Below are positions 1-64,000 of a DNA stretch of 64,000 bases, piece after piece. The notes beneath the pieces are model-generated. The model was not told the origin of the DNA and did no database searches. It saw only the letters and a list, made by a program, of their open reading frames with translations. The stretch is from the NCBI GenBank assembly GCA_016207165.1, contig JACQQD010000003.1, forward strand, positions 47,343-111,342, in the 5' to 3' direction. The translations under genes were made by a program, and so were the position numbers. This DNA is from Microcaldota archaeon. GTDB taxonomy: Archaea; Micrarchaeota; Micrarchaeia; Norongarragalinales; Norongarragalinaceae. The stretch's first letter is position 1. Each line of letters starts with the position of its first letter.

Positions 1-103
1 GGCGTTGGCCATCCAAAAACTCGTCGAATCCAAGGCTCCGGCAAAAACCAAGGCCGAGGAAAAACCCGCCGAAGCGGCTTCCGCTTCGGAAGAGAAAAAA
101 TGA
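1..103 (+). CDS. rplP0: Ribosomal protein L10/P0, C-terminal end (partial)
   Basis: Frame reads ...ALAIQKLVESKAPAKTKAEEKPAEAASASEEKK*, acidic/Ala-rich stalk tail, directly upstream of L12/P1. Confidence 0.8.
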   Translation, partial: ALAIQKLVESKAPAKTKAEEKPAEAASASEEKK

Positions 104-115
104 AGGTGAATGATC

Positions 116-412
116 ATGAAAGACGTATACGCCGCTCTGTTGCTGCACAAAGCCGGGCAACCCATCAACGAAGAAAACGTGAACAAAGTGTTGATGGCCG
201 CCGGCGTGCAGGAAGACGCAACCAAGATTAAGGCGTTGTGCGTGGCCCTGGACGGCGTCAACATTGACGACGCCGTTTCGAAGGCCGCGGTCGTTGCCGC
301 CGCTCCAAGCGTTGGAGCCGCGGGCGCCGCCGCTGAAGAAAAGAAGGAAGAGGAAAGCGCGGAGAAAAAGGAAGAGGAAGCCGCCGCCGGCTTGGCGTCG
401 CTCTTCGGCTAA
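116..412 (+). CDS. rpl12: Ribosomal protein L12 (archaeal P1)
   Basis: [31 protein letters not shown]... ending in EEKKEEE...GLASLFG, the P-stalk signature. Confidence 0.95.
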
Positions 413-429
413 ACGTTCTCCCCGTTACC

Positions 430-498
430 TTTTTTTTTCTTTTTTCGCACAACCCGGTCCACAGGCTAGCTATAGCGCAAGCCGCACTCTTTTTTTTT
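430..498 (+). terminator. Two oligo-T tracts downstream of rpl12
   Basis: T-rich runs at 430-445 and 490-498, typical of archaeal termination, between convergent genes. Confidence 0.55.
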
Positions 499-1051
499 AA
501 TCCGAGGAAGCGTACGACTTCAGCCACGTCAAGACTTGCGTCCGGGCGAATTGTTCCGATGCTTGCCACGCTTCGCGCTTGGGGGCCGAAAGTGCCTCAT
601 GGCCTCCCACGGGAAAATGCTTGACGGAACCAAAGAAGTCCTTGAGAAACAAGCGGAGTTGCCGGTAGTCCTCAGGACTCAATGGCACGACGGCGTGCTT
701 TGTTGAAAGCGTGTCACCAAAAACCCCGGCAACCCCGGGCTTGGCAACGAGCTTTCTTTCCGTGTAATGGGACTTGGGCTGAACGTGAGACCCCAGAATC
801 CACGACGTGGAATTCCATTCAAAGGGATGCAAGGTGAGTTGGACGTGCACTTGCGGGTTTCGGGCGTGGGCTTGGCATGCAAAGTGGGCGACAAAACGTC
901 CACCGGAACCCAGGCGGCCTTGAAACGTCCAATTCACCACGCGGTCGTCGTCGCCTTTCGTGTCAAAAAGAGAAGCCGTGTTGCCGTGAAAGACTTCCGC
1001 GTTTCCCGGAGTCTCTATCTTCCGCAGTTCACGGAGGAACTCGGAAAGCAT
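497..1051 (-). CDS. Hypothetical protein
   Basis: 184-aa ORF, no recognised motif. Confidence 0.6.
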   Translation of the reverse strand: MLSEFLRELRKIETPGNAEVFHGNTASLFDTKGDDDRVVNWTFQGRLGSGGRFVAHFACQAHARNPQVHVQLTLHPFEWNSTSWILGSHVQPKSHYTERKLVAKPGVAGVFGDTLSTKHAVVPLSPEDYRQLRLFLKDFFGSVKHFPVGGHEALSAPKREAWQASEQFARTQVLTWLKSYASSD

Positions 1052-1066
1052 ATCCGGCTTCGCGCC

Positions 1067-1486
1067 TCAACCGGCTTGTTGGTTGGTGGCCGACGGGCTC
1101 TGCAAATGGGGTTGGAAGACTTTGATGGGCGCGGAAATGTTGATGGCGTAACCCAACAGGGTGCCGACCGAGGACGCCGTGTACTCCAAGGAGCCCAGCA
1201 ACCGTTCGGCCACGTCCTTGGGCAAGGCTTTCTGTTTTTTGAAGTGGTCCACCACGTTTTTGCGCTCGGCTTTGGGCCCTTCCAGCCACGCCTCGCCGAT
1301 GACTTTCATTTCCGCCACATCCTTGGCGTAGTGGATGGTGTACTCGTAATCCACCACAACGTCCTCGCCACGCTCGGATACATCCAAGACGTCGATGTTG
1401 ACGTTGAGGCCCTCGAACTTGGCGTCGGTTTTCATGCGTTTGGCGGCGACCGAGACGATGCGGCCCCCGCGAACTTTAACGGCCAT
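1067..1486 (-). CDS. Hypothetical protein (SecB-like appearance, unverified)
   Basis: 139-aa ORF MAVKVRGGRIVSVAAKRMKTDAKFEGLNVNIDVLDVSERGEDVVVDYEYTIHY. Confidence 0.6.
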   Translation of the reverse strand: MAVKVRGGRIVSVAAKRMKTDAKFEGLNVNIDVLDVSERGEDVVVDYEYTIHYAKDVAEMKVIGEAWLEGPKAERKNVVDHFKKQKALPKDVAERLLGSLEYTASSVGTLLGYAINISAPIKVFQPHLQSPSATNQQAG

Positions 1487-1505
1487 AATACAAAGACACC
1501 TCGGG

Positions 1506-2222
1506 TTAGATTTCCAGGCTTTCTCCAGGCTGCATGACGTGAGGCAACGTCTTGGTTTGCTTCACGCGGCTTGCAAAATCCTTGGCGTCCGCCTGGATGT
1601 TGTCAAACGTATTGTAGTGCATGGGCACCACGTGTTTTAAACGCATGCGCTTGACGGCCGTGATGGCCGCCAAGACGTCCATGGTGTACGTGCCCCCAAT
1701 GGGAACGAGGCCCACGTCGGCGGACACGCGGGACAAGTCGAAAAAGTCGTAGGTATCTCCCGAGTGGTACACGGACTGGCCTCCAACGGTGACGATGTAA
1801 CCCACGGCATGCACGCTTTGAGGATGCTTAGCCGCCACCACCTGCACGTCCATGCCTTGAATGGTGAACCGCTCGCCTTCGGAGACGGCCATCTTCAGCC
1901 GCTCCGGCACGTTCAACCCCTCCAACGTCTCCAGGGGAGCGATGATCTGACACATGTTGCGCGTGACGACTTGCTCCAACGTCGCGGGGTCGCGGTGGTC
2001 GAAGTGCTCATGCGAGACGAAGACGGCGTCCACATCGCGGAACTGGGAGGCCGACGCGGCCGGCGGCACGCGCCGCGGCGTCTTGGAGTTGGAGTCCTTG
2101 GACAGCCAAGGGTCAAACAACACGTGCTTGCCGCCGATTCTTACGGAAAAGCCGGAATGCCCCAAGTACAACAGTTCCATCAACGGAAAATGAAAGGGTC
2201 GGCTTTTATAGATTCGGTTCAT
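1506..2222 (-). CDS. Metal-dependent hydrolase, UPF0173 / MBL fold
   Basis: LGHSGFSVRIGGKHVLFDPWL, SHEHFDHRD, YHSGDTYDF. Confidence 0.88.
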   Translation of the reverse strand: MNRIYKSRPFHFPLMELLYLGHSGFSVRIGGKHVLFDPWLSKDSNSKTPRRVPPAASASQFRDVDAVFVSHEHFDHRDPATLEQVVTRNMCQIIAPLETLEGLNVPERLKMAVSEGERFTIQGMDVQVVAAKHPQSVHAVGYIVTVGGQSVYHSGDTYDFFDLSRVSADVGLVPIGGTYTMDVLAAITAVKRMRLKHVVPMHYNTFDNIQADAKDFASRVKQTKTLPHVMQPGESLEI

Positions 2223-2233
2223 TTAAGCCGATT

Positions 2234-3061
2234 ATGCGCTTTGGTCCAGCAGGCGTACCCATTCGATCCAATCAACGGTCCAGTTTGGCGGGGGTGCAAG
2301 TCACCGCGGACTTGGGTTTGGACGCCATGGAACTGGAGTTCGTGCATGGCTGCCGCATGAACGACGAATCCGCGAAAGCCGTGGGCGCCATGGCCAAGGA
2401 AAAAGGCGTTTCGTTGTCTTGCCACGCCTCCTATTACCTGAACCTGTTGTCTCCCGAAAAAAACAAACTTGAAAAAACCCTGCACGAACTCACGCGGACC
2501 GCCGAAGTCTTGGCCCTGGCCGGCGGAAAACGCATCGTGTTTCATTCGGGATTCTACTTGGGCATGAACCCCGCCAAAGCGTATGCGGCCATGAAGAAAC
2601 AGTACGAGGCCCTTGCCAAAACCATTTCAAAAAACGATTGGAACGCGGTTTTGGCCCCGGAAGTGACTGGAAAAAAAAGCCAGTTTGGCTCCTTGGAAGA
2701 AGTATACGGTTTGGCGGCCGACATCGGCTACGACAAAATCCAGCCTTGCATCGACTGGGGGCACGTTCACGCCCGCGACAACGGCGCCTTGAATCAACCC
2801 GAAGAGTTCGAAAAAGTGCTGGAAACCGTGGAAAAATTCGTCGGCAAAGAGGGACTCAAGACCCTGCACTGCCACATCGAGGGCATCCGGTTCACGGAGA
2901 AAGGCGAGAGAAACCATTTGCGCATCACGGAGGGCCCCCCGGACTACAAGCAAATCATCCGGGCACTCAAAACGTTCAAGTGCGATGGCACCTTGATTTG
3001 CGAGAGCCCGGCCATGGAAGACGATGCCTTACTCCTCCAAAAAGCGTGGAAAACGGCCTAA
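2234..3061 (+). CDS. nfo: AP endonuclease family 2 (Nfo / endonuclease IV-like)
   Basis: MRFGPAGVPI...ELEFVHG...SCHASYYLNL...CIDWGHVHAR...HCHIEGI. Confidence 0.85.
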   Translation: MRFGPAGVPIRSNQRSSLAGVQVTADLGLDAMELEFVHGCRMNDESAKAVGAMAKEKGVSLSCHASYYLNLLSPEKNKLEKTLHELTRTAEVLALAGGKRIVFHSGFYLGMNPAKAYAAMKKQYEALAKTISKNDWNAVLAPEVTGKKSQFGSLEEVYGLAADIGYDKIQPCIDWGHVHARDNGALNQPEEFEKVLETVEKFVGKEGLKTLHCHIEGIRFTEKGERNHLRITEGPPDYKQIIRALKTFKCDGTLICESPAMEDDALLLQKAWKTA

Positions 3062-3875
3062 AAGGGGATTGGGTCCGCCAGCAAGACCTCGTGACGCAGG
3101 TGCGGGCGCACGCCGTCAAGGATTCGTTGATACTGTTCGCGCAAACCATTCGGCGGAAGCCTTGCGGAAAGCACCACGGCGTGCGGCCCGCCGGCAAACA
3201 CGCGCACCAGGGGCGCGCCATGCACCCAAGGCACCAGAACAGATTCAAACCGTTTCTTCCATGCTTTAACCTGGGAAAAAGACAGCAAGGACTTCTCGTC
3301 GGGATTTTCTCCCGTGCGCGCGGGAACCGTCAAGTTCACGCGGGCAAACGGTTCAGCCAAAGTGGACCCTGGAAAACCATCCGAAGCGGGTACCCCAGAC
3401 CCAACAAAAATTTCTTTGCCTTTCTTCCCTCGTAAATCTCCTTGCTGATTTGCACGGACTCCGACAACGCCTTCAATTCCTTTTCAAGAAGCGCCACCGA
3501 GGGCTCCGGAAGCATGGGGGGAAGCGTATCGGGGTGCCGGGGCAACGCAATGGAAGGCTTGGAAAACACCACCAAAAGCCGGTTGCCCAAAGACCGGTAC
3601 GTCCAATCGGCTTCGGGTCGGATGCGAAGCCACTGCAAGTCAGCGTACAGGTTCCTCCAGTCCTGCCGGAACTTCGGCGCCAGTGTGGAGGAACCGATGA
3701 CCGCGCTGGCTTGCGCGCGCAAAAAAGCCCTCACCAAAGGCCCTGCCAAATCCGGGGAATGCTCAAACAAACCGTTTCGGTTGGGCAATTCAACAGCCCA
3801 ATACGAACGAGGGCCCTGCGTGGAAGGAGGCAACTTGAAATGGTGAAGCGTCAGGCGGCGCGCGGTAGAACCCAT
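3058..3875 (-). pseudogene. Hypothetical protein, apparently frameshifted (two overlapping ORFs)
   Basis: ORF MGSTARRLTLHHFKL...SKEIYEGRKAKKFLL continues more plausibly in another frame as KEIFVGSGVPASDGFPGSTLAEPFARVNLTVPAR...; a single-base change near 3427-3429 would join them. Confidence 0.5.
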
Positions 3876-3922
3876 CCAACCGGAGTATAACGCAACCCAT
3901 AAAAAGCGTTTTCCGCCTCTGT

Positions 3923-4693
3923 TTGAAGGAACAGAACCATCAGAACCAAGCGCGTGTATTTTACGTGGCCAAAAAAGAATTCTCTTCATTGTACGTGGGG
4001 TTGGGCGCCTTGGCGGTGCTTCTCGTCGTGGGCGTCGCCTACGTCGCGTTTTTGCAACCCGTTTTAAGCCAACCCACGCCGACGCCCAGCGCACCCGTCA
4101 TCACTTCGAACAACGCCAACCCCTCCATCCCAGCCCAAGCGGTTCTCACCGGCAAGCCCAGCTGTTCCACCAACGCCAGCACGCCCGTGCTGTTGTTTCA
4201 CGACCCGTACTGCCCCGCGTGCGCGGCCAACGAACCCATCCTCAACGCCTTCTACAAGAAGTACGCCGGTTCCGCGGACATCCAGTACCGCTTCGTGGCC
4301 ACGCATTCCAGGCAAATGGCCCAGCAATTCGGCATCAACGAAACGTTCATCGCCCACGACTACCACGTGTGCGCGCAGGACCAAGGCCGACTCCAGGAAT
4401 TCAAGGCCTGCTTTTACCGCACGCTTGAAATCCAGGACGGCCAGTACCTGCCCATGAACGACTCCACGCTTCGCGACTGCGCCGTGGTTCAAAGCGGGTT
4501 AGACCAAGCGCAACTGGACGCGTGCTTGCAGACGGCGCGGGCCCGCATCGACGAACAACTGCTGGAGGCCGCGGACTTTGGCGGCGGCACGTATTTTACG
4601 CCCATGGCCGTCGTGGGATGCGAGTACCGCGTGAACTCGGCGCTGGTGGAAGAAACGTATTGCGCGGTTTCAGGCGCCTGCCCAACCGCTTAA
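3923..4693 (+). CDS. Membrane-anchored DsbA-like thioredoxin-fold protein
   Basis: N-terminal TM segment, then LLFHDPYCPACAANEP (CxxC); start codon uncertain (GTG near 3965 possible). Confidence 0.7.
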   Translation: MKEQNHQNQARVFYVAKKEFSSLYVGLGALAVLLVVGVAYVAFLQPVLSQPTPTPSAPVITSNNANPSIPAQAVLTGKPSCSTNASTPVLLFHDPYCPACAANEPILNAFYKKYAGSADIQYRFVATHSRQMAQQFGINETFIAHDYHVCAQDQGRLQEFKACFYRTLEIQDGQYLPMNDSTLRDCAVVQSGLDQAQLDACLQTARARIDEQLLEAADFGGGTYFTPMAVVGCEYRVNSALVEETYCAVSGACPTA

Positions 4694-4706
4694 AAGCATC
4701 CAAAGC

Positions 4707-6179
4707 GTGGTATTTCGACATATGCTTCGAAGCATTCAGCCCAAGCAGGACTGGAACCAACGCGTGCTGCGCGTACTGAAGGAAGCCCCCAAACTCAAGA
4801 AGCTCCGCGTCTTGGCGGGGTTTAACGCGGTCACAGACTACATCAAGTTCGTGGATTCCAAAACCGTGCTGAAAGCCTTCAGCGGATTGGATGAAGCGGA
4901 ACGCAAAAAAGCGCTGGACAAAAGCCAATCCGACGCCAACCACCTAACCCACCCCAGAGACTTTTTGGCGCAGCTTTTCCGGTGCATGCGCATCGGCAAA
5001 GCGGGTTTAGTCGTCGCGTCCCCGGAAGTGCTCAAGTGGCTGGACGACGCCTTTGGCGCGCCGGACGAAAAGCGCTTGGGGGGACAAGCCGCCCTGATGG
5101 CCGCCCAACTCTCGGAATTGGGAGCCCGCGCCTGCATCTACCCCGCCAACCTGTCCGTGGACCAAGCCAAACTGATTCCCGACGACGTCTGCGTGCCGGT
5201 GGCCGACAAAAAGAAACTCAAGCTCGCAAAGCCCCTGAAAGCCGCCCGACCCGAAGACCCCACCCAAACCAGTTGGATTTTTGAATTCACCCACGGCCAA
5301 GTCCTGGAACTGCCTGGCGAACGCATCGAGTGCCCACGGCAGAACCGCCTCATCGTCGCCTACCCCTCCAACTACACCGCCGCCTTCAAGAAAGACATGG
5401 AACCCGCGCTGCCCAAGCTCGCCAAGCAAATCGACGTACTGCTCGTGTCCGGCTACCATGCCCTGGACGCCAAAACCGCGAAAAAGGAGTTGGCCACGAT
5501 AACGGACCAACTCAAAAAGATGCGCAACGCCAACAAGAAAATCCAAGTCCACTACGAATTCGTGCCCTACGAGGATGACGCCGTCGGAAAAGCCGCCCTC
5601 AAGGCGCTCTCCGGCCTCATTGACAGCATGGGCATGAATGAAGTGGAGCTCGTCAACGTCTTGAAGTTGTTGGGATTCAAGAAAAACGCGCAGGACATCG
5701 AAAAACACGAGTGCGCCGAAACGCTCTACGAAGGCGCGGCCGCCGTCCTGGAAAAACTCCGGCTTCAACGCGTCCACGTGCACAGCCTCGGCTACAACGT
5801 TCTGGTCGTATCCAAGAAAGTGGACGCCGACGCGGCGCGCGACGGCGCGCTTTTTGGCTCCGCGGCCGCCACCGTCAAATCCACGACCGGTAAATTGGGC
5901 CAAGCCGAATTTTCCAAGGAGGTCTTCCTCAAAATTTCCGAAACCGGGTACAACCAAATCGGGCAATTCGAGTCCTCCATCTGGGACTCGTGGCAGAAAA
6001 AGAAGCGAAAACCCATTTCCTCTCTTTTAAGAAAACAGTTCATGAGCTCCGGCATCTTCGACGAACAAAAAACGCATACCGCCATCATCGTTCCGGCGCC
6101 AGTGGCTACCGGGTTAAAGACCACCGTGGGATTGGGCGACGTCGTCTCGGCGTGCGCCATTGCCTTCCAAGCCGCCTGA
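4707..6179 (+). CDS. ADP-dependent glucokinase/phosphofructokinase
   Basis: GFNAVTDYI, LVSGYHAL, HYEFVPYED, VHVHSLGYNVLVV, C-terminal TVGLGDVVSAC. Confidence 0.88.
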   Translation: MVFRHMLRSIQPKQDWNQRVLRVLKEAPKLKKLRVLAGFNAVTDYIKFVDSKTVLKAFSGLDEAERKKALDKSQSDANHLTHPRDFLAQLFRCMRIGKAGLVVASPEVLKWLDDAFGAPDEKRLGGQAALMAAQLSELGARACIYPANLSVDQAKLIPDDVCVPVADKKKLKLAKPLKAARPEDPTQTSWIFEFTHGQVLELPGERIECPRQNRLIVAYPSNYTAAFKKDMEPALPKLAKQIDVLLVSGYHALDAKTAKKELATITDQLKKMRNANKKIQVHYEFVPYEDDAVGKAALKALSGLIDSMGMNEVELVNVLKLLGFKKNAQDIEKHECAETLYEGAAAVLEKLRLQRVHVHSLGYNVLVVSKKVDADAARDGALFGSAAATVKSTTGKLGQAEFSKEVFLKISETGYNQIGQFESSIWDSWQKKKRKPISSLLRKQFMSSGIFDEQKTHTAIIVPAPVATGLKTTVGLGDVVSACAIAFQAA

Positions 6180-6184
6180 AACCC

Positions 6185-6841
6185 ATGAGCCCCCCGCTTC
6201 CCCGCATCATTGGCGTTGAACATTACCCCTGGAACTTGGACGAAGCAAAAAAAGTCGTTGACGCACTCCCCGGAAGCTCCCGCGTGGGCCTGGAAATGGA
6301 TTTGCCGCCCTTACTCCACGAGGCCTTCCAGAAAAAGTACCCCCGTCTGACTGGATCCGGAATTTACGGCGCCACCGGTTTTTTCAATGAACTGGCGAAG
6401 TACGCGACGAAGCGCGGCCACACCATCGTGTGGCTGGACCACCCGACGCGATCCATGGCAGGCGTACACCCCCTGCTTGAAAAAATGGAGCGGTACCTGG
6501 ACCAACGCGCAAAAAATGGCGAACCCGCCGACATGCTACCGGTCCAAATGATATTCGGTTTTCGGGCGTTGACCCAAAGGCTCGCGCCATTCCGATCCAA
6601 AATCATGGCGCACAAAATACGTCGGACGCCATGGGCGGAAACGGACGTGGCCCTTTTGGGGGGCTTCCACGCCGAAGACGTGGCCGAGGCACTCAATGCA
6701 CGCGTGGAGAAACAGATCGGCGAAACCACGCCTCAACAAGCCCGTAACGCCCGAAACGCATTCGAAGAATTTCGGTCAACGCAGGACGTGCGCCAATGGG
6801 TGGACGATTTCCTAAAGGGGCTCAAACAGCAAGGCACTTGA
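6185..6841 (+). CDS. Hypothetical protein, distant TraB/ChaN-like flavour
   Basis: MSPPLPRIIGVEHYPWNLDEAKKVVDALPGSSRVGLEMDLPP; weak motif resemblance only. Confidence 0.5.
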   Translation: MSPPLPRIIGVEHYPWNLDEAKKVVDALPGSSRVGLEMDLPPLLHEAFQKKYPRLTGSGIYGATGFFNELAKYATKRGHTIVWLDHPTRSMAGVHPLLEKMERYLDQRAKNGEPADMLPVQMIFGFRALTQRLAPFRSKIMAHKIRRTPWAETDVALLGGFHAEDVAEALNARVEKQIGETTPQQARNARNAFEEFRSTQDVRQWVDDFLKGLKQQGT

Positions 6842-7031
6842 CGCCACCCCCCGCAAAAACCATTTAAACCCGGCTTGCCACCAAGAACAACGGTTGGAAT
6901 GGCCCGGGATTTACTTTGCCGTTGAAAACGTCGTTTTAGCGTCCAGCCCGTTGCTTTTTCAATGTCGTTGTCCCTTGAAAGCCCAGCGTTAGCTTGGCCC
7001 CGGAACGCGTTGGGAAGAAGGACAACGAAAA

Positions 7032-7436
7032 ATGAGGGAGAACATCATGATCATGGAAACGCGCCGGCTTTGGGCGCATGAAGAAACAAGGCCCGAACAC
7101 AAGGAACACTTGAAAAAACAGATTGTGGAAAGCCAGACCATCACGCCCATCGTGGTGGACCGGGAGACCTTCGTGGTTTTGGACGGCCACCACCGCCTGC
7201 AAATCGTCCAAGAACTGGGTTTTGGAAAAATACCCGTGCACTGGATGGATTACGGCGACGCGTCCATCGAAGTGAAAGCCTACGACACCGGAACGCCCTT
7301 GGACAAGGCGCACGTGATTGCGCGCGCCAAACAAAAAAGGTTGTACCCGCCGAAAAGCACGCGGCACACGTATCAAGGAAAACACGTGTCCGAGTGGACG
7401 GAAAAACACCCGGTTTCACTATCGGAGTTGAAATGA
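7032..7436 (+). CDS. ParB/SbnI-like domain protein, candidate free L-serine kinase (SerK-like)
   Basis: ParB-like VVDRETFVVLDGHHRLQIVQELGFGKIPVHWMDY; adjacent to cysteine synthase. Confidence 0.7.
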   Translation: MRENIMIMETRRLWAHEETRPEHKEHLKKQIVESQTITPIVVDRETFVVLDGHHRLQIVQELGFGKIPVHWMDYGDASIEVKAYDTGTPLDKAHVIARAKQKRLYPPKSTRHTYQGKHVSEWTEKHPVSLSELK

Positions 7437-7439
7437 CGA

Positions 7440-8384
7440 ATGCATGAATCCATCCTGGACGCCGTGGGAAACACGCCTCTGGTCAAACTCAAGAAAATCG
7501 GCAAAAACCTCGGCGCCCGACTCTACGCGAAAGTCGAGTACGTCAACCCCGGCGGATCCGTCAAGGACCGCATGGCCATCCAAATGGTGGCCGACGCCGA
7601 AAAACAAGGGTTGCTGAAAAAAGGCGGCACCCTCGTCGAGCCCACGTCCGGCAACACCGGTGCGGGATTGGCCGTGGTGGCCGCCGTCAAAGGCTACCAC
7701 TGCATTTTCGTTGTACCGGACAAAGTCAGCCCCGAAAAAATCGACTTGCTGAAAGCCTACGGTGCCGAAGTCGTCGTCACGCCCACCAACGTGGAACGCG
7801 AGGACCCCCAAAGCTATTACTCCGTCGCCGACCGCTTGGCCAAAGAAAGAAACGCATTCCAGCCCAACCAGTACTTCAACCCCTCCAACCCCTTGGCGCA
7901 CTACGCGTCCACGGGCCCTGAAATCTGGGAACAAACCAAAGGCAACGTCACGCATTTCGTGGCCGGCATGGGAACCGGAGGCACGATTTCAGGAGTCTCG
8001 AAATTCCTCAAAGAACAAAACCCGAAAATCCAGGTGGTGGGCGCGGACCCGGAAGGCTCCATTTACTCGTCCAAAGACATCCACCAGTACAAAGTCGAAG
8101 GCATTGGCGAAGACTTTTACCCCGGAACCATGGACCTCAAATTGGTGGACCGCATCATTCAGACGCACGACGCGGAAAGCCTGTCCATGACGCGCCGGCT
8201 CGCGCGAGAAGAAGGCATCCTGGTTGGCGGGTCCTCGGGGGCGGCCACCGTGGCGGCCGTGAAACTCGCCGAAGAACTGGAAAAAGACGCGCTGGTCGTC
8301 GTGCTCTTGCCCGATGGCGGACGAGGTTACCTCAGCAAAGTCTTCTCCGACGCGTGGATGGAAAAAAACGGTTTTGAAGTGTGA
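7440..8384 (+). CDS. Cysteine synthase / cystathionine beta-synthase-like PLP enzyme
   Basis: NTPLVKL, NPGGSVKDRMA, EPTSGNTGAGLA, PDKVSPEKIDLLKAYGAEVVVTPTNVEREDPQSYYSVADRLA (CBS-like), GTGGTISG. Confidence 0.9.
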   Translation: MHESILDAVGNTPLVKLKKIGKNLGARLYAKVEYVNPGGSVKDRMAIQMVADAEKQGLLKKGGTLVEPTSGNTGAGLAVVAAVKGYHCIFVVPDKVSPEKIDLLKAYGAEVVVTPTNVEREDPQSYYSVADRLAKERNAFQPNQYFNPSNPLAHYASTGPEIWEQTKGNVTHFVAGMGTGGTISGVSKFLKEQNPKIQVVGADPEGSIYSSKDIHQYKVEGIGEDFYPGTMDLKLVDRIIQTHDAESLSMTRRLAREEGILVGGSSGAATVAAVKLAEELEKDALVVVLLPDGGRGYLSKVFSDAWMEKNGFEV

Positions 8385-8448
8385 CCATGCGGTTGAACAC
8401 GAACGTTTTGCTGAAACAAAACGATTCACGAAAAAGGGGTCTGGCGCA

Positions 8449-9591
8449 GTGAAGTTCAACACGAAAGCGGTTCACGCCGGAGAAAAACCGGATTCCGCCA
8501 CCGGGGCCCTGGCAACGCCCATTTATCAGACGAGCACGTACGCCCAGGACGCGCCCAACCAACACAAGGGCTTCGATTACAGCCGGGCGGCCAACCCCAC
8601 CCGGCAAATCCTGGAAAACAATTTGGCGGCCCTGGAAAACGTGGATTACGCCGTGGCATTCTCTTCGGGCTTGGCGGCCACAAGCTCGGTGTTGAACTTG
8701 TTCAAGCAAGGCGACCATGTGGTCGCGTCACAAGACATGTACGGCGGCACGTACCGGTTGTTCAAGCAACTCTACGAAAAATACGGAGTCACCTTTGATT
8801 TCGTTGACGCGACGAACTCGGACGCCCTGCAATCCGCCATCAAACCCAACACCAAACTCGTATGGATTGAAACCCCCTCCAACCCGCTTCTCAAAATTAC
8901 GGACATCAAAGCCGCCGCCGCCATCGCCCACGACGCCAACGCGCGGTTGGCCGTGGACAGCACCTTGGCCACGCCCCACCTACAACAACCCTTTTCCTTG
9001 GGGGCCGACTTGGTCGTGCATTCCACCACGAAGTACCTCAACGGACACGCCGACGTCATCGGCGGCGCGGTATGCGTCAAAGACAAAACCCTCTACGAAC
9101 AGTTGCGCTTCTGGCAGAAGTCCGTGGGATCGGTTCCGGGCCCCCTGGATTGCTATTTGGTGTTGCGCGGAATCAAGACCCTGCCGCTTCGCATGGACCA
9201 GCACTCCAAGAACGCCATGACCGTCGCCCAATTCCTGCAAAGCCATCCCAAAGTCAAGCGCGTCATTTACCCCGGACTTCAAAGCCACCCCCAACACGAA
9301 TTGGCGAAAAAACAGATGACCGCGTTTTCAGGAATGATTGCCGTGGAATTGGACGCCTCCTTTGAAAAAGCCATGGCGTTTGCCTCCAACTTGGAACTGT
9401 TCACCTTGGCCGAGGACTTGGGGGGAGTCAAGAGCCTGACGTGCCACCCGGCGTCCATGACGCACGCCGCCGTCCCAAAACAAGAACGCCTCAAAACGGG
9501 ATTCACCGACGAACTCATCCGCCTGAGCATCGGCATCGAGGACGCCGACGACCTCATCGAAGACCTTGAAAAAGCGCTGGACCCATTGTAG
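8449..9591 (+). CDS. Cystathionine gamma-synthase/gamma-lyase
   Basis: GTG start; KFNTKAVHAGEKPDSATGALATPIYQTSTY, YSRAANPTRQ, HSTTKYLNGHADVIGG. Confidence 0.92.
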   Translation: MKFNTKAVHAGEKPDSATGALATPIYQTSTYAQDAPNQHKGFDYSRAANPTRQILENNLAALENVDYAVAFSSGLAATSSVLNLFKQGDHVVASQDMYGGTYRLFKQLYEKYGVTFDFVDATNSDALQSAIKPNTKLVWIETPSNPLLKITDIKAAAAIAHDANARLAVDSTLATPHLQQPFSLGADLVVHSTTKYLNGHADVIGGAVCVKDKTLYEQLRFWQKSVGSVPGPLDCYLVLRGIKTLPLRMDQHSKNAMTVAQFLQSHPKVKRVIYPGLQSHPQHELAKKQMTAFSGMIAVELDASFEKAMAFASNLELFTLAEDLGGVKSLTCHPASMTHAAVPKQERLKTGFTDELIRLSIGIEDADDLIEDLEKALDPL

Positions 9592-10998
9592 ATGAATATG
9601 CCGAAATTCTTCAACACATTGACCCGCAAGAAGGAAGCGTTCAAGCCCCTCCAGAACAACTTAGTGCGCTGGTACGCATGCGGCCCCACGGTGTACAATT
9701 ATCCCCACATCGGCAACTACCGCGCGTACGCGTTTGTTGACTTGCTCCGCCGCTTTCTGGAATGGAAGAACTACAAAGTCATGCTGGTCATGAACATCAC
9801 GGATGTGGACGACAAAACCATCCGCGACTCCCAAAAACAAGGCAAAACATTGGAAGAATTCACGCGGTTCTACGAGAAAGGCTTTTTCGAGGACCTGCAA
9901 ACACTGAACATTAAGCCCGCTAACTACTATCCCAGAGCCACGGACCACATCAACGACATGGTCAGCCTCATTGGCGAATTGACGCTGGCCCACAAGGCGT
10001 ACCAAGGCTCAGACGGGTCATGGTACTACAAGATTTCCGAGTTCTTGGACTACGGCAAGCTCTCGGGCCTCCAACAAAAGGACTTGAAAGCCGGAGCCTC
10101 CGGCCGCGTGGCGGCGGATGAATACACCAAGGACAACGTCTCCGACTTCGTATTGTGGAAAGCCTGGCAGCCAGACGACGGCGACGTGTACTGGGAAACC
10201 CGTCTTGGAAAAGGAAGGCCCGGCTGGCACATTGAATGCTCCGCCATGAGCACCAAGTACCTGGGGTTTAGCTTTGACATCCACACCGGCGGCGTGGACT
10301 TAAAATTCCCCCACCACGAAAACGAGATTGCCCAGTCGGAAGGCGCGTCCAAAAAACCGTTTGTCAAGTACTGGCTGCACAACGAGCACCTCCTGGTTGA
10401 AGGCAAGAAAATGTCAAAATCCCTGGGCAACTTCTACACGCTGCGCGACTTGTTGGACAAAAACCTCAAACCCGCGGCCATCCGCTACGCGCTCATTGCC
10501 ACGCACTACCGAAGCCAACTGAACTTCACGTTTGACGTGGTGCACGCCGCAGAAAAAACGCTGGACCGCCTCCAAGACTTTTTGGCTCGAGCGAAAGAAG
10601 CGGATGGAAAAAACAATCCCGGCTTGGAAAACGCGATCAAAAACACGAAAAAACGATTTGAAGACGCGTTGGACGACGACTTGGACGTCGCGCAGGCCCT
10701 CTCGGCGGTCTTTGAACTGGAGCACCAAGCCAACAAGGCCATGGCGCTGGGCCACGTCTCCAAAAAACAAGCCGAACGAATCGCAGACTTCTTTTGGAAC
10801 GATTTTAACGCGGTCTTCGGCGTCCTGGAAAAAAAGTCCGCCACCGTGCCGAAAACCGTTTTGGACCTCGTGGAGAAACGGGAAGCCGCCCGAAAAAAGA
10901 AGGACTTCAAGGCCGCGGACGCGCTTCGAAACCAAATCAAGGAAAAGGGCTTCGAGGTCGTGGACGAGGCCACTGGGCCCCGGCTGAAAAAAACCTAA
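9592..10998 (+). CDS. cysS: Cysteinyl-tRNA synthetase
   Basis: YACGPTVYNYPHIGNYRAYAFVDLL, WHIECSAMS, KMSKSLGNF. Confidence 0.97.
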   Translation: MNMPKFFNTLTRKKEAFKPLQNNLVRWYACGPTVYNYPHIGNYRAYAFVDLLRRFLEWKNYKVMLVMNITDVDDKTIRDSQKQGKTLEEFTRFYEKGFFEDLQTLNIKPANYYPRATDHINDMVSLIGELTLAHKAYQGSDGSWYYKISEFLDYGKLSGLQQKDLKAGASGRVAADEYTKDNVSDFVLWKAWQPDDGDVYWETRLGKGRPGWHIECSAMSTKYLGFSFDIHTGGVDLKFPHHENEIAQSEGASKKPFVKYWLHNEHLLVEGKKMSKSLGNFYTLRDLLDKNLKPAAIRYALIATHYRSQLNFTFDVVHAAEKTLDRLQDFLARAKEADGKNNPGLENAIKNTKKRFEDALDDDLDVAQALSAVFELEHQANKAMALGHVSKKQAERIADFFWNDFNAVFGVLEKKSATVPKTVLDLVEKREAARKKKDFKAADALRNQIKEKGFEVVDEATGPRLKKT

Positions 10999-11627
10999 CC
11001 ACGAAGGTCCTGAAACGTTTTGTAGCCTTCCACCAAAAACAAGAATGCGGGAAGCAGGGGCGGAAAAACCGCGTCGAGACGGCCGACCCACAACGTGAAA
11101 AACAATCCGCCGAAAAGCAGGGCATCCCGCAGCAAGTACTTCTGGCGTTCCACGGCATTGGACGCGTCCTGGGTTTTTCCTTCCTGGACCAGACGGTCAA
11201 TGAATACCATCGTCAACGCAAACGACAGGAACACCAAACCAAACAGCGGCGCCACAAAAAACGGGTCCACGCGGTCGCGAAACGCATACAAAACCGCCAA
11301 AAAGACGCCCAAGCCCGTGAACACGGAAAGCCAGACCGTCACGCCTTTTTGCTTGGACAAATTGACTTTGACTTGTTCAAGGTCCGACAGCAAACCAAAA
11401 AACATCTGGAAGCGGTTGCCGCGCCACTCCTTGGGAAAATCAAGGAAACGAACGGCCAAGGACCCAAACAACAGCAAAAATTCCAAGCCGTACGCGGCGC
11501 CCAACACCTTGAGGGAAAACGCGTCAAAGAAAACTCCGGAAACGGATTTGACCAACGCATCAAAAAGGTACAACAAAAGAAGCAAGTGAACGGCGAAAAC
11601 GCCGAGGCGATCCAAGGAAAAGCGCAT
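10995..11627 (-). CDS. Hypothetical membrane protein
   Basis: 210-aa ORF with several hydrophobic segments. Confidence 0.6.
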   Translation of the reverse strand: MRFSLDRLGVFAVHLLLLLYLFDALVKSVSGVFFDAFSLKVLGAAYGLEFLLLFGSLAVRFLDFPKEWRGNRFQMFFGLLSDLEQVKVNLSKQKGVTVWLSVFTGLGVFLAVLYAFRDRVDPFFVAPLFGLVFLSFALTMVFIDRLVQEGKTQDASNAVERQKYLLRDALLFGGLFFTLWVGRLDAVFPPLLPAFLFLVEGYKTFQDLRG

Positions 11628-11633
11628 GCTGTT

Positions 11634-14291
11634 TCACGCCTTCTTGCCGCGGGCAAAACGCGTGGACCCGCCGCCTTTGGCCCCCGCGGCGTTCAAAAGA
11701 GCAGTGGCATCCTGTTTGGACGAGTCATGCGTGGCAGCCACGACCAAGCCCGTCTTGGTCCAAAGCACGCAATCGATTTTCTTCGCCAGCTCCGTGGCCA
11801 AAAGCTCTAGCGTCTTCATGTCGTCAAACGGCACTTCCTTGTTGACTTGAACCTGTTTCTTGGCCAACGCCTCGTCCAACACTTTCCTGGCAAACGACGC
11901 CGCCAAGAGGTCCTGGCTCTTCTCCACTTTCTTTTGCGCTTCCTTCCATTCTTCAAAAAGCCGGTTCACGCCGGAAGGCAATTGGTCCGCCGACACGCTT
12001 AAAACCGAGGCGGCCTCGTCCAACACTTTTTCCTGGTGCTGCACGAACTCCAAGGCTTTCGGCCCCGCACGGTAGCGGAGGCGAATGACGCCGTCCTGGA
12101 CTTGGTCCACGCCGGTAATCTTCAGAAAACCAACTTGGTTCGTCGCGGTCCGGTGGATTCCGCCGCACGCCTCCGCATCCCAATCTTGGATGGTCACCAC
12201 GCGAATGGTCTTGCCAATGGCGCCGCCGCCCTGGTACAACCGGAAACCGTGTTCTTGTTCGGCGCGCCCCCGGTCCATTTCCTGGACCGTCACGGCCCGC
12301 GCCTGCATGATGACTTCGTTGGCCACCCGCTCCATTTCCTGGACTTTCTCCAGGGACGGGCGTTCAAAGTGCGTCACGTCCACGTGCGCCTCGGCTTCCT
12401 CCTTTTTGGAGCCGTGTTGCCACACGTGGCCGCCCAGCACTTTCCGAGCGGTGGCAATCATGATGTGGGTGGCGGTGTGATGCCTGGAAATGCTTTCCCG
12501 GCGCGGCACGTCCAATTGCAGCAACACATCCTGGTTGAGCGTGAAATCCGACGCGTTGGAAACGTAGTGGATGACGACGGAACCCTGTTTTTGGACGTCC
12601 ACCACGTCCACGCCCTCCATGAACCCGTGGTCAGCGGCTTGGCCTCCGCCTTCCGGATAAAACAGCGTGCGGTCCAGCACCACGGCGTTGAAAAGAAAGT
12701 CCACGTGCAGGACTTTGGCGTGCGTCTGTTTCAGCGTGGCGTCCAAGTAATACAGTAACTGGGTGGGGGGAAGCGGGGGCAAAACGATTTTGGTTTTGGG
12801 ATCTTTTTCCGAATCCTCGTCGGAGTGGTCTTTCCCCATGACGTGTTTTTCGGTGAGCTGCTTGTAGAATTCGGAAGGGATTTGGATGGATTTGCCGGCG
12901 GCTTTCTCCAAGAGTTCCGGGGTGATGCCGTGGCTTTCGTACAGCGTCACCATTTCCTTTGTGGACAAGGGTTTTCCGGAGGCGACGACCTGTCGGGCCA
13001 TGCCGGAGGCTTTCTGAAACGACGCCTCGTACTTGCGTTTTTCCACGCCCAAGACCGCAAACACGTCATCCAGGTTCTCGCGGAGTTCCGGGAACACGGG
13101 GTGCAAGTCGTCGGCGTGCAGTTGCATGACTTGTTCCAAATCCACGTTCAAATGGTATTGGTGGATGAACGCCAACGCCCTGCGCAAAAGCACGCGCAAG
13201 TTGTAGCCGCCCGCCGAGTTGGAAGGCAACGCGCCGTCCGTCAACGCGAACAACAAGGCCCGCGAGTGGTCCGCCACGGCGTACAAGGCTTGTTGCGGCG
13301 CGATGGAGTGCTCCAATTCATTCAGTGAAATGGATAGCGCGGAGGCAATCTTTTGCTTCTCTTGCTTGAGGTCCACCGTGCTTTCCACGTCCAAACTCGC
13401 CGAGAGCTTGGCGTAGCGGTCCAAGAGTTCCTGGTCAAGCGACAGCCCGGCCTGGCGCCGCATGAAGGACAACGGCTTGGCAAACACCGCATCGTATGCG
13501 GTGGGCGTGCCGTTGTAGTACCACAGCAGCCGCTCAAAGCCCCACCCCACGTCGATGACTTTGGTGTCCAACTCCTCAAACCCGGCCTTGGACGCGCGGA
13601 ACTGCATGAACACGGAGTTGACCAGCTCCGATCCGTGCGCAAAGGACTCCATGGAGGGGCCGAACGCGGAAAAATCCGGCATGTTCCAGACGTCCTCGCC
13701 GTAGATGAGGTCCTCCTTGGAAACGCCCAACACGCCAGTGAGAAAATCGAAGTTGTACTGCAGGCACTCTTCCTTCCAGTAGCCGTCTTGGGGGGCGTTA
13801 AACGCGTGCTGGCCCGCCATCATGAAACACGAGAAATGCCTTCCCGTAATACCGATGTTGGCGATGTCCGGAAAACGCAGGCACATCTGCGGCACCATCA
13901 ACGGGTTGGCGGGATACTCAAAGACGACTTTGCCTTGCTCCAACCGCTGAAAATCCACGATGGAGGCAATGGTAAAGGGTAAATCGTCGCGCCACCGGGA
14001 CACCACGGGATACCGGGGAATCACGGCGTGGCCGTTTTTCTTCCAGAAACCCGCGAACTTCTTCCAGAAACTCGCGTACGTCTCGGCCCGAGGCTGTTCA
14101 CGGAAAAACGCGTATTGTTCATGCGAAGAGTCGCCGCACGTGTCGCGGGCCGAAACGGACCAAAAACCCTTGCCGCAGATTTTGCACGCGTACCGGGAAA
14201 AGCCCTGCTCGTCAAACAAGGGCACCTGGTAGTACTTGGAATAATCCTCCCGGAACGTGTCCACGAGCGTTTTCTTGGAGAGCATGGCCAC
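11634..14291 (-). CDS. alaS: Alanyl-tRNA synthetase, archaeal type
   Basis: FRF-type N-terminus, RHHTATHIM, EACGGIHRTATNQVG, archaeal N-terminal extension. Confidence 0.96.
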   Translation of the reverse strand: MAMLSKKTLVDTFREDYSKYYQVPLFDEQGFSRYACKICGKGFWSVSARDTCGDSSHEQYAFFREQPRAETYASFWKKFAGFWKKNGHAVIPRYPVVSRWRDDLPFTIASIVDFQRLEQGKVVFEYPANPLMVPQMCLRFPDIANIGITGRHFSCFMMAGQHAFNAPQDGYWKEECLQYNFDFLTGVLGVSKEDLIYGEDVWNMPDFSAFGPSMESFAHGSELVNSVFMQFRASKAGFEELDTKVIDVGWGFERLLWYYNGTPTAYDAVFAKPLSFMRRQAGLSLDQELLDRYAKLSASLDVESTVDLKQEKQKIASALSISLNELEHSIAPQQALYAVADHSRALLFALTDGALPSNSAGGYNLRVLLRRALAFIHQYHLNVDLEQVMQLHADDLHPVFPELRENLDDVFAVLGVEKRKYEASFQKASGMARQVVASGKPLSTKEMVTLYESHGITPELLEKAAGKSIQIPSEFYKQLTEKHVMGKDHSDEDSEKDPKTKIVLPPLPPTQLLYYLDATLKQTHAKVLHVDFLFNAVVLDRTLFYPEGGGQAADHGFMEGVDVVDVQKQGSVVIHYVSNASDFTLNQDVLLQLDVPRRESISRHHTATHIMIATARKVLGGHVWQHGSKKEEAEAHVDVTHFERPSLEKVQEMERVANEVIMQARAVTVQEMDRGRAEQEHGFRLYQGGGAIGKTIRVVTIQDWDAEACGGIHRTATNQVGFLKITGVDQVQDGVIRLRYRAGPKALEFVQHQEKVLDEAASVLSVSADQLPSGVNRLFEEWKEAQKKVEKSQDLLAASFARKVLDEALAKKQVQVNKEVPFDDMKTLELLATELAKKIDCVLWTKTGLVVAATHDSSKQDATALLNAAGAKGGGSTRFARGKKA

Positions 14292-14343
14292 CAGCTTTAG
14301 GCTTTCGGCAACTATTTAATCTTGGCCTCGGTAGTTGTTCAAA

Positions 14344-15855
14344 ATGAAGGAAGCCTTCAACGTCAAAGTCTACGACATCGAACAAGGCCGAAACGAAGTC
14401 GTTTTGAGCGCCAAGCAGGCCCGCCGCATGGGCGTCGACGTTTCCGGCCGCGTCGAACTATCCGTCGGAAAAAAGAAAACCACGGCCATCGTGAACCTGG
14501 CGCACCGGACCGTTTCAAACCACGAAATCGGCGTGTTCTGGGAAGCCGTGCAGGAACTCAAACTCAAAAACGGGCAAAAAATATCCGTGTCCCCGCTACG
14601 GCCGCCCGCGTCCCTGGACGCCATCCGGAGAAAACTGGACGGCAAGACGTTGGAACCCGTCGAAGTGCGTAGCATCATCACCGACTTGATGAACGGCCAC
14701 TTGGCGACCCCCGAACTGGCCGCGTTCATCGCGGCGGTCCACACGCGCGACATGACCATCGAGGAAACCACCGCGCTCACGGAAGCCATCTACCAGAGCG
14801 GCGAACGATTGACGTTCAAAAAAACAAAACCCGTGCTCAGCGAGCACAGCATCGGCGGCGTGGCCGGAGACCGAACCAGCATGCTGTTCGTACCCATCAT
14901 GGCGTCTTTGGACGTGTTGGTACCCAAAACCTGCAGCCGCGCGATTTCCTCGGCCGCCGGCACCGCCGACGTCATGGAATTGTTTTGCCCCGTGGACTTG
15001 ACCGCCCAAAAAATGAAGGCCGTCGTCGAAAAAACCAACGGGTGCCTGGTGTGGGGCGGGGCCGTGAACATGGCGGCCGCCGACGACAAGCTCATCCAAA
15101 TCCGCCACCCCCTCCACTTGGACCCCCACCCGCTTTTGTTGTCCAGCATCCTGGCGAAAAAAAAAGCGGAAGGCGCAAAATACGTCATCCTGGATATCCC
15201 CACCGGCATCGGCGCCAAAGTCCGGGAAGTCGAGGAAGCCCGCGCCTTGGCTAAAAAGTTCCGGACTCTCGGCGAACACCTGGAAATCAACGTCGAAGTA
15301 ACCATCACCGACGGTTCCGAGCCTTTGATGCCGTTTGCCGGCCCGGCGCTGGAAGCCAAAGAGGCGCTTAGGACCATGGAAGGATCCGGTTGGAACGGGT
15401 TGGCGGAAAAGTCATGCCAGCTCTCCGGCGTGGCCATCGCGCTTCTTCGAGGCGTCTCACGCGAAGAAGGCTACCGCTTGGCGCGCCACCGCCTCAAAGA
15501 CGGCCACGCCCTGCAGAAATTCTTGGAAATCGTGGCCGCGCAAGGCGGCAAAAAAGAGCCGCAAAGCGCGGACGTTCAAGTCGGAAAATTCCGAGCCACC
15601 GTGTTCGCTCCAGAGGAAGGCACCGTCGAGCACGTGGACAACCGCCGGCTTTCCCGCGTGGCCCGCGCATTGGGCGCTCCGGACGACAAACTGGGGGGCC
15701 TCCACGTGTTAGCCATGAAAGGCGACCGCGTCGAGAAAGGCCAACCCATCTGCGAACTGTACGCCTCAAGCCAAGACAAGCTGGACTACGGCCTCGAGCA
15801 AATCAAGCACTTCAATCCAGTGGACATCGAGAAAATCGTCATCGACGTGGTATAA
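14344..15855 (+). CDS. deoA: AMP phosphorylase (archaeal DeoA-like)
   Basis: KPVLSEHSIGGVAGDRTSMLFVPI, thymidine phosphorylase-like core with archaeal N-terminal domain. Confidence 0.9.
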   Translation: MKEAFNVKVYDIEQGRNEVVLSAKQARRMGVDVSGRVELSVGKKKTTAIVNLAHRTVSNHEIGVFWEAVQELKLKNGQKISVSPLRPPASLDAIRRKLDGKTLEPVEVRSIITDLMNGHLATPELAAFIAAVHTRDMTIEETTALTEAIYQSGERLTFKKTKPVLSEHSIGGVAGDRTSMLFVPIMASLDVLVPKTCSRAISSAAGTADVMELFCPVDLTAQKMKAVVEKTNGCLVWGGAVNMAAADDKLIQIRHPLHLDPHPLLLSSILAKKKAEGAKYVILDIPTGIGAKVREVEEARALAKKFRTLGEHLEINVEVTITDGSEPLMPFAGPALEAKEALRTMEGSGWNGLAEKSCQLSGVAIALLRGVSREEGYRLARHRLKDGHALQKFLEIVAAQGGKKEPQSADVQVGKFRATVFAPEEGTVEHVDNRRLSRVARALGAPDDKLGGLHVLAMKGDRVEKGQPICELYASSQDKLDYGLEQIKHFNPVDIEKIVIDVV

Positions 15856-15860
15856 ACCCA

Positions 15861-16436
15861 ATGGTCACTCATGTCGCCGTGTACCACCAAGTGGAACCAG
15901 CCGGACGCATGCAAAAGCCAGGAACCGCAATCACGTACTTTGAATTCCACGTCGGCACGCCGGAAGAACTGGGAACCACGGCCATTTCTGAATTCAATCC
16001 GGGAAAACTATTGACCCGCGTCGCGGTCCGACGCATACCGTCCAGATACCGCGGCGTCTTGGCAAGAACCCTTCAAACCATGAGAGCCATTGGGTACATG
16101 CGCTACCGAATCGTTCAGAGAGCCGACCGGAAGCGGAAAGCCATCAGCAGCAACGTGTACCCCAAAAAAAGCATTGGAAAGCGCATTCCAGGACTGGGAA
16201 CCCGGTTGGAACGATACGTGACACGGTACCTAAGAAGGTCTCGGTGGGCCGTGCAGTATTTTAGAACCACTAAAAATCCATCCGAGCCCCGTACCAAGCA
16301 AATCGTCGCCCGCGGCGGCCTCCCGAAAGACCAAGATGTGCATTGGCGCCGATGGGAAGCAGGACTCAAGCGGGCGGAGCGCCGGGCGTGGCGCGACCTT
16401 GGACGAAAACGCAAGGAATTGGGGACACCCGTGTGA
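15861..16436 (+). CDS. Hypothetical basic protein
   Basis: 191-aa Arg/Lys-rich ORF; its TGA overlaps the next gene's GTG. Confidence 0.6.
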   Translation: MVTHVAVYHQVEPAGRMQKPGTAITYFEFHVGTPEELGTTAISEFNPGKLLTRVAVRRIPSRYRGVLARTLQTMRAIGYMRYRIVQRADRKRKAISSNVYPKKSIGKRIPGLGTRLERYVTRYLRRSRWAVQYFRTTKNPSEPRTKQIVARGGLPKDQDVHWRRWEAGLKRAERRAWRDLGRKRKELGTPV

Positions 16437-16924
16437 AGAATCGTGAAAGACAGATCCGCATTGGTCACGTGCACTTAACCGTTTCAAATCTCTCCCTATC
16501 CATCGCGTTTTACCGGTTGCTGGGATTTGAAATCACGCAAAGAATGGGTGACCAAGCCGCGTTCTTGTCCTCTGGCGGATATCATCACACCATCGGATTG
16601 AACACGTGGAGCAAACCCGGAGCCCAAAAACCACAAAGCGGCCAAATCGGTTTGTACCACGTCGCCATCCTCTACCCGAACCGAATTGAATTGGCCAAGG
16701 CCGTCAAGCGGTTGCTTGCCGCCGGACACGAATTGGATGGGACGGCGGACCACGGCGTGTCGGAATCCGTGTACGTGAAGGACCCCGACGGCAACGGATT
16801 GGAGTTGTACGCCGACCGAAAAGAATCCGATTGGCCCCGCGACGCGCAAGGAAACCTCAACATGGCCACGAATCCACTGGATTTGAACGCGTTGCTTCAA
16901 GACGCCGAAACCCATTCGAAGTAA
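16433..16924 (+). CDS. VOC / glyoxalase-like protein
   Basis: IGHVHLTVSNLSLSIAFYRLLGF...VKDPDGNGLELYADR. Confidence 0.85.
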   Translation: MKNRERQIRIGHVHLTVSNLSLSIAFYRLLGFEITQRMGDQAAFLSSGGYHHTIGLNTWSKPGAQKPQSGQIGLYHVAILYPNRIELAKAVKRLLAAGHELDGTADHGVSESVYVKDPDGNGLELYADRKESDWPRDAQGNLNMATNPLDLNALLQDAETHSK

Positions 16925-16995
16925 ACGCTTTTTAAGCGGTGTTTTCATGCGTTGTAGGCTTCTGTTCCTTTCAAACTGAAAGGTGATTGTACAAC

Positions 16996-17490
16996 ATGTC
17001 CAAACTGACGATTCCCGCCATGGTGGAAGGCGGCAAAGCCTCCGCCGGCCCGCCCCTGGGTCCCGCACTGGGCCCCACCGGACTGAACATCGGGCAGATC
17101 ATCGCGCAAATCAACGAGAAAACGAAGGCCTTCGCCGGCATGCACGTGCCCGTGAAAGTCGTCGCCGACCCCAAGACCAAGACGTTTGAAATCGAAGTCG
17201 GCACGCCACCCACGTCCGCGTTGCTCAAAAAAGAAGCCGGCATCAAGGAGCCCGTCAAGGAGACGGAAGGCGAGAAAGGCAAGAAAACCATCGGCAACTT
17301 GTCCTTGGACCAAGTCATCAAAGTCGCTCAATCCAAGAAAGACCAGTCCCTGGCCAAGACCCTGAAAAGCCGGGTCAAGGAAGCCGCCGGAACGTGCCTG
17401 TCGTTGGGCATTACCGTGGAAGGCAAAAACCCCAAAGAATTCATTGCCGACGTCTCCGCCGGAAAACACGACGCCAAGCTCAAGGACTAG
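16996..17490 (+). CDS. rpl11: Ribosomal protein L11
   Basis: VEGGKASAGPPLGPALGPTGLNIGQIIAQIN. Confidence 0.96.
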   Translation: MSKLTIPAMVEGGKASAGPPLGPALGPTGLNIGQIIAQINEKTKAFAGMHVPVKVVADPKTKTFEIEVGTPPTSALLKKEAGIKEPVKETEGEKGKKTIGNLSLDQVIKVAQSKKDQSLAKTLKSRVKEAAGTCLSLGITVEGKNPKEFIADVSAGKHDAKLKD

Positions 17491-17636
17491 TGTTCCGGCT
17501 CCCGGTGTTTTTTCTCCAAATCCGGGCGCGGCCACGCCAACGCGGAGGTTGGAGCCTGGCTCGCGTTGTAAACCGCGACCATTGTTTCCTGCGTGTGGTC
17601 CAAGTGGTGGGCGCGGCGAAAGCCGTCGTAGACTTC

Positions 17637-17939
17637 CTAGTGGATGAAGTCCCGCAGCAAGTCCACGGCCTTTCGGATGGATTGGCCGATCTGTTTTTCG
17701 CTCTTGGCGCCGGAACAAATGACTTTGCCGTTCTTGAACAACAACAGCGTGGTTCCGATGTCTTTCAGGCGCATGATGGCGCCGGGGAACTGCTCCGGCT
17801 CGTATTCGACGTTGTCGACTTCCATGGCGATGTTGAACAAATCCAGTTCCACCTTCAAATTGGCGGAGGCGACGATGTTTTCCACCTTGAACGACATGTC
17901 GACATTCCTAGGCAAGCGCTTCTTTGCTTTCTTCACCAT
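17637..17939 (-). CDS. tbp: TATA-box-binding protein, single repeat (half-size)
   Basis: VENIVASANLKVELDLFNIAMEVDNVEYEPEQFPGAIMRLKDIGTTLLLFKNGKVICSGAKSEKQ; only one TBP repeat in 100 aa. Confidence 0.85.
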   Translation of the reverse strand: MVKKAKKRLPRNVDMSFKVENIVASANLKVELDLFNIAMEVDNVEYEPEQFPGAIMRLKDIGTTLLLFKNGKVICSGAKSEKQIGQSIRKAVDLLRDFIH

Positions 17940-18074
17940 AGAGCCATCACCGTTTTAAATATGCTTTAAAAAACTTGGGGTCCCGCCTTATAAAGCCTCG
18001 GTTTGGGGTTGGAAAGGGAGGTTTATAAAAGGGGAACGGAACACATAGGATATTCTAAATTTCCAGGTGTAACC

Positions 18075-18353
18075 ATGAAGCGATCCAAAGGGGCGCATTC
18101 CAAGCGCTCCCGAAACCTCCGCGCCAAGGGCCGCGTGGCCATCACGCAGTTTTTGCAGGAATTCAAGGCCGGCGACCGCGTGCGCATCGACGTGAACACC
18201 AACGTGCTTCGCGGACGGCCCACGACCCTGCGGTTTAACCGCAAAACGGGTCTGGTGCTCGGAAAGCAAGGCAAAGCCTACTGCGTGCGCATTCAAGATG
18301 GCGGCAAACCCAAAGAGATGTTCATCCTGAACGCCCACCTCGTCAAGGTGTAA
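18075..18353 (+). CDS. rpl21e: Ribosomal protein L21e
   Basis: MKRSKGAHSKRSRNLRAKGR...VRIDVNTNVLRGRPTTLRFNRKTGLV. Confidence 0.92.
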   Translation: MKRSKGAHSKRSRNLRAKGRVAITQFLQEFKAGDRVRIDVNTNVLRGRPTTLRFNRKTGLVLGKQGKAYCVRIQDGGKPKEMFILNAHLVKV

Positions 18354-18355
18354 AA

Positions 18356-18685
18356 ATGGAATTGATTCAAACCAAGCCCGTATCCATTCCCGAGTCGCTT
18401 GACTTGCTTTTGAAGCGCCAGAAAGACGGAGAACTGGGGTACGAACAGCAAAACACGTTGACGCATCTGGAAGCCGTGGCCAAGATGGACGGAAAAGACG
18501 CTAAGGCCATGGAAAAAGAGCTCAAGGCCGCCGTGGCGTCGATTTCAGACGCTCAGCTGGCCGCGCTCGTCTCGATTGTGCCCAAGAACGCCGATGACGT
18601 GCGCCAGGTGCTGGCCCAAGAGAAAAGCGAGGCCACCGAAGACGACGTCAAGAACATCCTGGCTATCCTGAAAGCCAAAAAATGA
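18356..18685 (+). CDS. rpo4: RNA polymerase subunit Rpo4 (RpoF)
   Basis: Rpb4-like sequence in conserved L21e-Rpo4-DUF655-RsmA order. Confidence 0.85.
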   Translation: MELIQTKPVSIPESLDLLLKRQKDGELGYEQQNTLTHLEAVAKMDGKDAKAMEKELKAAVASISDAQLAALVSIVPKNADDVRQVLAQEKSEATEDDVKNILAILKAKK

Positions 18686-18722
18686 GGGGGGGCTTTAAAT
18701 TGCCCTTTCGCCTAAACTGATT

Positions 18723-19322
18723 TTGCGAGGCGTATGGATTGCCATGTTCAAAAGGGAGGAGAACGCGTTCGTCCTGGATTTCTTGCCCCAGGGAAAGTCC
18801 GGGGAAGCCAAGCGCGAGCCCGTGGTCCAGCTTTTGGGCGACGCACAGTTCACGTTGCTTGAAGCCACGCCCAAACCCGGCGAAGCCTTGGCGTTGGGCG
18901 AAGAAGTCTACATCGGGCGCGGCGACCGCAACAAAGTCACGCACATCCGCGGCCGCATCCAGTACAATCAGTTGACCAACGCGGCACAACGGGAACTGGA
19001 AGTTCAAGTGGGGCAAATCGTTTTGCGCCGCGAAGCCGAATTCGTGCATTTTCTCAACCGCGCGGGCTCGATTTCCATCCGCGTGCACGCGTTGGAGCTT
19101 CTGCCTTCCATCGGCAAAAAACACTTGCAAGCCCTGCTCTCGGAACGCGAGAAAAAACCGTTTGAAAACTTCGCCGACGTCAACGCACGCGTGCACAACC
19201 TGGGCCGGGTCGACGAAATCTTCACGCAACGCATTTTAAGCGAACTGCGGGGCGACGAAAAGTACTACTTATTCGTCAAGATGCCCAGCCGCGACGACGA
19301 ACCCCGAAGACGGCGCTTCTAA
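18723..19322 (+). CDS. DUF655 protein (predicted RNA-binding)
   Basis: GEEVYIGRGDRNKVTHIRGRIQYNQLTNAAQREL; syntenic position. Confidence 0.9.
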   Translation: MRGVWIAMFKREENAFVLDFLPQGKSGEAKREPVVQLLGDAQFTLLEATPKPGEALALGEEVYIGRGDRNKVTHIRGRIQYNQLTNAAQRELEVQVGQIVLRREAEFVHFLNRAGSISIRVHALELLPSIGKKHLQALLSEREKKPFENFADVNARVHNLGRVDEIFTQRILSELRGDEKYYLFVKMPSRDDEPRRRRF

Positions 19323-19326
19323 AGCC

Positions 19327-20085
19327 ATGAGACGCCCTCCGCTTGCCCAACACTTTTTGTGGGATTCCCAAGTCACCCGCCGGGCGGCCAACGTCGTTTC
19401 CCTGAAAGGCCTCCGCGTGCTGGAAGTCGGCGCCGGCACCGGCGCGCTGACCGTTGAACTGGCCCGCCAGAAACCCGAGAAACTCGTCGCCGTGGAAACG
19501 GACGCCGAACTCATTGTGAAACTCAATGCGCGCGTGCGGGACTGGCCCAACGTCAGCGTCGTACACCACGACGTACGCCAAATGGATTTCTCGGGTTTTG
19601 ACCTGGTTGCCGGCAACATCCCCTTCTACCTGTCATCGGAACTCATTTTCAAGACGTTGGAAAGCGGGGCCGACGCCCTTTTTTTCCTTCAAAAAGAGTT
19701 TGCAGACCGTTTGGTGGCCCAACCCGGTTCATCGTCGTGGGGCCGGTTGAGCGTCAACGCGCAGAACCACGCCGACGTGCGCATCGCCTTGGACGTGCCG
19801 CGGTTTGCCTTCAGCCCGCCTCCCGCCGTAGACGCTTGCGTCGTGGTATTGAAACGCAAAGCCCCGGAGGCCATCGACGAAAAACTCGTCGAGGCGTTGT
19901 TCTCGCACAAGAACCAGAAAATCCAGAACGCGTTTGAGCACTCCGCGCGAAAACTCGGCCTGAAAAAAGACGAAGCCAAAACCATTTCCAGGGAAATGCC
20001 CTTCTCGCAGGAGCGCGTGCGCCGCCTCACGCTGTCCAACTGGCTGACGCTCTCGGATTTCCTGAAAAAGAAAAAAAAGGCGTAA
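19327..20085 (+). CDS. rsmA: 16S rRNA dimethyladenosine transferase
   Basis: QHFLWDS, VLEVGAGTGALT, VAGNIPFYLSS, FSPPPAVDACVV. Confidence 0.94.
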   Translation: MRRPPLAQHFLWDSQVTRRAANVVSLKGLRVLEVGAGTGALTVELARQKPEKLVAVETDAELIVKLNARVRDWPNVSVVHHDVRQMDFSGFDLVAGNIPFYLSSELIFKTLESGADALFFLQKEFADRLVAQPGSSSWGRLSVNAQNHADVRIALDVPRFAFSPPPAVDACVVVLKRKAPEAIDEKLVEALFSHKNQKIQNAFEHSARKLGLKKDEAKTISREMPFSQERVRRLTLSNWLTLSDFLKKKKKA

Positions 20086-20090
20086 CCGCG

Positions 20091-21371
20091 TTACGCTTCC
20101 GAAAGTACGAGTTGGACTTTGTCCGACGGCCGCGTCAAATTGCCGGCGCGAATGCCGACCAGCGTGTGCACGCCTTTTTGCTCCGCCAAATCCAGCAACC
20201 GCTGGGTGACGATGCCGTCCAACACCACCGCATGCACGTTCTTGGCGTCGCTCAAACTCTTCATGATCTCGCGGATGGGCACTTCACGCATCGGCTTGAA
20301 GCCTGAATCCAAAAAGCGCGCCTTGAGCGAGCCCTCCAAGTCCTTCAACAGCCCTTTAAGCGACGGGTCTCCGGCGGCCTGGGGTTCGGCAACAGCGGCA
20401 GGCACGGGCCTTGGCAGCGGCTTTGGTTCCGACTCGCCTTCCGGCTCATTCATGGGAACCGGCTCGTCCGAGAACGGTTCGGCGAACTCTTTCTTCTCGT
20501 TGCGGCGGGACTCGCGGCGCGACTCCATCATGGAGTCATAGCCCTTGACTTGTTCCACCGGCACTTTGCGGCGCAGGGACTTGATAAGCTCCTTGCGCGA
20601 AAGCTCTTCGACTTCTTTGCCCGGCGGAGCGCGGGCCACGAAATCAATTTCCGTGGCCGCCAAAAGCTCCCGCAAAATGATGTCTCCCCCGCGGTCGCCG
20701 TCCAGAAACGCGGTGACTTCCTTTTGCTTGCAGAGCTCGATGATGGTGGGGTTGACTTTCGCGCCGCCTACGGCTACAACATTCTTGAAGTTGTTCTTCA
20801 ACATGTTGACCACGTCGGCGCGGCCCTCCACGACAATGATTTCCTCGGAGGAGGCCGCATCCGGTCCGGCGGCCAGCTTGTCGGCGCCCAACGCGACGAC
20901 TTCCGAGACTTTGACGTGGTCCCGCACCAGTTCCGCGAGCTGCTTGGATTCCGGCAATTCTTCCGTTACCAGGCTCTGAAGCAACGCTTTCGCCCGGTCC
21001 AAGACCATCTTGCGCTTCAAATTTCGTGAGTCCTCGATGCGGTGCACCTTGATGCGCGCCTCGCAGGGCCCCACGCGGTCCACGACTTCCAACGCACCCG
21101 CCAAAATGCTGGTGTCCACCATGTCTAGGCTGGAAGGAACCACGATGGTGCCGAAGCTCTTGCCGCCCCGCAACTGCAAGTCGACTTCAATTCTACCGAT
21201 TCGGCCGTTTTTCTGCAATTCACGCAAGTCCAGTTCGTCGCCCAGCAACCCCTCGGTCTGGCCGAAGACGGCGCCGACGATGTCCGGTTTTTCGACGATT
21301 CCGGAAATCTCAAAACTCGCCTTGATCAAGTACTTGACGGTATCCACGTATGTTTTTCCCATTGAGTTCAC
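20091..21371 (-). CDS. dnaG: Archaeal DnaG-like primase
   Basis: MGKTYVDTVKYLIKASFEISGIVEKPDIVGAVFGQTEGLLG; Toprim EEIIVVEGRADVVN. Confidence 0.95.
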   Translation of the reverse strand: MNSMGKTYVDTVKYLIKASFEISGIVEKPDIVGAVFGQTEGLLGDELDLRELQKNGRIGRIEVDLQLRGGKSFGTIVVPSSLDMVDTSILAGALEVVDRVGPCEARIKVHRIEDSRNLKRKMVLDRAKALLQSLVTEELPESKQLAELVRDHVKVSEVVALGADKLAAGPDAASSEEIIVVEGRADVVNMLKNNFKNVVAVGGAKVNPTIIELCKQKEVTAFLDGDRGGDIILRELLAATEIDFVARAPPGKEVEELSRKELIKSLRRKVPVEQVKGYDSMMESRRESRRNEKKEFAEPFSDEPVPMNEPEGESEPKPLPRPVPAAVAEPQAAGDPSLKGLLKDLEGSLKARFLDSGFKPMREVPIREIMKSLSDAKNVHAVVLDGIVTQRLLDLAEQKGVHTLVGIRAGNLTRPSDKVQLVLSEA

Positions 21372-21805
21372 CTTACGTTTTTGGACGACAACTCGACGTA
21401 TCGGGCTGGCAAGTCCTCCACGGTCCGCACGCCGAACACGCGTTCAAAGCGGTTTCGGACGAGGGCCTGGGGGACGACGCCGTAAGCCAACAAAAATTCC
21501 GTGAAACGGTCCGTCAAGCGCCGTCCGTCCGCGTCAAAGTCGAACAACAACACCACGCCATGCTGACCGCACAGCGTCGCGTTTTTTTCGACGAAGCGCA
21601 ACGGCGGCCCGTGGGGAGTGAACACCAACGCATCCACGCCCAAGGCCTCCAACGCCTTTTTGTCGCGTTTTCCTTCCACGAGGACCACGCGGCCTTCCAA
21701 CAACTGGAGGGTCTTGTCCAGGACCGATTGCACGGTTTGGGCCTTCAAAGCCTGATTTTTCAACCTCGAGTTCAGCCTATGCGCGAATGCGTTCGCGTTC
21801 GGCAA
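21368..21805 (-). CDS. Toprim-domain protein (UPF0292-like)
   Basis: VVLVEGKRDKKALEALGV; DFDADGRRLT. Confidence 0.8.
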   Translation of the reverse strand: MPNANAFAHRLNSRLKNQALKAQTVQSVLDKTLQLLEGRVVLVEGKRDKKALEALGVDALVFTPHGPPLRFVEKNATLCGQHGVVLLFDFDADGRRLTDRFTEFLLAYGVVPQALVRNRFERVFGVRTVEDLPARYVELSSKNVR

Positions 21806-22205
21806 TCAGGTCATACAAGGAGGGAGACAAATCCACGATGTCGCGTGCGGAAATGATGCCGGCCACTTCGTTGCCGTCCCTTCCGCCGAACACCACGAGT
21901 CTTTTCACGCGTTTTTGCCCCATCAACCGGGCGGCATCCGTCAAATCGGATTCCGGCCCAAGGCCAATCAACGGCTTGGACGCCACATCTTTTACGGCGG
22001 CGTCCAGTTTCTTCTTGGAGAGGACTTTTCGAACCAGGTCCTCGTCGGTGAGAAGGGCGTAGATTTTTCCGCGGGAATTGGTGACCACCAAGCACCCGAC
22101 GTCGTTTTTCGTCATGCGCTCGGCGGCCTCGAAGATCGAAGCGTCATCCGCAATGGTGACCAATTCGGTCTTCATGCAGTCTCCCACTTTAATGCCTGTA
22201 TCCAT
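21777..22205 (-). CDS. Paired CBS-domain protein
   Basis: KVGDCMKTELVTIADDASIFEAAERMTKNDVGCLVV and second CBS repeat. Confidence 0.9.
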   Translation of the reverse strand: MDTGIKVGDCMKTELVTIADDASIFEAAERMTKNDVGCLVVTNSRGKIYALLTDEDLVRKVLSKKKLDAAVKDVASKPLIGLGPESDLTDAARLMGQKRVKRLVVFGGRDGNEVAGIISARDIVDLSPSLYDLIAERERIRA

Positions 22206-22296
22206 TCAACGCATCTAGTACTTGGATTTACTTAAATACGCATCGCTTGCCGGCGTTAACCAATTCGGCGAATGACGAACCTTTGCTGGAAATGCG

Positions 22297-23589
22297 TCAG
22301 GGATACGCCCGGTTCATGACCCGCGGAAACGCCGTGGCATCGCGGATGTGCTCCAAGCCGGCCACCCACTTGACCAAGCGCTCGACGCCCAAGCCAAAGC
22401 CGCTATGCTGGACGGAACCAAACCGCCGCAAATCCAAGTACCACGCGTAGTTCTCCAGTTTCTCGCCGGCTTTCTTGAGCTTCTTTTCAATGCGCTGGAG
22501 GTCAACCTCGCGTTCCGACCCGCCGATGATTTCGCCGCCGCCCGGAGCGATGAGGTCGTGGTTGTTGACAGTGCCGTCCGGGTTCTCCAACATGTAAAAC
22601 GGCTTCATGGACGAGGGAAAGTGCGTGACGAATACCGGCTGGTCCAAGCCCTCCGTCAAAGCCGCTTCCTCGTCCGCGCCAAAGTCGTCGCCCTCCTTGA
22701 ATTTGAAGCCCTTTTTTTGGAGGCGTTTGACAGCGTCCTGGTACGCAAGTTTTTCAAACGGCGCGCTGATTTTTTCCAAGTCTTGCGGGTTTCTTCCCAA
22801 AACGGCCAACTCTTTCTGGCATTGCCGCGCCACTTCATGACACACAAACGCCACCAGTTTCTCTTCAAAAGCCATGATTTCCTCGTGGGAACAATGCGCG
22901 GCCTCGCCCTCAAAGTGCCAGTATTCGGCGAGGTGTTTTGGGGTCCGGCTTTTCTCGGCGCGAAAAGAAGGCGTGATGGCGTAGACTTTCTCCAACGAAA
23001 AAATCAACGCTTCCAAGTGCAGTTGCGCGCTTTGGGATAGAAACGCTTTTTTCCCAAAATACGGGACTTCGAACAAAGTGGACCCGCCTTCCGCCGCGGA
23101 CGACGACAAGATGGGGGGCGTGGTTTCAATGTAGCCTTCTTTCTTGCAGTACTCTCGAATGGCTTCAAGCACAACGGCTTTGACTTTCATGGCCGCCGTC
23201 AATTCGCGCGAACGCAACCACAAATGCCTTACATCCAGTAAAAACTCGGTGGACTGGTCCTTGGAAATGGGGAAGACCTCGGAAAAGTGAAGCACGTGAA
23301 AATGGGACGCCTGAAGTTCAAATCCGCCTGGAGCGCGGGAATCTTTCTTGACGGTGCCTTCCACGATCACCGCGCTTTCAAGCAATGCTTTGGACGCATC
23401 CTCAAAGTGGTCGTCCTTGACAACTCCTTTCTTGACCGCACACTGGAGAATTCCGGTGGAGTCACGCACCACGACGAAATTGAGTTTGCCTTGACTGCGC
23501 GAGCGGTAAATCCAGCCCCGGATCTTCACGGCGCGGCCTTCGGGGACGTGGCCGTCAAGCACTTGTTCAATGGGGGTCACTTGAGTCAT
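22297..23589 (-). CDS. asnS: Asparaginyl-tRNA synthetase
   Basis: VKIRGWIYRSRSQGKLNFVVVRD, FGLGVERLVKWVAGLEHIRDATAFPR; start taken at ATG 23589, not the long ORF start. Confidence 0.93.
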   Translation of the reverse strand: MTQVTPIEQVLDGHVPEGRAVKIRGWIYRSRSQGKLNFVVVRDSTGILQCAVKKGVVKDDHFEDASKALLESAVIVEGTVKKDSRAPGGFELQASHFHVLHFSEVFPISKDQSTEFLLDVRHLWLRSRELTAAMKVKAVVLEAIREYCKKEGYIETTPPILSSSAAEGGSTLFEVPYFGKKAFLSQSAQLHLEALIFSLEKVYAITPSFRAEKSRTPKHLAEYWHFEGEAAHCSHEEIMAFEEKLVAFVCHEVARQCQKELAVLGRNPQDLEKISAPFEKLAYQDAVKRLQKKGFKFKEGDDFGADEEAALTEGLDQPVFVTHFPSSMKPFYMLENPDGTVNNHDLIAPGGGEIIGGSEREVDLQRIEKKLKKAGEKLENYAWYLDLRRFGSVQHSGFGLGVERLVKWVAGLEHIRDATAFPRVMNRAYP

Positions 23590-23632
23590 TGAAAGAAAAG
23601 AGGGAGAAAAAAGAAGAAAAGGCTTCTGGAGG

Positions 23633-24085
23633 TCACCGCTTCTTGCGGGCGCGAAGGTACTGCTTGTTTTCCTGGCCGCGGGCAATGGGAGCTGGATCCA
23701 GTTTATAGTACACCCAGGCCGCCGCGGCGGTGCCGACGATGCTGAAAGGCACTTGAACCAAGGGCACCACGTCCGGCAGGTTGTAGAAAAGCCACGCAAT
23801 CACGTCGGGAATGGCTAACAAAATGCCGAACTGAATGCCGTGCTTGAGGGGTTGCACGTTCTGGCCGCGGCCCAGCTTCTCCAAAAACTCGCACATGATG
23901 TAGATGCCAGCCAAAAGCAACACCAAGAACCCGGCCATGGGAACCAACGGATCACCGGCGCGAACAACGCCTTGGGCCTGAAGCTGGAGCCACGTTGGCA
24001 TCAAAATCACGCTGTTTCCAATGTTCAAAATCACAACCGCTGCAATCCACGCGCCCAAAACGCCTTTCCAAAACCGAAGATTCAT
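23633..24085 (-). CDS. Hypothetical membrane protein
   Basis: Four hydrophobic segments; MNLRFWKGVLGAWIAAVVILNIG. Confidence 0.6.
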   Translation of the reverse strand: MNLRFWKGVLGAWIAAVVILNIGNSVILMPTWLQLQAQGVVRAGDPLVPMAGFLVLLLAGIYIMCEFLEKLGRGQNVQPLKHGIQFGILLAIPDVIAWLFYNLPDVVPLVQVPFSIVGTAAAAWVYYKLDPAPIARGQENKQYLRARKKR

Positions 24086-24181
24086 GAGATAAACCACCTG
24101 CTAACCACGAAGGCGGCCCAGAATAAAAACAACGAGGAAGCAGTCACCTCCGGCACTTCTTTAAAACCAAGAAGCGTAAGA

Positions 24182-24502
24182 ATGCATTCGAGGAAAAAAC
24201 CCAGCATGGAAGTCAACCCGGAAGCCATCCAGGAGGCCCTCGCCCGCAAACAGCACGCCCTGGGTCAGGCGGAAGTCAGGCCAGAAGCGCAAACCGACGG
24301 AAGGAAAGCGTGGACGATTCACTTCCCCAAAGCGCCGCGGCGCCTTACGCCGGAAGAAAAGCAAAGGGAGTTGATTGCGCTAAAAGCGCACTTGGCTCAA
24401 GCGCTCTCCGTGGGATTTGAAAACGCAAACCTCGACATTCGACGCACACACGAACCACCTGGCCTCTTCGTTCGCCTCGCCCCCCGCTATGAACCACTCT
24501 GA
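24182..24502 (+). CDS. Hypothetical protein
   Basis: MHSRKKPSMEVNPEAIQEALARKQHALGQ...; directly upstream of pth2. Confidence 0.5.
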   Translation: MHSRKKPSMEVNPEAIQEALARKQHALGQAEVRPEAQTDGRKAWTIHFPKAPRRLTPEEKQRELIALKAHLAQALSVGFENANLDIRRTHEPPGLFVRLAPRYEPL

Positions 24503-24554
24503 ACGGCTTGCGCAATCGGGGGAATTATTAACCTCGGCGGAAGAAAAAAACGTC

Positions 24555-24899
24555 ATGGCCTACAAACAAGCGCTGATCGTCCGAACCGATTTGGGCATGG
24601 GCAAAGGCAAAATCGCGGCGCAATGCGCGCACGGCTCCATTTCCGCGTACCTCAAGGCCGATTCGGAAAGCCGGGCCGCGTGGGTAAATTCCGGCATGGA
24701 AAAAGTCGTCCTGAAAGTCCAATCCGAGAAAGAACTAGCCACCCTCTTCCAAAAAGCAAAAAAAGCGGGGCTCCCGGCGGCGATCATCACGGACGCGGGC
24801 CACACCCAAATCGCTCCTGGAACGAAAACCGTGGTAGGCATTGGGCCGGCGGAAGAAGACGAGTTGGACGCCTTGACGGGCGACTTGAAACTGCTTTAG
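24555..24899 (+). CDS. pth2: Peptidyl-tRNA hydrolase, Pth2
   Basis: YKQALIVRTDLGMGKGKIAAQCAHGS; ITDAGHTQIAPGTKTVVGIGP. Confidence 0.95.
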   Translation: MAYKQALIVRTDLGMGKGKIAAQCAHGSISAYLKADSESRAAWVNSGMEKVVLKVQSEKELATLFQKAKKAGLPAAIITDAGHTQIAPGTKTVVGIGPAEEDELDALTGDLKLL

Positions 24900-25279
24900 C
24901 CGACGATGTTCTCAAACGTCAAGCCGATGGGCAACTCCTTTTCCGACAAGCTGTACCCTGAACCCGTTTCCTTCAACAACGCCAACGGGAAAAACCGCCA
25001 GTCCGTGTGGGGAAATTTCCAAGCCACGTATATGGGAAGGCCCGTGCGCTGTTCCCACTCCCGGTACAAAACGATTTTGGGTTTTTCAAAATGAAGCGAA
25101 TTTTTCCACGCCTTGCACTCCAACGCGAACTTCTTCGTCGTCTTCAAGACAATCAAATCCGGTGACACGCCATCCGAGCCCGACCCCGACGCCCGCGTGA
25201 CGAAAAAACCCTTCTCTTCCAGCATTTTTTTGAGCTGGCGTTCGTACAGGGTGCCTTTGGCTTTGCGGGAATTCGTCAC
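24896..25279 (-). CDS. hjc: Holliday junction resolvase Hjc
   Basis: KGTLYERQLKKMLEEKGFFVTRASGSGSDGVSPDLIVLK...FALECKAWK. Confidence 0.9.
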   Translation of the reverse strand: MTNSRKAKGTLYERQLKKMLEEKGFFVTRASGSGSDGVSPDLIVLKTTKKFALECKAWKNSLHFEKPKIVLYREWEQRTGLPIYVAWKFPHTDWRFFPLALLKETGSGYSLSEKELPIGLTFENIVG

Positions 25280-25341
25280 GAGTCAGTACAGCTCCAAGGG
25301 AAAGAAAAAAGAAATCAAAAAGATAAAGACCGGCACTTCCA

Positions 25342-25767
25342 CTAAGCCGGCGCAATGGTCCGCAGTGCGGGCTTCTTGGAAGGAAAGTCAGAAGCGTTGA
25401 CCACGACGTCTTCTGCGCTCGCCAACTCCATTAGGATACGACCGGGCCCGGCCACGCATAGTTCCATCTTGTCCCCGATGCGGGCTCCGACCGCCTCAAG
25501 AAGTTCGGCGGGCAAGTAAACGACGGGTTTCTTTCCTGCAGCCGAACTAATTTTGCGGGTCAAACGAATGGGCGGAGCCAAGGAATAGATGATCTTCTCA
25601 AGGGCCCTAGCCTGCGGGGAGGTGAACGCTTCCAAACCGCATTGCGGGCACCGGAGGCCTTCTGCATCCTTGACGATGACACCCCGGGCCTCGTAGTCCA
25701 TACGGACAACGTCCATGGGCACGTGACATTTGTAACAGCGAATCTTTCCTTGGTCCATGGCGTTCAT
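25342..25767 (-). CDS. Zn-ribbon (YgiT/MqsA-like) + AbrB-like protein, probable antitoxin
   Basis: IRCYKCHVPMDVVRMDYEARGVIVKDAEGLRCPQCGLEAFT, then AbrB-like C-terminus. Confidence 0.75.
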   Translation of the reverse strand: MNAMDQGKIRCYKCHVPMDVVRMDYEARGVIVKDAEGLRCPQCGLEAFTSPQARALEKIIYSLAPPIRLTRKISSAAGKKPVVYLPAELLEAVGARIGDKMELCVAGPGRILMELASAEDVVVNASDFPSKKPALRTIAPA

Positions 25768-25987
25768 CCTCGCTTCCTCAGGACGGTTACGACCCACACG
25801 CCCAGTTCGTCCTGTGGCGGCAGACGGCGAAAAGCACCGCGTTCTTGATTCGGCACGCGATTTTGAACTTGTTTTTTCCCTCGGGAATTCGGGTGCCGCA
25901 AGACAAGGCCTATTCGACCTGCTCTTGATTGAGGCCCATGTAAAAGAGCTTGTCGCTGGCGTGCCGCGTCCAAATGAAATGTTCCAC
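25764..25987 (-). pseudogene. DUF4258-like toxin, disrupted by TAG and a frameshift
   Basis: VEHFIWTRHASDKLFYMGLNQEQVE*ALSCGTRIPEGKNKFKIACRIKNAVLFAVC[fs]QDELGVWVVTVLRKRG*, ATGA overlap with the antitoxin gene. Confidence 0.65.
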
Positions 25988-26005
25988 AAGAATGCACCGC
26001 AACCA

Positions 26006-26026
26006 TGTACGTACAATATACGTACA
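26006..26026. promoter_or_regulatory. Inverted repeat, candidate operator
   Basis: TGTACGTA-CAATA-TACGTACA, perfect 8-bp arms upstream of the TA remnant. Confidence 0.5.
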
Positions 26027-26053
26027 AAAATAAAAAGGTGGGGGGAGTCCCAT

Positions 26054-26350
26054 CTATGCCGTAGCCAGGGCCGCCTGCGGGTTGCGGGTCTTCCACGCGG
26101 AAAGCCGTCGCTGCGTATCCAACTCCAACGCCTCGGACGCGTACCGCTGCAGGATGGCGGAGACCGCCAAGGCGTTTTCGGGATTCATGGACACGGAGCC
26201 CTTGTCCGAGTCGGTGATGCGCACCGAAACGCTGGACGGCAGGGCTTTGCCGTCCTTTTCTTTTCCTTCCCAAAAGCTCACGTCCAGTTTCGCGTCCGTG
26301 TACGCGAAACGGAATTGGTGGGCCTTGATGGGCCGGTTTTGTTCACTCAT
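26054..26350 (-). CDS. Hypothetical protein
   Basis: 98-aa ORF MSEQNRPIKAHQFRFAYTDAKLDVSFWEG. Confidence 0.55.
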   Translation of the reverse strand: MSEQNRPIKAHQFRFAYTDAKLDVSFWEGKEKDGKALPSSVSVRITDSDKGSVSMNPENALAVSAILQRYASEALELDTQRRLSAWKTRNPQAALATA

Positions 26351-26468
26351 TTTTCTTCACCCAACCTGCGTTCCAACCAATCCCTCCCAGCCCACGTTTA
26401 AAAACCTGGGGAGGGGTCCTGGCCGGTGAAACGCTTTAAACTCCGGCCACCACACCAACGAACACCCA

Positions 26469-27653
26469 ATGGCTCAACTATGGACGGAAAAGCACGCGCC
26501 CAAGAAATTAGACGAAGTCTATGGCAACCGGGAAAGCATCGACTTCATCCGCAAGTGGGCGCTGAACTGGCAACGGGGCCAGCCCCAACAACCCCTGCTT
26601 CTGTTCGGTCCCCCCGGCACCGGCAAAACCGCCACTGCCAAGGCCTTGGCATTGGAAATGGGTTGGAGCCTCTGGGAATCCAATGCCTCCAGCCTACGGG
26701 ACGCCAAATCCGTGCAACGCGTCATACAGCCCGCCATGCAGCAAGGCACGCTTTTTGGGGAAAGGCGGTTGGTCTTGTTGGATGAAATCGACGGCGCGTT
26801 TGACCGCGGCGAAGTGCCGGCCCTTCTTGAAGCCGTGGCCAAAGCCAACCAGCCCCTGGTCTTGACTGCCGACGACGTGTGGAACCCCAAACTCTCCGGT
26901 CTGCGGGCGTCATGCAGCAAAGTCGAGTTCAAAAAAATCGGGAAAATCGACGTGAAAAAGGTGCTCCAAAGCATCGCGGAGGCCGAATCCATCCAAGCCG
27001 ACGTGGCCGCCATTGCCGAGAACGCGCAAGGCGACCTGCGTGCCGCAGTCATCGACCTGCAAAGCGGGTCCCAAAGTCCTCGGCTCAAGAAGAAAAACGT
27101 GTTTGAAGCGGTACGCCGCGTGTTCAAGGCCACCTCCTTTCAAGACGCCATGGACGCCGGAGAGGAAGCCGACGTGGACTTTGACTTGTTTTCGCGGTGG
27201 ATTGAAGAAAATATTCCCGTGGAATACACGGATGCAAAAGACAACGCCAGGGCCTTGGACGCGTTAAGCAAAGCCGACGTGTTCGCGGGCCGAATCAGAA
27301 AACGCCAGTACTGGGCGCTCTACAAGTTCCAGCGGGCATTTACCCTAGCCGCCGTGGCCGCCGCCAAGCAAAAACCCTACCACCAGTTCACGGCGTACAA
27401 GTTCCCCTCCTACATCCGGTACCTCGGCCAGACCCGCAAAAGCCGGGCCGCGCTCAAAAGCGCGACGCAGAAAGCCGGAAGCCTCCTTCACTGCTCCAGC
27501 CGGAAAGTCAAACAAGACGTGGCCTACTACAAAAAAGCCGGCGGATTCTTTGGATGGGACGACGACGAAAAGTCAGCGGTGGGCGCCCAAGACCTTGTAC
27601 CCCACCACGGCCGCGGCAAACGCCAGAAGAACCCAAAGAATGAAACTGGATGA
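26469..27653 (+). CDS. rfcL: Replication factor C large subunit
   Basis: [40 protein letters not shown]. Confidence 0.93.
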   Translation: MAQLWTEKHAPKKLDEVYGNRESIDFIRKWALNWQRGQPQQPLLLFGPPGTGKTATAKALALEMGWSLWESNASSLRDAKSVQRVIQPAMQQGTLFGERRLVLLDEIDGAFDRGEVPALLEAVAKANQPLVLTADDVWNPKLSGLRASCSKVEFKKIGKIDVKKVLQSIAEAESIQADVAAIAENAQGDLRAAVIDLQSGSQSPRLKKKNVFEAVRRVFKATSFQDAMDAGEEADVDFDLFSRWIEENIPVEYTDAKDNARALDALSKADVFAGRIRKRQYWALYKFQRAFTLAAVAAAKQKPYHQFTAYKFPSYIRYLGQTRKSRAALKSATQKAGSLLHCSSRKVKQDVAYYKKAGGFFGWDDDEKSAVGAQDLVPHHGRGKRQKNPKNETG

Positions 27654-28301
27654 CAAGACGCGGAACCACTCCACGAAGAACGCTTGTACTTCTTGGCCCA
27701 AAGTGATTTCCCGCTCAAAGGAAACGTCCCACGTGCCCGACGCAGGCCCCACCCAACGGATCAAGCGCTCGTCCGTGAACACGTTGACTCCGGCTTCCGG
27801 CGACACGGCCACGCGCAAGGCGTCCGGCGGCAGGCGCATGACCAACGCCATGTTGTTGCCCAACGTGACTTCACCAGGCTGGCCCAACGCGATTTTTTCC
27901 ATGTCCACGCCGTACACCGTCTTTCGGCTGGACACCGGAGTCAACAGCGTCAGGTTGGCCACGTCGTACTCCAACGTCACGGACGCCGCCGTAAAACCGG
28001 TCGGAAACTCGCGGGCGGCCACGATGCGCAAATTAAACGACGAACCCGTAGTGTGGTAACGGATGTTGCGCGAAAACTTCTGCCAATCCGCCAACGTCGT
28101 TTTGCCTTCTTTCAACACGAACTCGAACGCCTGAATTTCGCTGTCGCTATCCAAGTTCAAAAGCGATTTCTCAATCACGTGCGCGCTGCCGTCCTCCTTG
28201 AACTGGACGTCCATGGTAAAGCCGCGGTCCGTGTACGCGGAAATGGTGGAGGCGAGAACCAAAACCGCCAACACGAAAACAAGGCAACGACCCATAGACA
28301 A
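27573..28301 (-). CDS. Secreted/membrane-anchored hypothetical protein
   Basis: Signal peptide, beta-rich body, C-terminal TM segment. Confidence 0.65.
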   Translation of the reverse strand: MSMGRCLVFVLAVLVLASTISAYTDRGFTMDVQFKEDGSAHVIEKSLLNLDSDSEIQAFEFVLKEGKTTLADWQKFSRNIRYHTTGSSFNLRIVAAREFPTGFTAASVTLEYDVANLTLLTPVSSRKTVYGVDMEKIALGQPGEVTLGNNMALVMRLPPDALRVAVSPEAGVNVFTDERLIRWVGPASGTWDVSFEREITLGQEVQAFFVEWFRVLSSSFILWVLLAFAAAVVGYKVLGAHR

Positions 28302-28337
28302 CCAATAAGCTGGACGGGAAAATAAAAGGGTTGGCGC

Positions 28338-28664
28338 CTAGGACGCCGGACACGACGCCACGGCAAACACCGTTCCTAAGCCGTCTTCTTGCCAGACGGT
28401 CTTTGGGTACGCCACCCGCGTGGGGAAAAGACAGTCCTGCCACGCTTTTTTGGAAAAAGCCACGCAACACCCCGTTTTCGTTGACCAAAACGATTCCAAC
28501 CGCCCTTTTTCCACCGGGTCCGTCCACGCCGATTCGGGAGAGTGCCAAACCTCCTCCGCCGCCCACGCCGCCCGAATGCAATACAAAGGCACCGGCTGGA
28601 CGTGAACCAATCCCGTCCACTGCACCCAGAAGAAAAGCGTTAAAGCGGCTTCCAACGCCAACAC
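28338..28664 (-). CDS. Small single-TM protein, pilin-cluster member
   Basis: GTG start; MLALEAALTLFFWVQWTGLVHV. Confidence 0.5.
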   Translation of the reverse strand: MLALEAALTLFFWVQWTGLVHVQPVPLYCIRAAWAAEEVWHSPESAWTDPVEKGRLESFWSTKTGCCVAFSKKAWQDCLFPTRVAYPKTVWQEDGLGTVFAVASCPAS

Positions 28665-28667
28665 AGC

Positions 28668-28829
28668 CTAACCCCCCAAAACCGGGTGGGCCAACTCAAG
28701 CCACCTTGCTTGCAACGCCACCGCATCCACGTGCCAAACCACGTAACCGTGGAAAACAGTGACCCAGGAAAACGTGGCCGCCACCAAAAACAGAAACAGC
28801 GCCGCGGCCAACAGCACGTCAGCCTCCAC
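28668..28829 (-). CDS. Small single-TM protein (53 aa), absent from the ORF track
   Basis: GTG start; VEADVLLAAALFLFLVAATFSWVTVFHGYVVWHVDAVALQARWLELAHPVLGG*; overlaps upstream stop. Confidence 0.5.
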   Translation of the reverse strand: MEADVLLAAALFLFLVAATFSWVTVFHGYVVWHVDAVALQARWLELAHPVLGG

Positions 28830-29088
28830 GGCCGACCACCAAACCGTCGGACCACCGCACCTCCAGTCCGCAGGACGCGTTCATGCGTTCAGGCGAGAAA
28901 AAAAGCAGCGTGGTCCCCGAATTGGAAACGTCTTTGGCAAACAAGCAAAACCACGCCGCCCGACTTTCTTGGAGGTGGCCCTGAAAAGCGGCATCCAAGG
29001 AAGCCAGCCACGCACGTTGACCTATAAGCAGTGCGGCCACCAACACCAAGAAAGCGGCGAATGCCGCCATGAAGGAAAGCGCGTTCAA
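28819..29088 (-). CDS. Small single-TM protein, pilin-cluster member
   Basis: LNALSFMAAFAAFLVLVAALLIGQRAWLASLDAAFQGHL. Confidence 0.55.
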   Translation of the reverse strand: MNALSFMAAFAAFLVLVAALLIGQRAWLASLDAAFQGHLQESRAAWFCLFAKDVSNSGTTLLFFSPERMNASCGLEVRWSDGLVVGRGG

Positions 29089-29624
29089 ACCGCCTCAACA
29101 CCCACCACGTCGCCAAAAGAGAATACCGCACCAAAAAACGGCGTTCCAAACACCGGAAACGGAAAATTCGGGCCCCACGACACGTTCAAGGAGTCGTCCA
29201 GGGACTCTAAAAAAAGAAGGCCTTCGGCCACCCCCACGTCCAGGCACCGCGGACACGGACGAATCGCTTGATCCGACCGCATCAAGTCCAGCCACGCCGA
29301 GACCTCGACATCGGAGACCAACCCGAACACCACGTCCAAGTCCACGCCCCGCTGAAGGTACGCCGCCTCCAAAAAACGTTCCCCGGCCACGGCGCGACGG
29401 CCGGCATCCAACGCCACCTCTTCCAAGGAACCGCCCCGCGCCCCAGACAGGGCATCATGAAGAAAATTCCTCACGTCGTGGCCCACCACGCGACGTTGGC
29501 TTAACTGCATCATGGCCAGGGAATAATCGTCAAGTTCCGAGGAAAAAGAAACCAGGCTAGCCGACCAACCCGTGGCCGCCGCGATGACGCCAAACACCCA
29601 AAAAAGCGCGAACCCCCTCCTCAC
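29085..29624 (-). CDS. Membrane-anchored pilin-cluster protein
   Basis: GTG start overlapping upstream TGA; VRRGFALFWVFGVIAAATGWSASLVSFSSELDDYSLAMMQLSQ. Confidence 0.6.
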   Translation of the reverse strand: MRRGFALFWVFGVIAAATGWSASLVSFSSELDDYSLAMMQLSQRRVVGHDVRNFLHDALSGARGGSLEEVALDAGRRAVAGERFLEAAYLQRGVDLDVVFGLVSDVEVSAWLDLMRSDQAIRPCPRCLDVGVAEGLLFLESLDDSLNVSWGPNFPFPVFGTPFFGAVFSFGDVVGVEAV

Positions 29625-30007
29625 GAAAAAACCACGTCCACACCCCGGTTTTTCCGAACCGCCACCGTATGCGTGCCCTCCACCAAAGCCGCGCGCCCGC
29701 CGCCCTCGAAAACAGCTCCGACGCTCAAAGCGCCAAACGGCGACGTCCACGCCAACGAATCGCCGGACCAAACAACCGACACGTTGTGTTCGAGCGCAAA
29801 ACGCTCTTCATGCCAGAAGCCCGGCGGCATGACGTCGGCAGCGCGAACGGCAAAGCGCACGCGCTCAAAAGCGGCCTCGTCGGAAAAAAGTCCCGCCTGA
29901 TCCAGCGCCGCTTTCCTCACCGGTTCGGTGCCCACCCAGAACACGCCAACGACGCCCAAGATTCCAGCCAAGACCAAAAGCGCTTCCAAGGAGACTTGGC
30001 CCCGCAT
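29621..30007 (-). CDS. Pilin-like protein with class III signal peptide
   Basis: MRGQVSLEALLVLAGILGVVGVFWVG. Confidence 0.75.
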   Translation of the reverse strand: MRGQVSLEALLVLAGILGVVGVFWVGTEPVRKAALDQAGLFSDEAAFERVRFAVRAADVMPPGFWHEERFALEHNVSVVWSGDSLAWTSPFGALSVGAVFEGGGRAALVEGTHTVAVRKNRGVDVVFS

Positions 30008-30008
30008 G

Positions 30009-30200
30009 TCAATTCATCTTCTTGATTTGCTTGAACACGTTTTCGGCTTGCTTGGACAGGACGTCCTTTCCCTCCACAGCCGTGGCTTGAAGCTGGGTGA
30101 CCAACAGCAAAGCCACCGCCACCAAAGCCGCGGTGAGAATCAGCATCTCCGCCGAGACTTGGGCAGTCTCGTCCTTCAGGAAGTCCCTCAACGCGTTCAT
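30009..30200 (-). CDS. Small archaeal pilin-like protein (class III signal peptide)
   Basis: DETAQVSAEMLILTAALVAVALLLVTQLQATAVEGKDVLSKQAENVFKQIKKMN. Confidence 0.75.
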   Translation of the reverse strand: MNALRDFLKDETAQVSAEMLILTAALVAVALLLVTQLQATAVEGKDVLSKQAENVFKQIKKMN

Positions 30201-30240
30201 GTAGAAAAAGCCGGGAAGCGCCGTGAAAAGCCTTGAGTAG

Positions 30241-30255
30241 AAAAAAAATCAACCC
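30241..30255 (-). promoter_or_regulatory. Recurrent promoter motif copy 1 (pilin genes)
   Basis: Minus strand: GCATAAATCGGTTGGGTTGATTTTTTTT. Confidence 0.5.
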
Positions 30256-30394
30256 AACCGATTTATGCAACGCGCTGAATCGAAGCCACCATCGTCCAAA
30301 ACAACCATAAAAAAAAGTAAGTACTTTAGACAGGTATCTAACGGAAACCCGGCGTATTGGAACGGTGTTTCGAATCCGGCAAGAAACCGGGCAC

Positions 30395-30970
30395 TCAAAC
30401 CGTCAAGGCGAACAACAAAAAGAAGAATGCCAAAAACGTGGACAGCCAAACGCCCTTGTTCCACGCCCACACCTTGGCCCCGTCCAAGACGCCAAACGGC
30501 ACCATGTTAAACGCGCCCAAAAACGCGTTGACGACGGCTCCAAGCAACGCGAATTGCTGCAAGCTCGGCACACTGGCGGCCAACACCAAGAACAGGATCG
30601 CCAACCCCAAATTCATCAAGGGGCCTGCAATGGAAATCTTGCCGACCTGGGCCTTGGAAAGCCTTCCGTGAAAGTAAACGGCACCCGGAGCGGCAAACAC
30701 GAACTGGCCCTGCGTGGCAAAGGCCATCCCAAGCGCCAGAACCAGTCCCAAAGTCCACGCCCGGAAATACGCGGTGGCGCCAAACGAAATGGCCACGTAC
30801 TTGTGCGCCAACTCATGCAAGATAAACCCCAGCCCCACCGTCAAAAGCACGGTGTAAAAATAGTCCACGGAGAATACGTCGTCGCGGAACAACGAGAACG
30901 CCAAGGAAATGGTGATGACGGACACCAGAATGTGCAGCCATTCCTCGGCATCAATGCGAAAACGGGCCAT
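30395..30970 (-). CDS. M50 / site-2 protease-like metallopeptidase
   Basis: GFILHELAHKYVA; NMVPFGVLDGAKV. Confidence 0.9.
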   Translation of the reverse strand: MARFRIDAEEWLHILVSVITISLAFSLFRDDVFSVDYFYTVLLTVGLGFILHELAHKYVAISFGATAYFRAWTLGLVLALGMAFATQGQFVFAAPGAVYFHGRLSKAQVGKISIAGPLMNLGLAILFLVLAASVPSLQQFALLGAVVNAFLGAFNMVPFGVLDGAKVWAWNKGVWLSTFLAFFFLLFALTV

Positions 30971-31024
30971 GGGAAATTACTTGGAAACGCAATGGTTTTT
31001 GTGGGTTTTGGAAAAGAAAAACAT

Positions 31025-31441
31025 TCACGCCAGCCGCTCGGTTTCCGTGATCTTGACCGTCGCCGGACTAAACGTTCCCCCGTACGACGTGATTTGGCCT
31101 TCCGCGTGAACCCCGTTGCCGTACACGATCTTGATTCTTTCCCCAACCCGCCCGTCTTCAAGCGCCGTGACGAACAAGACGTCCAACAGCGCCGCGCGCA
31201 CGCCGCCTTCCCGCCGAAACAAGGCCACCATGGAATCGCCTTTCTTGATGCCGCGCACGTGCGGGTACGCAAAAGCCCACACGATGGACAAGCCGATGCC
31301 CAAGGCCAAAAGACGCCACACGTCGGACAAGAATTGAGCGCCGGTAACTCCTCGTTGAACCAAAAAGCCGCTCAAACCAAACAAAATCAGGGCTACGCTT
31401 ACCGAAACGGTCAACGCCTTTCCCAACGCACTGAGGTTCAT
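31025..31441 (-). CDS. Hypothetical membrane protein (S26-like or NfeD-like C-terminus possible)
   Basis: Two TM segments then a short beta-rich domain. Confidence 0.55.
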   Translation of the reverse strand: MNLSALGKALTVSVSVALILFGLSGFLVQRGVTGAQFLSDVWRLLALGIGLSIVWAFAYPHVRGIKKGDSMVALFRREGGVRAALLDVLFVTALEDGRVGERIKIVYGNGVHAEGQITSYGGTFSPATVKITETERLA

Positions 31442-31450
31442 GAAAAAGTT

Positions 31451-33577
31451 TCACGCGTACTGCAAGTCTTTTTCGCGTTGCCGCTTCTTCATGAGGATGG
31501 GTGACAGCGTGGACAACGCTTTCTCAAAGTGCTTGGGTTCCACGACTTTCGCGTTGACATTCTCCCGAAGCGCGACCATGGCGGCTTCCCGGCACAACCC
31601 CTCGACGTCGGCTCCGGAAAAGCCGTCCGTAACCTTGGCCAGGTGCCGAACGTCCACTTTGTTCAGCGGCATGGCCTCGGTGTGCACCTTAAAAATGGCC
31701 AGCCGCGTCTCCTCGTCGGGCAACCCGATTTCAATGATCTTGTCAAAGCGGCCCGGCCGAAGCAAAGCGGGGTCAATGATGTCAATGCGGTTGGTGGCGG
31801 CAATCACGACGATTTCCTTGATGTTCTTCAGCCCATCCATTTCCGTCAACAGCGTGTCCACCACGCGGGCGCTCACGTGGGAACCCCCCTCGTCGCCGCC
31901 GCGCACCGGAGCCACGGCGTCCAACTCGTCGATGAAAACGATGGTGGGCGCCGCCAACCGGGCTTTCCGAAATATTTCCCTCAGCCCGCGCTCGCTTTCA
32001 CCGATCCATTTCGAAAGAATCTCCGGGCCCTTGATGGAAATGAAGTTGGCTTCCGCCTCCGTGGCCACGGCCTTGGCCAACATGGTCTTGCCCGTGCCCG
32101 GCGGACCGTAAAGCAGAATGCCTTTCACGGGCCGAATTCCCAACCGCTTGAAGGCCTCCGGCTTTTTGAGCGGCATTTCGACAGCTTCCCGAATCTCGCG
32201 TTTGGCCTCGTCCAATCCGCCGACGTCGCTCCAGCGCACGTTGGGCGCCTCCACGAAAACCTCTCTTAACGCCGAGGGGTGAATCTCGCGAAGCGCATTC
32301 TTCACGTCGTCGCGCGTGACTTTGAGTTCCTCCAAAATGTGGGCGGGAATCTCCTCGTCCTCCAAATTGATCTTCGGTAAAATTCTCCTCAACGCCTTCA
32401 TCGCGGCTTCCTTGACCAACGAATGCATGTCCGCCCCCACAAAGCCATGCGTTTGCGCCGCAATCTCGTCCAACGACACATCCTTGGAAAGCGGCATGCC
32501 GCGCGTGTGAATCTGGAGGATTTCCTTCCGGCTCTTCTTGTCCGGCACGCCAATCTCGATTTCCCGGTCAAACCGCCCCGGCCGCCGCAACGCCGGATCG
32601 ATGGCGTTCTCACGGTTGGTGGCGCCAATGACTACAACTTGCCCACGGCCCTTGAGCCCATCCATGAGCGTGAGAAGCTGGGAAACGATTCTTTTTTCGA
32701 CTTCGCCCACCACTTCCTCCCGCTTGGGGGCCACCGAATCCAGTTCGTCGATGAAAATGATGGACGGCGCGTTCTCCTCGGCTTCATTGAAAATCTGCCT
32801 TAGTCTTTCTTCGGCCTCGCCCACGAATTTGCTGACAATCTCGGGGCCGTTAATCGTAATGAAGTGCGCGTCGGACTCGTTGGCCACCGCCCTGGCCAGA
32901 AGCGTCTTGCCGGTGCCTGGAGGCCCGTACAACAAAACGCCTTTCGGCGGCTCAATGCCCAACCGTTCAAACAATTCCGGGTGGCGCATGGGAAGTTCCA
33001 CCATTTCCCGGATTTTTTGGACTTCCTCCTTGAGGCCGCCGATGTCTTCATACGAAATCGTGGCAATCTTGCCCATTTCCTTGACGGGTTCTTCCTTGAG
33101 AATGAGCTCGGTTTCCGGCGCGACCAACAACAACCCAGCCGGCAACGTTTGGGCGACGACGAACGGAAAAGACGTGCCAAACACGTTGACGCTCAAAATG
33201 TCTCCCTTGCTCAAAGGCTTTCCAATGAGGTTCTTCTTCACGTAAGAGTCAAAACCCGGCGCGTACCGGCTGTTCTGGTTGGGAGCCAACACGATTTTTT
33301 TCGCCGTACGAATCTGGGCTTTCTTGACTTTCACGCGGTCGCCCAAAGCGACGGACGTGTTTTGCCGCAAAATGCCGTCCATGCGCACGATGTTGAGTCC
33401 CTCGTCCTGAGGATGAGCCGGCAGAACCAGGGCGGCGGTGGCTTTCTTGCCCTTGATTTCCACGACGTCGCCCGTCGTCAGACCCAACAATCTTCGAGCG
33501 TTGGAATCCAGCCTTACGACGCGTTTTCCGTAGTCAATCTGCATGGCTTCCGCGACTTTCAACTCCAATTCGTTCAT
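31451..33577 (-). CDS. cdc48: Cdc48/VCP-type AAA ATPase
   Basis: Two AAA modules ([36 protein letters not shown]) with N-terminal double-psi domain. Confidence 0.96.
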
Positions 33578-33657
33578 GATGGTAATAGCCTCCGAAGAAG
33601 TATCTGGCGTCCAATACGTAATAGTCCCAGAACGCTTTTTTAAAGCAACGGTTGCAA

Positions 33658-34152
33658 TCACGTTTTCGGAACGAAAACGCCGGCTTTCCTGTCTTTTTGG
33701 ACGTTTCCCGCCTTGAAGTAGCGGCCATTCATGGCCAAATAGACTCCGGGCGGCAACGTCTGCACGAACGCCAAGGCGGAACCCAAATTGAAGAGCCCGT
33801 CCGAAGAGCCGAACGTAAAAGGAATCATGGCGCCGGTGAGCACCACCGTCTTTCTACTGACTTTCTTGGCCACGGCTTCCGCGGTTTCCGGCATGGTGTC
33901 CGTGCCGTGCGTCACGACAATCCGCTTTTCCTTGGCTGCCTCGCACGCATCGGCCACAGCCTTTCGGTCTTCATCCTTGAAATCCAGGCTATCCTTGAGA
34001 AGCAGGGTTTCAACCTCCACGTCCAAGTGGCAGCGGCCTTCCTTGAGCACCTGCGGCACGTGCGTCTTGGAAAACGAGAGTTTGGCGTGGATTTCATCGT
34101 AAAACTTGTCAAACGTGCCGCCCGTGACGAGAATCTTGATTTTCTCCGTCAT
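33658..34152 (-). CDS. Single-domain asparaginase-like protein
   Basis: [27 protein letters not shown]; only the N-terminal asparaginase domain. Confidence 0.8.
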
Positions 34153-35120
34153 TTCTTTTGCCCCGCCAAAACGATTTGCGCCAACAACGCTTCCATTTGG
34201 ATGCGTTCGTCCGCGCCCTCGCTCATCCGGAAAGAATACTCGCCGACTTTGTCAACCAGGTGCACTTTCACGGAATCCGGCAAATCCATGGACACGATTT
34301 CACGGTACACTTGCTTCATGACGTCTTCCCCGGAAAGACCGTACTTGACCATCAACGAATCCAACTGGGTTCGGGCCTCCAAGAAAGAGCCCTTCCACGC
34401 AAGATTCACCATGTCCTGGACTTCCTTGGGCCGCGCCTGCGCGGCCACCTTGTACACGTCGTCTTCCGACACGCTGGACCCCAACACCGACGCGGCTTGA
34501 AGCACGTTGAGCACTTTGCGCGCGTCGCCTTGCGCCATGTGCACCACGGCTTCGGCGGCCCCTTCCCCTAATTTAAGCTTCTCGGCGGCGGCCACTTTTA
34601 ACACCAGCTTCTGCAAGTCTTCTTGCTTGAGCGGCCCAAAACGAAACACGGCGCACCGGCTCTGGATGGGCTCGATGATGCGCGACGAATAATTCGCGTT
34701 CAAAATGAATCGGCACGTTTTGGTGTATTGTTCCATGGTCCGACGCAAGGCTTGTTGAGCATCATTGGTCAACGCGTCGGCTTCATCCAAAAAAATGAGT
34801 TTGAAGGGCACGTCCGCCAACGCCATGGTTCTGGCAAAGTCCTTGATTTTTCCGCGCACCACGTCGATTCCACGTTCATCCGACGCATTCATTTCGTGAA
34901 AGCTGGCACGGTAGTTTTCACCGAAAAGTCCGCGCGCCAACGCCAGGGCCGCGGAAGTTTTGCCCGTGCCTGCCGGGCCCGCAAACAACAGATGCGGAAC
35001 GTTTTTCTGCTCGGCATACGCTTTGAGCCGCTCGACGGCCACGTCCTGGCCCAACACGTCATCCAACGTTTGGGGACGGTATTTTTCCACCCACGGAATG
35101 TAATCGGAATCCATCAACAT
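34149..35120 (-). CDS. rfcS: Replication factor C small subunit
   Basis: WVEKYRPQTLDDVLGQ, GPAGTGKTSAALALA, LDEADALTNDAQQALRR. Confidence 0.95.
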   Translation of the reverse strand: MLMDSDYIPWVEKYRPQTLDDVLGQDVAVERLKAYAEQKNVPHLLFAGPAGTGKTSAALALARGLFGENYRASFHEMNASDERGIDVVRGKIKDFARTMALADVPFKLIFLDEADALTNDAQQALRRTMEQYTKTCRFILNANYSSRIIEPIQSRCAVFRFGPLKQEDLQKLVLKVAAAEKLKLGEGAAEAVVHMAQGDARKVLNVLQAASVLGSSVSEDDVYKVAAQARPKEVQDMVNLAWKGSFLEARTQLDSLMVKYGLSGEDVMKQVYREIVSMDLPDSVKVHLVDKVGEYSFRMSEGADERIQMEALLAQIVLAGQKK

Positions 35121-35193
35121 CAGGAAGGATTTCTGTGGCGTGTTGACCTTAAAAATCAAACGGCTTAAAAACGAGGGCGTCGTCTGGTTAACC

Positions 35194-35514
35194 ATGCTTC
35201 TTTGCACCACGGAAAACCCGCCCGGTCAAAAAATAAGGGACTACAAGGGCGTGGTGTGGGCCTCGGTGGTCCGCTCCAAGCACTTGGGACACGACTTTTA
35301 CGCCGTTTTGAAGAGCCTGAAAGGCGGCGACATCTCCTCGTATCAAAACCTCACCAACCAAGCCCGCGCCGACGTGCTGAAAAAACTGGAGGAAAACGCG
35401 AAAAAGCAGGGCGCCAACGCCGTCGTCGGACTGCAATTCGGCACCACGCAAATCCTCCCATCCACCATTGAAGTCTGGGCGGTAGGAACCGCGGTTACCC
35501 TCGCCAAAAAATAA
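35194..35514 (+). CDS. YbjQ / UPF0145 family protein
   Basis: YKGVVWASVVRSKHLGHDF...ENAKKQGANAVVGLQF. Confidence 0.85.
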   Translation: MLLCTTENPPGQKIRDYKGVVWASVVRSKHLGHDFYAVLKSLKGGDISSYQNLTNQARADVLKKLEENAKKQGANAVVGLQFGTTQILPSTIEVWAVGTAVTLAKK

Positions 35515-35532
35515 TCCACGGACCAATAAACC

Positions 35533-37296
35533 ATGAAATGGATGCTCCTGGTTTTGGCCGGAGTCCTGGTTTTTGGATGCCTCCAGTCCCCCCCTCAAAG
35601 CGCAAGCCCAACACCGGAAACCCCTGTCCCGCCAACGCCTTTCATTGAACCCTCTTTATCGCCCACGCAAACCCCGGTTCCCAGCGACTTCGTCTCGCGG
35701 AGATTTGAAACCCGCTCCGACGGCGCCGTGCGCGTGACCAATCCCCCTGGAAAGCAAAGCGACCAGAACCCCGCGTTCTTGGACGAAAACCACGTCCTAT
35801 TCACGCGCTTTGCCGACGGCTACAACCAAGGCAAAGCCAAACTCGTCTTGATGGATTTAAGGGATGGCTCCGAAACCGTGGTCGTCAACGATGGCGGCAC
35901 GGCGGTGTCCACCAACGGCAACCCCTTCACTCCAGACAAAAACCAAGTTTGTTACGCCTCGGATGCCAAAAGCGAGGATGACATATGGTGCGTGCCGGTC
36001 TTGGGTGGAACGCCGACGCGCGTCACCCGCGACGAATCCGGCAAGCACTTCATTGAACCGTCCGTACGCTTTGACGGCCAACGCATTGCCTTTGAAATGC
36101 ATGGCCCCGGCGACATTGACGCCTCCAGGGGCCAGATCTGGACCACGGACTTTTCCGGCAACACACGGGTCCTATTGGCGGATGACGCCGACAACCGCTT
36201 GCCGCAATACCATCCCACGGAAAACAAGATCCTCGTCCAACGCAAAGAAAACGGGTTGTTTCGGTTGTTTGTCTTGGATGAGGCCACGGGCCTACTTGCC
36301 GAAGTCGGCATTTTAACCGACGAAGGCACCGACGCGTCGTGGACGAAAAAAGGCGGCATCGTATACTCGGGTGAAAGCGCAAGGCTTGCCGTTCCGCAAA
36401 TCTTCATTCTTGAAGACGACCAAAGCACGCGCATCACAGACTCGGCCATGCTGGATTCCGCGCCGGCGGCTTCAACCAAACAAGTGGCGTTTGAGTCGCG
36501 CGAAAGAAAAAACATGCCGTCACGCATTTGGATCAAGACCCTACCCGTTGAACGCGCACCCAGGCCACCGCCAACGGATTACACCATTGCCAAAGGCGCC
36601 TCGTTTTCCTGGCAACTCGTCGAACCCATGAACACCAAAATCCAAGCCGACGTGTACGACATCGACTTGTTCGAAAGCAATGCGTCTACCGTGCAACAGC
36701 TTCACGACCAAGGCAGGAAAGTGGTTTGCTACCTAAGCGCCGGCACGTGGGAACCCTACCGCCCCGACGCCGGCGCGTTTCCACTGGAAGCCATCGGCAG
36801 AACCTATGCGCCTCCGTTTGACGACGAAAAATGGCTGGACATCCGAGACGAACGCGTTCAGGACATCATGGAAAAACGGCTGGATTTGTGCAAGCAAAAA
36901 GGCTTTGACGGCGTGGAGCCTGACAACGTCGACGGCTTCCAACAAAAAACGGGGTTTGACTTGACGGCCAAAGACCAGCTGGCGTACAACGCGTGGCTGG
37001 CGAAACAAGCGCACGCCCGGGGACTGTCCGTCGGCTTGAAAAATGACGGCGAACAAGCCGCAGACTTGGTCAACGAATTTGACTTTGCGCTGGTGGAGCA
37101 ATGCGTTTCCGACGGATTCTGCGAAGAATTCAAGCCGTTTGTGGACGCGGGCAAAGCCGTGTTCATGGTGGAATACACCGACCAAGGCACCACCCTGGAT
37201 GAAATCTGTTTTTCAGCTGAACAATTCGGCTACTTTGGCTTGCTGAAAAACCGGAACTTGGATGCGTTCGAGGCAACGTGTCCGAAAGCCGGTTAA
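35533..37296 (+). CDS. Lipoprotein: TolB-like propeller fused to GH114-like glycosidase
   Basis: Lipobox LVFGC; TolB-like repeats; C-term FSWQLVEPMNTKIQADVYDIDLFES...VVCYLSAGTWEPYRPDAG...GFDGVEPDNVDGF. Confidence 0.82.
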   Translation: MKWMLLVLAGVLVFGCLQSPPQSASPTPETPVPPTPFIEPSLSPTQTPVPSDFVSRRFETRSDGAVRVTNPPGKQSDQNPAFLDENHVLFTRFADGYNQGKAKLVLMDLRDGSETVVVNDGGTAVSTNGNPFTPDKNQVCYASDAKSEDDIWCVPVLGGTPTRVTRDESGKHFIEPSVRFDGQRIAFEMHGPGDIDASRGQIWTTDFSGNTRVLLADDADNRLPQYHPTENKILVQRKENGLFRLFVLDEATGLLAEVGILTDEGTDASWTKKGGIVYSGESARLAVPQIFILEDDQSTRITDSAMLDSAPAASTKQVAFESRERKNMPSRIWIKTLPVERAPRPPPTDYTIAKGASFSWQLVEPMNTKIQADVYDIDLFESNASTVQQLHDQGRKVVCYLSAGTWEPYRPDAGAFPLEAIGRTYAPPFDDEKWLDIRDERVQDIMEKRLDLCKQKGFDGVEPDNVDGFQQKTGFDLTAKDQLAYNAWLAKQAHARGLSVGLKNDGEQAADLVNEFDFALVEQCVSDGFCEEFKPFVDAGKAVFMVEYTDQGTTLDEICFSAEQFGYFGLLKNRNLDAFEATCPKAG

Positions 37297-38399
37297 GTCC
37301 GCAACGACGCCGTGAGTTCCCGCCATTTCTCCTGCACGCGGAAAAAGCGTTTGACCTGGGATTCCAAGTCAGGCAAGCACACGTCCTTGAATGAAGTCAA
37401 CGCGAACCTAAAATACTCTTTCTCGATGTCCGAGTCCTCCAATTTCTTGACGGCCTCGTCCAACGGTTTCTGCTGTTGGCGCCGCAACGCAAAGCGTTCC
37501 GGCGAGAACTCATGCAACAGCGTATTTGGCCCCTCGCGGCAAGAACGCGTTACTTGCTCGTCGGTTGGAAGGCGGCCGAACTGCTTTAACGCGTACTCGA
37601 CCGCCAACCCGATGCACGAGCCTTGCACGCCGTCCACGTAATAGTTGACCAGCGTGTCCAACCCGTACTTTTCCGGCTTGTGGAAACCCACCGGTGCTTC
37701 AGGAAGAAACGGTTGGAACGCCTCTTCTTTCGAAAAATACTTGGACAAAGAACAAAACACGCCGTCCTCGATGCGGAAACGCGTCGGAAAAAACGCGTAC
37801 GGCAAAGCCAGTTTCCAGGACACCGCCAGACAACCCGCCTGGTAGCCCTCGACACTGGGCGGCCACTCGTCGGAATACCCGCAAAACGCTTCCCGCAACT
37901 TGACCAGCGCTTCTTTTCTTGAAATGCGGTGCTCGCGGAAATCCGTTAAAGCTCTGGACGCTTTGTCCATCAAAAACGACACGCCGGTGCGGCGGCCCGC
38001 ATACGCGCCCACCACCAACCCGTGGTCGTTTAAGTGCTTGGCAAACCGGGTGAAGAACGGCTCCACGGGCACCACGTCGTCGTCCAAAAACACGACGTTT
38101 TTTTGGCGCTTTACGGCTTCCAGCAACACGGCGTTCCGGGGCCCGCCATAAGGCCCCTCAAACAAGAACCGGTACTCCGCCGCCTGATGATTCAAATACG
38201 TTTTTTCATCCAGGATGGAAACGCCGACGCCATACGGCTTGGCGGCCGCATCGCCGAACATCTGGTTTTCTGCGGCGTGCCCCGACCCATCCACCACCAC
38301 GACTTCCGCGCGAACCCCCTCGCTTTGGAGGGCCTCCAAGACGTTCAGCACGGTGGGCCGCAGGCGGTGGGCGCGATTGGAAACAATGCCGACGATCAT
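37293..38399 (-). CDS. GT-A-like glycosyltransferase
   Basis: VVFLDDDVVPVEPFF motif in GT2-like fold. Confidence 0.6.
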   Translation of the reverse strand: MIVGIVSNRAHRLRPTVLNVLEALQSEGVRAEVVVVDGSGHAAENQMFGDAAAKPYGVGVSILDEKTYLNHQAAEYRFLFEGPYGGPRNAVLLEAVKRQKNVVFLDDDVVPVEPFFTRFAKHLNDHGLVVGAYAGRRTGVSFLMDKASRALTDFREHRISRKEALVKLREAFCGYSDEWPPSVEGYQAGCLAVSWKLALPYAFFPTRFRIEDGVFCSLSKYFSKEEAFQPFLPEAPVGFHKPEKYGLDTLVNYYVDGVQGSCIGLAVEYALKQFGRLPTDEQVTRSCREGPNTLLHEFSPERFALRRQQQKPLDEAVKKLEDSDIEKEYFRFALTSFKDVCLPDLESQVKRFFRVQEKWRELTASLRT

Positions 38400-38956
38400 T
38401 GCACGTCCCCGTGGCCCGGAGCCAGCAACCGGTAATCCAGGCGTTCAAGCAAGGAAAGGGATTCATCCAACGCCGAAGAGTTGCCGCCCCACAAATCCGT
38501 ACGCCCAACCCCTCCATGGGAAAACTTGGTGTCCCCCGAAAAAAGAATTCCCGAATTCTTCTCCAGAAAGCACACGCTGCCGGGCGTGTGACCGGGGGTG
38601 TGGAAAAGCTCCAACGCAAAATCGTCAAACCCCAGCACGTTTCCCGAAAACGGCTTGAAAAAATCGGGCTTAGGCGTATCCGCATAATCCGCGTTCAAGT
38701 CTTCCAGCACCCGCAAGTCCCCGGCGTGCATGAGCCCAGGCCACTGCGCCTCCAACGCCCCCAGCACGTGGTCGAAGTGGCCGTGGGTAAACAGGACGCC
38801 GGCCACGGGCTTGGACAAAAAAGACACCACGCGATCCGGATTCAGGCCCGAGTCAACCAGCCACACCGCATTTTTTCCTTCCAACACGTAGACGTTGGAC
38901 GACAACGGTTCCTCATCCCCGTAGACGACGTGGATGCCATCCGCCAATTCCTGCAT
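38396..38956 (-). CDS. MBL-fold metallo-hydrolase
   Basis: FTHGHFDHVLG, HTPGHTPGSVCF, FSGDTKF, APGHGD. Confidence 0.9.
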   Translation of the reverse strand: MQELADGIHVVYGDEEPLSSNVYVLEGKNAVWLVDSGLNPDRVVSFLSKPVAGVLFTHGHFDHVLGALEAQWPGLMHAGDLRVLEDLNADYADTPKPDFFKPFSGNVLGFDDFALELFHTPGHTPGSVCFLEKNSGILFSGDTKFSHGGVGRTDLWGGNSSALDESLSLLERLDYRLLAPGHGDVQ

Positions 38957-38958
38957 GA

Positions 38959-39213
38959 CTAGGCGGGTTGGGACGCCGGAGCTTGAAAACGCTTCTGGGT
39001 GGACTTTTTACCCCAGCAATCCTTGCAGATGACGCGGCGCTCGGTTTTGGTCGCCGTCAAACTGGACTTGATGCAGTACTTACAAACGATCCGCTTGCAG
39101 TACGTGCAAGGCTCAAAATAGTACTCTTCCTTGCCGCACCGCTCGCATTTCTTCAACGACGCCTTCTTCAAAACAGAGACACCCCTAAGTGGAACGCAAA
39201 AACCGAATTCCAA
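38959..39213 (-). CDS. Small zinc-ribbon protein
   Basis: KCERCGKEEYYFEPCTYCKRIVCKYCI...CKDCWG. Confidence 0.65.
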   Translation of the reverse strand: MEFGFCVPLRGVSVLKKASLKKCERCGKEEYYFEPCTYCKRIVCKYCIKSSLTATKTERRVICKDCWGKKSTQKRFQAPASQPA

Positions 39214-39274
39214 AGGAAACCGGAAACACTCTGTAAAGGCCTTGATTTAAAAAGGCTTCGCGAGAGGGCGAGGC

Positions 39275-39625
39275 CTACTCCTTGCGACGGCGCTTGATTC
39301 GGGGCGGAAGTCTCGGCAAGACACCGCGAGTTGGCGGAGGATCCACTGGAACGCCCGTCGCCAACGGCAAAACCCGATCCGAATGCTCTTTTTTGACCCA
39401 TGCCTGCAATTCCCTCTTCAATACATTGGAAACGCCGCGGTATACGCGATTCAACTTTGAAGAATCATCACGAAAAACGAAACGTCCATTTTCCAGATCC
39501 GGCAATTTTTCTCCAACGGCATGGTCCGAAACATGGATTCCCATGACGAACCCCAAACCATTAAGGAGAATCGGGCCATGTTCAGCGTGTTCCAACGTAA
39601 ACGACTTTTCCCTGGGGCCAACCAT
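39275..39625 (-). CDS. Hypothetical protein
   Basis: 116-aa ORF with basic C-terminus. Confidence 0.45.
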   Translation of the reverse strand: MVGPREKSFTLEHAEHGPILLNGLGFVMGIHVSDHAVGEKLPDLENGRFVFRDDSSKLNRVYRGVSNVLKRELQAWVKKEHSDRVLPLATGVPVDPPPTRGVLPRLPPRIKRRRKE

Positions 39626-39681
39626 GGAAATCGCATTGGGGACGCCAGAAGATAAAAACCGTTGCCATCCATTACACCCCT

Positions 39682-39900
39682 ATGAACGCGTTCATCAAGA
39701 CGTTTGGCTGCACCTACAACCACGCCGACTCCGACGACCCGGCGGCCCAACAAGGCATTTTGTGCCGGTCCAACGGCTACCGGCCCATCATCCTGGAAAA
39801 CGCGGAAATCGGGCGAACCCACTCCGTCCGAATTCAGCAGGCGGGCACCGCGTATTTGAAGGCGTACAACCCAGAACAATCCATTGTAGCGAGGTTCTAG
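39682..39900 (+). pseudogene. Mini MiaB/e-MtaB-like remnant (MTTase N-terminus joined to TRAM-like tail)
   Basis: AFIKTFGCTYNHADSDD then NGYRPIILENAEIGRTHSVRIQQAGTAYLKAYN; radical-SAM core absent. Confidence 0.6.
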
Positions 39901-39907
39901 TTTTTGC

Positions 39908-40258
39908 ATGCATGAAATAATTCGAGGAATCCGCGAAAACCTCCATGTAACGGACACCAAAAAACCAGTCCTCATTAGAATGCGCACAAACGGACCGCAC
40001 CTGGAGGTGCATTACGCCTCCAAGGAACACTACAAAGAAGACGAAGAACGCATCCGAGCCATCGCGGAAAAACATGGTTTTAGAGTCGACATCACTCGAA
40101 GTGGCACGAACATTCGCCGCATTCAGTTGCCGCCGGAAGAATTGGAGGAATGGCACCGGGAACGGGTTCGGTTAAAAAACATGGCCAAAATACCGCCCGG
40201 CGAACAAGGAAAGCGCATGGCGGAAATCCTGGAAAGCCTCAAAGACGCCGAAAAATGA
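39908..40258 (+). CDS. Hypothetical protein
   Basis: 116-aa charged ORF. Confidence 0.55.
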   Translation: MHEIIRGIRENLHVTDTKKPVLIRMRTNGPHLEVHYASKEHYKEDEERIRAIAEKHGFRVDITRSGTNIRRIQLPPEELEEWHRERVRLKNMAKIPPGEQGKRMAEILESLKDAEK

Positions 40259-40301
40259 ATTCCGAAAGCGTTTAAATCAAACGCCCGTCAACAAGAAAAC
40301 C

Positions 40302-41060
40302 ATGCCCAAGGCGTACCTGGACAAGATCTTCGGCCACACGCTGGACGCCTACCGCAAAAACGGCAAACTCATCCTGTTTTTCTCCGTGCCGTTTCTCGTC
40401 GTCATACCCCTCTTGTTCTTCCTGCCGAACTTCGCGTCCTTGGGCGGATTGTTTCTACGGTTTGACAGCGTTCCGGCCAACGTGGACTTCTCGCAGTTTG
40501 GCTTCATCGCCGCCGTCTACCTGGCATCGCTTCTATTGGCCTCGTTTGCCATTTCCGCCATCAACATCGTTTTGCGCTCCCAGCGCACCCTGACGCGCCT
40601 GACGCATTTCGAGGTCCAACGCATCGAGCACGCCACCTTCAAATTGTTCTTCGTGTTTCTCACGGCCAGCGTCGTGATCTTGGCTGCCAACGTGCTTTTG
40701 CTGAACAGCCAAATCCAGTTCAACGGTGGCCCCCTGCCCCTGCAGCCGCTCTTGGGAAGCCTCATTGCGTTCCTGGTTTCCGGAGCGGTATTGTTTGCCC
40801 CCCAAGCCATAACCGTGGACGACGCCCCGCTTTCCGAAGCCGTGGTGCGCAGCACCCGATTCATGTTCCGCAAACCCTTCCTATTTCTATCGTTCCTCGT
40901 CGTCGCGTCCATCCTGCTTTTGGCCAACGACGCCCTGTTTTTGGCGGTAACGCCGGATGGCTCTCGCCTGGCGACGTTGTTGGTCAACGGCTTTCTCATC
41001 GTCCCCTTCCTGGAAGTCATGAAGACGCACGTCTACCTCTCCAAATACGAGTTGATTTGA
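40302..41060 (+). CDS. Polytopic membrane protein (DUF4013-like)
   Basis: Multiple TM segments. Confidence 0.65.
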   Translation: MPKAYLDKIFGHTLDAYRKNGKLILFFSVPFLVVIPLLFFLPNFASLGGLFLRFDSVPANVDFSQFGFIAAVYLASLLLASFAISAINIVLRSQRTLTRLTHFEVQRIEHATFKLFFVFLTASVVILAANVLLLNSQIQFNGGPLPLQPLLGSLIAFLVSGAVLFAPQAITVDDAPLSEAVVRSTRFMFRKPFLFLSFLVVASILLLANDALFLAVTPDGSRLATLLVNGFLIVPFLEVMKTHVYLSKYELI

Positions 41061-41064
41061 ACGC

Positions 41065-41517
41065 GTGCCCCAACGACTAAAGGAAATGCATAGAGAACTC
41101 TTGGAACGCGGATACACGTTGGTTAAAGATCGGGGTACCCTGCGATACGTCGCGAAACCAGCAAAAGCGGAACACCCGCGCCGAGAACTGGTCTTAAACA
41201 TTAAACCGAACCTCGTCGAAGAAGGAAGCACGATTCCGGAACCCAACCGGCCATTCATGATGGAAATTGAACTAACCAACGGCACCCACGTTCAACACCG
41301 CGAACTGAGCCGCGAAGCGGAAGAAGACATTGAAGCCACCCTGCCCAGGAAAATAAGCCTGTCCTACCGAAAAATCGGAGGTCGTCTCAAAGACCACGTA
41401 CGTGAAGCGGAAAAAGACATGGAGATAAAATACGGGTTCGAGGGACTTGCTCGATCCATTGCGCTAAGCCAAGCCGTATACCATTGGCTAACGGAAAAAA
41501 AAGAATCCGGCTCATAA
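41065..41517 (+). CDS. Hypothetical protein
   Basis: 150-aa charged ORF. Confidence 0.55.
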   Translation: MPQRLKEMHRELLERGYTLVKDRGTLRYVAKPAKAEHPRRELVLNIKPNLVEEGSTIPEPNRPFMMEIELTNGTHVQHRELSREAEEDIEATLPRKISLSYRKIGGRLKDHVREAEKDMEIKYGFEGLARSIALSQAVYHWLTEKKESGS

Positions 41518-41543
41518 CGCTTTAAACCCTAAAAAACCAAGTA

Positions 41544-43613
41544 ATGCGGTTCATGACGATCCTCATCATCAGCGAAAAGCCGTCCGCCGCCCGAAAAATC
41601 GCTTCGGCTCTTTCCAACGGCAAAGCCAAAACCAAGGGAGCCGGCAAAGTCAAGTACCACGAATTTGAACTGGACGGCCAAACCGTGCAAGTCGCCGCCT
41701 CGGTGGGCCACGTGTACGGCATCCGCTCTACCCAAAAAGGAAACGACTACCCCGTTTTCGACATCCAATGGAGTCCAAGCCACGAAATCGAGAAAAACGC
41801 TTCGTACACCAAAGACTACCTCAACGTCATGCGGCAATTAGCCAAGACCGCCGACGAAGTCGTCAACGCGTGCGACTACGATTTTGAAGGCGAACTCATC
41901 GGCGCCAAAATCATTGAATTCAACGCCCCAAAAAAGAAGAAAACCCGCATGAAGTTCTCCACGCTGACGGCCAAGGAACTTCAAAACGCCTTCCAGGCCC
42001 GCGGCCCACCCAACACGGGATTGGCGCAAGCCGGCGAAACACGCCACGAACTGGATTGGCTGTGGGGCATCAACGGATCCAGAGCCTTGATGGCCGCCAT
42101 CAAGAAAGCCGGCATCTTCCGCATCCTAAGCATCGGACGCGTGCAAGGCCCGGCGCTAGCCGTGCTGGCGCAACGCGAACGCGAAATTTCAGCCTTCATC
42201 TCCAAACCATTCTGGCAATTGTTCGCCCACGTCGAGAAAGCCACGTTCGAGCACGTGCACGGAAAATTCTTTGAAGAAAAAAAAGCCGACGAAGCACTGG
42301 CCCAATCGGACAAGAACGGAACCGTCACGTCGGTAGAACAACGCAAAGTCAAACAACGCCCCCCACCCCCATTTGACCTCACCAGCCTCCAACTGGAGGC
42401 GTACCGCTGCTTCGGTTTCACGCCCACTCAAACCCTGCAACTCGCCCAAGACTTGTACTCGGAAGCCTGGATCAGTTACCCCAGAACCTCGTCCCAAAAA
42501 CTTCCGGAAACCCTGGGGTTGGACGCCATCATCTTCTCCTTAACCAAACAAGCCGCCTACCAGAAAAGCGCGCAAAGCCTCGTGGACGCCAAACGCTTTG
42601 CACCCGCCGAAGGCCCAAAAGAGGACCCGGCGCATCCCGCCATCCACCCCACCGGCGAAGCGCCTTTCAAACTCAACCCCCAACAACAAAAACTCTACGA
42701 CCTCATCACCAAACGCTTTCTTTCGTGTTTCGCCGAGGAAGCCAAACGCATCAAAATGCACGTCGTCCTGACGCTGGGCAAAGAAGACTTCCAAGCCGAC
42801 GGAGCCCACACCGTTCATTCCGGGTGGCATTCCATCTACGCGCCGTACACGAAAATCGAGGAAACCATCCTGCCGCCATTTAAAGAAGGACAAAAAGTAA
42901 CGGCCGAAGACCTCGCCAAAGTTCGCAAAGACACGCAACCCCCCAAACGCTTCACCCAAGCCTCCGTCATCAAGGCCCTGGAATCCAAAGGATTAGGCAC
43001 CAAAGCCACCCGCGCCCAAATCGTCCAAACCCTGTACAACCGAAACTACGTCTCCGGCAAAAGCATTGAAGTCACGCCCCTGGGATTGCGCGTCCAAGAA
43101 GCCCTGGAACACCACGTACCCGAAATCTTAAGCGAGGAATTCACGCGCCAAATCGAGGCGGAAATGGAGGCCATCGAAGCCGGAAAAACCGAGAAAGAAA
43201 AAGTCGTGGAAGACGGAAAAAAAGAACTCACCAAAATCCTCTCGACGTTCAAAAAGAAAGAACTCGACGTCGGCAAAGAACTCGTCTCGGCCCTGAAAGC
43301 CACGCAGTTCCAAGCCAACGTGTTGGGTGAATGCAAAAAATGCGGCAAGAACCTCGTCGTCCGAAAATCAAGGTTTGGCTTCTTCGTCGGTTGCCTCGGC
43401 TATCCGGCATGCAAGACCGTGTACCCGCTTCCCAAAGAATCCTCGGTGAAAGCCCTCCGCAAAACCTGCGAAAAATGCGGCACCCCCCAAGTCTCCGTCC
43501 ACCGCAAAAGCAAGAAAACATTTTCCATGTGCCTGGACCCCCAATGCGAAACCAAAGCCAACTGGGGAAAACCCAAACCGCCCAGCGCCGCTGAAAAAAC
43601 TTCCACCGCGTGA
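41544..43613 (+). CDS. topA: DNA topoisomerase I (type IA)
   Basis: LIISEKPSAARKIASAL, ISYPRTSSQKLP, C-terminal Zn fingers CKKCGKNLVVRKSRFGFFVGC. Confidence 0.95.
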   Translation: MRFMTILIISEKPSAARKIASALSNGKAKTKGAGKVKYHEFELDGQTVQVAASVGHVYGIRSTQKGNDYPVFDIQWSPSHEIEKNASYTKDYLNVMRQLAKTADEVVNACDYDFEGELIGAKIIEFNAPKKKKTRMKFSTLTAKELQNAFQARGPPNTGLAQAGETRHELDWLWGINGSRALMAAIKKAGIFRILSIGRVQGPALAVLAQREREISAFISKPFWQLFAHVEKATFEHVHGKFFEEKKADEALAQSDKNGTVTSVEQRKVKQRPPPPFDLTSLQLEAYRCFGFTPTQTLQLAQDLYSEAWISYPRTSSQKLPETLGLDAIIFSLTKQAAYQKSAQSLVDAKRFAPAEGPKEDPAHPAIHPTGEAPFKLNPQQQKLYDLITKRFLSCFAEEAKRIKMHVVLTLGKEDFQADGAHTVHSGWHSIYAPYTKIEETILPPFKEGQKVTAEDLAKVRKDTQPPKRFTQASVIKALESKGLGTKATRAQIVQTLYNRNYVSGKSIEVTPLGLRVQEALEHHVPEILSEEFTRQIEAEMEAIEAGKTEKEKVVEDGKKELTKILSTFKKKELDVGKELVSALKATQFQANVLGECKKCGKNLVVRKSRFGFFVGCLGYPACKTVYPLPKESSVKALRKTCEKCGTPQVSVHRKSKKTFSMCLDPQCETKANWGKPKPPSAAEKTSTA

Positions 43614-43623
43614 AAAACGTTCC

Positions 43624-44247
43624 ATGGCGTCCCCCGAACTCCTCGCACTCATCGCGTACGGCGCCAGCTTGGGATTAACCGGCGCATTGACCCCCGGACC
43701 ACTGTCCACCGTCATGGTCTCGGAAACCATGGCGCACGGGAAACTTCGCGGCGCGTTATTTGCCTTGGCGCCCCTGCTCACCGACCTGCCCGTCTTGCTG
43801 GCATTCGTCATCGGATTCACCGTCCTTCAAAACGGCATCATGCTTTGGGCCGCAGGCTTTTTGGGCGGCGCATACCTCGTCTACCTCGGCGTCCGCCAAA
43901 TCACGGAAAAACAAAATGCCACAAAAAACCAGGCCGGCAAGAAATCGGCGCTCCGAAAAGCCTTGACCGTCAACGCCGCGAACCCCAACCTCTACATCTT
44001 CATGGGCTCCGTCATGGCCCCCCAAATCGTGCAAGATATCCACGACCCGCTTCTTTCCGCCGCCTTCTTTGCCTCCTTCCTCCTGTTCCTCGTCGGCGGC
44101 AACCTGGGCGTGGTGGTAGCCGTTGACCGCGGCAGAACGTTCTTCGAAAGCCAGAACTACCGGTTCATCCTTCAAGCCCTCGGCGTGCTCCTCGTTTTTT
44201 TCGGCGGCAGGTTATTGTACGCCGCCCTCCAACAGGTCTTTCCATGA
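43624..44247 (+). CDS. LysE-family transporter
   Basis: GALTPGPLSTVMVSETMAHGKLRG; multiple TM. Confidence 0.85.
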   Translation: MASPELLALIAYGASLGLTGALTPGPLSTVMVSETMAHGKLRGALFALAPLLTDLPVLLAFVIGFTVLQNGIMLWAAGFLGGAYLVYLGVRQITEKQNATKNQAGKKSALRKALTVNAANPNLYIFMGSVMAPQIVQDIHDPLLSAAFFASFLLFLVGGNLGVVVAVDRGRTFFESQNYRFILQALGVLLVFFGGRLLYAALQQVFP

Positions 44248-44990
44248 AAATCACGGTGGACCTGCGCAAAAGCGTGCACGAAAACGCGGCGGCTTATTTT
44301 GAAGAAGCCAAGAAATGGGAGAGAAAAGCCGAAGGCGCCAGAAAAGCCATCGCGGCATTCGAACAGAAAAACATCCACGCCAAATCCAAGCCAAAACAGG
44401 CCTCGTCCAAGAAAACCAAGGCCAAGTGGTTTGACGGTTACCACTACACCACCACGAAAAACGGCTTTTTGGTCGTAGCCGGAAAAAACGCCAAGCAAAA
44501 CGACGAACTGTACTCCAAACACCTCAAGGACGGCGACCTATTCTTTCACGCCGACGTCATCGGCGCGCCCACCACCCTGGTCAAGTCCGGCGGCAAACCC
44601 GTTCCAAAAGAAGACCAAGAACAAGCCGCCCAAATCGCCGCTTCCTACTCCAGAGCCTGGAAACAGGAATGGAACACCGTGGACGTGTACGCCGTACAAC
44701 CCAGCCAAGTCACCAAGTACAGCCAAGGTGAATTCGTGGGAAAAGGCGCATTTCTCATCTCCGGCAAACGCGAGTGGTTCCGCAACACCGAATTGAAGTT
44801 GTACCTGTCGCACGACGAAGAAGGCGTCCACGTGCACGCCGTCCACCACGCCCCAAAACCCGAAAACGCCGTTTTGATCCAACCCGGCCGAACGCCAAAA
44901 GAACAAGCCGCCAAAACACTCTCCAAGAAATGGGGCGTGCGGGAAGAAGACCTCCTCGGCGTCCTTCCCGGCGACGTGGCACGCATTTAA
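44244..44990 (+). CDS. NFACT-R (DUF814) domain protein lacking NFACT-N
   Basis: VDLRKSVHENAAAYFEEAKKWERKAEGARKAI; KNGFLVVAGKNAKQNDELYSKHLKDGDLFFHADVIGAPTTL. Confidence 0.85.
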   Translation: MKITVDLRKSVHENAAAYFEEAKKWERKAEGARKAIAAFEQKNIHAKSKPKQASSKKTKAKWFDGYHYTTTKNGFLVVAGKNAKQNDELYSKHLKDGDLFFHADVIGAPTTLVKSGGKPVPKEDQEQAAQIAASYSRAWKQEWNTVDVYAVQPSQVTKYSQGEFVGKGAFLISGKREWFRNTELKLYLSHDEEGVHVHAVHHAPKPENAVLIQPGRTPKEQAAKTLSKKWGVREEDLLGVLPGDVARI

Positions 44991-45047
44991 ACCGAAAAAA
45001 ACCAAGACAAGTCAGTGGCCGAAAACAATGGAGTGAATTTCTGACGC

Positions 45048-45974
45048 ATGGTCCTTGAATTTCTGCTCGTCATCTTGGGTTTGGTCCTCTTTGAAACCGT
45101 GTCCAGCGTCGACAACGCCGTGATCAACGCCGAAGTTCTTTCCAAAATGTCGGAACGCGCGCGCCGGTGGTTCCTCATCTGGGGCCTGCTGGCCGCCGTC
45201 TTTCTCTTGCGCGGCGTGCTTCCCTGGCTGATTGTCTGGGCCGCCAACCCGTCTCTTGGACCTGTGGAAGCGCTTTTGTCCACATTGTCCGACGACCCGC
45301 ACGTCGTTCAGGCCGTGGAAGCCTCGGCACCCGTTCTGCTTGTAGGCGGCGGCGTGTTTTTGATGTTTTTGTTCCTGCACTGGCTGTTTTTGGAAAAGAA
45401 AAACTTCGGATTGTACGGAGAAAAGTTCTTCCAAAAGCAAGGCGTCTGGTTTTACGCCGTCGTCTCCGTGTTTCTGGCGGCCGTGATTTGGTTCTCGCTT
45501 CAAATCAACCCCGTCATGGCGTTTAGCGCCGCCATCGGCTCGACCGTGTTTTTCATCACGCACGGCTTCAAGCAGAACGCCGAAGAAAAAGAGCGGGAGC
45601 TTTTGGAAGGAAAACACTCCAGCGCCTCGGATTGGAGCAAGATTTTCTACTTGGAGGCCATCGACGCCTCCTTTAGCATAGACGGCGTGGTTGGAGCATT
45701 TGCCTTCACGTTGAGCGTGCCCCTCATCCTGATTGGCAACGGCATCGGCGCGTTCGTGGTAAGGGAAATGACGATCCGCAACATTGAAACCGTGAAAAAA
45801 TACGTCTACCTCAAAAACGGCGCCATGTACTCTATCTTCTTCTTGGGCGCCATCATGCTTCTGGACGCCTTCGGCTACCACATCCCCGCCTGGCTCTCGC
45901 CGGTCATCACCTTCTTTACCATCGGCTACTTCTTTTTGAAATCCAAGACGGAACTCAAGGCCGCCGCGCATTAA
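45048..45974 (+). CDS. DUF475 / TerC-like membrane protein
   Basis: ETVSSVDNAVINAEVL; LEAIDASFSIDGVVGAFAFT. Confidence 0.88.
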   Translation: MVLEFLLVILGLVLFETVSSVDNAVINAEVLSKMSERARRWFLIWGLLAAVFLLRGVLPWLIVWAANPSLGPVEALLSTLSDDPHVVQAVEASAPVLLVGGGVFLMFLFLHWLFLEKKNFGLYGEKFFQKQGVWFYAVVSVFLAAVIWFSLQINPVMAFSAAIGSTVFFITHGFKQNAEEKERELLEGKHSSASDWSKIFYLEAIDASFSIDGVVGAFAFTLSVPLILIGNGIGAFVVREMTIRNIETVKKYVYLKNGAMYSIFFLGAIMLLDAFGYHIPAWLSPVITFFTIGYFFLKSKTELKAAAH

Positions 45975-46018
45975 ACCCAATTCTTTTTAAGCGGTTCAAC
46001 CGTTTCTTGAATCCACAC

Positions 46019-46579
46019 ATGAAAACGGTTCTTTTCGCGCTCTTGACTTCCCTGCTGCTTCTCGGCTGCGTCCAGCAGAACCCAACGGCCACTTCGGCCC
46101 CAGTCATCGACACCCAGGACTCCGACGCGGCCATCAACGACGCCAGAGAAACCGGAGAGGAACTGGACCAAACCGGCGACATCCCTGCTGCCGAAAACGC
46201 GGATCCGACCCCCAAAGCAACGACAAGCCTCGGCGGAGGATTTTACGAACCATTCACCAAGATCCGGTACGAACAAGCCCGAACCGAAGGCAAAACCGTC
46301 TTCCTGGAATTCTACGCCAACTGGTGCCCCATCTGCAAACAGCAAGAGCCCCACATCGAAGCGGCATTCCAGGAAATCACGGACGAATCCGTGATTGGAT
46401 TCCGCGTCAACTACAACGACGATGACACGGATGACGACGAACGACAACTGGCGCGGCAATTCGGAGTTTCCTATCAACACACCCACGTGATCTTGGACTC
46501 CCAGGGAAACGTAAAAACAAAGTCGCTTGAACTCTGGGACAAAAACCGCGTCCTCGAAGAAATCCGAAAGGCGGCGTGA
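46019..46579 (+). CDS. Thioredoxin-fold lipoprotein
   Basis: Lipobox LLLLGC; FLEFYANWCPICKQQEP. Confidence 0.85.
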   Translation: MKTVLFALLTSLLLLGCVQQNPTATSAPVIDTQDSDAAINDARETGEELDQTGDIPAAENADPTPKATTSLGGGFYEPFTKIRYEQARTEGKTVFLEFYANWCPICKQQEPHIEAAFQEITDESVIGFRVNYNDDDTDDDERQLARQFGVSYQHTHVILDSQGNVKTKSLELWDKNRVLEEIRKAA

Positions 46580-46586
46580 CCTCACC

Positions 46587-47315
46587 ATGGCGGAAGTCAC
46601 CTTGTTGCTGGCATTCGCGGCGGGCCTCATCTCGTTTCTGAGTCCCTGCGTTCTGCCGTTGATTCCCGCGTTTTTGACGTATTTGGCCGGCTCTTCCTCC
46701 AATGAACTCCAGAAAAACCCAAGCCAAGCCAAAAAAAAGATCTTCTTTTCCAGCGTCTTTTTCGTCCTCGGGTTCTCCGTCGTATTTTCTTTACTAGGCG
46801 TGCTGCTTCAAAGCGTCCTGAGCGGAGTCGCCTTTGACTTGCGCACGTACTTGGGTTACCTCGGCGGCGCGTTCATCATCTTCTTCGGATTGACGCTCAC
46901 GGGCTTGATCCAAATTGACTTCCTCCAAAAAGACCACAAATTCGACGTCCAAAAAACCAGGCATTCGTACCCCACGTCGTTTTTGTTCGGCGCCGCGTTC
47001 GCCGTGGGCTGGACGCCCTGCGTCGGCGCGGTGCTGGGAAGCGTCCTGACTTTGGCCGCCACGCAACCCCAGACCGCGCTTCCCTTGATGCTAGCCTATT
47101 CCCTGGGTTTGGGAATTCCATTTCTAGCCGCCGGCCTGTTTTTGTCGCGCTTGACGGGTTTCATCCAAAAAATCAGCCCCCACCTGAAAACCCTCAACAT
47201 CGTCTTCGGCATGCTTCTGATCGTCCTAGGCATCCTGGTGTTCACCAACACGTTGAACGTAGTGGCCAACTGGTTTCCCGCCCTGGGACTGGCGGAATCC
47301 CTCATGGGAAACTGA
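46587..47315 (+). CDS. ccdA: CcdA / DsbD-like thiol transporter
   Basis: GLISFLSPCVLPLIPAFLTYLAG; GWTPCVGAVLGS. Confidence 0.92.
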   Translation: MAEVTLLLAFAAGLISFLSPCVLPLIPAFLTYLAGSSSNELQKNPSQAKKKIFFSSVFFVLGFSVVFSLLGVLLQSVLSGVAFDLRTYLGYLGGAFIIFFGLTLTGLIQIDFLQKDHKFDVQKTRHSYPTSFLFGAAFAVGWTPCVGAVLGSVLTLAATQPQTALPLMLAYSLGLGIPFLAAGLFLSRLTGFIQKISPHLKTLNIVFGMLLIVLGILVFTNTLNVVANWFPALGLAESLMGN

Positions 47316-47316
47316 C

Positions 47317-48384
47317 ATGATCAAAACCACGCGCCCGTTGGCCTTGGTCGCCGTCTTGGTCCTCATCGGAATCAGCCTCTTCGCCATTCAAGCCACGAAG
47401 AACACGGCATCCGCCGACATCCAGAACCAAAGCGCGTCCCATGCGTTTTTGGCCGACACGGAAAAACAAGGGTTCACGCCCGCACCGGAGTTGAACGACA
47501 TCAGCGGGTACCTCAACGCCCCAGAAAACTTTACGTTGTCCTCCGTCAAAGGAAAAGTCATCCTGGTTGACTTCTGGACGTACAGCTGCATCAACTGCAT
47601 TCGGACGCTTCCATACCTCAAGAACTGGCACGAAAAATACAAGGACCAAGGACTGGCCGTCGTGGGAGTGCACACCCCCGAATTCCAGTTCGAGAAAGAC
47701 TTGCAAAACGTGCAGGCCGCCGTCCAACAAAACGGCATTTCGTACCCCGTAGTCCTGGACAACGACTACGCCACGTGGCGCGCCTACCAAAACAATTACT
47801 GGCCCCACAAGTACCTCATCGACGCGCAAGGCTACATCCGCTACGACCACATCGGGGAAGGCGGATACGAAGAAACCGAGCGACAAATCCGGAAACTCCT
47901 CATGGAACGCGACGAACAACTCCAACTGGAGCCAACCCAAACCGCCAACGCCACGCCCCTTCCATTAGGGCAAATCGGCACCCCCGAAATCTATTTCGGC
48001 TACGACTTCATCCGCCAGCCCTTCGGCAACCTCGCGGAACTCAAAACGGAAGAACCCATCGCGTTTACGTTCAACGGCGTCGACCAATTCACTCCAAACC
48101 TGGCGTACCTGGAAGGAACCTGGGTCATCCGAAAAGACCACGCCGAACTGGTCTCCGACTCCGGACGCGTGGCGTTGGCGTTCAAAGCGAAAACCGCAAA
48201 CATCGTGGCCGGCTCCAACCCACCCCAACCCGTTACCGCGATGGTCTTTGGCTTGCCGGAAAAAACCGTGGCCATCCACCGCCAAACCCTGTACCCCGTA
48301 GCGGAAACACCGGACTACGAACAAAAAACCCTGGTTCTAACGGCTTCCAAAGGCTTTCAGTTGTACACGTTCACGTTCGGCTAA
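47317..48384 (+). CDS. Thioredoxin-like protein, DipZ C-terminal type
   Basis: VDFWTYSCINCIRTLPYLKNWHEKY...VGVHTPEFQFEKD. Confidence 0.88.
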   Translation: MIKTTRPLALVAVLVLIGISLFAIQATKNTASADIQNQSASHAFLADTEKQGFTPAPELNDISGYLNAPENFTLSSVKGKVILVDFWTYSCINCIRTLPYLKNWHEKYKDQGLAVVGVHTPEFQFEKDLQNVQAAVQQNGISYPVVLDNDYATWRAYQNNYWPHKYLIDAQGYIRYDHIGEGGYEETERQIRKLLMERDEQLQLEPTQTANATPLPLGQIGTPEIYFGYDFIRQPFGNLAELKTEEPIAFTFNGVDQFTPNLAYLEGTWVIRKDHAELVSDSGRVALAFKAKTANIVAGSNPPQPVTAMVFGLPEKTVAIHRQTLYPVAETPDYEQKTLVLTASKGFQLYTFTFG

Positions 48385-48791
48385 CCGAACTTCTCGTCCA
48401 ATTTCTCGCCCAAATACTTGTACGTCGCCGACTTGATGGCCTTCAAACTCAACAAAGCACACTTGGTTCTGGCAGGACTGACTGGCACGCCCAACAACTT
48501 GAACACGTCATCCCGTGAAACCTTCTTGACGTCGTCCAACGACATGCCCTTGACATGGTCCGTCAACAACGACGTGGCGGCCGTGGAAATGGCGCACCCA
48601 ATGCCGTCAAACTTAACGTCCTGGATTTTATTGTTTGAAATTTTCAAGAAAACCTCGATTTCGTCGGCGCACAACGGATTGGCGTCTTTGACCGACGTGT
48701 CCGCGTCACTCAACCGCCCCTTGTTGTGCGGATGCTTGTAATGCTCCAAAATCTGCTCCCGGTACATCTCCAAACTCATATGGGAAACCAT
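48381..48791 (-). CDS. sufU: Fe-S scaffold SufU/IscU-like
   Basis: NPLCADEIEVFL, GIGCAISTAATSLLTD, ARTKCALLSL. Confidence 0.88.
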   Translation of the reverse strand: MVSHMSLEMYREQILEHYKHPHNKGRLSDADTSVKDANPLCADEIEVFLKISNNKIQDVKFDGIGCAISTAATSLLTDHVKGMSLDDVKKVSRDDVFKLLGVPVSPARTKCALLSLKAIKSATYKYLGEKLDEKFG

Positions 48792-48802
48792 CCACTACGC
48801 GG

Positions 48803-49999
48803 TTAGGCAAAAACCATTTGCGCCTGTTTGACGGCGTCGGCCAACCGGTGGCACTCGTCTTCCGTATTGTACAAGTAAAAACTCGCCCGCGTCGCTCCCG
48901 CGATGTTCAAACGGTCCATCAACACTTGCGCGCAGTGGTTGCCGGAACGAACCGCGATGGCGTTCGCGTCCAAAATGCTTCCCACGTCGTGCGTGTGCGC
49001 GCCAGCTAAGTTAAAGGACACAATCGGCGTGCGCGCCTTGGCAGAACCGTATACGGTGACGCCCGGAACATCGGAGAGCAAGTCCAACGTCGTTTTGAGG
49101 AGTTTTTCCTCGTGCTTCTGAATCGAAGAAAAGCCAACGCGTTGCAGGTAGTCAACGGCTCTGCTCAAACCGATGGCGTCCGCGGCGTTGGGGGTTCCCG
49201 CCTCGAACTTGGCCGGCAGTTCCGCCCACGTGGTCCCCTCTTTTTTCACTTTGGAAATCATGCTTCCCCCAAACAAGAAAGGCGGCATTTCTTCCAGCAC
49301 GCTTTTCTTGCCCCACAAAACCCCGGCGCCCATGGGGCCGCACATCTTGTGCCCCGAAAACGCGTAAAAATCGGCGTCGAAAACGTCCACCAAGCCATGT
49401 GGGGCGCCGGCGGCGCCATCCACCACCACCAACGCGCCTTGCTTCCTGGCTTTCTTCGTCCACGCCTTCACGTCGTTGACCGTGCCCAGGACGTTTGAAA
49501 CCTGGGCAAACGAAAACACGCGCGTCGCTTCGGGAAATTCAAACGAGTCATCCAATTCGCCTTGGTCTGTGACCGGCACGAACTCCAGTTTCGCGCCCGC
49601 TTCCCTGGCCACCTGCTGCCAGGGCACCAAATTAGAGTGGTGATCCATTTCCGTGACTACCACCACATCCCCTTTCCGAAGGTTGTGCCGGCCCCACGCC
49701 TGGGCCACCAAATTCAGGGACTCCGTCGCATTGCGCGTGAAGATGACTTCCTCGGCTTTGGCCTTCAAAAACGAGGCGACTTTTTCGCGCGCGGCCTCAA
49801 ACAATTGCGTGGCCTCCATGCTCAACGAAGAAACGCTTCGGTGCACGTTGGAGTACGACGCCGAATAAAAATCGGAAACCGCTTGAATGACGGATTCGGG
49901 TTTCTGCGTTGACGCCGCATTGTCCAAGTACGCCAACGGCTTGCCGTTAAACGTGCGCCGCAATACCGGAAAATCCATTCGGAGGGCATCAACGTCCAT
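48803..49999 (-). CDS. sufS: Cysteine desulfurase SufS
   Basis: YLDNAASTQKPESVI, FSGHKMCGPMGAGVLWGK, RSGNHCAQ. Confidence 0.95.
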   Translation of the reverse strand: MDVDALRMDFPVLRRTFNGKPLAYLDNAASTQKPESVIQAVSDFYSASYSNVHRSVSSLSMEATQLFEAAREKVASFLKAKAEEVIFTRNATESLNLVAQAWGRHNLRKGDVVVVTEMDHHSNLVPWQQVAREAGAKLEFVPVTDQGELDDSFEFPEATRVFSFAQVSNVLGTVNDVKAWTKKARKQGALVVVDGAAGAPHGLVDVFDADFYAFSGHKMCGPMGAGVLWGKKSVLEEMPPFLFGGSMISKVKKEGTTWAELPAKFEAGTPNAADAIGLSRAVDYLQRVGFSSIQKHEEKLLKTTLDLLSDVPGVTVYGSAKARTPIVSFNLAGAHTHDVGSILDANAIAVRSGNHCAQVLMDRLNIAGATRASFYLYNTEDECHRLADAVKQAQMVFA

Positions 50000-50012
50000 G
50001 GAAGTAAATCGC

Positions 50013-51161
50013 CTAGCTTATCGTTGCATCCAAAGATTCAAAAACGCGTTGGCGGACGCCCTCGTCCGGGATTTGGCGCACCAGCGACTCCAGAAAACCG
50101 TCCACCACCAGCTTTTCAGCTTGTCGCTTTTCCATGCCGCGGGACCGCAGGTAAAACAAGGCATCCGAAGAAAGCTTGGAAACGGTGGCCGCGTGAGAGG
50201 CCCGCACGTCGTTGTTGTCGATAAAAAGAGACGGAACGCTGTTGGACACCACGCCGTGGTCCAGATGCAGGACGCGGTCCTCCAAAAACGAATCCGTCTG
50301 ACTGGCCGTCTTGTCAATCCGAATGACGCCCCGGTACACCGCCGAAGCCTTGCCTTTCAAAGCCCCCTTGACCTTGACGTCGCTTTGCGTCCCCTTCCCG
50401 ACATGATGGGCCACCGTCGTCAAATCAAAGTGCTGGTTGCCAGAACCCAAAAAAACGGCAGAATGCCTTGGCGCGCGTGAACGGCTTCCAACGAAACGGT
50501 GCTCGACTTTGGTTCGCGACAGCGTGCCGCCCACGTCCACGTGAACGGAATTAATTTCGGCATCGGAACCCAGTTCAAAAAATTTCGAGGCAAACCCCAA
50601 CGTGCCGTCCCCGAAACGCTGGACCGAGTAATAATTCAATACAGCCCCGGCGCCCAGCTCAAACCGGCTGGTCTCCGCAAACAAAACCGGTTTTTTTGAA
50701 GCGTATTGCACGAACACGTCCAACACCGCATTTTTGCCTACACTAAAAACGTCCAGCAACCCCCCGGACCGCTCCGGGCGAACCACCACATCCAGCCGCG
50801 CCTGGTCTCCGGCCGACACGTCAAAACGCATTGACGAACCAAAGGCGTGCGCCAAAGCCTCCAACTTGTCCGAAGGCTTACCAAAATCAACATTTACGTT
50901 TTCATGAACCGAAACGTTTTTTGCTTTCACGTCCAACGCCACGGCGCCCAGCGGCGCGCACGCGGAAACATCCAGTTTCCGAACATCCGTGTACCGCCAC
51001 GCCTCCTCTTTGGGCGAAGGCAAGTCCATGGATTCAAAAACAGAAAAGGCGCGCTTCCTTTTTGAGGACGCCTTGGGAAAAAACCGGTCAAACTGAGCCT
51101 TTGAAAAAAGCGTTTCCAACATGAAGAAAAACCTTCTAACCCACGGACCCTTCCATTTCAA
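50013..51161 (-). CDS. sufD: SufD
   Basis: [14 protein letters not shown]-terminal [23 protein letters not shown]. Confidence 0.92.
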
Positions 51162-52542
51162 GGTCGACCAAGCGATTCAACTCCACCGCGTACTCCATGG
51201 GCAAGTGCTTGACGAACGGCTCGATGAAACCCTGAACCAAGAGCTGCTTGGCTTTCTCCTGGGAAAAACCGCGGGACTGCAAGTAAAACAGCTTCTGCGC
51301 ATCCAGCTTTGAAACCGTTGCCTCATGCGAAATGGACACGTCATCGTTCTGGATCTGCATGTACGGCACCGTATCCGACGCGCTTTCTTCATCCAAAATC
51401 AAGGCGTCGCACTCCACGTTGCTTTTCACGTGGGACGCATTGGGCGCCACGTACAACAGCCCCCGGTACGTCGTGCGGCCCCCGTCCTTGGAAATGGACT
51501 TCGACGTAATCAAACTGGAAGTGTTCGGCGCAAAATGGTAAATCTTGGCTCCCGCGTCCTGGTGCTGACCCTTTCCAGCGAACGCAATGGACACGACTTC
51601 GCCGCGCGCTCCAGGCTCCATCAACAACACCGAAGGATACTTCATCGTGACCTTGCTACCGATATTTCCGTCAAGCCAAAAAACGGTTGCGTCCTTGAAA
51701 GCCTTGGCGCGCTTCGTGACCAAATTATACACGTCGCTATACCAATTCTGAATCGTCGTGTATTGGACACGGCTTCCTTCCAACGCAACGATTTCAACCA
51801 CGGCAGAATGCAACGAATCGGATGTATACGTCGGGCTACTACACCCCTCCAAATAATGTACGGAAGATCCCGGTTCGGCAATGATCATCGTGCGCTCAAA
51901 CTGGCCCATGTTCTTCGTGTTGATCCGAAAATACGCCTGGAGCGGCACGTCCACGTGCACGCCCTTCGGCACGTACAAGAACGAACCCCCACTCCACACC
52001 GCCGTGTTGAGCGCCGCAAACTTGTTGTCGTACATCGGAATCACGGAGCCAAAATATTTTTTGACGAGGTCCTCATGTTCCCTCAAACCAGAGTCCATGT
52101 CCAAGAACACGACGCCTTTTTTCTCCAAATCTTCACGGAGTTGGTGGTAGACGACCTCACTGTCATACTGGGCTCCTGCCCCGGCCAGGAATTTGCGTTC
52201 CGCTTCGGGAATGCCGAGTTTTTCAAACGTCTTCTTCATTTTCTCCGGCACGTCCTCCCAGGAACGCGCCGGCTTGTCCGTGGGCCGGGCATAGTACACG
52301 ATGTCGTCAAAATCAATTTGGGAAAGATTGGCGCCCCACGAAGGCATGGGCTTGGAATAAAAAACACGAAGCGCCTCCAACCTTTTTTCCAGCATCCACT
52401 CTGGCTCGTCTTTGATTTTTGAAATCTCGCGGACGACTTTTTCGCTGAGGCCCTTCTTGGTCTGGTACACCATTTCCACGTCGTCGTGAAAACCAAACTG
52501 GTACTCCGAGTCAAACGTTTGCTTCAACACACTTTTTTCCAT
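51136..52542 (-). CDS. sufB: SufB
   Basis: [44 protein letters not shown]. Confidence 0.97.
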
Positions 52543-52552
52543 GAGCAACCAC

Positions 52553-53329
52553 TTACGCGGGCACCGGCTCCAATTCGCCGTAACCCTTTTCCTCCAACGC
52601 CAACGCCAATTCAAAGCCCCCGCTTTCCCTGATTTTGCCGTCGACGAACACGTGAACGAAATCCGGCCGAATGTGGTGCAAAATGCGAGGGTAGTGCGTG
52701 ATCAGCAAGACGCCCATGCCGGAGTTCTTAACCAAACCCTGAACGCCTTGAGCCACGACCTTGAGCGCATCCACGTCCAAACCCGAATCCGTCTCGTCCA
52801 TGACCGCGATGTTGGGTTGCAGGACCGCCATCTGCAGGATTTCACAGCGTTTCTTTTCCCCACCACTAAACCCGTCATTCAAATACCGCTCGGCAAACGA
52901 TTCGTCGATGTGAAGCGACTTCATTTTCTCCTTGAGGAACTTGGAAAACGTGAACACGGGCATCTGGTGTTCCTTGGAGCGCAACTGGTTGTACGCCGTC
53001 CGCAAGAAGTTCGCCACCGACACGCCAGGCACCTCCAAGGGGTACTGAAACGCCAAAAACAAGCCTTTCTGGGCACGGCCTTCCGGCGAATCCTCCAAAA
53101 TGCTTTCGCCGTCAAACAAAACGTCGCCAGATTCCACCACGTAGCTGGGATGGCCCATAATCACCGCCGACAACGTGGACTTCCCAGAACCGTTGGGCCC
53201 CATCAAGGCGTGGACTTCTCCAGACTGAACCGTCAGGTTCACGCCGTTGAGTACTTTTTTGCCGTCAACTGACGCCTCGAGGTTCTTGACCTCCAAGACA
53301 TGTTTTTCGGCTTCAAGCTTGATGGCCAT
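52553..53329 (-). CDS. sufC: SufC ATPase
   Basis: [32 protein letters not shown]. Confidence 0.97.
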
Positions 53330-53747
53330 GGAAATCCTCCAAACAAATGTCGCAATCCGACGGCACACGCTCTAGCTCGTGGTGAAGCTTGCACAAGTCC
53401 TTGGTCAAGCGGAAGTCCTGCGCCAAATGCTGGAGCGCTTCGTACCCCGACCACGCTTTCGACTCGATTTTGCCACAAGCCTCATTCACCCGCTTCTTAA
53501 ACTCCGCACTGAACGCCACCTTTTGTGCCCGCTTGGAGTGCACGTACTGGGACACCGCCGCTTCCGTAACGCCCAGCAACCCAGCCACCGCCTTCTGCGT
53601 CAAGCCACGTACAATCAACGCCGCCGCCAACTCCCGCCGCAACGCCGGCAACACGTACCAGACTTCGATTTCCTGAGGCAACAACGCCATTTCCGATTTT
53701 AACGCCAGTTTCAAACCCATCACCGCAACCGGGCCAAACGCCCGCAC
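53313..53747 (-). CDS. HTH regulator with C-terminal cysteines (COG2522-like)
   Basis: LTQKAVAGLLGVTEAAVSQYVHSKRA; Cys in NEACGK, DLCKLH, SDCDIC; overlaps sufC. Confidence 0.75.
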   Translation of the reverse strand: MRAFGPVAVMGLKLALKSEMALLPQEIEVWYVLPALRRELAAALIVRGLTQKAVAGLLGVTEAAVSQYVHSKRAQKVAFSAEFKKRVNEACGKIESKAWSGYEALQHLAQDFRLTKDLCKLHHELERVPSDCDICLEDFHGHQA

Positions 53748-53761
53748 TTAACAATGGTTAA
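53748..53761. promoter_or_regulatory. Inverted repeat, candidate suf operator
   Basis: TTAAC-AATG-GTTAA at the regulator's 5' end. Confidence 0.5.
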
Positions 53762-53801
53762 CTTTCCGGTTTTTAAGGGTTTTTGGCCTATAAAGACCCA
53801 T

Positions 53802-54118
53802 ATGAAATTCAAAAGAAAACCCTGCGGAATCTGCAACACGCCGTTGCACGAATTCAAAGACGAAGTCACCGAAGGCATCCACGTGGACGCCTACCGTTGC
53901 AAGCAAGGGCACGCTAGCTACTCCAGAAGCGTCATGGAAAAAGTGGAGTCTATCCAGAAAGCCACACCGCCCAAGAAAGGCATTTACTGAAAGTAGGCTC
54001 CTCGGTGGCCGCACCCATTCTCGCCTCCATCGTTAAACTACTGGGCCTGAAACCCAAAGAAAAAGTCTACATTTCCACGCAAGACAACAAAATCATCATT
54101 CGGCCTAGCCTGACCTAA
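53802..54118 (+). pseudogene. Zn-ribbon + AbrB-like gene with internal frameshift
   Basis: CGICNTPLHEFKDEVTEGIHVDAYRCKQGHASYS...GIY* then other frame LKVGSSVAAPILASIVKLLGLKPKEKVYISTQDNKIIIRPSLT*. Confidence 0.6.
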
Positions 54119-54183
54119 ACTTGAAAAAGACGCAGGAGGGCTTTTACAACCAGAGAATTCGGGGGCAAACCCGCAAAAGGCGG

Positions 54184-54771
54184 TTACGCCAAAGCCTCCT
54201 CCCGCGCCAAACGGCTTTGGCGATGACGCTTGAATTCACAAACGCAAAACTCGACTTCTTCACCGCATTCACACAACGGAGGCTTTTCCTCGAAAGGCGA
54301 CAACTCCTCGGCACTGCCCCAACGCACGACCTCAAATTCACAGTCGCCCCTTTTGACGCACGTGACCGGAACCGGCTCCCGTAATTTGGCTGAGTGGACA
54401 GCAATCAACGCGCCCGTCAAACCCCCCACAAAATACGCGTTTCCAAACCCGTCCCGGAACTTAGAAAATGGATTCAAAAGGCCCAAAAAAGAGTTCGGAG
54501 AAACAAATTGAACCCAGCCCACAAAACACGGTTGGCCATTGATTTTGGCCTTTTGCAACCTGCCTTGACGCCCCGACAACCGCTCAAAAACCGGCACATC
54601 CAAGTCCTCGTCCTGGAACAAGCGCTTGGTTAGAAAACCGGCATGTCGGACGTGAACGGGTGGCTCCGATGAAACGGATGGATCAGACCCGGGTTTGGCG
54701 TCCTTGAATACCTGCCTGGCTTGGCCTTCCAACACGTTCAACAACCCCCTCCCGTTAAAAAGCCCTTCCAA
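54184..54771 (-). CDS. V4R-like domain protein with Cys-rich tail
   Basis: FGNAYFVGGLTGALIAVHSAKLREPVPVTCVKRGDCEFEV; tail CECGEEVEFCVC. Confidence 0.6.
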   Translation of the reverse strand: MEGLFNGRGLLNVLEGQARQVFKDAKPGSDPSVSSEPPVHVRHAGFLTKRLFQDEDLDVPVFERLSGRQGRLQKAKINGQPCFVGWVQFVSPNSFLGLLNPFSKFRDGFGNAYFVGGLTGALIAVHSAKLREPVPVTCVKRGDCEFEVVRWGSAEELSPFEEKPPLCECGEEVEFCVCEFKRHRQSRLAREEALA

Positions 54772-54775
54772 AAAG

Positions 54776-54811
54776 TCCGATAAATAGCCTGGGTAAAGAA
54801 AAAATCAACCC
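54776..54811. repeat. Direct repeat copy 1 flanking the TA module (contains promoter motif copy 2)
   Basis: TCCGATAAATAGCCTGGGTAAAGAAAAAATCAACCC. Confidence 0.65.
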
Positions 54812-54901
54812 AAAGTTTAAATGCCAGAAACCCGGAGAGACATTCTCCGCATCATGCAAACGCATAAATCCTGGAAACATTACGAATAGTAATGAACCAT
54901 T

Positions 54902-55147
54902 ATGAAAAACATCAACGTGCGGGTGGACGAGTACGCTGACCGGGTGCTGGACGTCTTCCGTGCCGCCCGCGGACTGAACAACAAGTCGGAAGCATTCAAC
55001 GAATTGGTCCACGAGTTCGGGCCCAAGATTTTGGAACCGGAACTCAACGAGGAATTCGCGAAAACCGTCCTGGCCGAAACGCAGGCATGGGAAAAAAAAC
55101 ACGGCTCCCGGCGCAAAATGACCTTGGACGAACTGGAAAAACCGTGA
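54902..55147 (+). CDS. Antitoxin of RelBE/ParDE-type module (DUF2683-like)
   Basis: MKNINVRVDEYADRVLDVFRAARGLNNKSEAFNELV. Confidence 0.8.
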   Translation: MKNINVRVDEYADRVLDVFRAARGLNNKSEAFNELVHEFGPKILEPELNEEFAKTVLAETQAWEKKHGSRRKMTLDELEKP

Positions 55148-55151
55148 GTCC

Positions 55152-55427
55152 ATGTTCGAATTCGATTTGTCGGACGCGCTCCGCCAAACCCTGGAGGAAT
55201 TGAAGCAACGGGACAAGAAACTGGCCGAAGCCCTCACCAGAAAAATCCGAGAAATCGTTTCACGTGACGTGCAAACCATCGACTATTACAAGAACCTCCG
55301 GACCCCACTCCAAGAATCCAAGCGCGTGCACGTCGGCCGCTTCGTTTTGATCTTCAAAGTCTACAAAGAGAAAAACTTCATCTTGTTCCAACGCTTTGAA
55401 CACCACGACAAAGCGTACCAGCTTTAA
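55152..55427 (+). CDS. RelE/ParE-like toxin
   Basis: LKQRDKKLAEALTRKIREIV...NLRTPLQESKRVHVGRFVLIFKVYKEKNFILFQRFEHHDKAY. Confidence 0.85.
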   Translation: MFEFDLSDALRQTLEELKQRDKKLAEALTRKIREIVSRDVQTIDYYKNLRTPLQESKRVHVGRFVLIFKVYKEKNFILFQRFEHHDKAYQL

Positions 55428-55500
55428 AACATCTAAAACAGGGTTCTGCTCCACCGGTCGGGAAACTCTCTTGGTTTGCTATAACGCTACCCTCGCGAAA

Positions 55501-55532
55501 TCCGATAAATAGCCAGGGTAAAAAATCAACTC
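55501..55532. repeat. Direct repeat copy 2 flanking the TA module (contains promoter motif copy 3)
   Basis: TCCGATAAATAGCCAGGGTAAAAAATCAACTC. Confidence 0.65.
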
Positions 55533-55541
55533 GCATTTAAA

Positions 55542-56363
55542 CTACTTGAAGTAAGCGAGAGTTTCTTCCCGGATTTGCTCCGCCAACGCCGCATTCTTGG
55601 TGGCCACCACGGAAACGGGGTGCTCCCAAGAGAAAATGTGGCGGTACAGGCCGCCCAAATTCAAAGATCCAGAATTCCCGGACTCGTACAACCCGTCCAA
55701 CGCCATCTTCAGCTCTGGCGCCAAGAACAATTGGATGACGCGGTCCTCTGACACCATGACGTTGGCCGACGAAGCACAGTCCACATCCAATTCCACGTTA
55801 GAGCCGAATTCCTTCCAAAAATTCATCAATAATTTGTCCAACTTCGAGTGGCCACGGCACAACACGTAATGGGGATTGGATTGCAAGAATTTTTTCATGG
55901 GAGCGTAATGCTCTCGGGCCACGGCAATGGAGGGACACGCCCGGTACCAGTGAGAGACCAACGGCGAGGCATAATCATGCAATTCGTAATCCTGGCGCAA
56001 CGCCCCCAGCAACGCGTACAAGGATTCAGCGTACGAGGAAAACGTAACGGAAAAAGAGTCCAAATCCCGTTTGAGCCGTTCCAACTCCAACCTTGGCAGG
56101 TTCTTCGGCGCCGACAACGACTCGGCCTGCCGCCGCGTTTCGTACACCCAATCCAAACTCAACGCGTACTGCTTCCGGGCTTCCACCAAAGCGCCGGCGG
56201 CCAAGAGCTTCTTGACGGCCTTGTTCACTTCCGGGTATGTCACCACCCCCTCGTCACGGCGCAAATGCGAATGCAGTTTCCGGACAGTCAACGGCCACTC
56301 CGAAGACAAAACGTCCAAAACCCTGGACCGCACGTCATCCTCCGAACCCAAAAAAGAATGCAA
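55542..56363 (-). CDS. Winged-helix regulator paralog A
   Basis: N-terminal wHTH; C-term NAALAEQIREETLAYFK shared with next gene. Confidence 0.65.
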   Translation of the reverse strand: MHSFLGSEDDVRSRVLDVLSSEWPLTVRKLHSHLRRDEGVVTYPEVNKAVKKLLAAGALVEARKQYALSLDWVYETRRQAESLSAPKNLPRLELERLKRDLDSFSVTFSSYAESLYALLGALRQDYELHDYASPLVSHWYRACPSIAVAREHYAPMKKFLQSNPHYVLCRGHSKLDKLLMNFWKEFGSNVELDVDCASSANVMVSEDRVIQLFLAPELKMALDGLYESGNSGSLNLGGLYRHIFSWEHPVSVVATKNAALAEQIREETLAYFK

Positions 56364-56398
56364 CCAAGACCCACCCCCGCATTCAACGCCTAAACGGC

Positions 56399-57253
56399 TT
56401 ACTTGAAGTACTTCAACGTCTCCCCACGAATCTCGTCGGCTAACTCTGGATTGCTGGTAATAATCAAAGACACGTTTCCTTTGAGGCCGTACACAAACGA
56501 GTACAAAGCCGCAAAGTCTATTTGACCTTCATCACTTTTTTTGAAAACCGAGTTTATCCCTTTCCGGACGGGAGGTGAAAGGAAAAGCTGGACTACTTTG
56601 TCTCGCGTGACAAGCAAATCACAGCTGGTTGCGCAGCTCACCCCAATATGGACCTTTTTTCCTAAATCTTTCCAGAAGTCAGCCAAAACCGAATCCAATG
56701 CGGTTTGCTGATTGATGACTGCATAGTGTTCGCCAAGAGACATCATGCGTCGTAGTTGTTCAAATTCTTTCTTGGAAACGCAAGTAACCGGCCAAGCATG
56801 GTACCAGTGCGCTACAGTGGTGTCGGGTTCTTTGTTTTCCGAATAGTCGCGATCCATATTGTCCAAAAGCGCGTACAAAGCTTCCATATACGAGTCAAAT
56901 GACAATGTCACCGAGGAAGCGTTCTTTATTTCTCCAAACTCAAGTGCCGCCCTCCCACTTCGTTTGGCCTCCATCTTGTTAACAAAGGAATTCAAGTCCG
57001 TAATCCATTTCTGGTCCAAAACGTATTTTCGCTTGTCTTCAATCAAAACGCCTTGTCCCGTGAGAACCCGAAGCGCCTTGTGCACGCCCTGATACGTCGC
57101 CGGAGAACCGAAGTCCTTCTTGATAGTTTGAAAAACCTGTTTGGCGGAAAGATGCTCTTCCCGCGACAACACCAAGATGACCAAGTCCTTGATTTCCGAC
57201 TTGGAAGCCGAAAACGAGCTGACACGAGAGGCTAACACGACAGCAACCTCCAA
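56399..57253 (-). CDS. Winged-helix regulator paralog B
   Basis: N-terminal wHTH; shared YxEALYALL, HWYxAxP, VIQLFL/VVQLFL and DEIRGETLKYFK segments. Confidence 0.65.
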   Translation of the reverse strand: MEVAVVLASRVSSFSASKSEIKDLVILVLSREEHLSAKQVFQTIKKDFGSPATYQGVHKALRVLTGQGVLIEDKRKYVLDQKWITDLNSFVNKMEAKRSGRAALEFGEIKNASSVTLSFDSYMEALYALLDNMDRDYSENKEPDTTVAHWYHAWPVTCVSKKEFEQLRRMMSLGEHYAVINQQTALDSVLADFWKDLGKKVHIGVSCATSCDLLVTRDKVVQLFLSPPVRKGINSVFKKSDEGQIDFAALYSFVYGLKGNVSLIITSNPELADEIRGETLKYFK

Positions 57254-57394
57254 GACCGTAAAAACCCAGAAAAAAGGCTAAAAAGGCCGTTGAACCTTCT
57301 CCGGACCAACGGCAACACGTCAAGACGGATTAACCCTCCCTGCATCGGCCTTCTCTCCTGAAGAGAGGCTTTCAGACAGTTTAATATAAACCTT

Positions 57395-57407
57395 GAGTTG
57401 ATTTTTT
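57395..57407 (+). promoter_or_regulatory. Recurrent promoter motif copy 4 (KaiC operon)
   Basis: TTTAATATAAACCTTGAGTTGATTTTTT upstream of 57478. Confidence 0.5.
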
Positions 57408-57477
57408 GTATACCGTTCCCTCGCTATCTGTCGAAGAGATATAAAAGGGAAACGGGCATGAAAGAGTTGGCCGGTAA

Positions 57478-58239
57478 ATGGGAGAACGTAAGAAAACAGG
57501 TATCTCAGGGCTTGACAAAGCACTTAATGGAGGGATACCAAACGGGAACATAGTGTTGATTTCTGGTGGAGCAGGCACTGGGAAAACAACGCTATGTCTT
57601 CAATTTTTGGTAGAAGGGGCAAAAAATGGGGAAAAAACGCTATACATAAGCACCGAACAAAACGACGGAGAAATAAAACGCCAAGCTGAGCCATACGGGT
57701 GGCAAATAGCAGAACTTGAAGAAAAAAACTTGTTCAAAGTGCTGCACGTTAATATCTTGAAAGATGAAGATAATCTAGAAAAAATAAAAAAAACAATTGA
57801 AGAGCTTAAGCCAGAACGGATAGTTCTTGATTCTTTAAGTACATACTCAGACTACACTGCGGTAACACAATACGCAAGAGAACTCCTTTTAAAACGTGGC
57901 GGGGTCGCTCAGAGAGCTATAGATCAAATCATGCCTCAAAACATATCAGAAAAAGTAATCATAAAGCGAATGCTAGCAACACTAATAAATGACCTGAAAA
58001 GCCCCGGCGCAACGACACTAATCACATCGGAGTTACCCGAAACAAAAGGCCAGCTAAGCTCCGATGGAATTTCAGAATTCTTAGCAGACGGGGTCATATT
58101 GCTGTACTATTGGGAAATTGGCGAAGTAGAAGAACATGCAATGAAGATAAGGAAAATGAGGTACACCCCTCACGATTCTAGAGCGTTAATGTACAACATG
58201 AGCCGAAGTGGTATAGAAGTAAAAGCAGGAGAAATCTGA
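57478..58239 (+). CDS. KaiC-like RecA-superfamily ATPase
   Basis: TGISGLDKALNGGIPNGNIVLISGGAGTGKTTLCLQFL; RKMRYTPHDSRALMYNMSRSGIEV. Confidence 0.9.
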   Translation: MGERKKTGISGLDKALNGGIPNGNIVLISGGAGTGKTTLCLQFLVEGAKNGEKTLYISTEQNDGEIKRQAEPYGWQIAELEEKNLFKVLHVNILKDEDNLEKIKKTIEELKPERIVLDSLSTYSDYTAVTQYARELLLKRGGVAQRAIDQIMPQNISEKVIIKRMLATLINDLKSPGATTLITSELPETKGQLSSDGISEFLADGVILLYYWEIGEVEEHAMKIRKMRYTPHDSRALMYNMSRSGIEVKAGEI

Positions 58240-58913
58240 TGGAAAACACTAATAGTCTAAAACACGTGTTTGTTATTCCCGATGGAAACAGACGCTGGGC
58301 GAGAGAGAACAAAAAGACATACAAAGAGGTCTACGAGAAGGTCGCCATGGAAATTACGCCGAACTTAATTGAAGAGGTCTTACTAAAACAGGGAGTTCAA
58401 GAACTAACAATATTCATGCTTTCACGAAGTAACTTGATAAAACGAAGTCTTGACGAAGTACTACCTATTCTAAAGGCCCAAGAAAGACTATACGGCTGGA
58501 TTTCAGAAAATAAGGTGATGCAGAAATCGGGGGCTAGTTTTAAAGTAATTGGAGACAAGACGCTCCTGCCAAGATCATACTTAGATGCCTGTGAGAGATT
58601 AGAAAAAATTAACCATGGGAAAAAAAAGTGTAATTTTCTGGTCGGATACGATGCTGAATGGGAGCTACTCCAAGCAGTCAAAAAAATCGAGAGAATCGAA
58701 AGCGCAGACATTGTAAAAGAGCTAGCTCTAAACTCTGAAATTGATTTAATGATTAGAACGGGATTTGAGCACAGAATTTCGGGCGGCCCACTAATACAGC
58801 TGAAATTTGCAGAGTTAGTTTTCTGTGATTTTCACTACCCAGAATTGACTCGGAAAAAAATTCAGGAGATAATTAAACAATACGGAAAAAAGGAAAGGCG
58901 ATTCGGAAGATGA
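58239..58913 (+). CDS. cis-Prenyltransferase (UPP synthase family), divergent
   Basis: VFVIPDGNRRWAR; DLMIRTGFEHRISGGPLIQLKFAELVF. Confidence 0.85.
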   Translation: MENTNSLKHVFVIPDGNRRWARENKKTYKEVYEKVAMEITPNLIEEVLLKQGVQELTIFMLSRSNLIKRSLDEVLPILKAQERLYGWISENKVMQKSGASFKVIGDKTLLPRSYLDACERLEKINHGKKKCNFLVGYDAEWELLQAVKKIERIESADIVKELALNSEIDLMIRTGFEHRISGGPLIQLKFAELVFCDFHYPELTRKKIQEIIKQYGKKERRFGR

Positions 58914-59476
58914 TGGAATTTCTACAAAAACTATTAATGATGCGGCAGTTCCAAATGGGTAAAGGCAGAACGACAATACTGGGTCAGAGAGTGCTACTGG
59001 GACCAGTAGAAATACTCGTACCGGCAACACAATTAGCAATAGACCAACCATTAGAAGGGGCAAAAATATACGAAAAGGTTAGAACAACATTTAATGAGGG
59101 TTGGTCGGAAGCAGTAAGAAAAATGTACGGTATAAAGTCTCAAGACTATTTTAAATTCTTAATAGATATGTCAAATCTCGGAGGGTGGGGCGATGGCAAG
59201 TTAATCGAATTCGAACCAGCCACACTCGAAGGTAAATTCATTAACTACAATACGGCAATGGCAGAGTATTTCAAAGGAAAAACAAGCAGACCAGTAGACC
59301 ATATTTGGAGAGGATTGGCCGCAGGGGGGCTTACTAAAGCTTTTAAGACAGAAATAGACTGGTTTGAAACTAAATGCATCGCATGCGGCGAAGATAGATG
59401 CGAATACATTTTTAAACCAAGAAAAAAATTCGAGGAAAATAGAATAAAAGAAATAGAATACCAAATACCAATATAA
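58910..59476 (+). CDS. V4R-domain protein
   Basis: IWRGLAAGGLTKAFKTEIDWFETKCIACGEDRCEYIFKP. Confidence 0.75.
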   Translation: MMEFLQKLLMMRQFQMGKGRTTILGQRVLLGPVEILVPATQLAIDQPLEGAKIYEKVRTTFNEGWSEAVRKMYGIKSQDYFKFLIDMSNLGGWGDGKLIEFEPATLEGKFINYNTAMAEYFKGKTSRPVDHIWRGLAAGGLTKAFKTEIDWFETKCIACGEDRCEYIFKPRKKFEENRIKEIEYQIPI

Positions 59477-59478
59477 CG

Positions 59479-60027
59479 CTAGAACTGAAGCGGCAGAGGT
59501 TGATTCGGGAAACTTGAGGAAATTGGCGACCAATAATTGAAAAAGGCACGCGACAGCTTTTGCCAATTATGATTACGATGCGCTAGGCGAATTTCGAAAA
59601 ACATAGTGAAAGTAGACCTAGCAACTAAGATTGGCCTAAACAGACCAAATTTGAAGTAATGTTCAAGTAGCAAATTTAGTAAAATGCTAAACAAATTAGA
59701 ATGGCGATATGCTCGAATCCAGCCCACACGGAATTGCACAGATGCAGTTTCCTGACCTAACAAGTTATGTGCCGAGACAAATTCGTTTTTGATTTTAGAA
59801 TAGTAATAATCTTCCCGCGTTGAATCACCAGACAACTGGCAATTTCTAGCTAAATCTGCATATTGAAAAGTTTTCAAGACGTGTCTCGAAGCACCGACGG
59901 CTTTTTTTCTTGGAAAGCCTAATATAACTAAAAAGGAAACGCAACACGCTAACAACTCAGGCCACTTTTTTTCGTCATGAAACCTCCAAAGATTGGAATG
60001 CAATTTTCCGATTTGAAATAATTTCAT
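59479..60027 (-). CDS. Hypothetical protein in AT-rich island
   Basis: 182-aa ORF with ATG start; no recognised family. Confidence 0.5.
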   Translation of the reverse strand: MKLFQIGKLHSNLWRFHDEKKWPELLACCVSFLVILGFPRKKAVGASRHVLKTFQYADLARNCQLSGDSTREDYYYSKIKNEFVSAHNLLGQETASVQFRVGWIRAYRHSNLFSILLNLLLEHYFKFGLFRPILVARSTFTMFFEIRLAHRNHNWQKLSRAFFNYWSPISSSFPNQPLPLQF

Positions 60028-60036
60028 AAAAAGAGC

Positions 60037-60783
60037 CTAACCAAACCCACTAACTTTCTTTACGTGCAAGCCCTGTTCCGTGATGTCAAAAGGATGCGTT
60101 TCCAAGCTGTGCTTGGTGCCCCGCATTTTTCGGACGTAGAGGGTGCGGGCGGCCTGCTGACCCATGCTTAAGAAGTTCAATAGAACCACGCCATCCGCGA
60201 CGTATTCTTCGACGCCGTATTTGGAGAACTTGACGGGTTCGTCTCCACTGGCTTCCGGCAATTCCGTGGTGACGATGGAACTCATGCCGGATTTGGTGAG
60301 GACTTGGCTGACGCGGAGGATGGCTCGCCGGATTTCGTTCTCGTTTTCCAGTTGGAAGCCCAAGGCGGGAATGGAGTCAATCACGAGGCGTTTGGCGCCG
60401 ATGCGCCGCGCAATGCCTAAAACGTCGGTTAAGACGCGGTTCACGTCCAACTGGTTGGCGGCCAAGGCGTGGTGTTCGCTTGAAGGAGTTCCGGCGCGGG
60501 CGGAGGCGCCGTCCACGATGGCAAACAAGTTGTGGCGTTCCAACTCTTGGAGGTTCCATCCGAAGCGAAGCATGTCGGAGCGGATGTTCTCCGGGGATTC
60601 GTCGAACGTCACGAAGACGCCGGGTTCCTGGTGCTGGGTCACGCCGTTGTAGAGGAATTGCATGGAGAAGATGCTTTTGCCGGTGCCGCATGCCCCAGCA
60701 ACAAGCATGGTGCGGTTCTTGGGGAAACCGCCTTCAATGAGGTCGTCAAGGCCCGGAATGCCGGTGGGCGCGCGTTCAACCAT
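60037..60783 (-). CDS. KaiC-like ATPase (second)
   Basis: TGIPGLDDLIEGGFPKNRTMLVAGACGTGKSIFSMQFLYNG; YVRKMRGTKHSLETHPFDITEQGLHV. Confidence 0.92.
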   Translation of the reverse strand: MVERAPTGIPGLDDLIEGGFPKNRTMLVAGACGTGKSIFSMQFLYNGVTQHQEPGVFVTFDESPENIRSDMLRFGWNLQELERHNLFAIVDGASARAGTPSSEHHALAANQLDVNRVLTDVLGIARRIGAKRLVIDSIPALGFQLENENEIRRAILRVSQVLTKSGMSSIVTTELPEASGDEPVKFSKYGVEEYVADGVVLLNFLSMGQQAARTLYVRKMRGTKHSLETHPFDITEQGLHVKKVSGFG

Positions 60784-60810
60784 ACGGGGAAAGGAACGAG
60801 GGCCAAGCGC

Positions 60811-61512
60811 TTAAATCTTTTGGTTTAGCGCCTTGGAAAGGCCTTGGAACAGGTTTTCGTGCGTCAAGGAAAGCCACCCGTTTTTGCGGCAGGCGCGCTT
60901 GAGGCCGGGGCCGGCATTAAGCGCTATGGGTAATCCGACTTGTTCCATCATTTGTTCGTCCAAGACCATGTCACCAAAGCACAGGCTTTCATGCAAATCG
61001 ATTCCGTGGTGGTGTGCGTACGTCAAAACAGCCCACTTTTTTTGTGCGGGGTCCGTCAAGTTGTGCACGATTCGGCCAGTAAAGCGGCCGTTCTTGGTTT
61101 TCAGGCGGGTTCCGTAGGCGGCGGCAAAGCCCAGGGATTCGGTGAAGGGTTCCACCACGTCTTGAAAGGCGCCGGACACGGCCACCAACCTAAAGTGTTT
61201 CTTCTTCAGTATGGAAAGCAGTTTTTTGGTGTACGGATAAAAATTCGCGTGCTCGGATTGCAGGAACAACTGGTTCAGGGCCTTGAATTTCCGGACTTGA
61301 GTGCCTTTCAGGGAAGAAACGATAAGGGAAACGAGTTTCTGGGTGGTTTCAAGCTCGGTCAAGTGGTGTTTCTTGTGTTCCGAGTGGATGCGGTGCATGG
61401 CGGCCAATTGGCGGGCGTTGAACACGCCGTGTTCGGCTAGGAAATGCAGGTACTTGGGAATCGTGTTTTCCTGGAGAAGCGTGCCGGTCACGTCAAAGAA
61501 AGCGGCTTTCAT
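60811..61512 (-). CDS. HAD-superfamily (SerB-like/IB) phosphatase
   Basis: AAFFDVTGTLLQEN; RLVAVSGAFQDVVEPF; CFGDMVLDEQMM. Confidence 0.82.
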   Translation of the reverse strand: MKAAFFDVTGTLLQENTIPKYLHFLAEHGVFNARQLAAMHRIHSEHKKHHLTELETTQKLVSLIVSSLKGTQVRKFKALNQLFLQSEHANFYPYTKKLLSILKKKHFRLVAVSGAFQDVVEPFTESLGFAAAYGTRLKTKNGRFTGRIVHNLTDPAQKKWAVLTYAHHHGIDLHESLCFGDMVLDEQMMEQVGLPIALNAGPGLKRACRKNGWLSLTHENLFQGLSKALNQKI

Positions 61513-61553
61513 GGGTGAGTTGAACGAAAAAGAGGTATTTCAAGCCAGTGGGT

Positions 61554-61892
61554 CTAAACGGGTTCAATGACGATTTTGTGGCCGAGCTTGGTGACTTTGA
61601 CTTCGTCGCCGGCTTTTAGCTTCAGTTGGCGTTCCAAATCAGAGGGAATGCGGAAGACCAGGGAGTTTCCGACTTCCGAGAGCGTGCGGTACAACGTCAA
61701 AGGCTCCGGCCAAACACCCAAACGCCGCGCCAATTCAATGGTGCGCTGGGACTCCTTTTCAAAAGGAAACTCTTGACCGCAATTCGAACAGCGCTCGCCT
61801 TTCTCCACGAAAACGTAGCCGCCGATTTCAGACACGATGTTGTCGGTTTTTCCCAGTCGGCCCGTGTTGCAGGCCGGGCATTTTTTGGTCAT
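61554..61892 (-). CDS. Zn-ribbon + AbrB-like protein
   Basis: KKCPACNTGRLGKTDNIVSEIGGYVFVEKGERCSNCGQEF; VGNSLVFRIPSDLERQLKLKAGDEVKVTKLGHKIVIEPV. Confidence 0.85.
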   Translation of the reverse strand: MTKKCPACNTGRLGKTDNIVSEIGGYVFVEKGERCSNCGQEFPFEKESQRTIELARRLGVWPEPLTLYRTLSEVGNSLVFRIPSDLERQLKLKAGDEVKVTKLGHKIVIEPV

Positions 61893-61996
61893 TTTCAGTC
61901 AATTTCGGGGATAACGAGTGAATTTCATCCGTGATAAAGATTGGGCAGAACAAGTAGAAAAAGAAGGGGGGAGGGTCAGGAGGAGCGTGAAACTGG

Positions 61997-62016
61997 GGAG
62001 GGGGTGCACCCCCTCC
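61997..62016. repeat. 20-bp perfect palindrome
   Basis: GGAGGGGGTGCACCCCCTCC. Confidence 0.8.
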
Positions 62017-62094
62017 GCGGTTCCGGTTGACCTTTTTTCTACCCAACGTCTTTAACGGGTTTTTGTGAAGGGTGAAGCGGTGGAAAAGCGGGCC

Positions 62095-62631
62095 TTAAGC
62101 GTTCGGGTTTTCGCGCGCCTTCTCTGGGGAAGTGGCCTTCCCTCCTTGCATGGAAACCCGCCCGCTTTTCCTCCCTTTTTCCAACGCCACCTGACCGCCC
62201 AAATACCCGAAGTCAAACGATACCACGGCCAAAACGGGTGTGAAGGAACCCGAAGCAAACGAGGTCAAAAGCGCGGCGGCAGGCAGAAATGGTCTTGGAT
62301 AAAGAAAGTCGACGTGGATTTTCTCGTCGGCCAAGGCGGCCAGCAAACAGAGGAACCCAAAAACAAGCGGGAAAACGGGAACGCCGAAGTAAAGCGCGAC
62401 CACCCCAAACGCGGCGACGCCCAGCACGTGGGAAAGCGAATCGATTTTTCCGGCCAACGCGTTGGCCAAAACCGCGGGAAGAAAGACCAACGCCACCAGA
62501 GCGTCGTGGGTTACCAAATAACCCAAAAGCATGCCGTAGCCCAAAGCCGTCAAATAAGAGAGGGGGTGGTGCAGGGAGTCCGTTAGCTTGGTCAAAAAAC
62601 CCGCGACAAGCGCGCCCAGGAAAACGAACAT
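62095..62631 (-). CDS. Polytopic membrane protein
   Basis: Several TM segments; HHPLSYLTALGYGMLLGYLVTHDALVALVF. Confidence 0.65.
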   Translation of the reverse strand: MFVFLGALVAGFLTKLTDSLHHPLSYLTALGYGMLLGYLVTHDALVALVFLPAVLANALAGKIDSLSHVLGVAAFGVVALYFGVPVFPLVFGFLCLLAALADEKIHVDFLYPRPFLPAAALLTSFASGSFTPVLAVVSFDFGYLGGQVALEKGRKSGRVSMQGGKATSPEKARENPNA

Positions 62632-62634
62632 GGA

Positions 62635-63576
62635 TTAGTCCACGTACGGCGAAATGGAGGAACTGTTCTGGATGGCGTCAATGACTTTGGCTAGGGTGGG
62701 CGCAATGGGGCACACCGCAATCTTCTTTGATTTTTTGACGGGAATGGTGTCCGTGACGAACAACCGATCCAAGGCGTCGGAGTCCTCGATTTTGGATACC
62801 GCGTCGCCGGACAAAACCGCGTGGGTGGCGTAGGCGGACACGCTCTTCGCGCCGGCGTCCAAAAGCGCCTGCGCGCCGTTAAGCAGGGAGCCGCCGGTGT
62901 CCACCATGTCATCCACCATGATGCACATTTTTCCTTCGACGTCGCCGACCACGTGCGTGACTTTGACTTGGCCGGGCTTGGGCCGGCGTTTGTGGATGAT
63001 GGCCAAAGGCGCGTTGAGGCGTTGGACGAAATCTTGGGCTCTTTTCACGCCTCCCGCGTCAGGCGAGACGACGACGAAGTCATCGGATTTGAAGGACAGC
63101 GTTTTTTTCAGGAAATCCGAGGCCAACCGCGTGGTGCTCAAGTTGTCAAAGGGGATGCCGAAAAAGCCTTGGGCTTTCGCGGAGTGAATGTCCACCGAAA
63201 CGACGTTGGTCACTCCAACGGCTTGAAGCAAGTCCGCCACGACGCGGGCGGAAATGGGTTCGCGGGGCGCCATCTGGTAATCCTGCCTTCCGTAGCCATA
63301 GTAGGGCATGACGGCAATGATTTTCTCGGCGGAAGAGCGCCGAAGCGCGTCGGCCATCAACAGCAACTCCATCAAGTTGTTGTTGACCGGCGCGCAGGTG
63401 GACTGGAGGATGAATGCTTTTTGACCCCGGACGGTTTTCTGGACTTGCACGCGGGTCTCGCCGTCGTTAAACGTGGTGACGTTGGCGGGCGAAACCTCGG
63501 TTTTCAGGAGTTGGGCGACGTCTTTCGCCAAGGAGGGATTCGAGTTGCCGGTAAAGAGAATCGGTTTTTGGCCCAT
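62635..63576 (-). CDS. prs: Ribose-phosphate pyrophosphokinase
   Basis: FTGNSNPSLAKDVAQLL, YGYGRQDYQMAPREPISARVVADLL, MVDDMVDTGGSL. Confidence 0.96.
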   Translation of the reverse strand: MGQKPILFTGNSNPSLAKDVAQLLKTEVSPANVTTFNDGETRVQVQKTVRGQKAFILQSTCAPVNNNLMELLLMADALRRSSAEKIIAVMPYYGYGRQDYQMAPREPISARVVADLLQAVGVTNVVSVDIHSAKAQGFFGIPFDNLSTTRLASDFLKKTLSFKSDDFVVVSPDAGGVKRAQDFVQRLNAPLAIIHKRRPKPGQVKVTHVVGDVEGKMCIMVDDMVDTGGSLLNGAQALLDAGAKSVSAYATHAVLSGDAVSKIEDSDALDRLFVTDTIPVKKSKKIAVCPIAPTLAKVIDAIQNSSSISPYVD

Positions 63577-63627
63577 ACTACTTAATGGCGATTCCAGATT
63601 TAAATGGGTTCCCGCCAAAAAGACAGG

Positions 63628-63834
63628 TCAGACCCGAGCCAATGGTTGTAACGCTTCATGAATTTTGCGCTTAACTTCGGAACGCGTCACCGCATTTTTC
63701 GGAAGGGTAAGCCGAACACCCAACTCGGGATTCATTGCGACGCCTAATCCACGGTATCCCCCACCGCGACGCCAAGAAGTGGCAATTTCGACACGCCAAC
63801 CATTCTGATAAAAGAAAGTACGCCGCATGAACAA
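63628..63834 (-). CDS. Hypothetical protein
   Basis: 68-aa ORF. Confidence 0.4.
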   Translation of the reverse strand: MFMRRTFFYQNGWRVEIATSWRRGGGYRGLGVAMNPELGVRLTLPKNAVTRSEVKRKIHEALQPLARV

Positions 63835-64000
63835 TCAATCCCGCACGCCTTCGGGGGTGACGCGGAAAACGATTTCGCCGTCCGGGAGGTTGGGCGAATC
63901 CACGAGCTTCATGATGCGGCGGTCCTCCTTGCTTCTCCTCACGTACAACCGGTACGTGGACGTGTGCGCCAGCACGTGGCCGCCGATTGGCGCTGTGGGG
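63835..64000 (-). CDS. radA: RadA recombinase, C-terminal part (partial)
   Basis: PIGGHVLAHTSTYRLYVRRSKEDRRIMKLVDSPNLPDGEIVFRVTPEGVRD*. Confidence 0.93.
   Translation of the reverse strand, partial: PTAPIGGHVLAHTSTYRLYVRRSKEDRRIMKLVDSPNLPDGEIVFRVTPEGVRD

Follow-up and report, generated by a model that had tools for sequence, protein, structure and literature searches.

The TBP Locus

The gene described herein lies in a window of 64,000 nucleotides (the whole stretch of DNA that was analyzed) and encodes a TATA-binding protein (TBP) of 100 aa with a single TBP repeat. A codon-based gene call found the open reading frame (ORF) at 17637-17939 to be strongly coding and placed it between L11 and L21e-Rpb4, and the following features were recognized:

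16987..17490, plus strand: ribosomal protein L11, convergent neighbor (PF03946/PF00298)
17637..17939, minus strand: one-repeat TBP gene, 100 aa, ATG at 17939 and TAG at 17637-17639
17646..17894, minus strand: TBP repeat, residues 16-98 (strand, helix, four strands, helix), with N21, E47, E49, F51, and F68 conserved
17895..17939, minus strand: short basic N-terminal tail MVKKAKKRLPRNVDM, read from the sequence
17940..18074, no strand: divergent promoter region from the TBP gene to L21e, read from the sequence
around 17965-17976, minus strand: AAGTTTTTTAAAG, which fits the BRE+TATA pattern (putative box, from the sequence and the genome motif)
18022-18029, plus strand: TATA-like TTTATAAA (putative box, from the sequence and the genome motif)
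18075..18353, plus strand: ribosomal protein L21e, conserved divergent neighbor of TBP (PF01157, 63.6 bits)
18356..18685, plus strand: RNA polymerase subunit Rpb4/RpoF, conserved neighbor (PF03874, 39.3 bits)

A divergent L21e gene upstream had already been noted in a sequence-only reading of this DNA and was confirmed in the present study; the strand of the TBP gene, which that reading did not give, is minus, and L11 is located downstream in a convergent orientation. L11 is conserved beside TBP at the loci of both genomes of the same genus, and the order in which TBP is divergent from L21e and then Rpb4 was observed in Micrarchaeota, the small phylum of genome G213, and Iainarchaeota, for one-repeat as well as two-repeat TBPs, which makes these TBPs positional orthologs. 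Since the gene stands divergent from L21e-Rpb4 in the same manner as the two-repeat TBPs of its relatives, the 100-aa protein is the general TBP of this archaeon and not a side paralog. Elsewhere in the window, a region of 2.8 kb (57254-60036) had no called gene, tRNA, or Rfam match, which is unusual at a coding density of 86%.

A Single TBP Lobe

The protein (MVKKAKKRLPRNVDMSFKVENIVASANLKVELDLFNIAMEVDNVEYEPEQFPGAIMRLKDIGTTLLLFKNGKVICSGAKSEKQIGQSIRKAVDLLRDFIH) gave a single match to PF00352, at residues 16-98 and over the whole profile (1-85/85), scoring 98.2 bits (cut-off 22.9). NCBIfam models of two-repeat TBPs aligned only one repeat, with scores far below their cut-offs, and every TBP in the PDB that was matched by this query had two aligned stretches. 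The frame downstream of the gene contained nothing TBP-like, and no second TBP repeat was detected when all six frames of the entire genome (1.27 Mb in 12 contigs) were searched with PF00352 at E<=10. With one repeat in the protein and no other in the genome, the canonical architecture of two tandem repeats is not present. The earlier proposals that this ORF holds one repeat and that the downstream frame is not TBP-like were, thus, substantiated, and the whole-genome search for a full-length two-repeat TBP returned 17637-17939 as the only place matched, a result that applies to a genome approximately 90% complete and limits the reading as the sole TBP to that extent.

The AF2 monomer was predicted to be a whole TBP lobe (pLDDT 91.7), which matched one lobe of the Methanocaldococcus jannaschii TBP 2z8u at 0.9 A rmsd over 81 columns (Foldseek E 8e-8). 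The intercalating Phe residues F51 and F68, which the sequence-only reading had correctly regarded as kept, were invariant, together with the central Asn N21 and the Glu pair E47/E49, in the sampled single repeats of the own order and other Micrarchaeota. Glu at both of the latter positions has been described as a C-lobe signature for contact with TFB/TFIIB (PMC7221094), and all of the DNA- or TFB-contacting residues that were checked are retained. The N-terminal tail is longer and lysine-rich in many relatives.

Architectures of TBP Among Relatives

In the 28 further genomes of the own order, exactly one TBP repeat above the cut-off was present in 25, none in three, and two in no genome, with the search for a second repeat being conducted at E<=1; the ORFs involved were about 93-182 aa, with one repeat each. 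These genomes are approximately 60-91% complete and, therefore, a second TBP gene would be expected to be visible in most of them. A search among relatives for one-repeat PF00352 proteins beside L21e/L11 had been suggested; one-repeat proteins were found in these 25 genomes, the arrangement with L21e-Rpb4 is conserved in Micrarchaeota, and L11 is present at the loci of the two same-genus genomes. The nearest loci trace back to public records of Candidatus Micrarchaeota MAGs that were generated in independent studies.

A survey of the phylum (196 genomes, at least 188 with a TBP) revealed three architectures among the matches listed: one-repeat genes in the own order and families f9, f11, f12 (one to three copies), f14, and f17; a pair of separate one-repeat genes per genome in f10; and two-repeat proteins of approximately 190-230 aa in f8, f13, f15, f16, f18, f20, and others. 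Two genomes consist of one contig each. The Micrarchaeota genome G066 (771,545 bp) has exactly one one-repeat TBP gene among the matches listed, and G056 (952,257 bp) carries one-repeat genes at two separate places (119,095 and 881,769), with no two-repeat TBP being found on its single contig. G056 is presumably the co-cultured 'Ca. Mancarchaeum acidiphilum' Mia14, the published complete genome of which is 952,257 bp (PMC5498576). The second f10 gene forms a long branch in the repeat tree (support 100, length 0.82) and scores 75-90 bits with PF00352; it is a fast-evolving paralog of the one-repeat gene and not a separated C repeat.

Several further variants were observed. Genomes of f12 (G043, G051, and G054; loci L062, L063, L064, and L065) each carry two to three TBP genes of the one-repeat type that are nearly identical, and in G051 two of these lie approximately 1.3 kb apart; we attribute these multiple genes to the repeated copying of the one-repeat gene. 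In several genomes of the G213 phylum (L265, L266, L267, L268, L272, and L273), a second, distinct one-repeat type (MENKYNIKIVNMVASANF...) is present beside the usual one with support of 98 in the repeat tree, and is a candidate for an independent heterodimer. Four TBP matches were found in G101 (f10), an adjacent pair of which (C43:2733-3251) lies in a 185-aa frame with the top score among the matches listed, and may be a two-repeat TBP that was acquired in addition to the split pair. Moreover, PF00352 matched a 726-aa ORF (L274:508-2685, G229:C8 about 9538-10695) in four stretches (237 bits), corresponding to four TBP-like repeats; the long region C-terminal to them contains a hydrophobic segment that resembles a membrane span, such that the protein appears to be membrane-bound or secreted. 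A 218-aa ORF (L276:1090-1743, G236:C1 about 24198) combines a lipoprotein-like signal (LAVAILLAGC) with two TBP-like repeats (PF00352 68 bits), and may represent the use of the TBP fold outside the cell.

TFB and Promoters

The genome encodes one TFB, which comprises two cyclin repeats in addition to a zinc ribbon and scores 205 bits against the Pyrococcus TFB 1d3u_B. A promoter motif derived from 323 genes consists of a BRE-like AA followed by a T/A box of 7-8 bp, starts preferentially between -49 and -34 relative to the start codon, and reached a lnL of 512 versus at most 230 in dinucleotide shuffles. TFB and the BRE-TATA motifs are both present genome-wide, and their joint use with the one-repeat TBP is suggested by these sequence data. 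The width of the T/A box is the same as that in the two-repeat relative G137. The near-symmetry of the TATA element is also alike (correlations 0.88-0.93) in one-repeat (G000 and G066), split (G056), and two-repeat (G137) genomes; palindromicity was dropped as an assessment of homodimers because it does not discriminate between these architectures. The full width of the TATA box is the only informative promoter feature, and symmetry provides no independent support for a homodimer.

One TBP lobe reads approximately 4 bp in TBP structures. Considering the box of 7-8 bp, two lobes are, therefore, needed on each promoter, and, with no other known source, the second lobe would be a second copy of the same protein.

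Proposed Pairing of Two Copies and Alternative Explanations

We consider it very likely that the general TBP of this archaeon has been reduced to one repeat and that two identical copies pair into a full saddle on a full-length TATA box. The copies may pair through their first strands, similar to the two lobes of canonical TBP, and the complete saddle would sit on, and bend, the full-length TATA box with four intercalating Phe residues, two per copy. Both stirrups would carry the TFB-contacting Glu pair, and polarity would, therefore, have to come from TFB on the upstream BRE and not from the asymmetry of TBP. In archaea, TFB-bound BRE sets polarity, as established by in vitro work. Since a symmetric TBP is unable to set polarity, this role would fall to the BRE, and a BRE-like element is retained. 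In f10, the gene may have been duplicated with the subsequent divergence of the copies, which would imply heterodimers, and in other families tandem duplication may have rebuilt a one-chain, two-repeat TBP. The AF2 model of one such chain (L100), the two repeats of which are 78% identical, was an ordinary saddle (pLDDT 93.6, pTM 0.84) that resembled solved TBPs (TM about 0.85-0.93), and this prediction indicates that a saddle can accommodate near-identical lobes of this type. The sequence-only reading had proposed that a homodimer completes the saddle; homodimerization stands as the most economical mechanism because canonical TFB and full-length TATA boxes are both retained, while the pairing itself is what we infer.

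An obligate heterodimer with a highly diverged, unrecognized partner lobe, as the two f10 genes suggest for that family, appears to be improbable. In f10 genomes, the one-repeat gene is indeed accompanied by a distinct second one, which forms a long branch, and a second one-repeat type is also found in the G213 phylum; however, permissive thresholds (E<=10 in the own genome and E<=1 in relatives) revealed no second repeat in the own order, whereas the second f10 copies were readily detected at the scores given above, and the one-contig genome G066 likewise has only one gene among the matches listed. It is very improbable that a monomer acts as a half saddle on half of a TATA box, with TFB supplying the remainder. 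The 100-aa protein alone is predicted to be a complete, stable-looking lobe, and RNase HIII uses a lone TBP-fold domain to bind duplexes (PMC12917281; PMC7221094). Nevertheless, the promoters retain a TATA element of 7-8 bp with two half-sites, similar to that of the two-repeat relative, and a lone lobe would, judging from known TBP structures, expose the hydrophobic strand between lobes.

A specialized paralog, as the sequence-only reading had offered as its second option, or a non-transcriptional protein with a TBP fold is hardly plausible. TBP-fold domains do serve other proteins, including the secreted-looking L274 and L276; however, the gene encodes the only TBP of the genome at the orthologous, ancestral TBP locus beside L21e-Rpb4, its PF00352 score is strong, and no DNA- or TFB-contacting residue among those checked has been lost. 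The probability that an assembly or frameshift artifact removed a second repeat is close to negligible. Although the data are from a MAG that is approximately 90% complete, the same architecture was observed in 25 genomes of the own order from independent assemblies as well as in further families, one-repeat TBPs are also encoded in one-contig genomes and at loci from independent public MAGs, and nothing TBP-like lies downstream or elsewhere in the genome. At the level of the order, assembly error, which had been named as a possible refutation, was ruled out by the 25 genomes and the one-contig genomes.

Origin of the One-Repeat TBP

An unrooted tree of 107 repeat domains over 87 columns placed all Micrarchaeota, G213-phylum, and Iainarchaeota repeats, including the N and C repeats of two-repeat members, on one side (support 91) and the canonical N and C repeats of M. 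jannaschii, Sulfolobus, Pyrococcus, haloarchaea, and yeast on the other. The same split was recovered (support 95.7) from two-repeat proteins to which archaeal-virus-like TBPs had been added. Forcing all N repeats into one clade cost 90 log-likelihood units (p-AU 4.6e-5), and a single shared N/C duplication was rejected accordingly; within Micrarchaeota, a single N/C duplication was disfavored without being rejected (p-AU 0.085). In N/C log-odds, both repeats of two-repeat members scored +4 to +16 (intermediate to N-like), whereas canonical C repeats were negative in 12 out of 12 cases. A K-N-G-K signature was found in single repeats and in both repeats of two-repeat members, while canonical repeats have Ser at the Asn position in 26 out of 26 cases. 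The repeats of Micrarchaeota two-repeat TBPs are 55-78% identical, and those of the same protein are sisters in L092 and L100.

The occurrence of two-repeat TBPs at the same locus had been regarded as evidence against the reading of a half-size TBP. Such proteins do occur in relatives of other families; however, their repeats do not belong to the canonical N and C groups and appear to be re-duplicated or homogenized. Because both repeats group with single repeats and not with canonical N and C repeats, the two-repeat lineages of Micrarchaeota and Iainarchaeota probably had a one-repeat ancestor that was re-duplicated in several families, or else their repeats were homogenized, as judged from the repeat sequences. 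A one-repeat ancestor of these phyla with re-duplication in several families is the simplest reading; homogenization by gene conversion competes with it and is likely to have played a part in some cases. When identical residues were compared, codon identity ranged from the haloarchaeal background (39-45%) in L092 (45%) and L086 (44%) to 83% in L044 and L251, and recent gene conversion explains only some of the similar repeats. L251 (G229:C3:117373-117897) is a two-repeat TBP, the 377-aa frame of which ends in a long C-terminal tail rich in lysine and alanine; the identity between its repeats, 80% in residues and 83% in codons, indicates recent duplication or conversion. A chimera of the front of repeat 1 and the back of repeat 2, generated by an inter-repeat deletion, was rejected because no left-right pattern was observed; the single repeat is a weakly N-like mosaic.

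Regarding the similarity to a TBP before duplication, which had also been suggested, the present results agree as far as form is concerned, namely, one repeat. A relic and a secondary reduction are equally compatible with the tree, since its unrooted N/C/single topology, based on 87 columns, is the same for both. Single repeats fall outside the canonical N and C groups; their mild resemblance to N repeats slightly favors the reduction of a canonical TBP over a primitive state. It is doubtful that the pre-duplication TBP survives in the one-repeat TBPs of Micrarchaeota and sister phyla, with an ancestral homodimer, canonical TBP arising after this lineage had diverged, and the two-repeat TBPs within the lineage being independently re-invented.

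Comparison with Known Systems

Published work describes TBP as two-lobed and treats its one-lobe ancestor as hypothetical (PMC4910066; PMC7221094; PMC12917281), and a DPANN survey merely counted TBP as present (PMC8407392). In the full-text literature searched, outside of which are subscription papers and preprints, we found neither a report of one-repeat or split archaeal TBPs nor a living example of the one-lobe ancestor, which is a textbook inference. The protein shares with canonical two-repeat TBPs (PF00352; M. jannaschii 2z8u, S. acidocaldarius 1mp9, and P. woesei 1ais) the lobe fold, the Phe pair, the central Asn, the TFB-contacting Glu pair, TATA+BRE promoters, and a canonical TFB, whereas those proteins have two repeats with Ser at the Asn position, and the 100-aa protein has one repeat with K-N-G-K, outside the N and C groups. 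The two-repeat TBPs of other Micrarchaeota and Iainarchaeota (Diapherotrites) are similar in their divergent L21e-Rpb4 locus, K-N-G-K, and side of the tree, and differ in having two repeats per chain, apparently from the later duplication or homogenization of the one-repeat type. Poxviral VETF-l and VITF-3l also have TBP folds in a non-standard lobe arrangement or number (PMC12917281), but are larger (extended bipartite or tripartite), viral, associated with TFIIB-like subunits, and not single lobes.

The postulated one-lobe prototype, which is RNase HIII-like (PMC4910066; PMC12917281), resembles the present protein in its one lobe and in the symmetric dimer predicted on a near-palindromic TATA box; the prototype is hypothetical, whereas the 100-aa protein is real, as either a relic or a reduction. 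Many tiny symbiotic archaea encode a half-size TBP and provide living, even co-cultured, examples of the form postulated as the pre-duplication ancestor. General transcription in a large archaeal group appears to depend on one-lobe TBPs, with homodimeric, heterodimeric, and re-fused versions probably existing within one phylum. The postulated duplication of TBP, thereby, becomes testable with respect to the benefit of asymmetry, polarity under a symmetric TBP, and whether lobes were repeatedly fused, and the split-pair lineage, represented by Mia14 if its presumed identity with G056 is correct, is already in co-culture.
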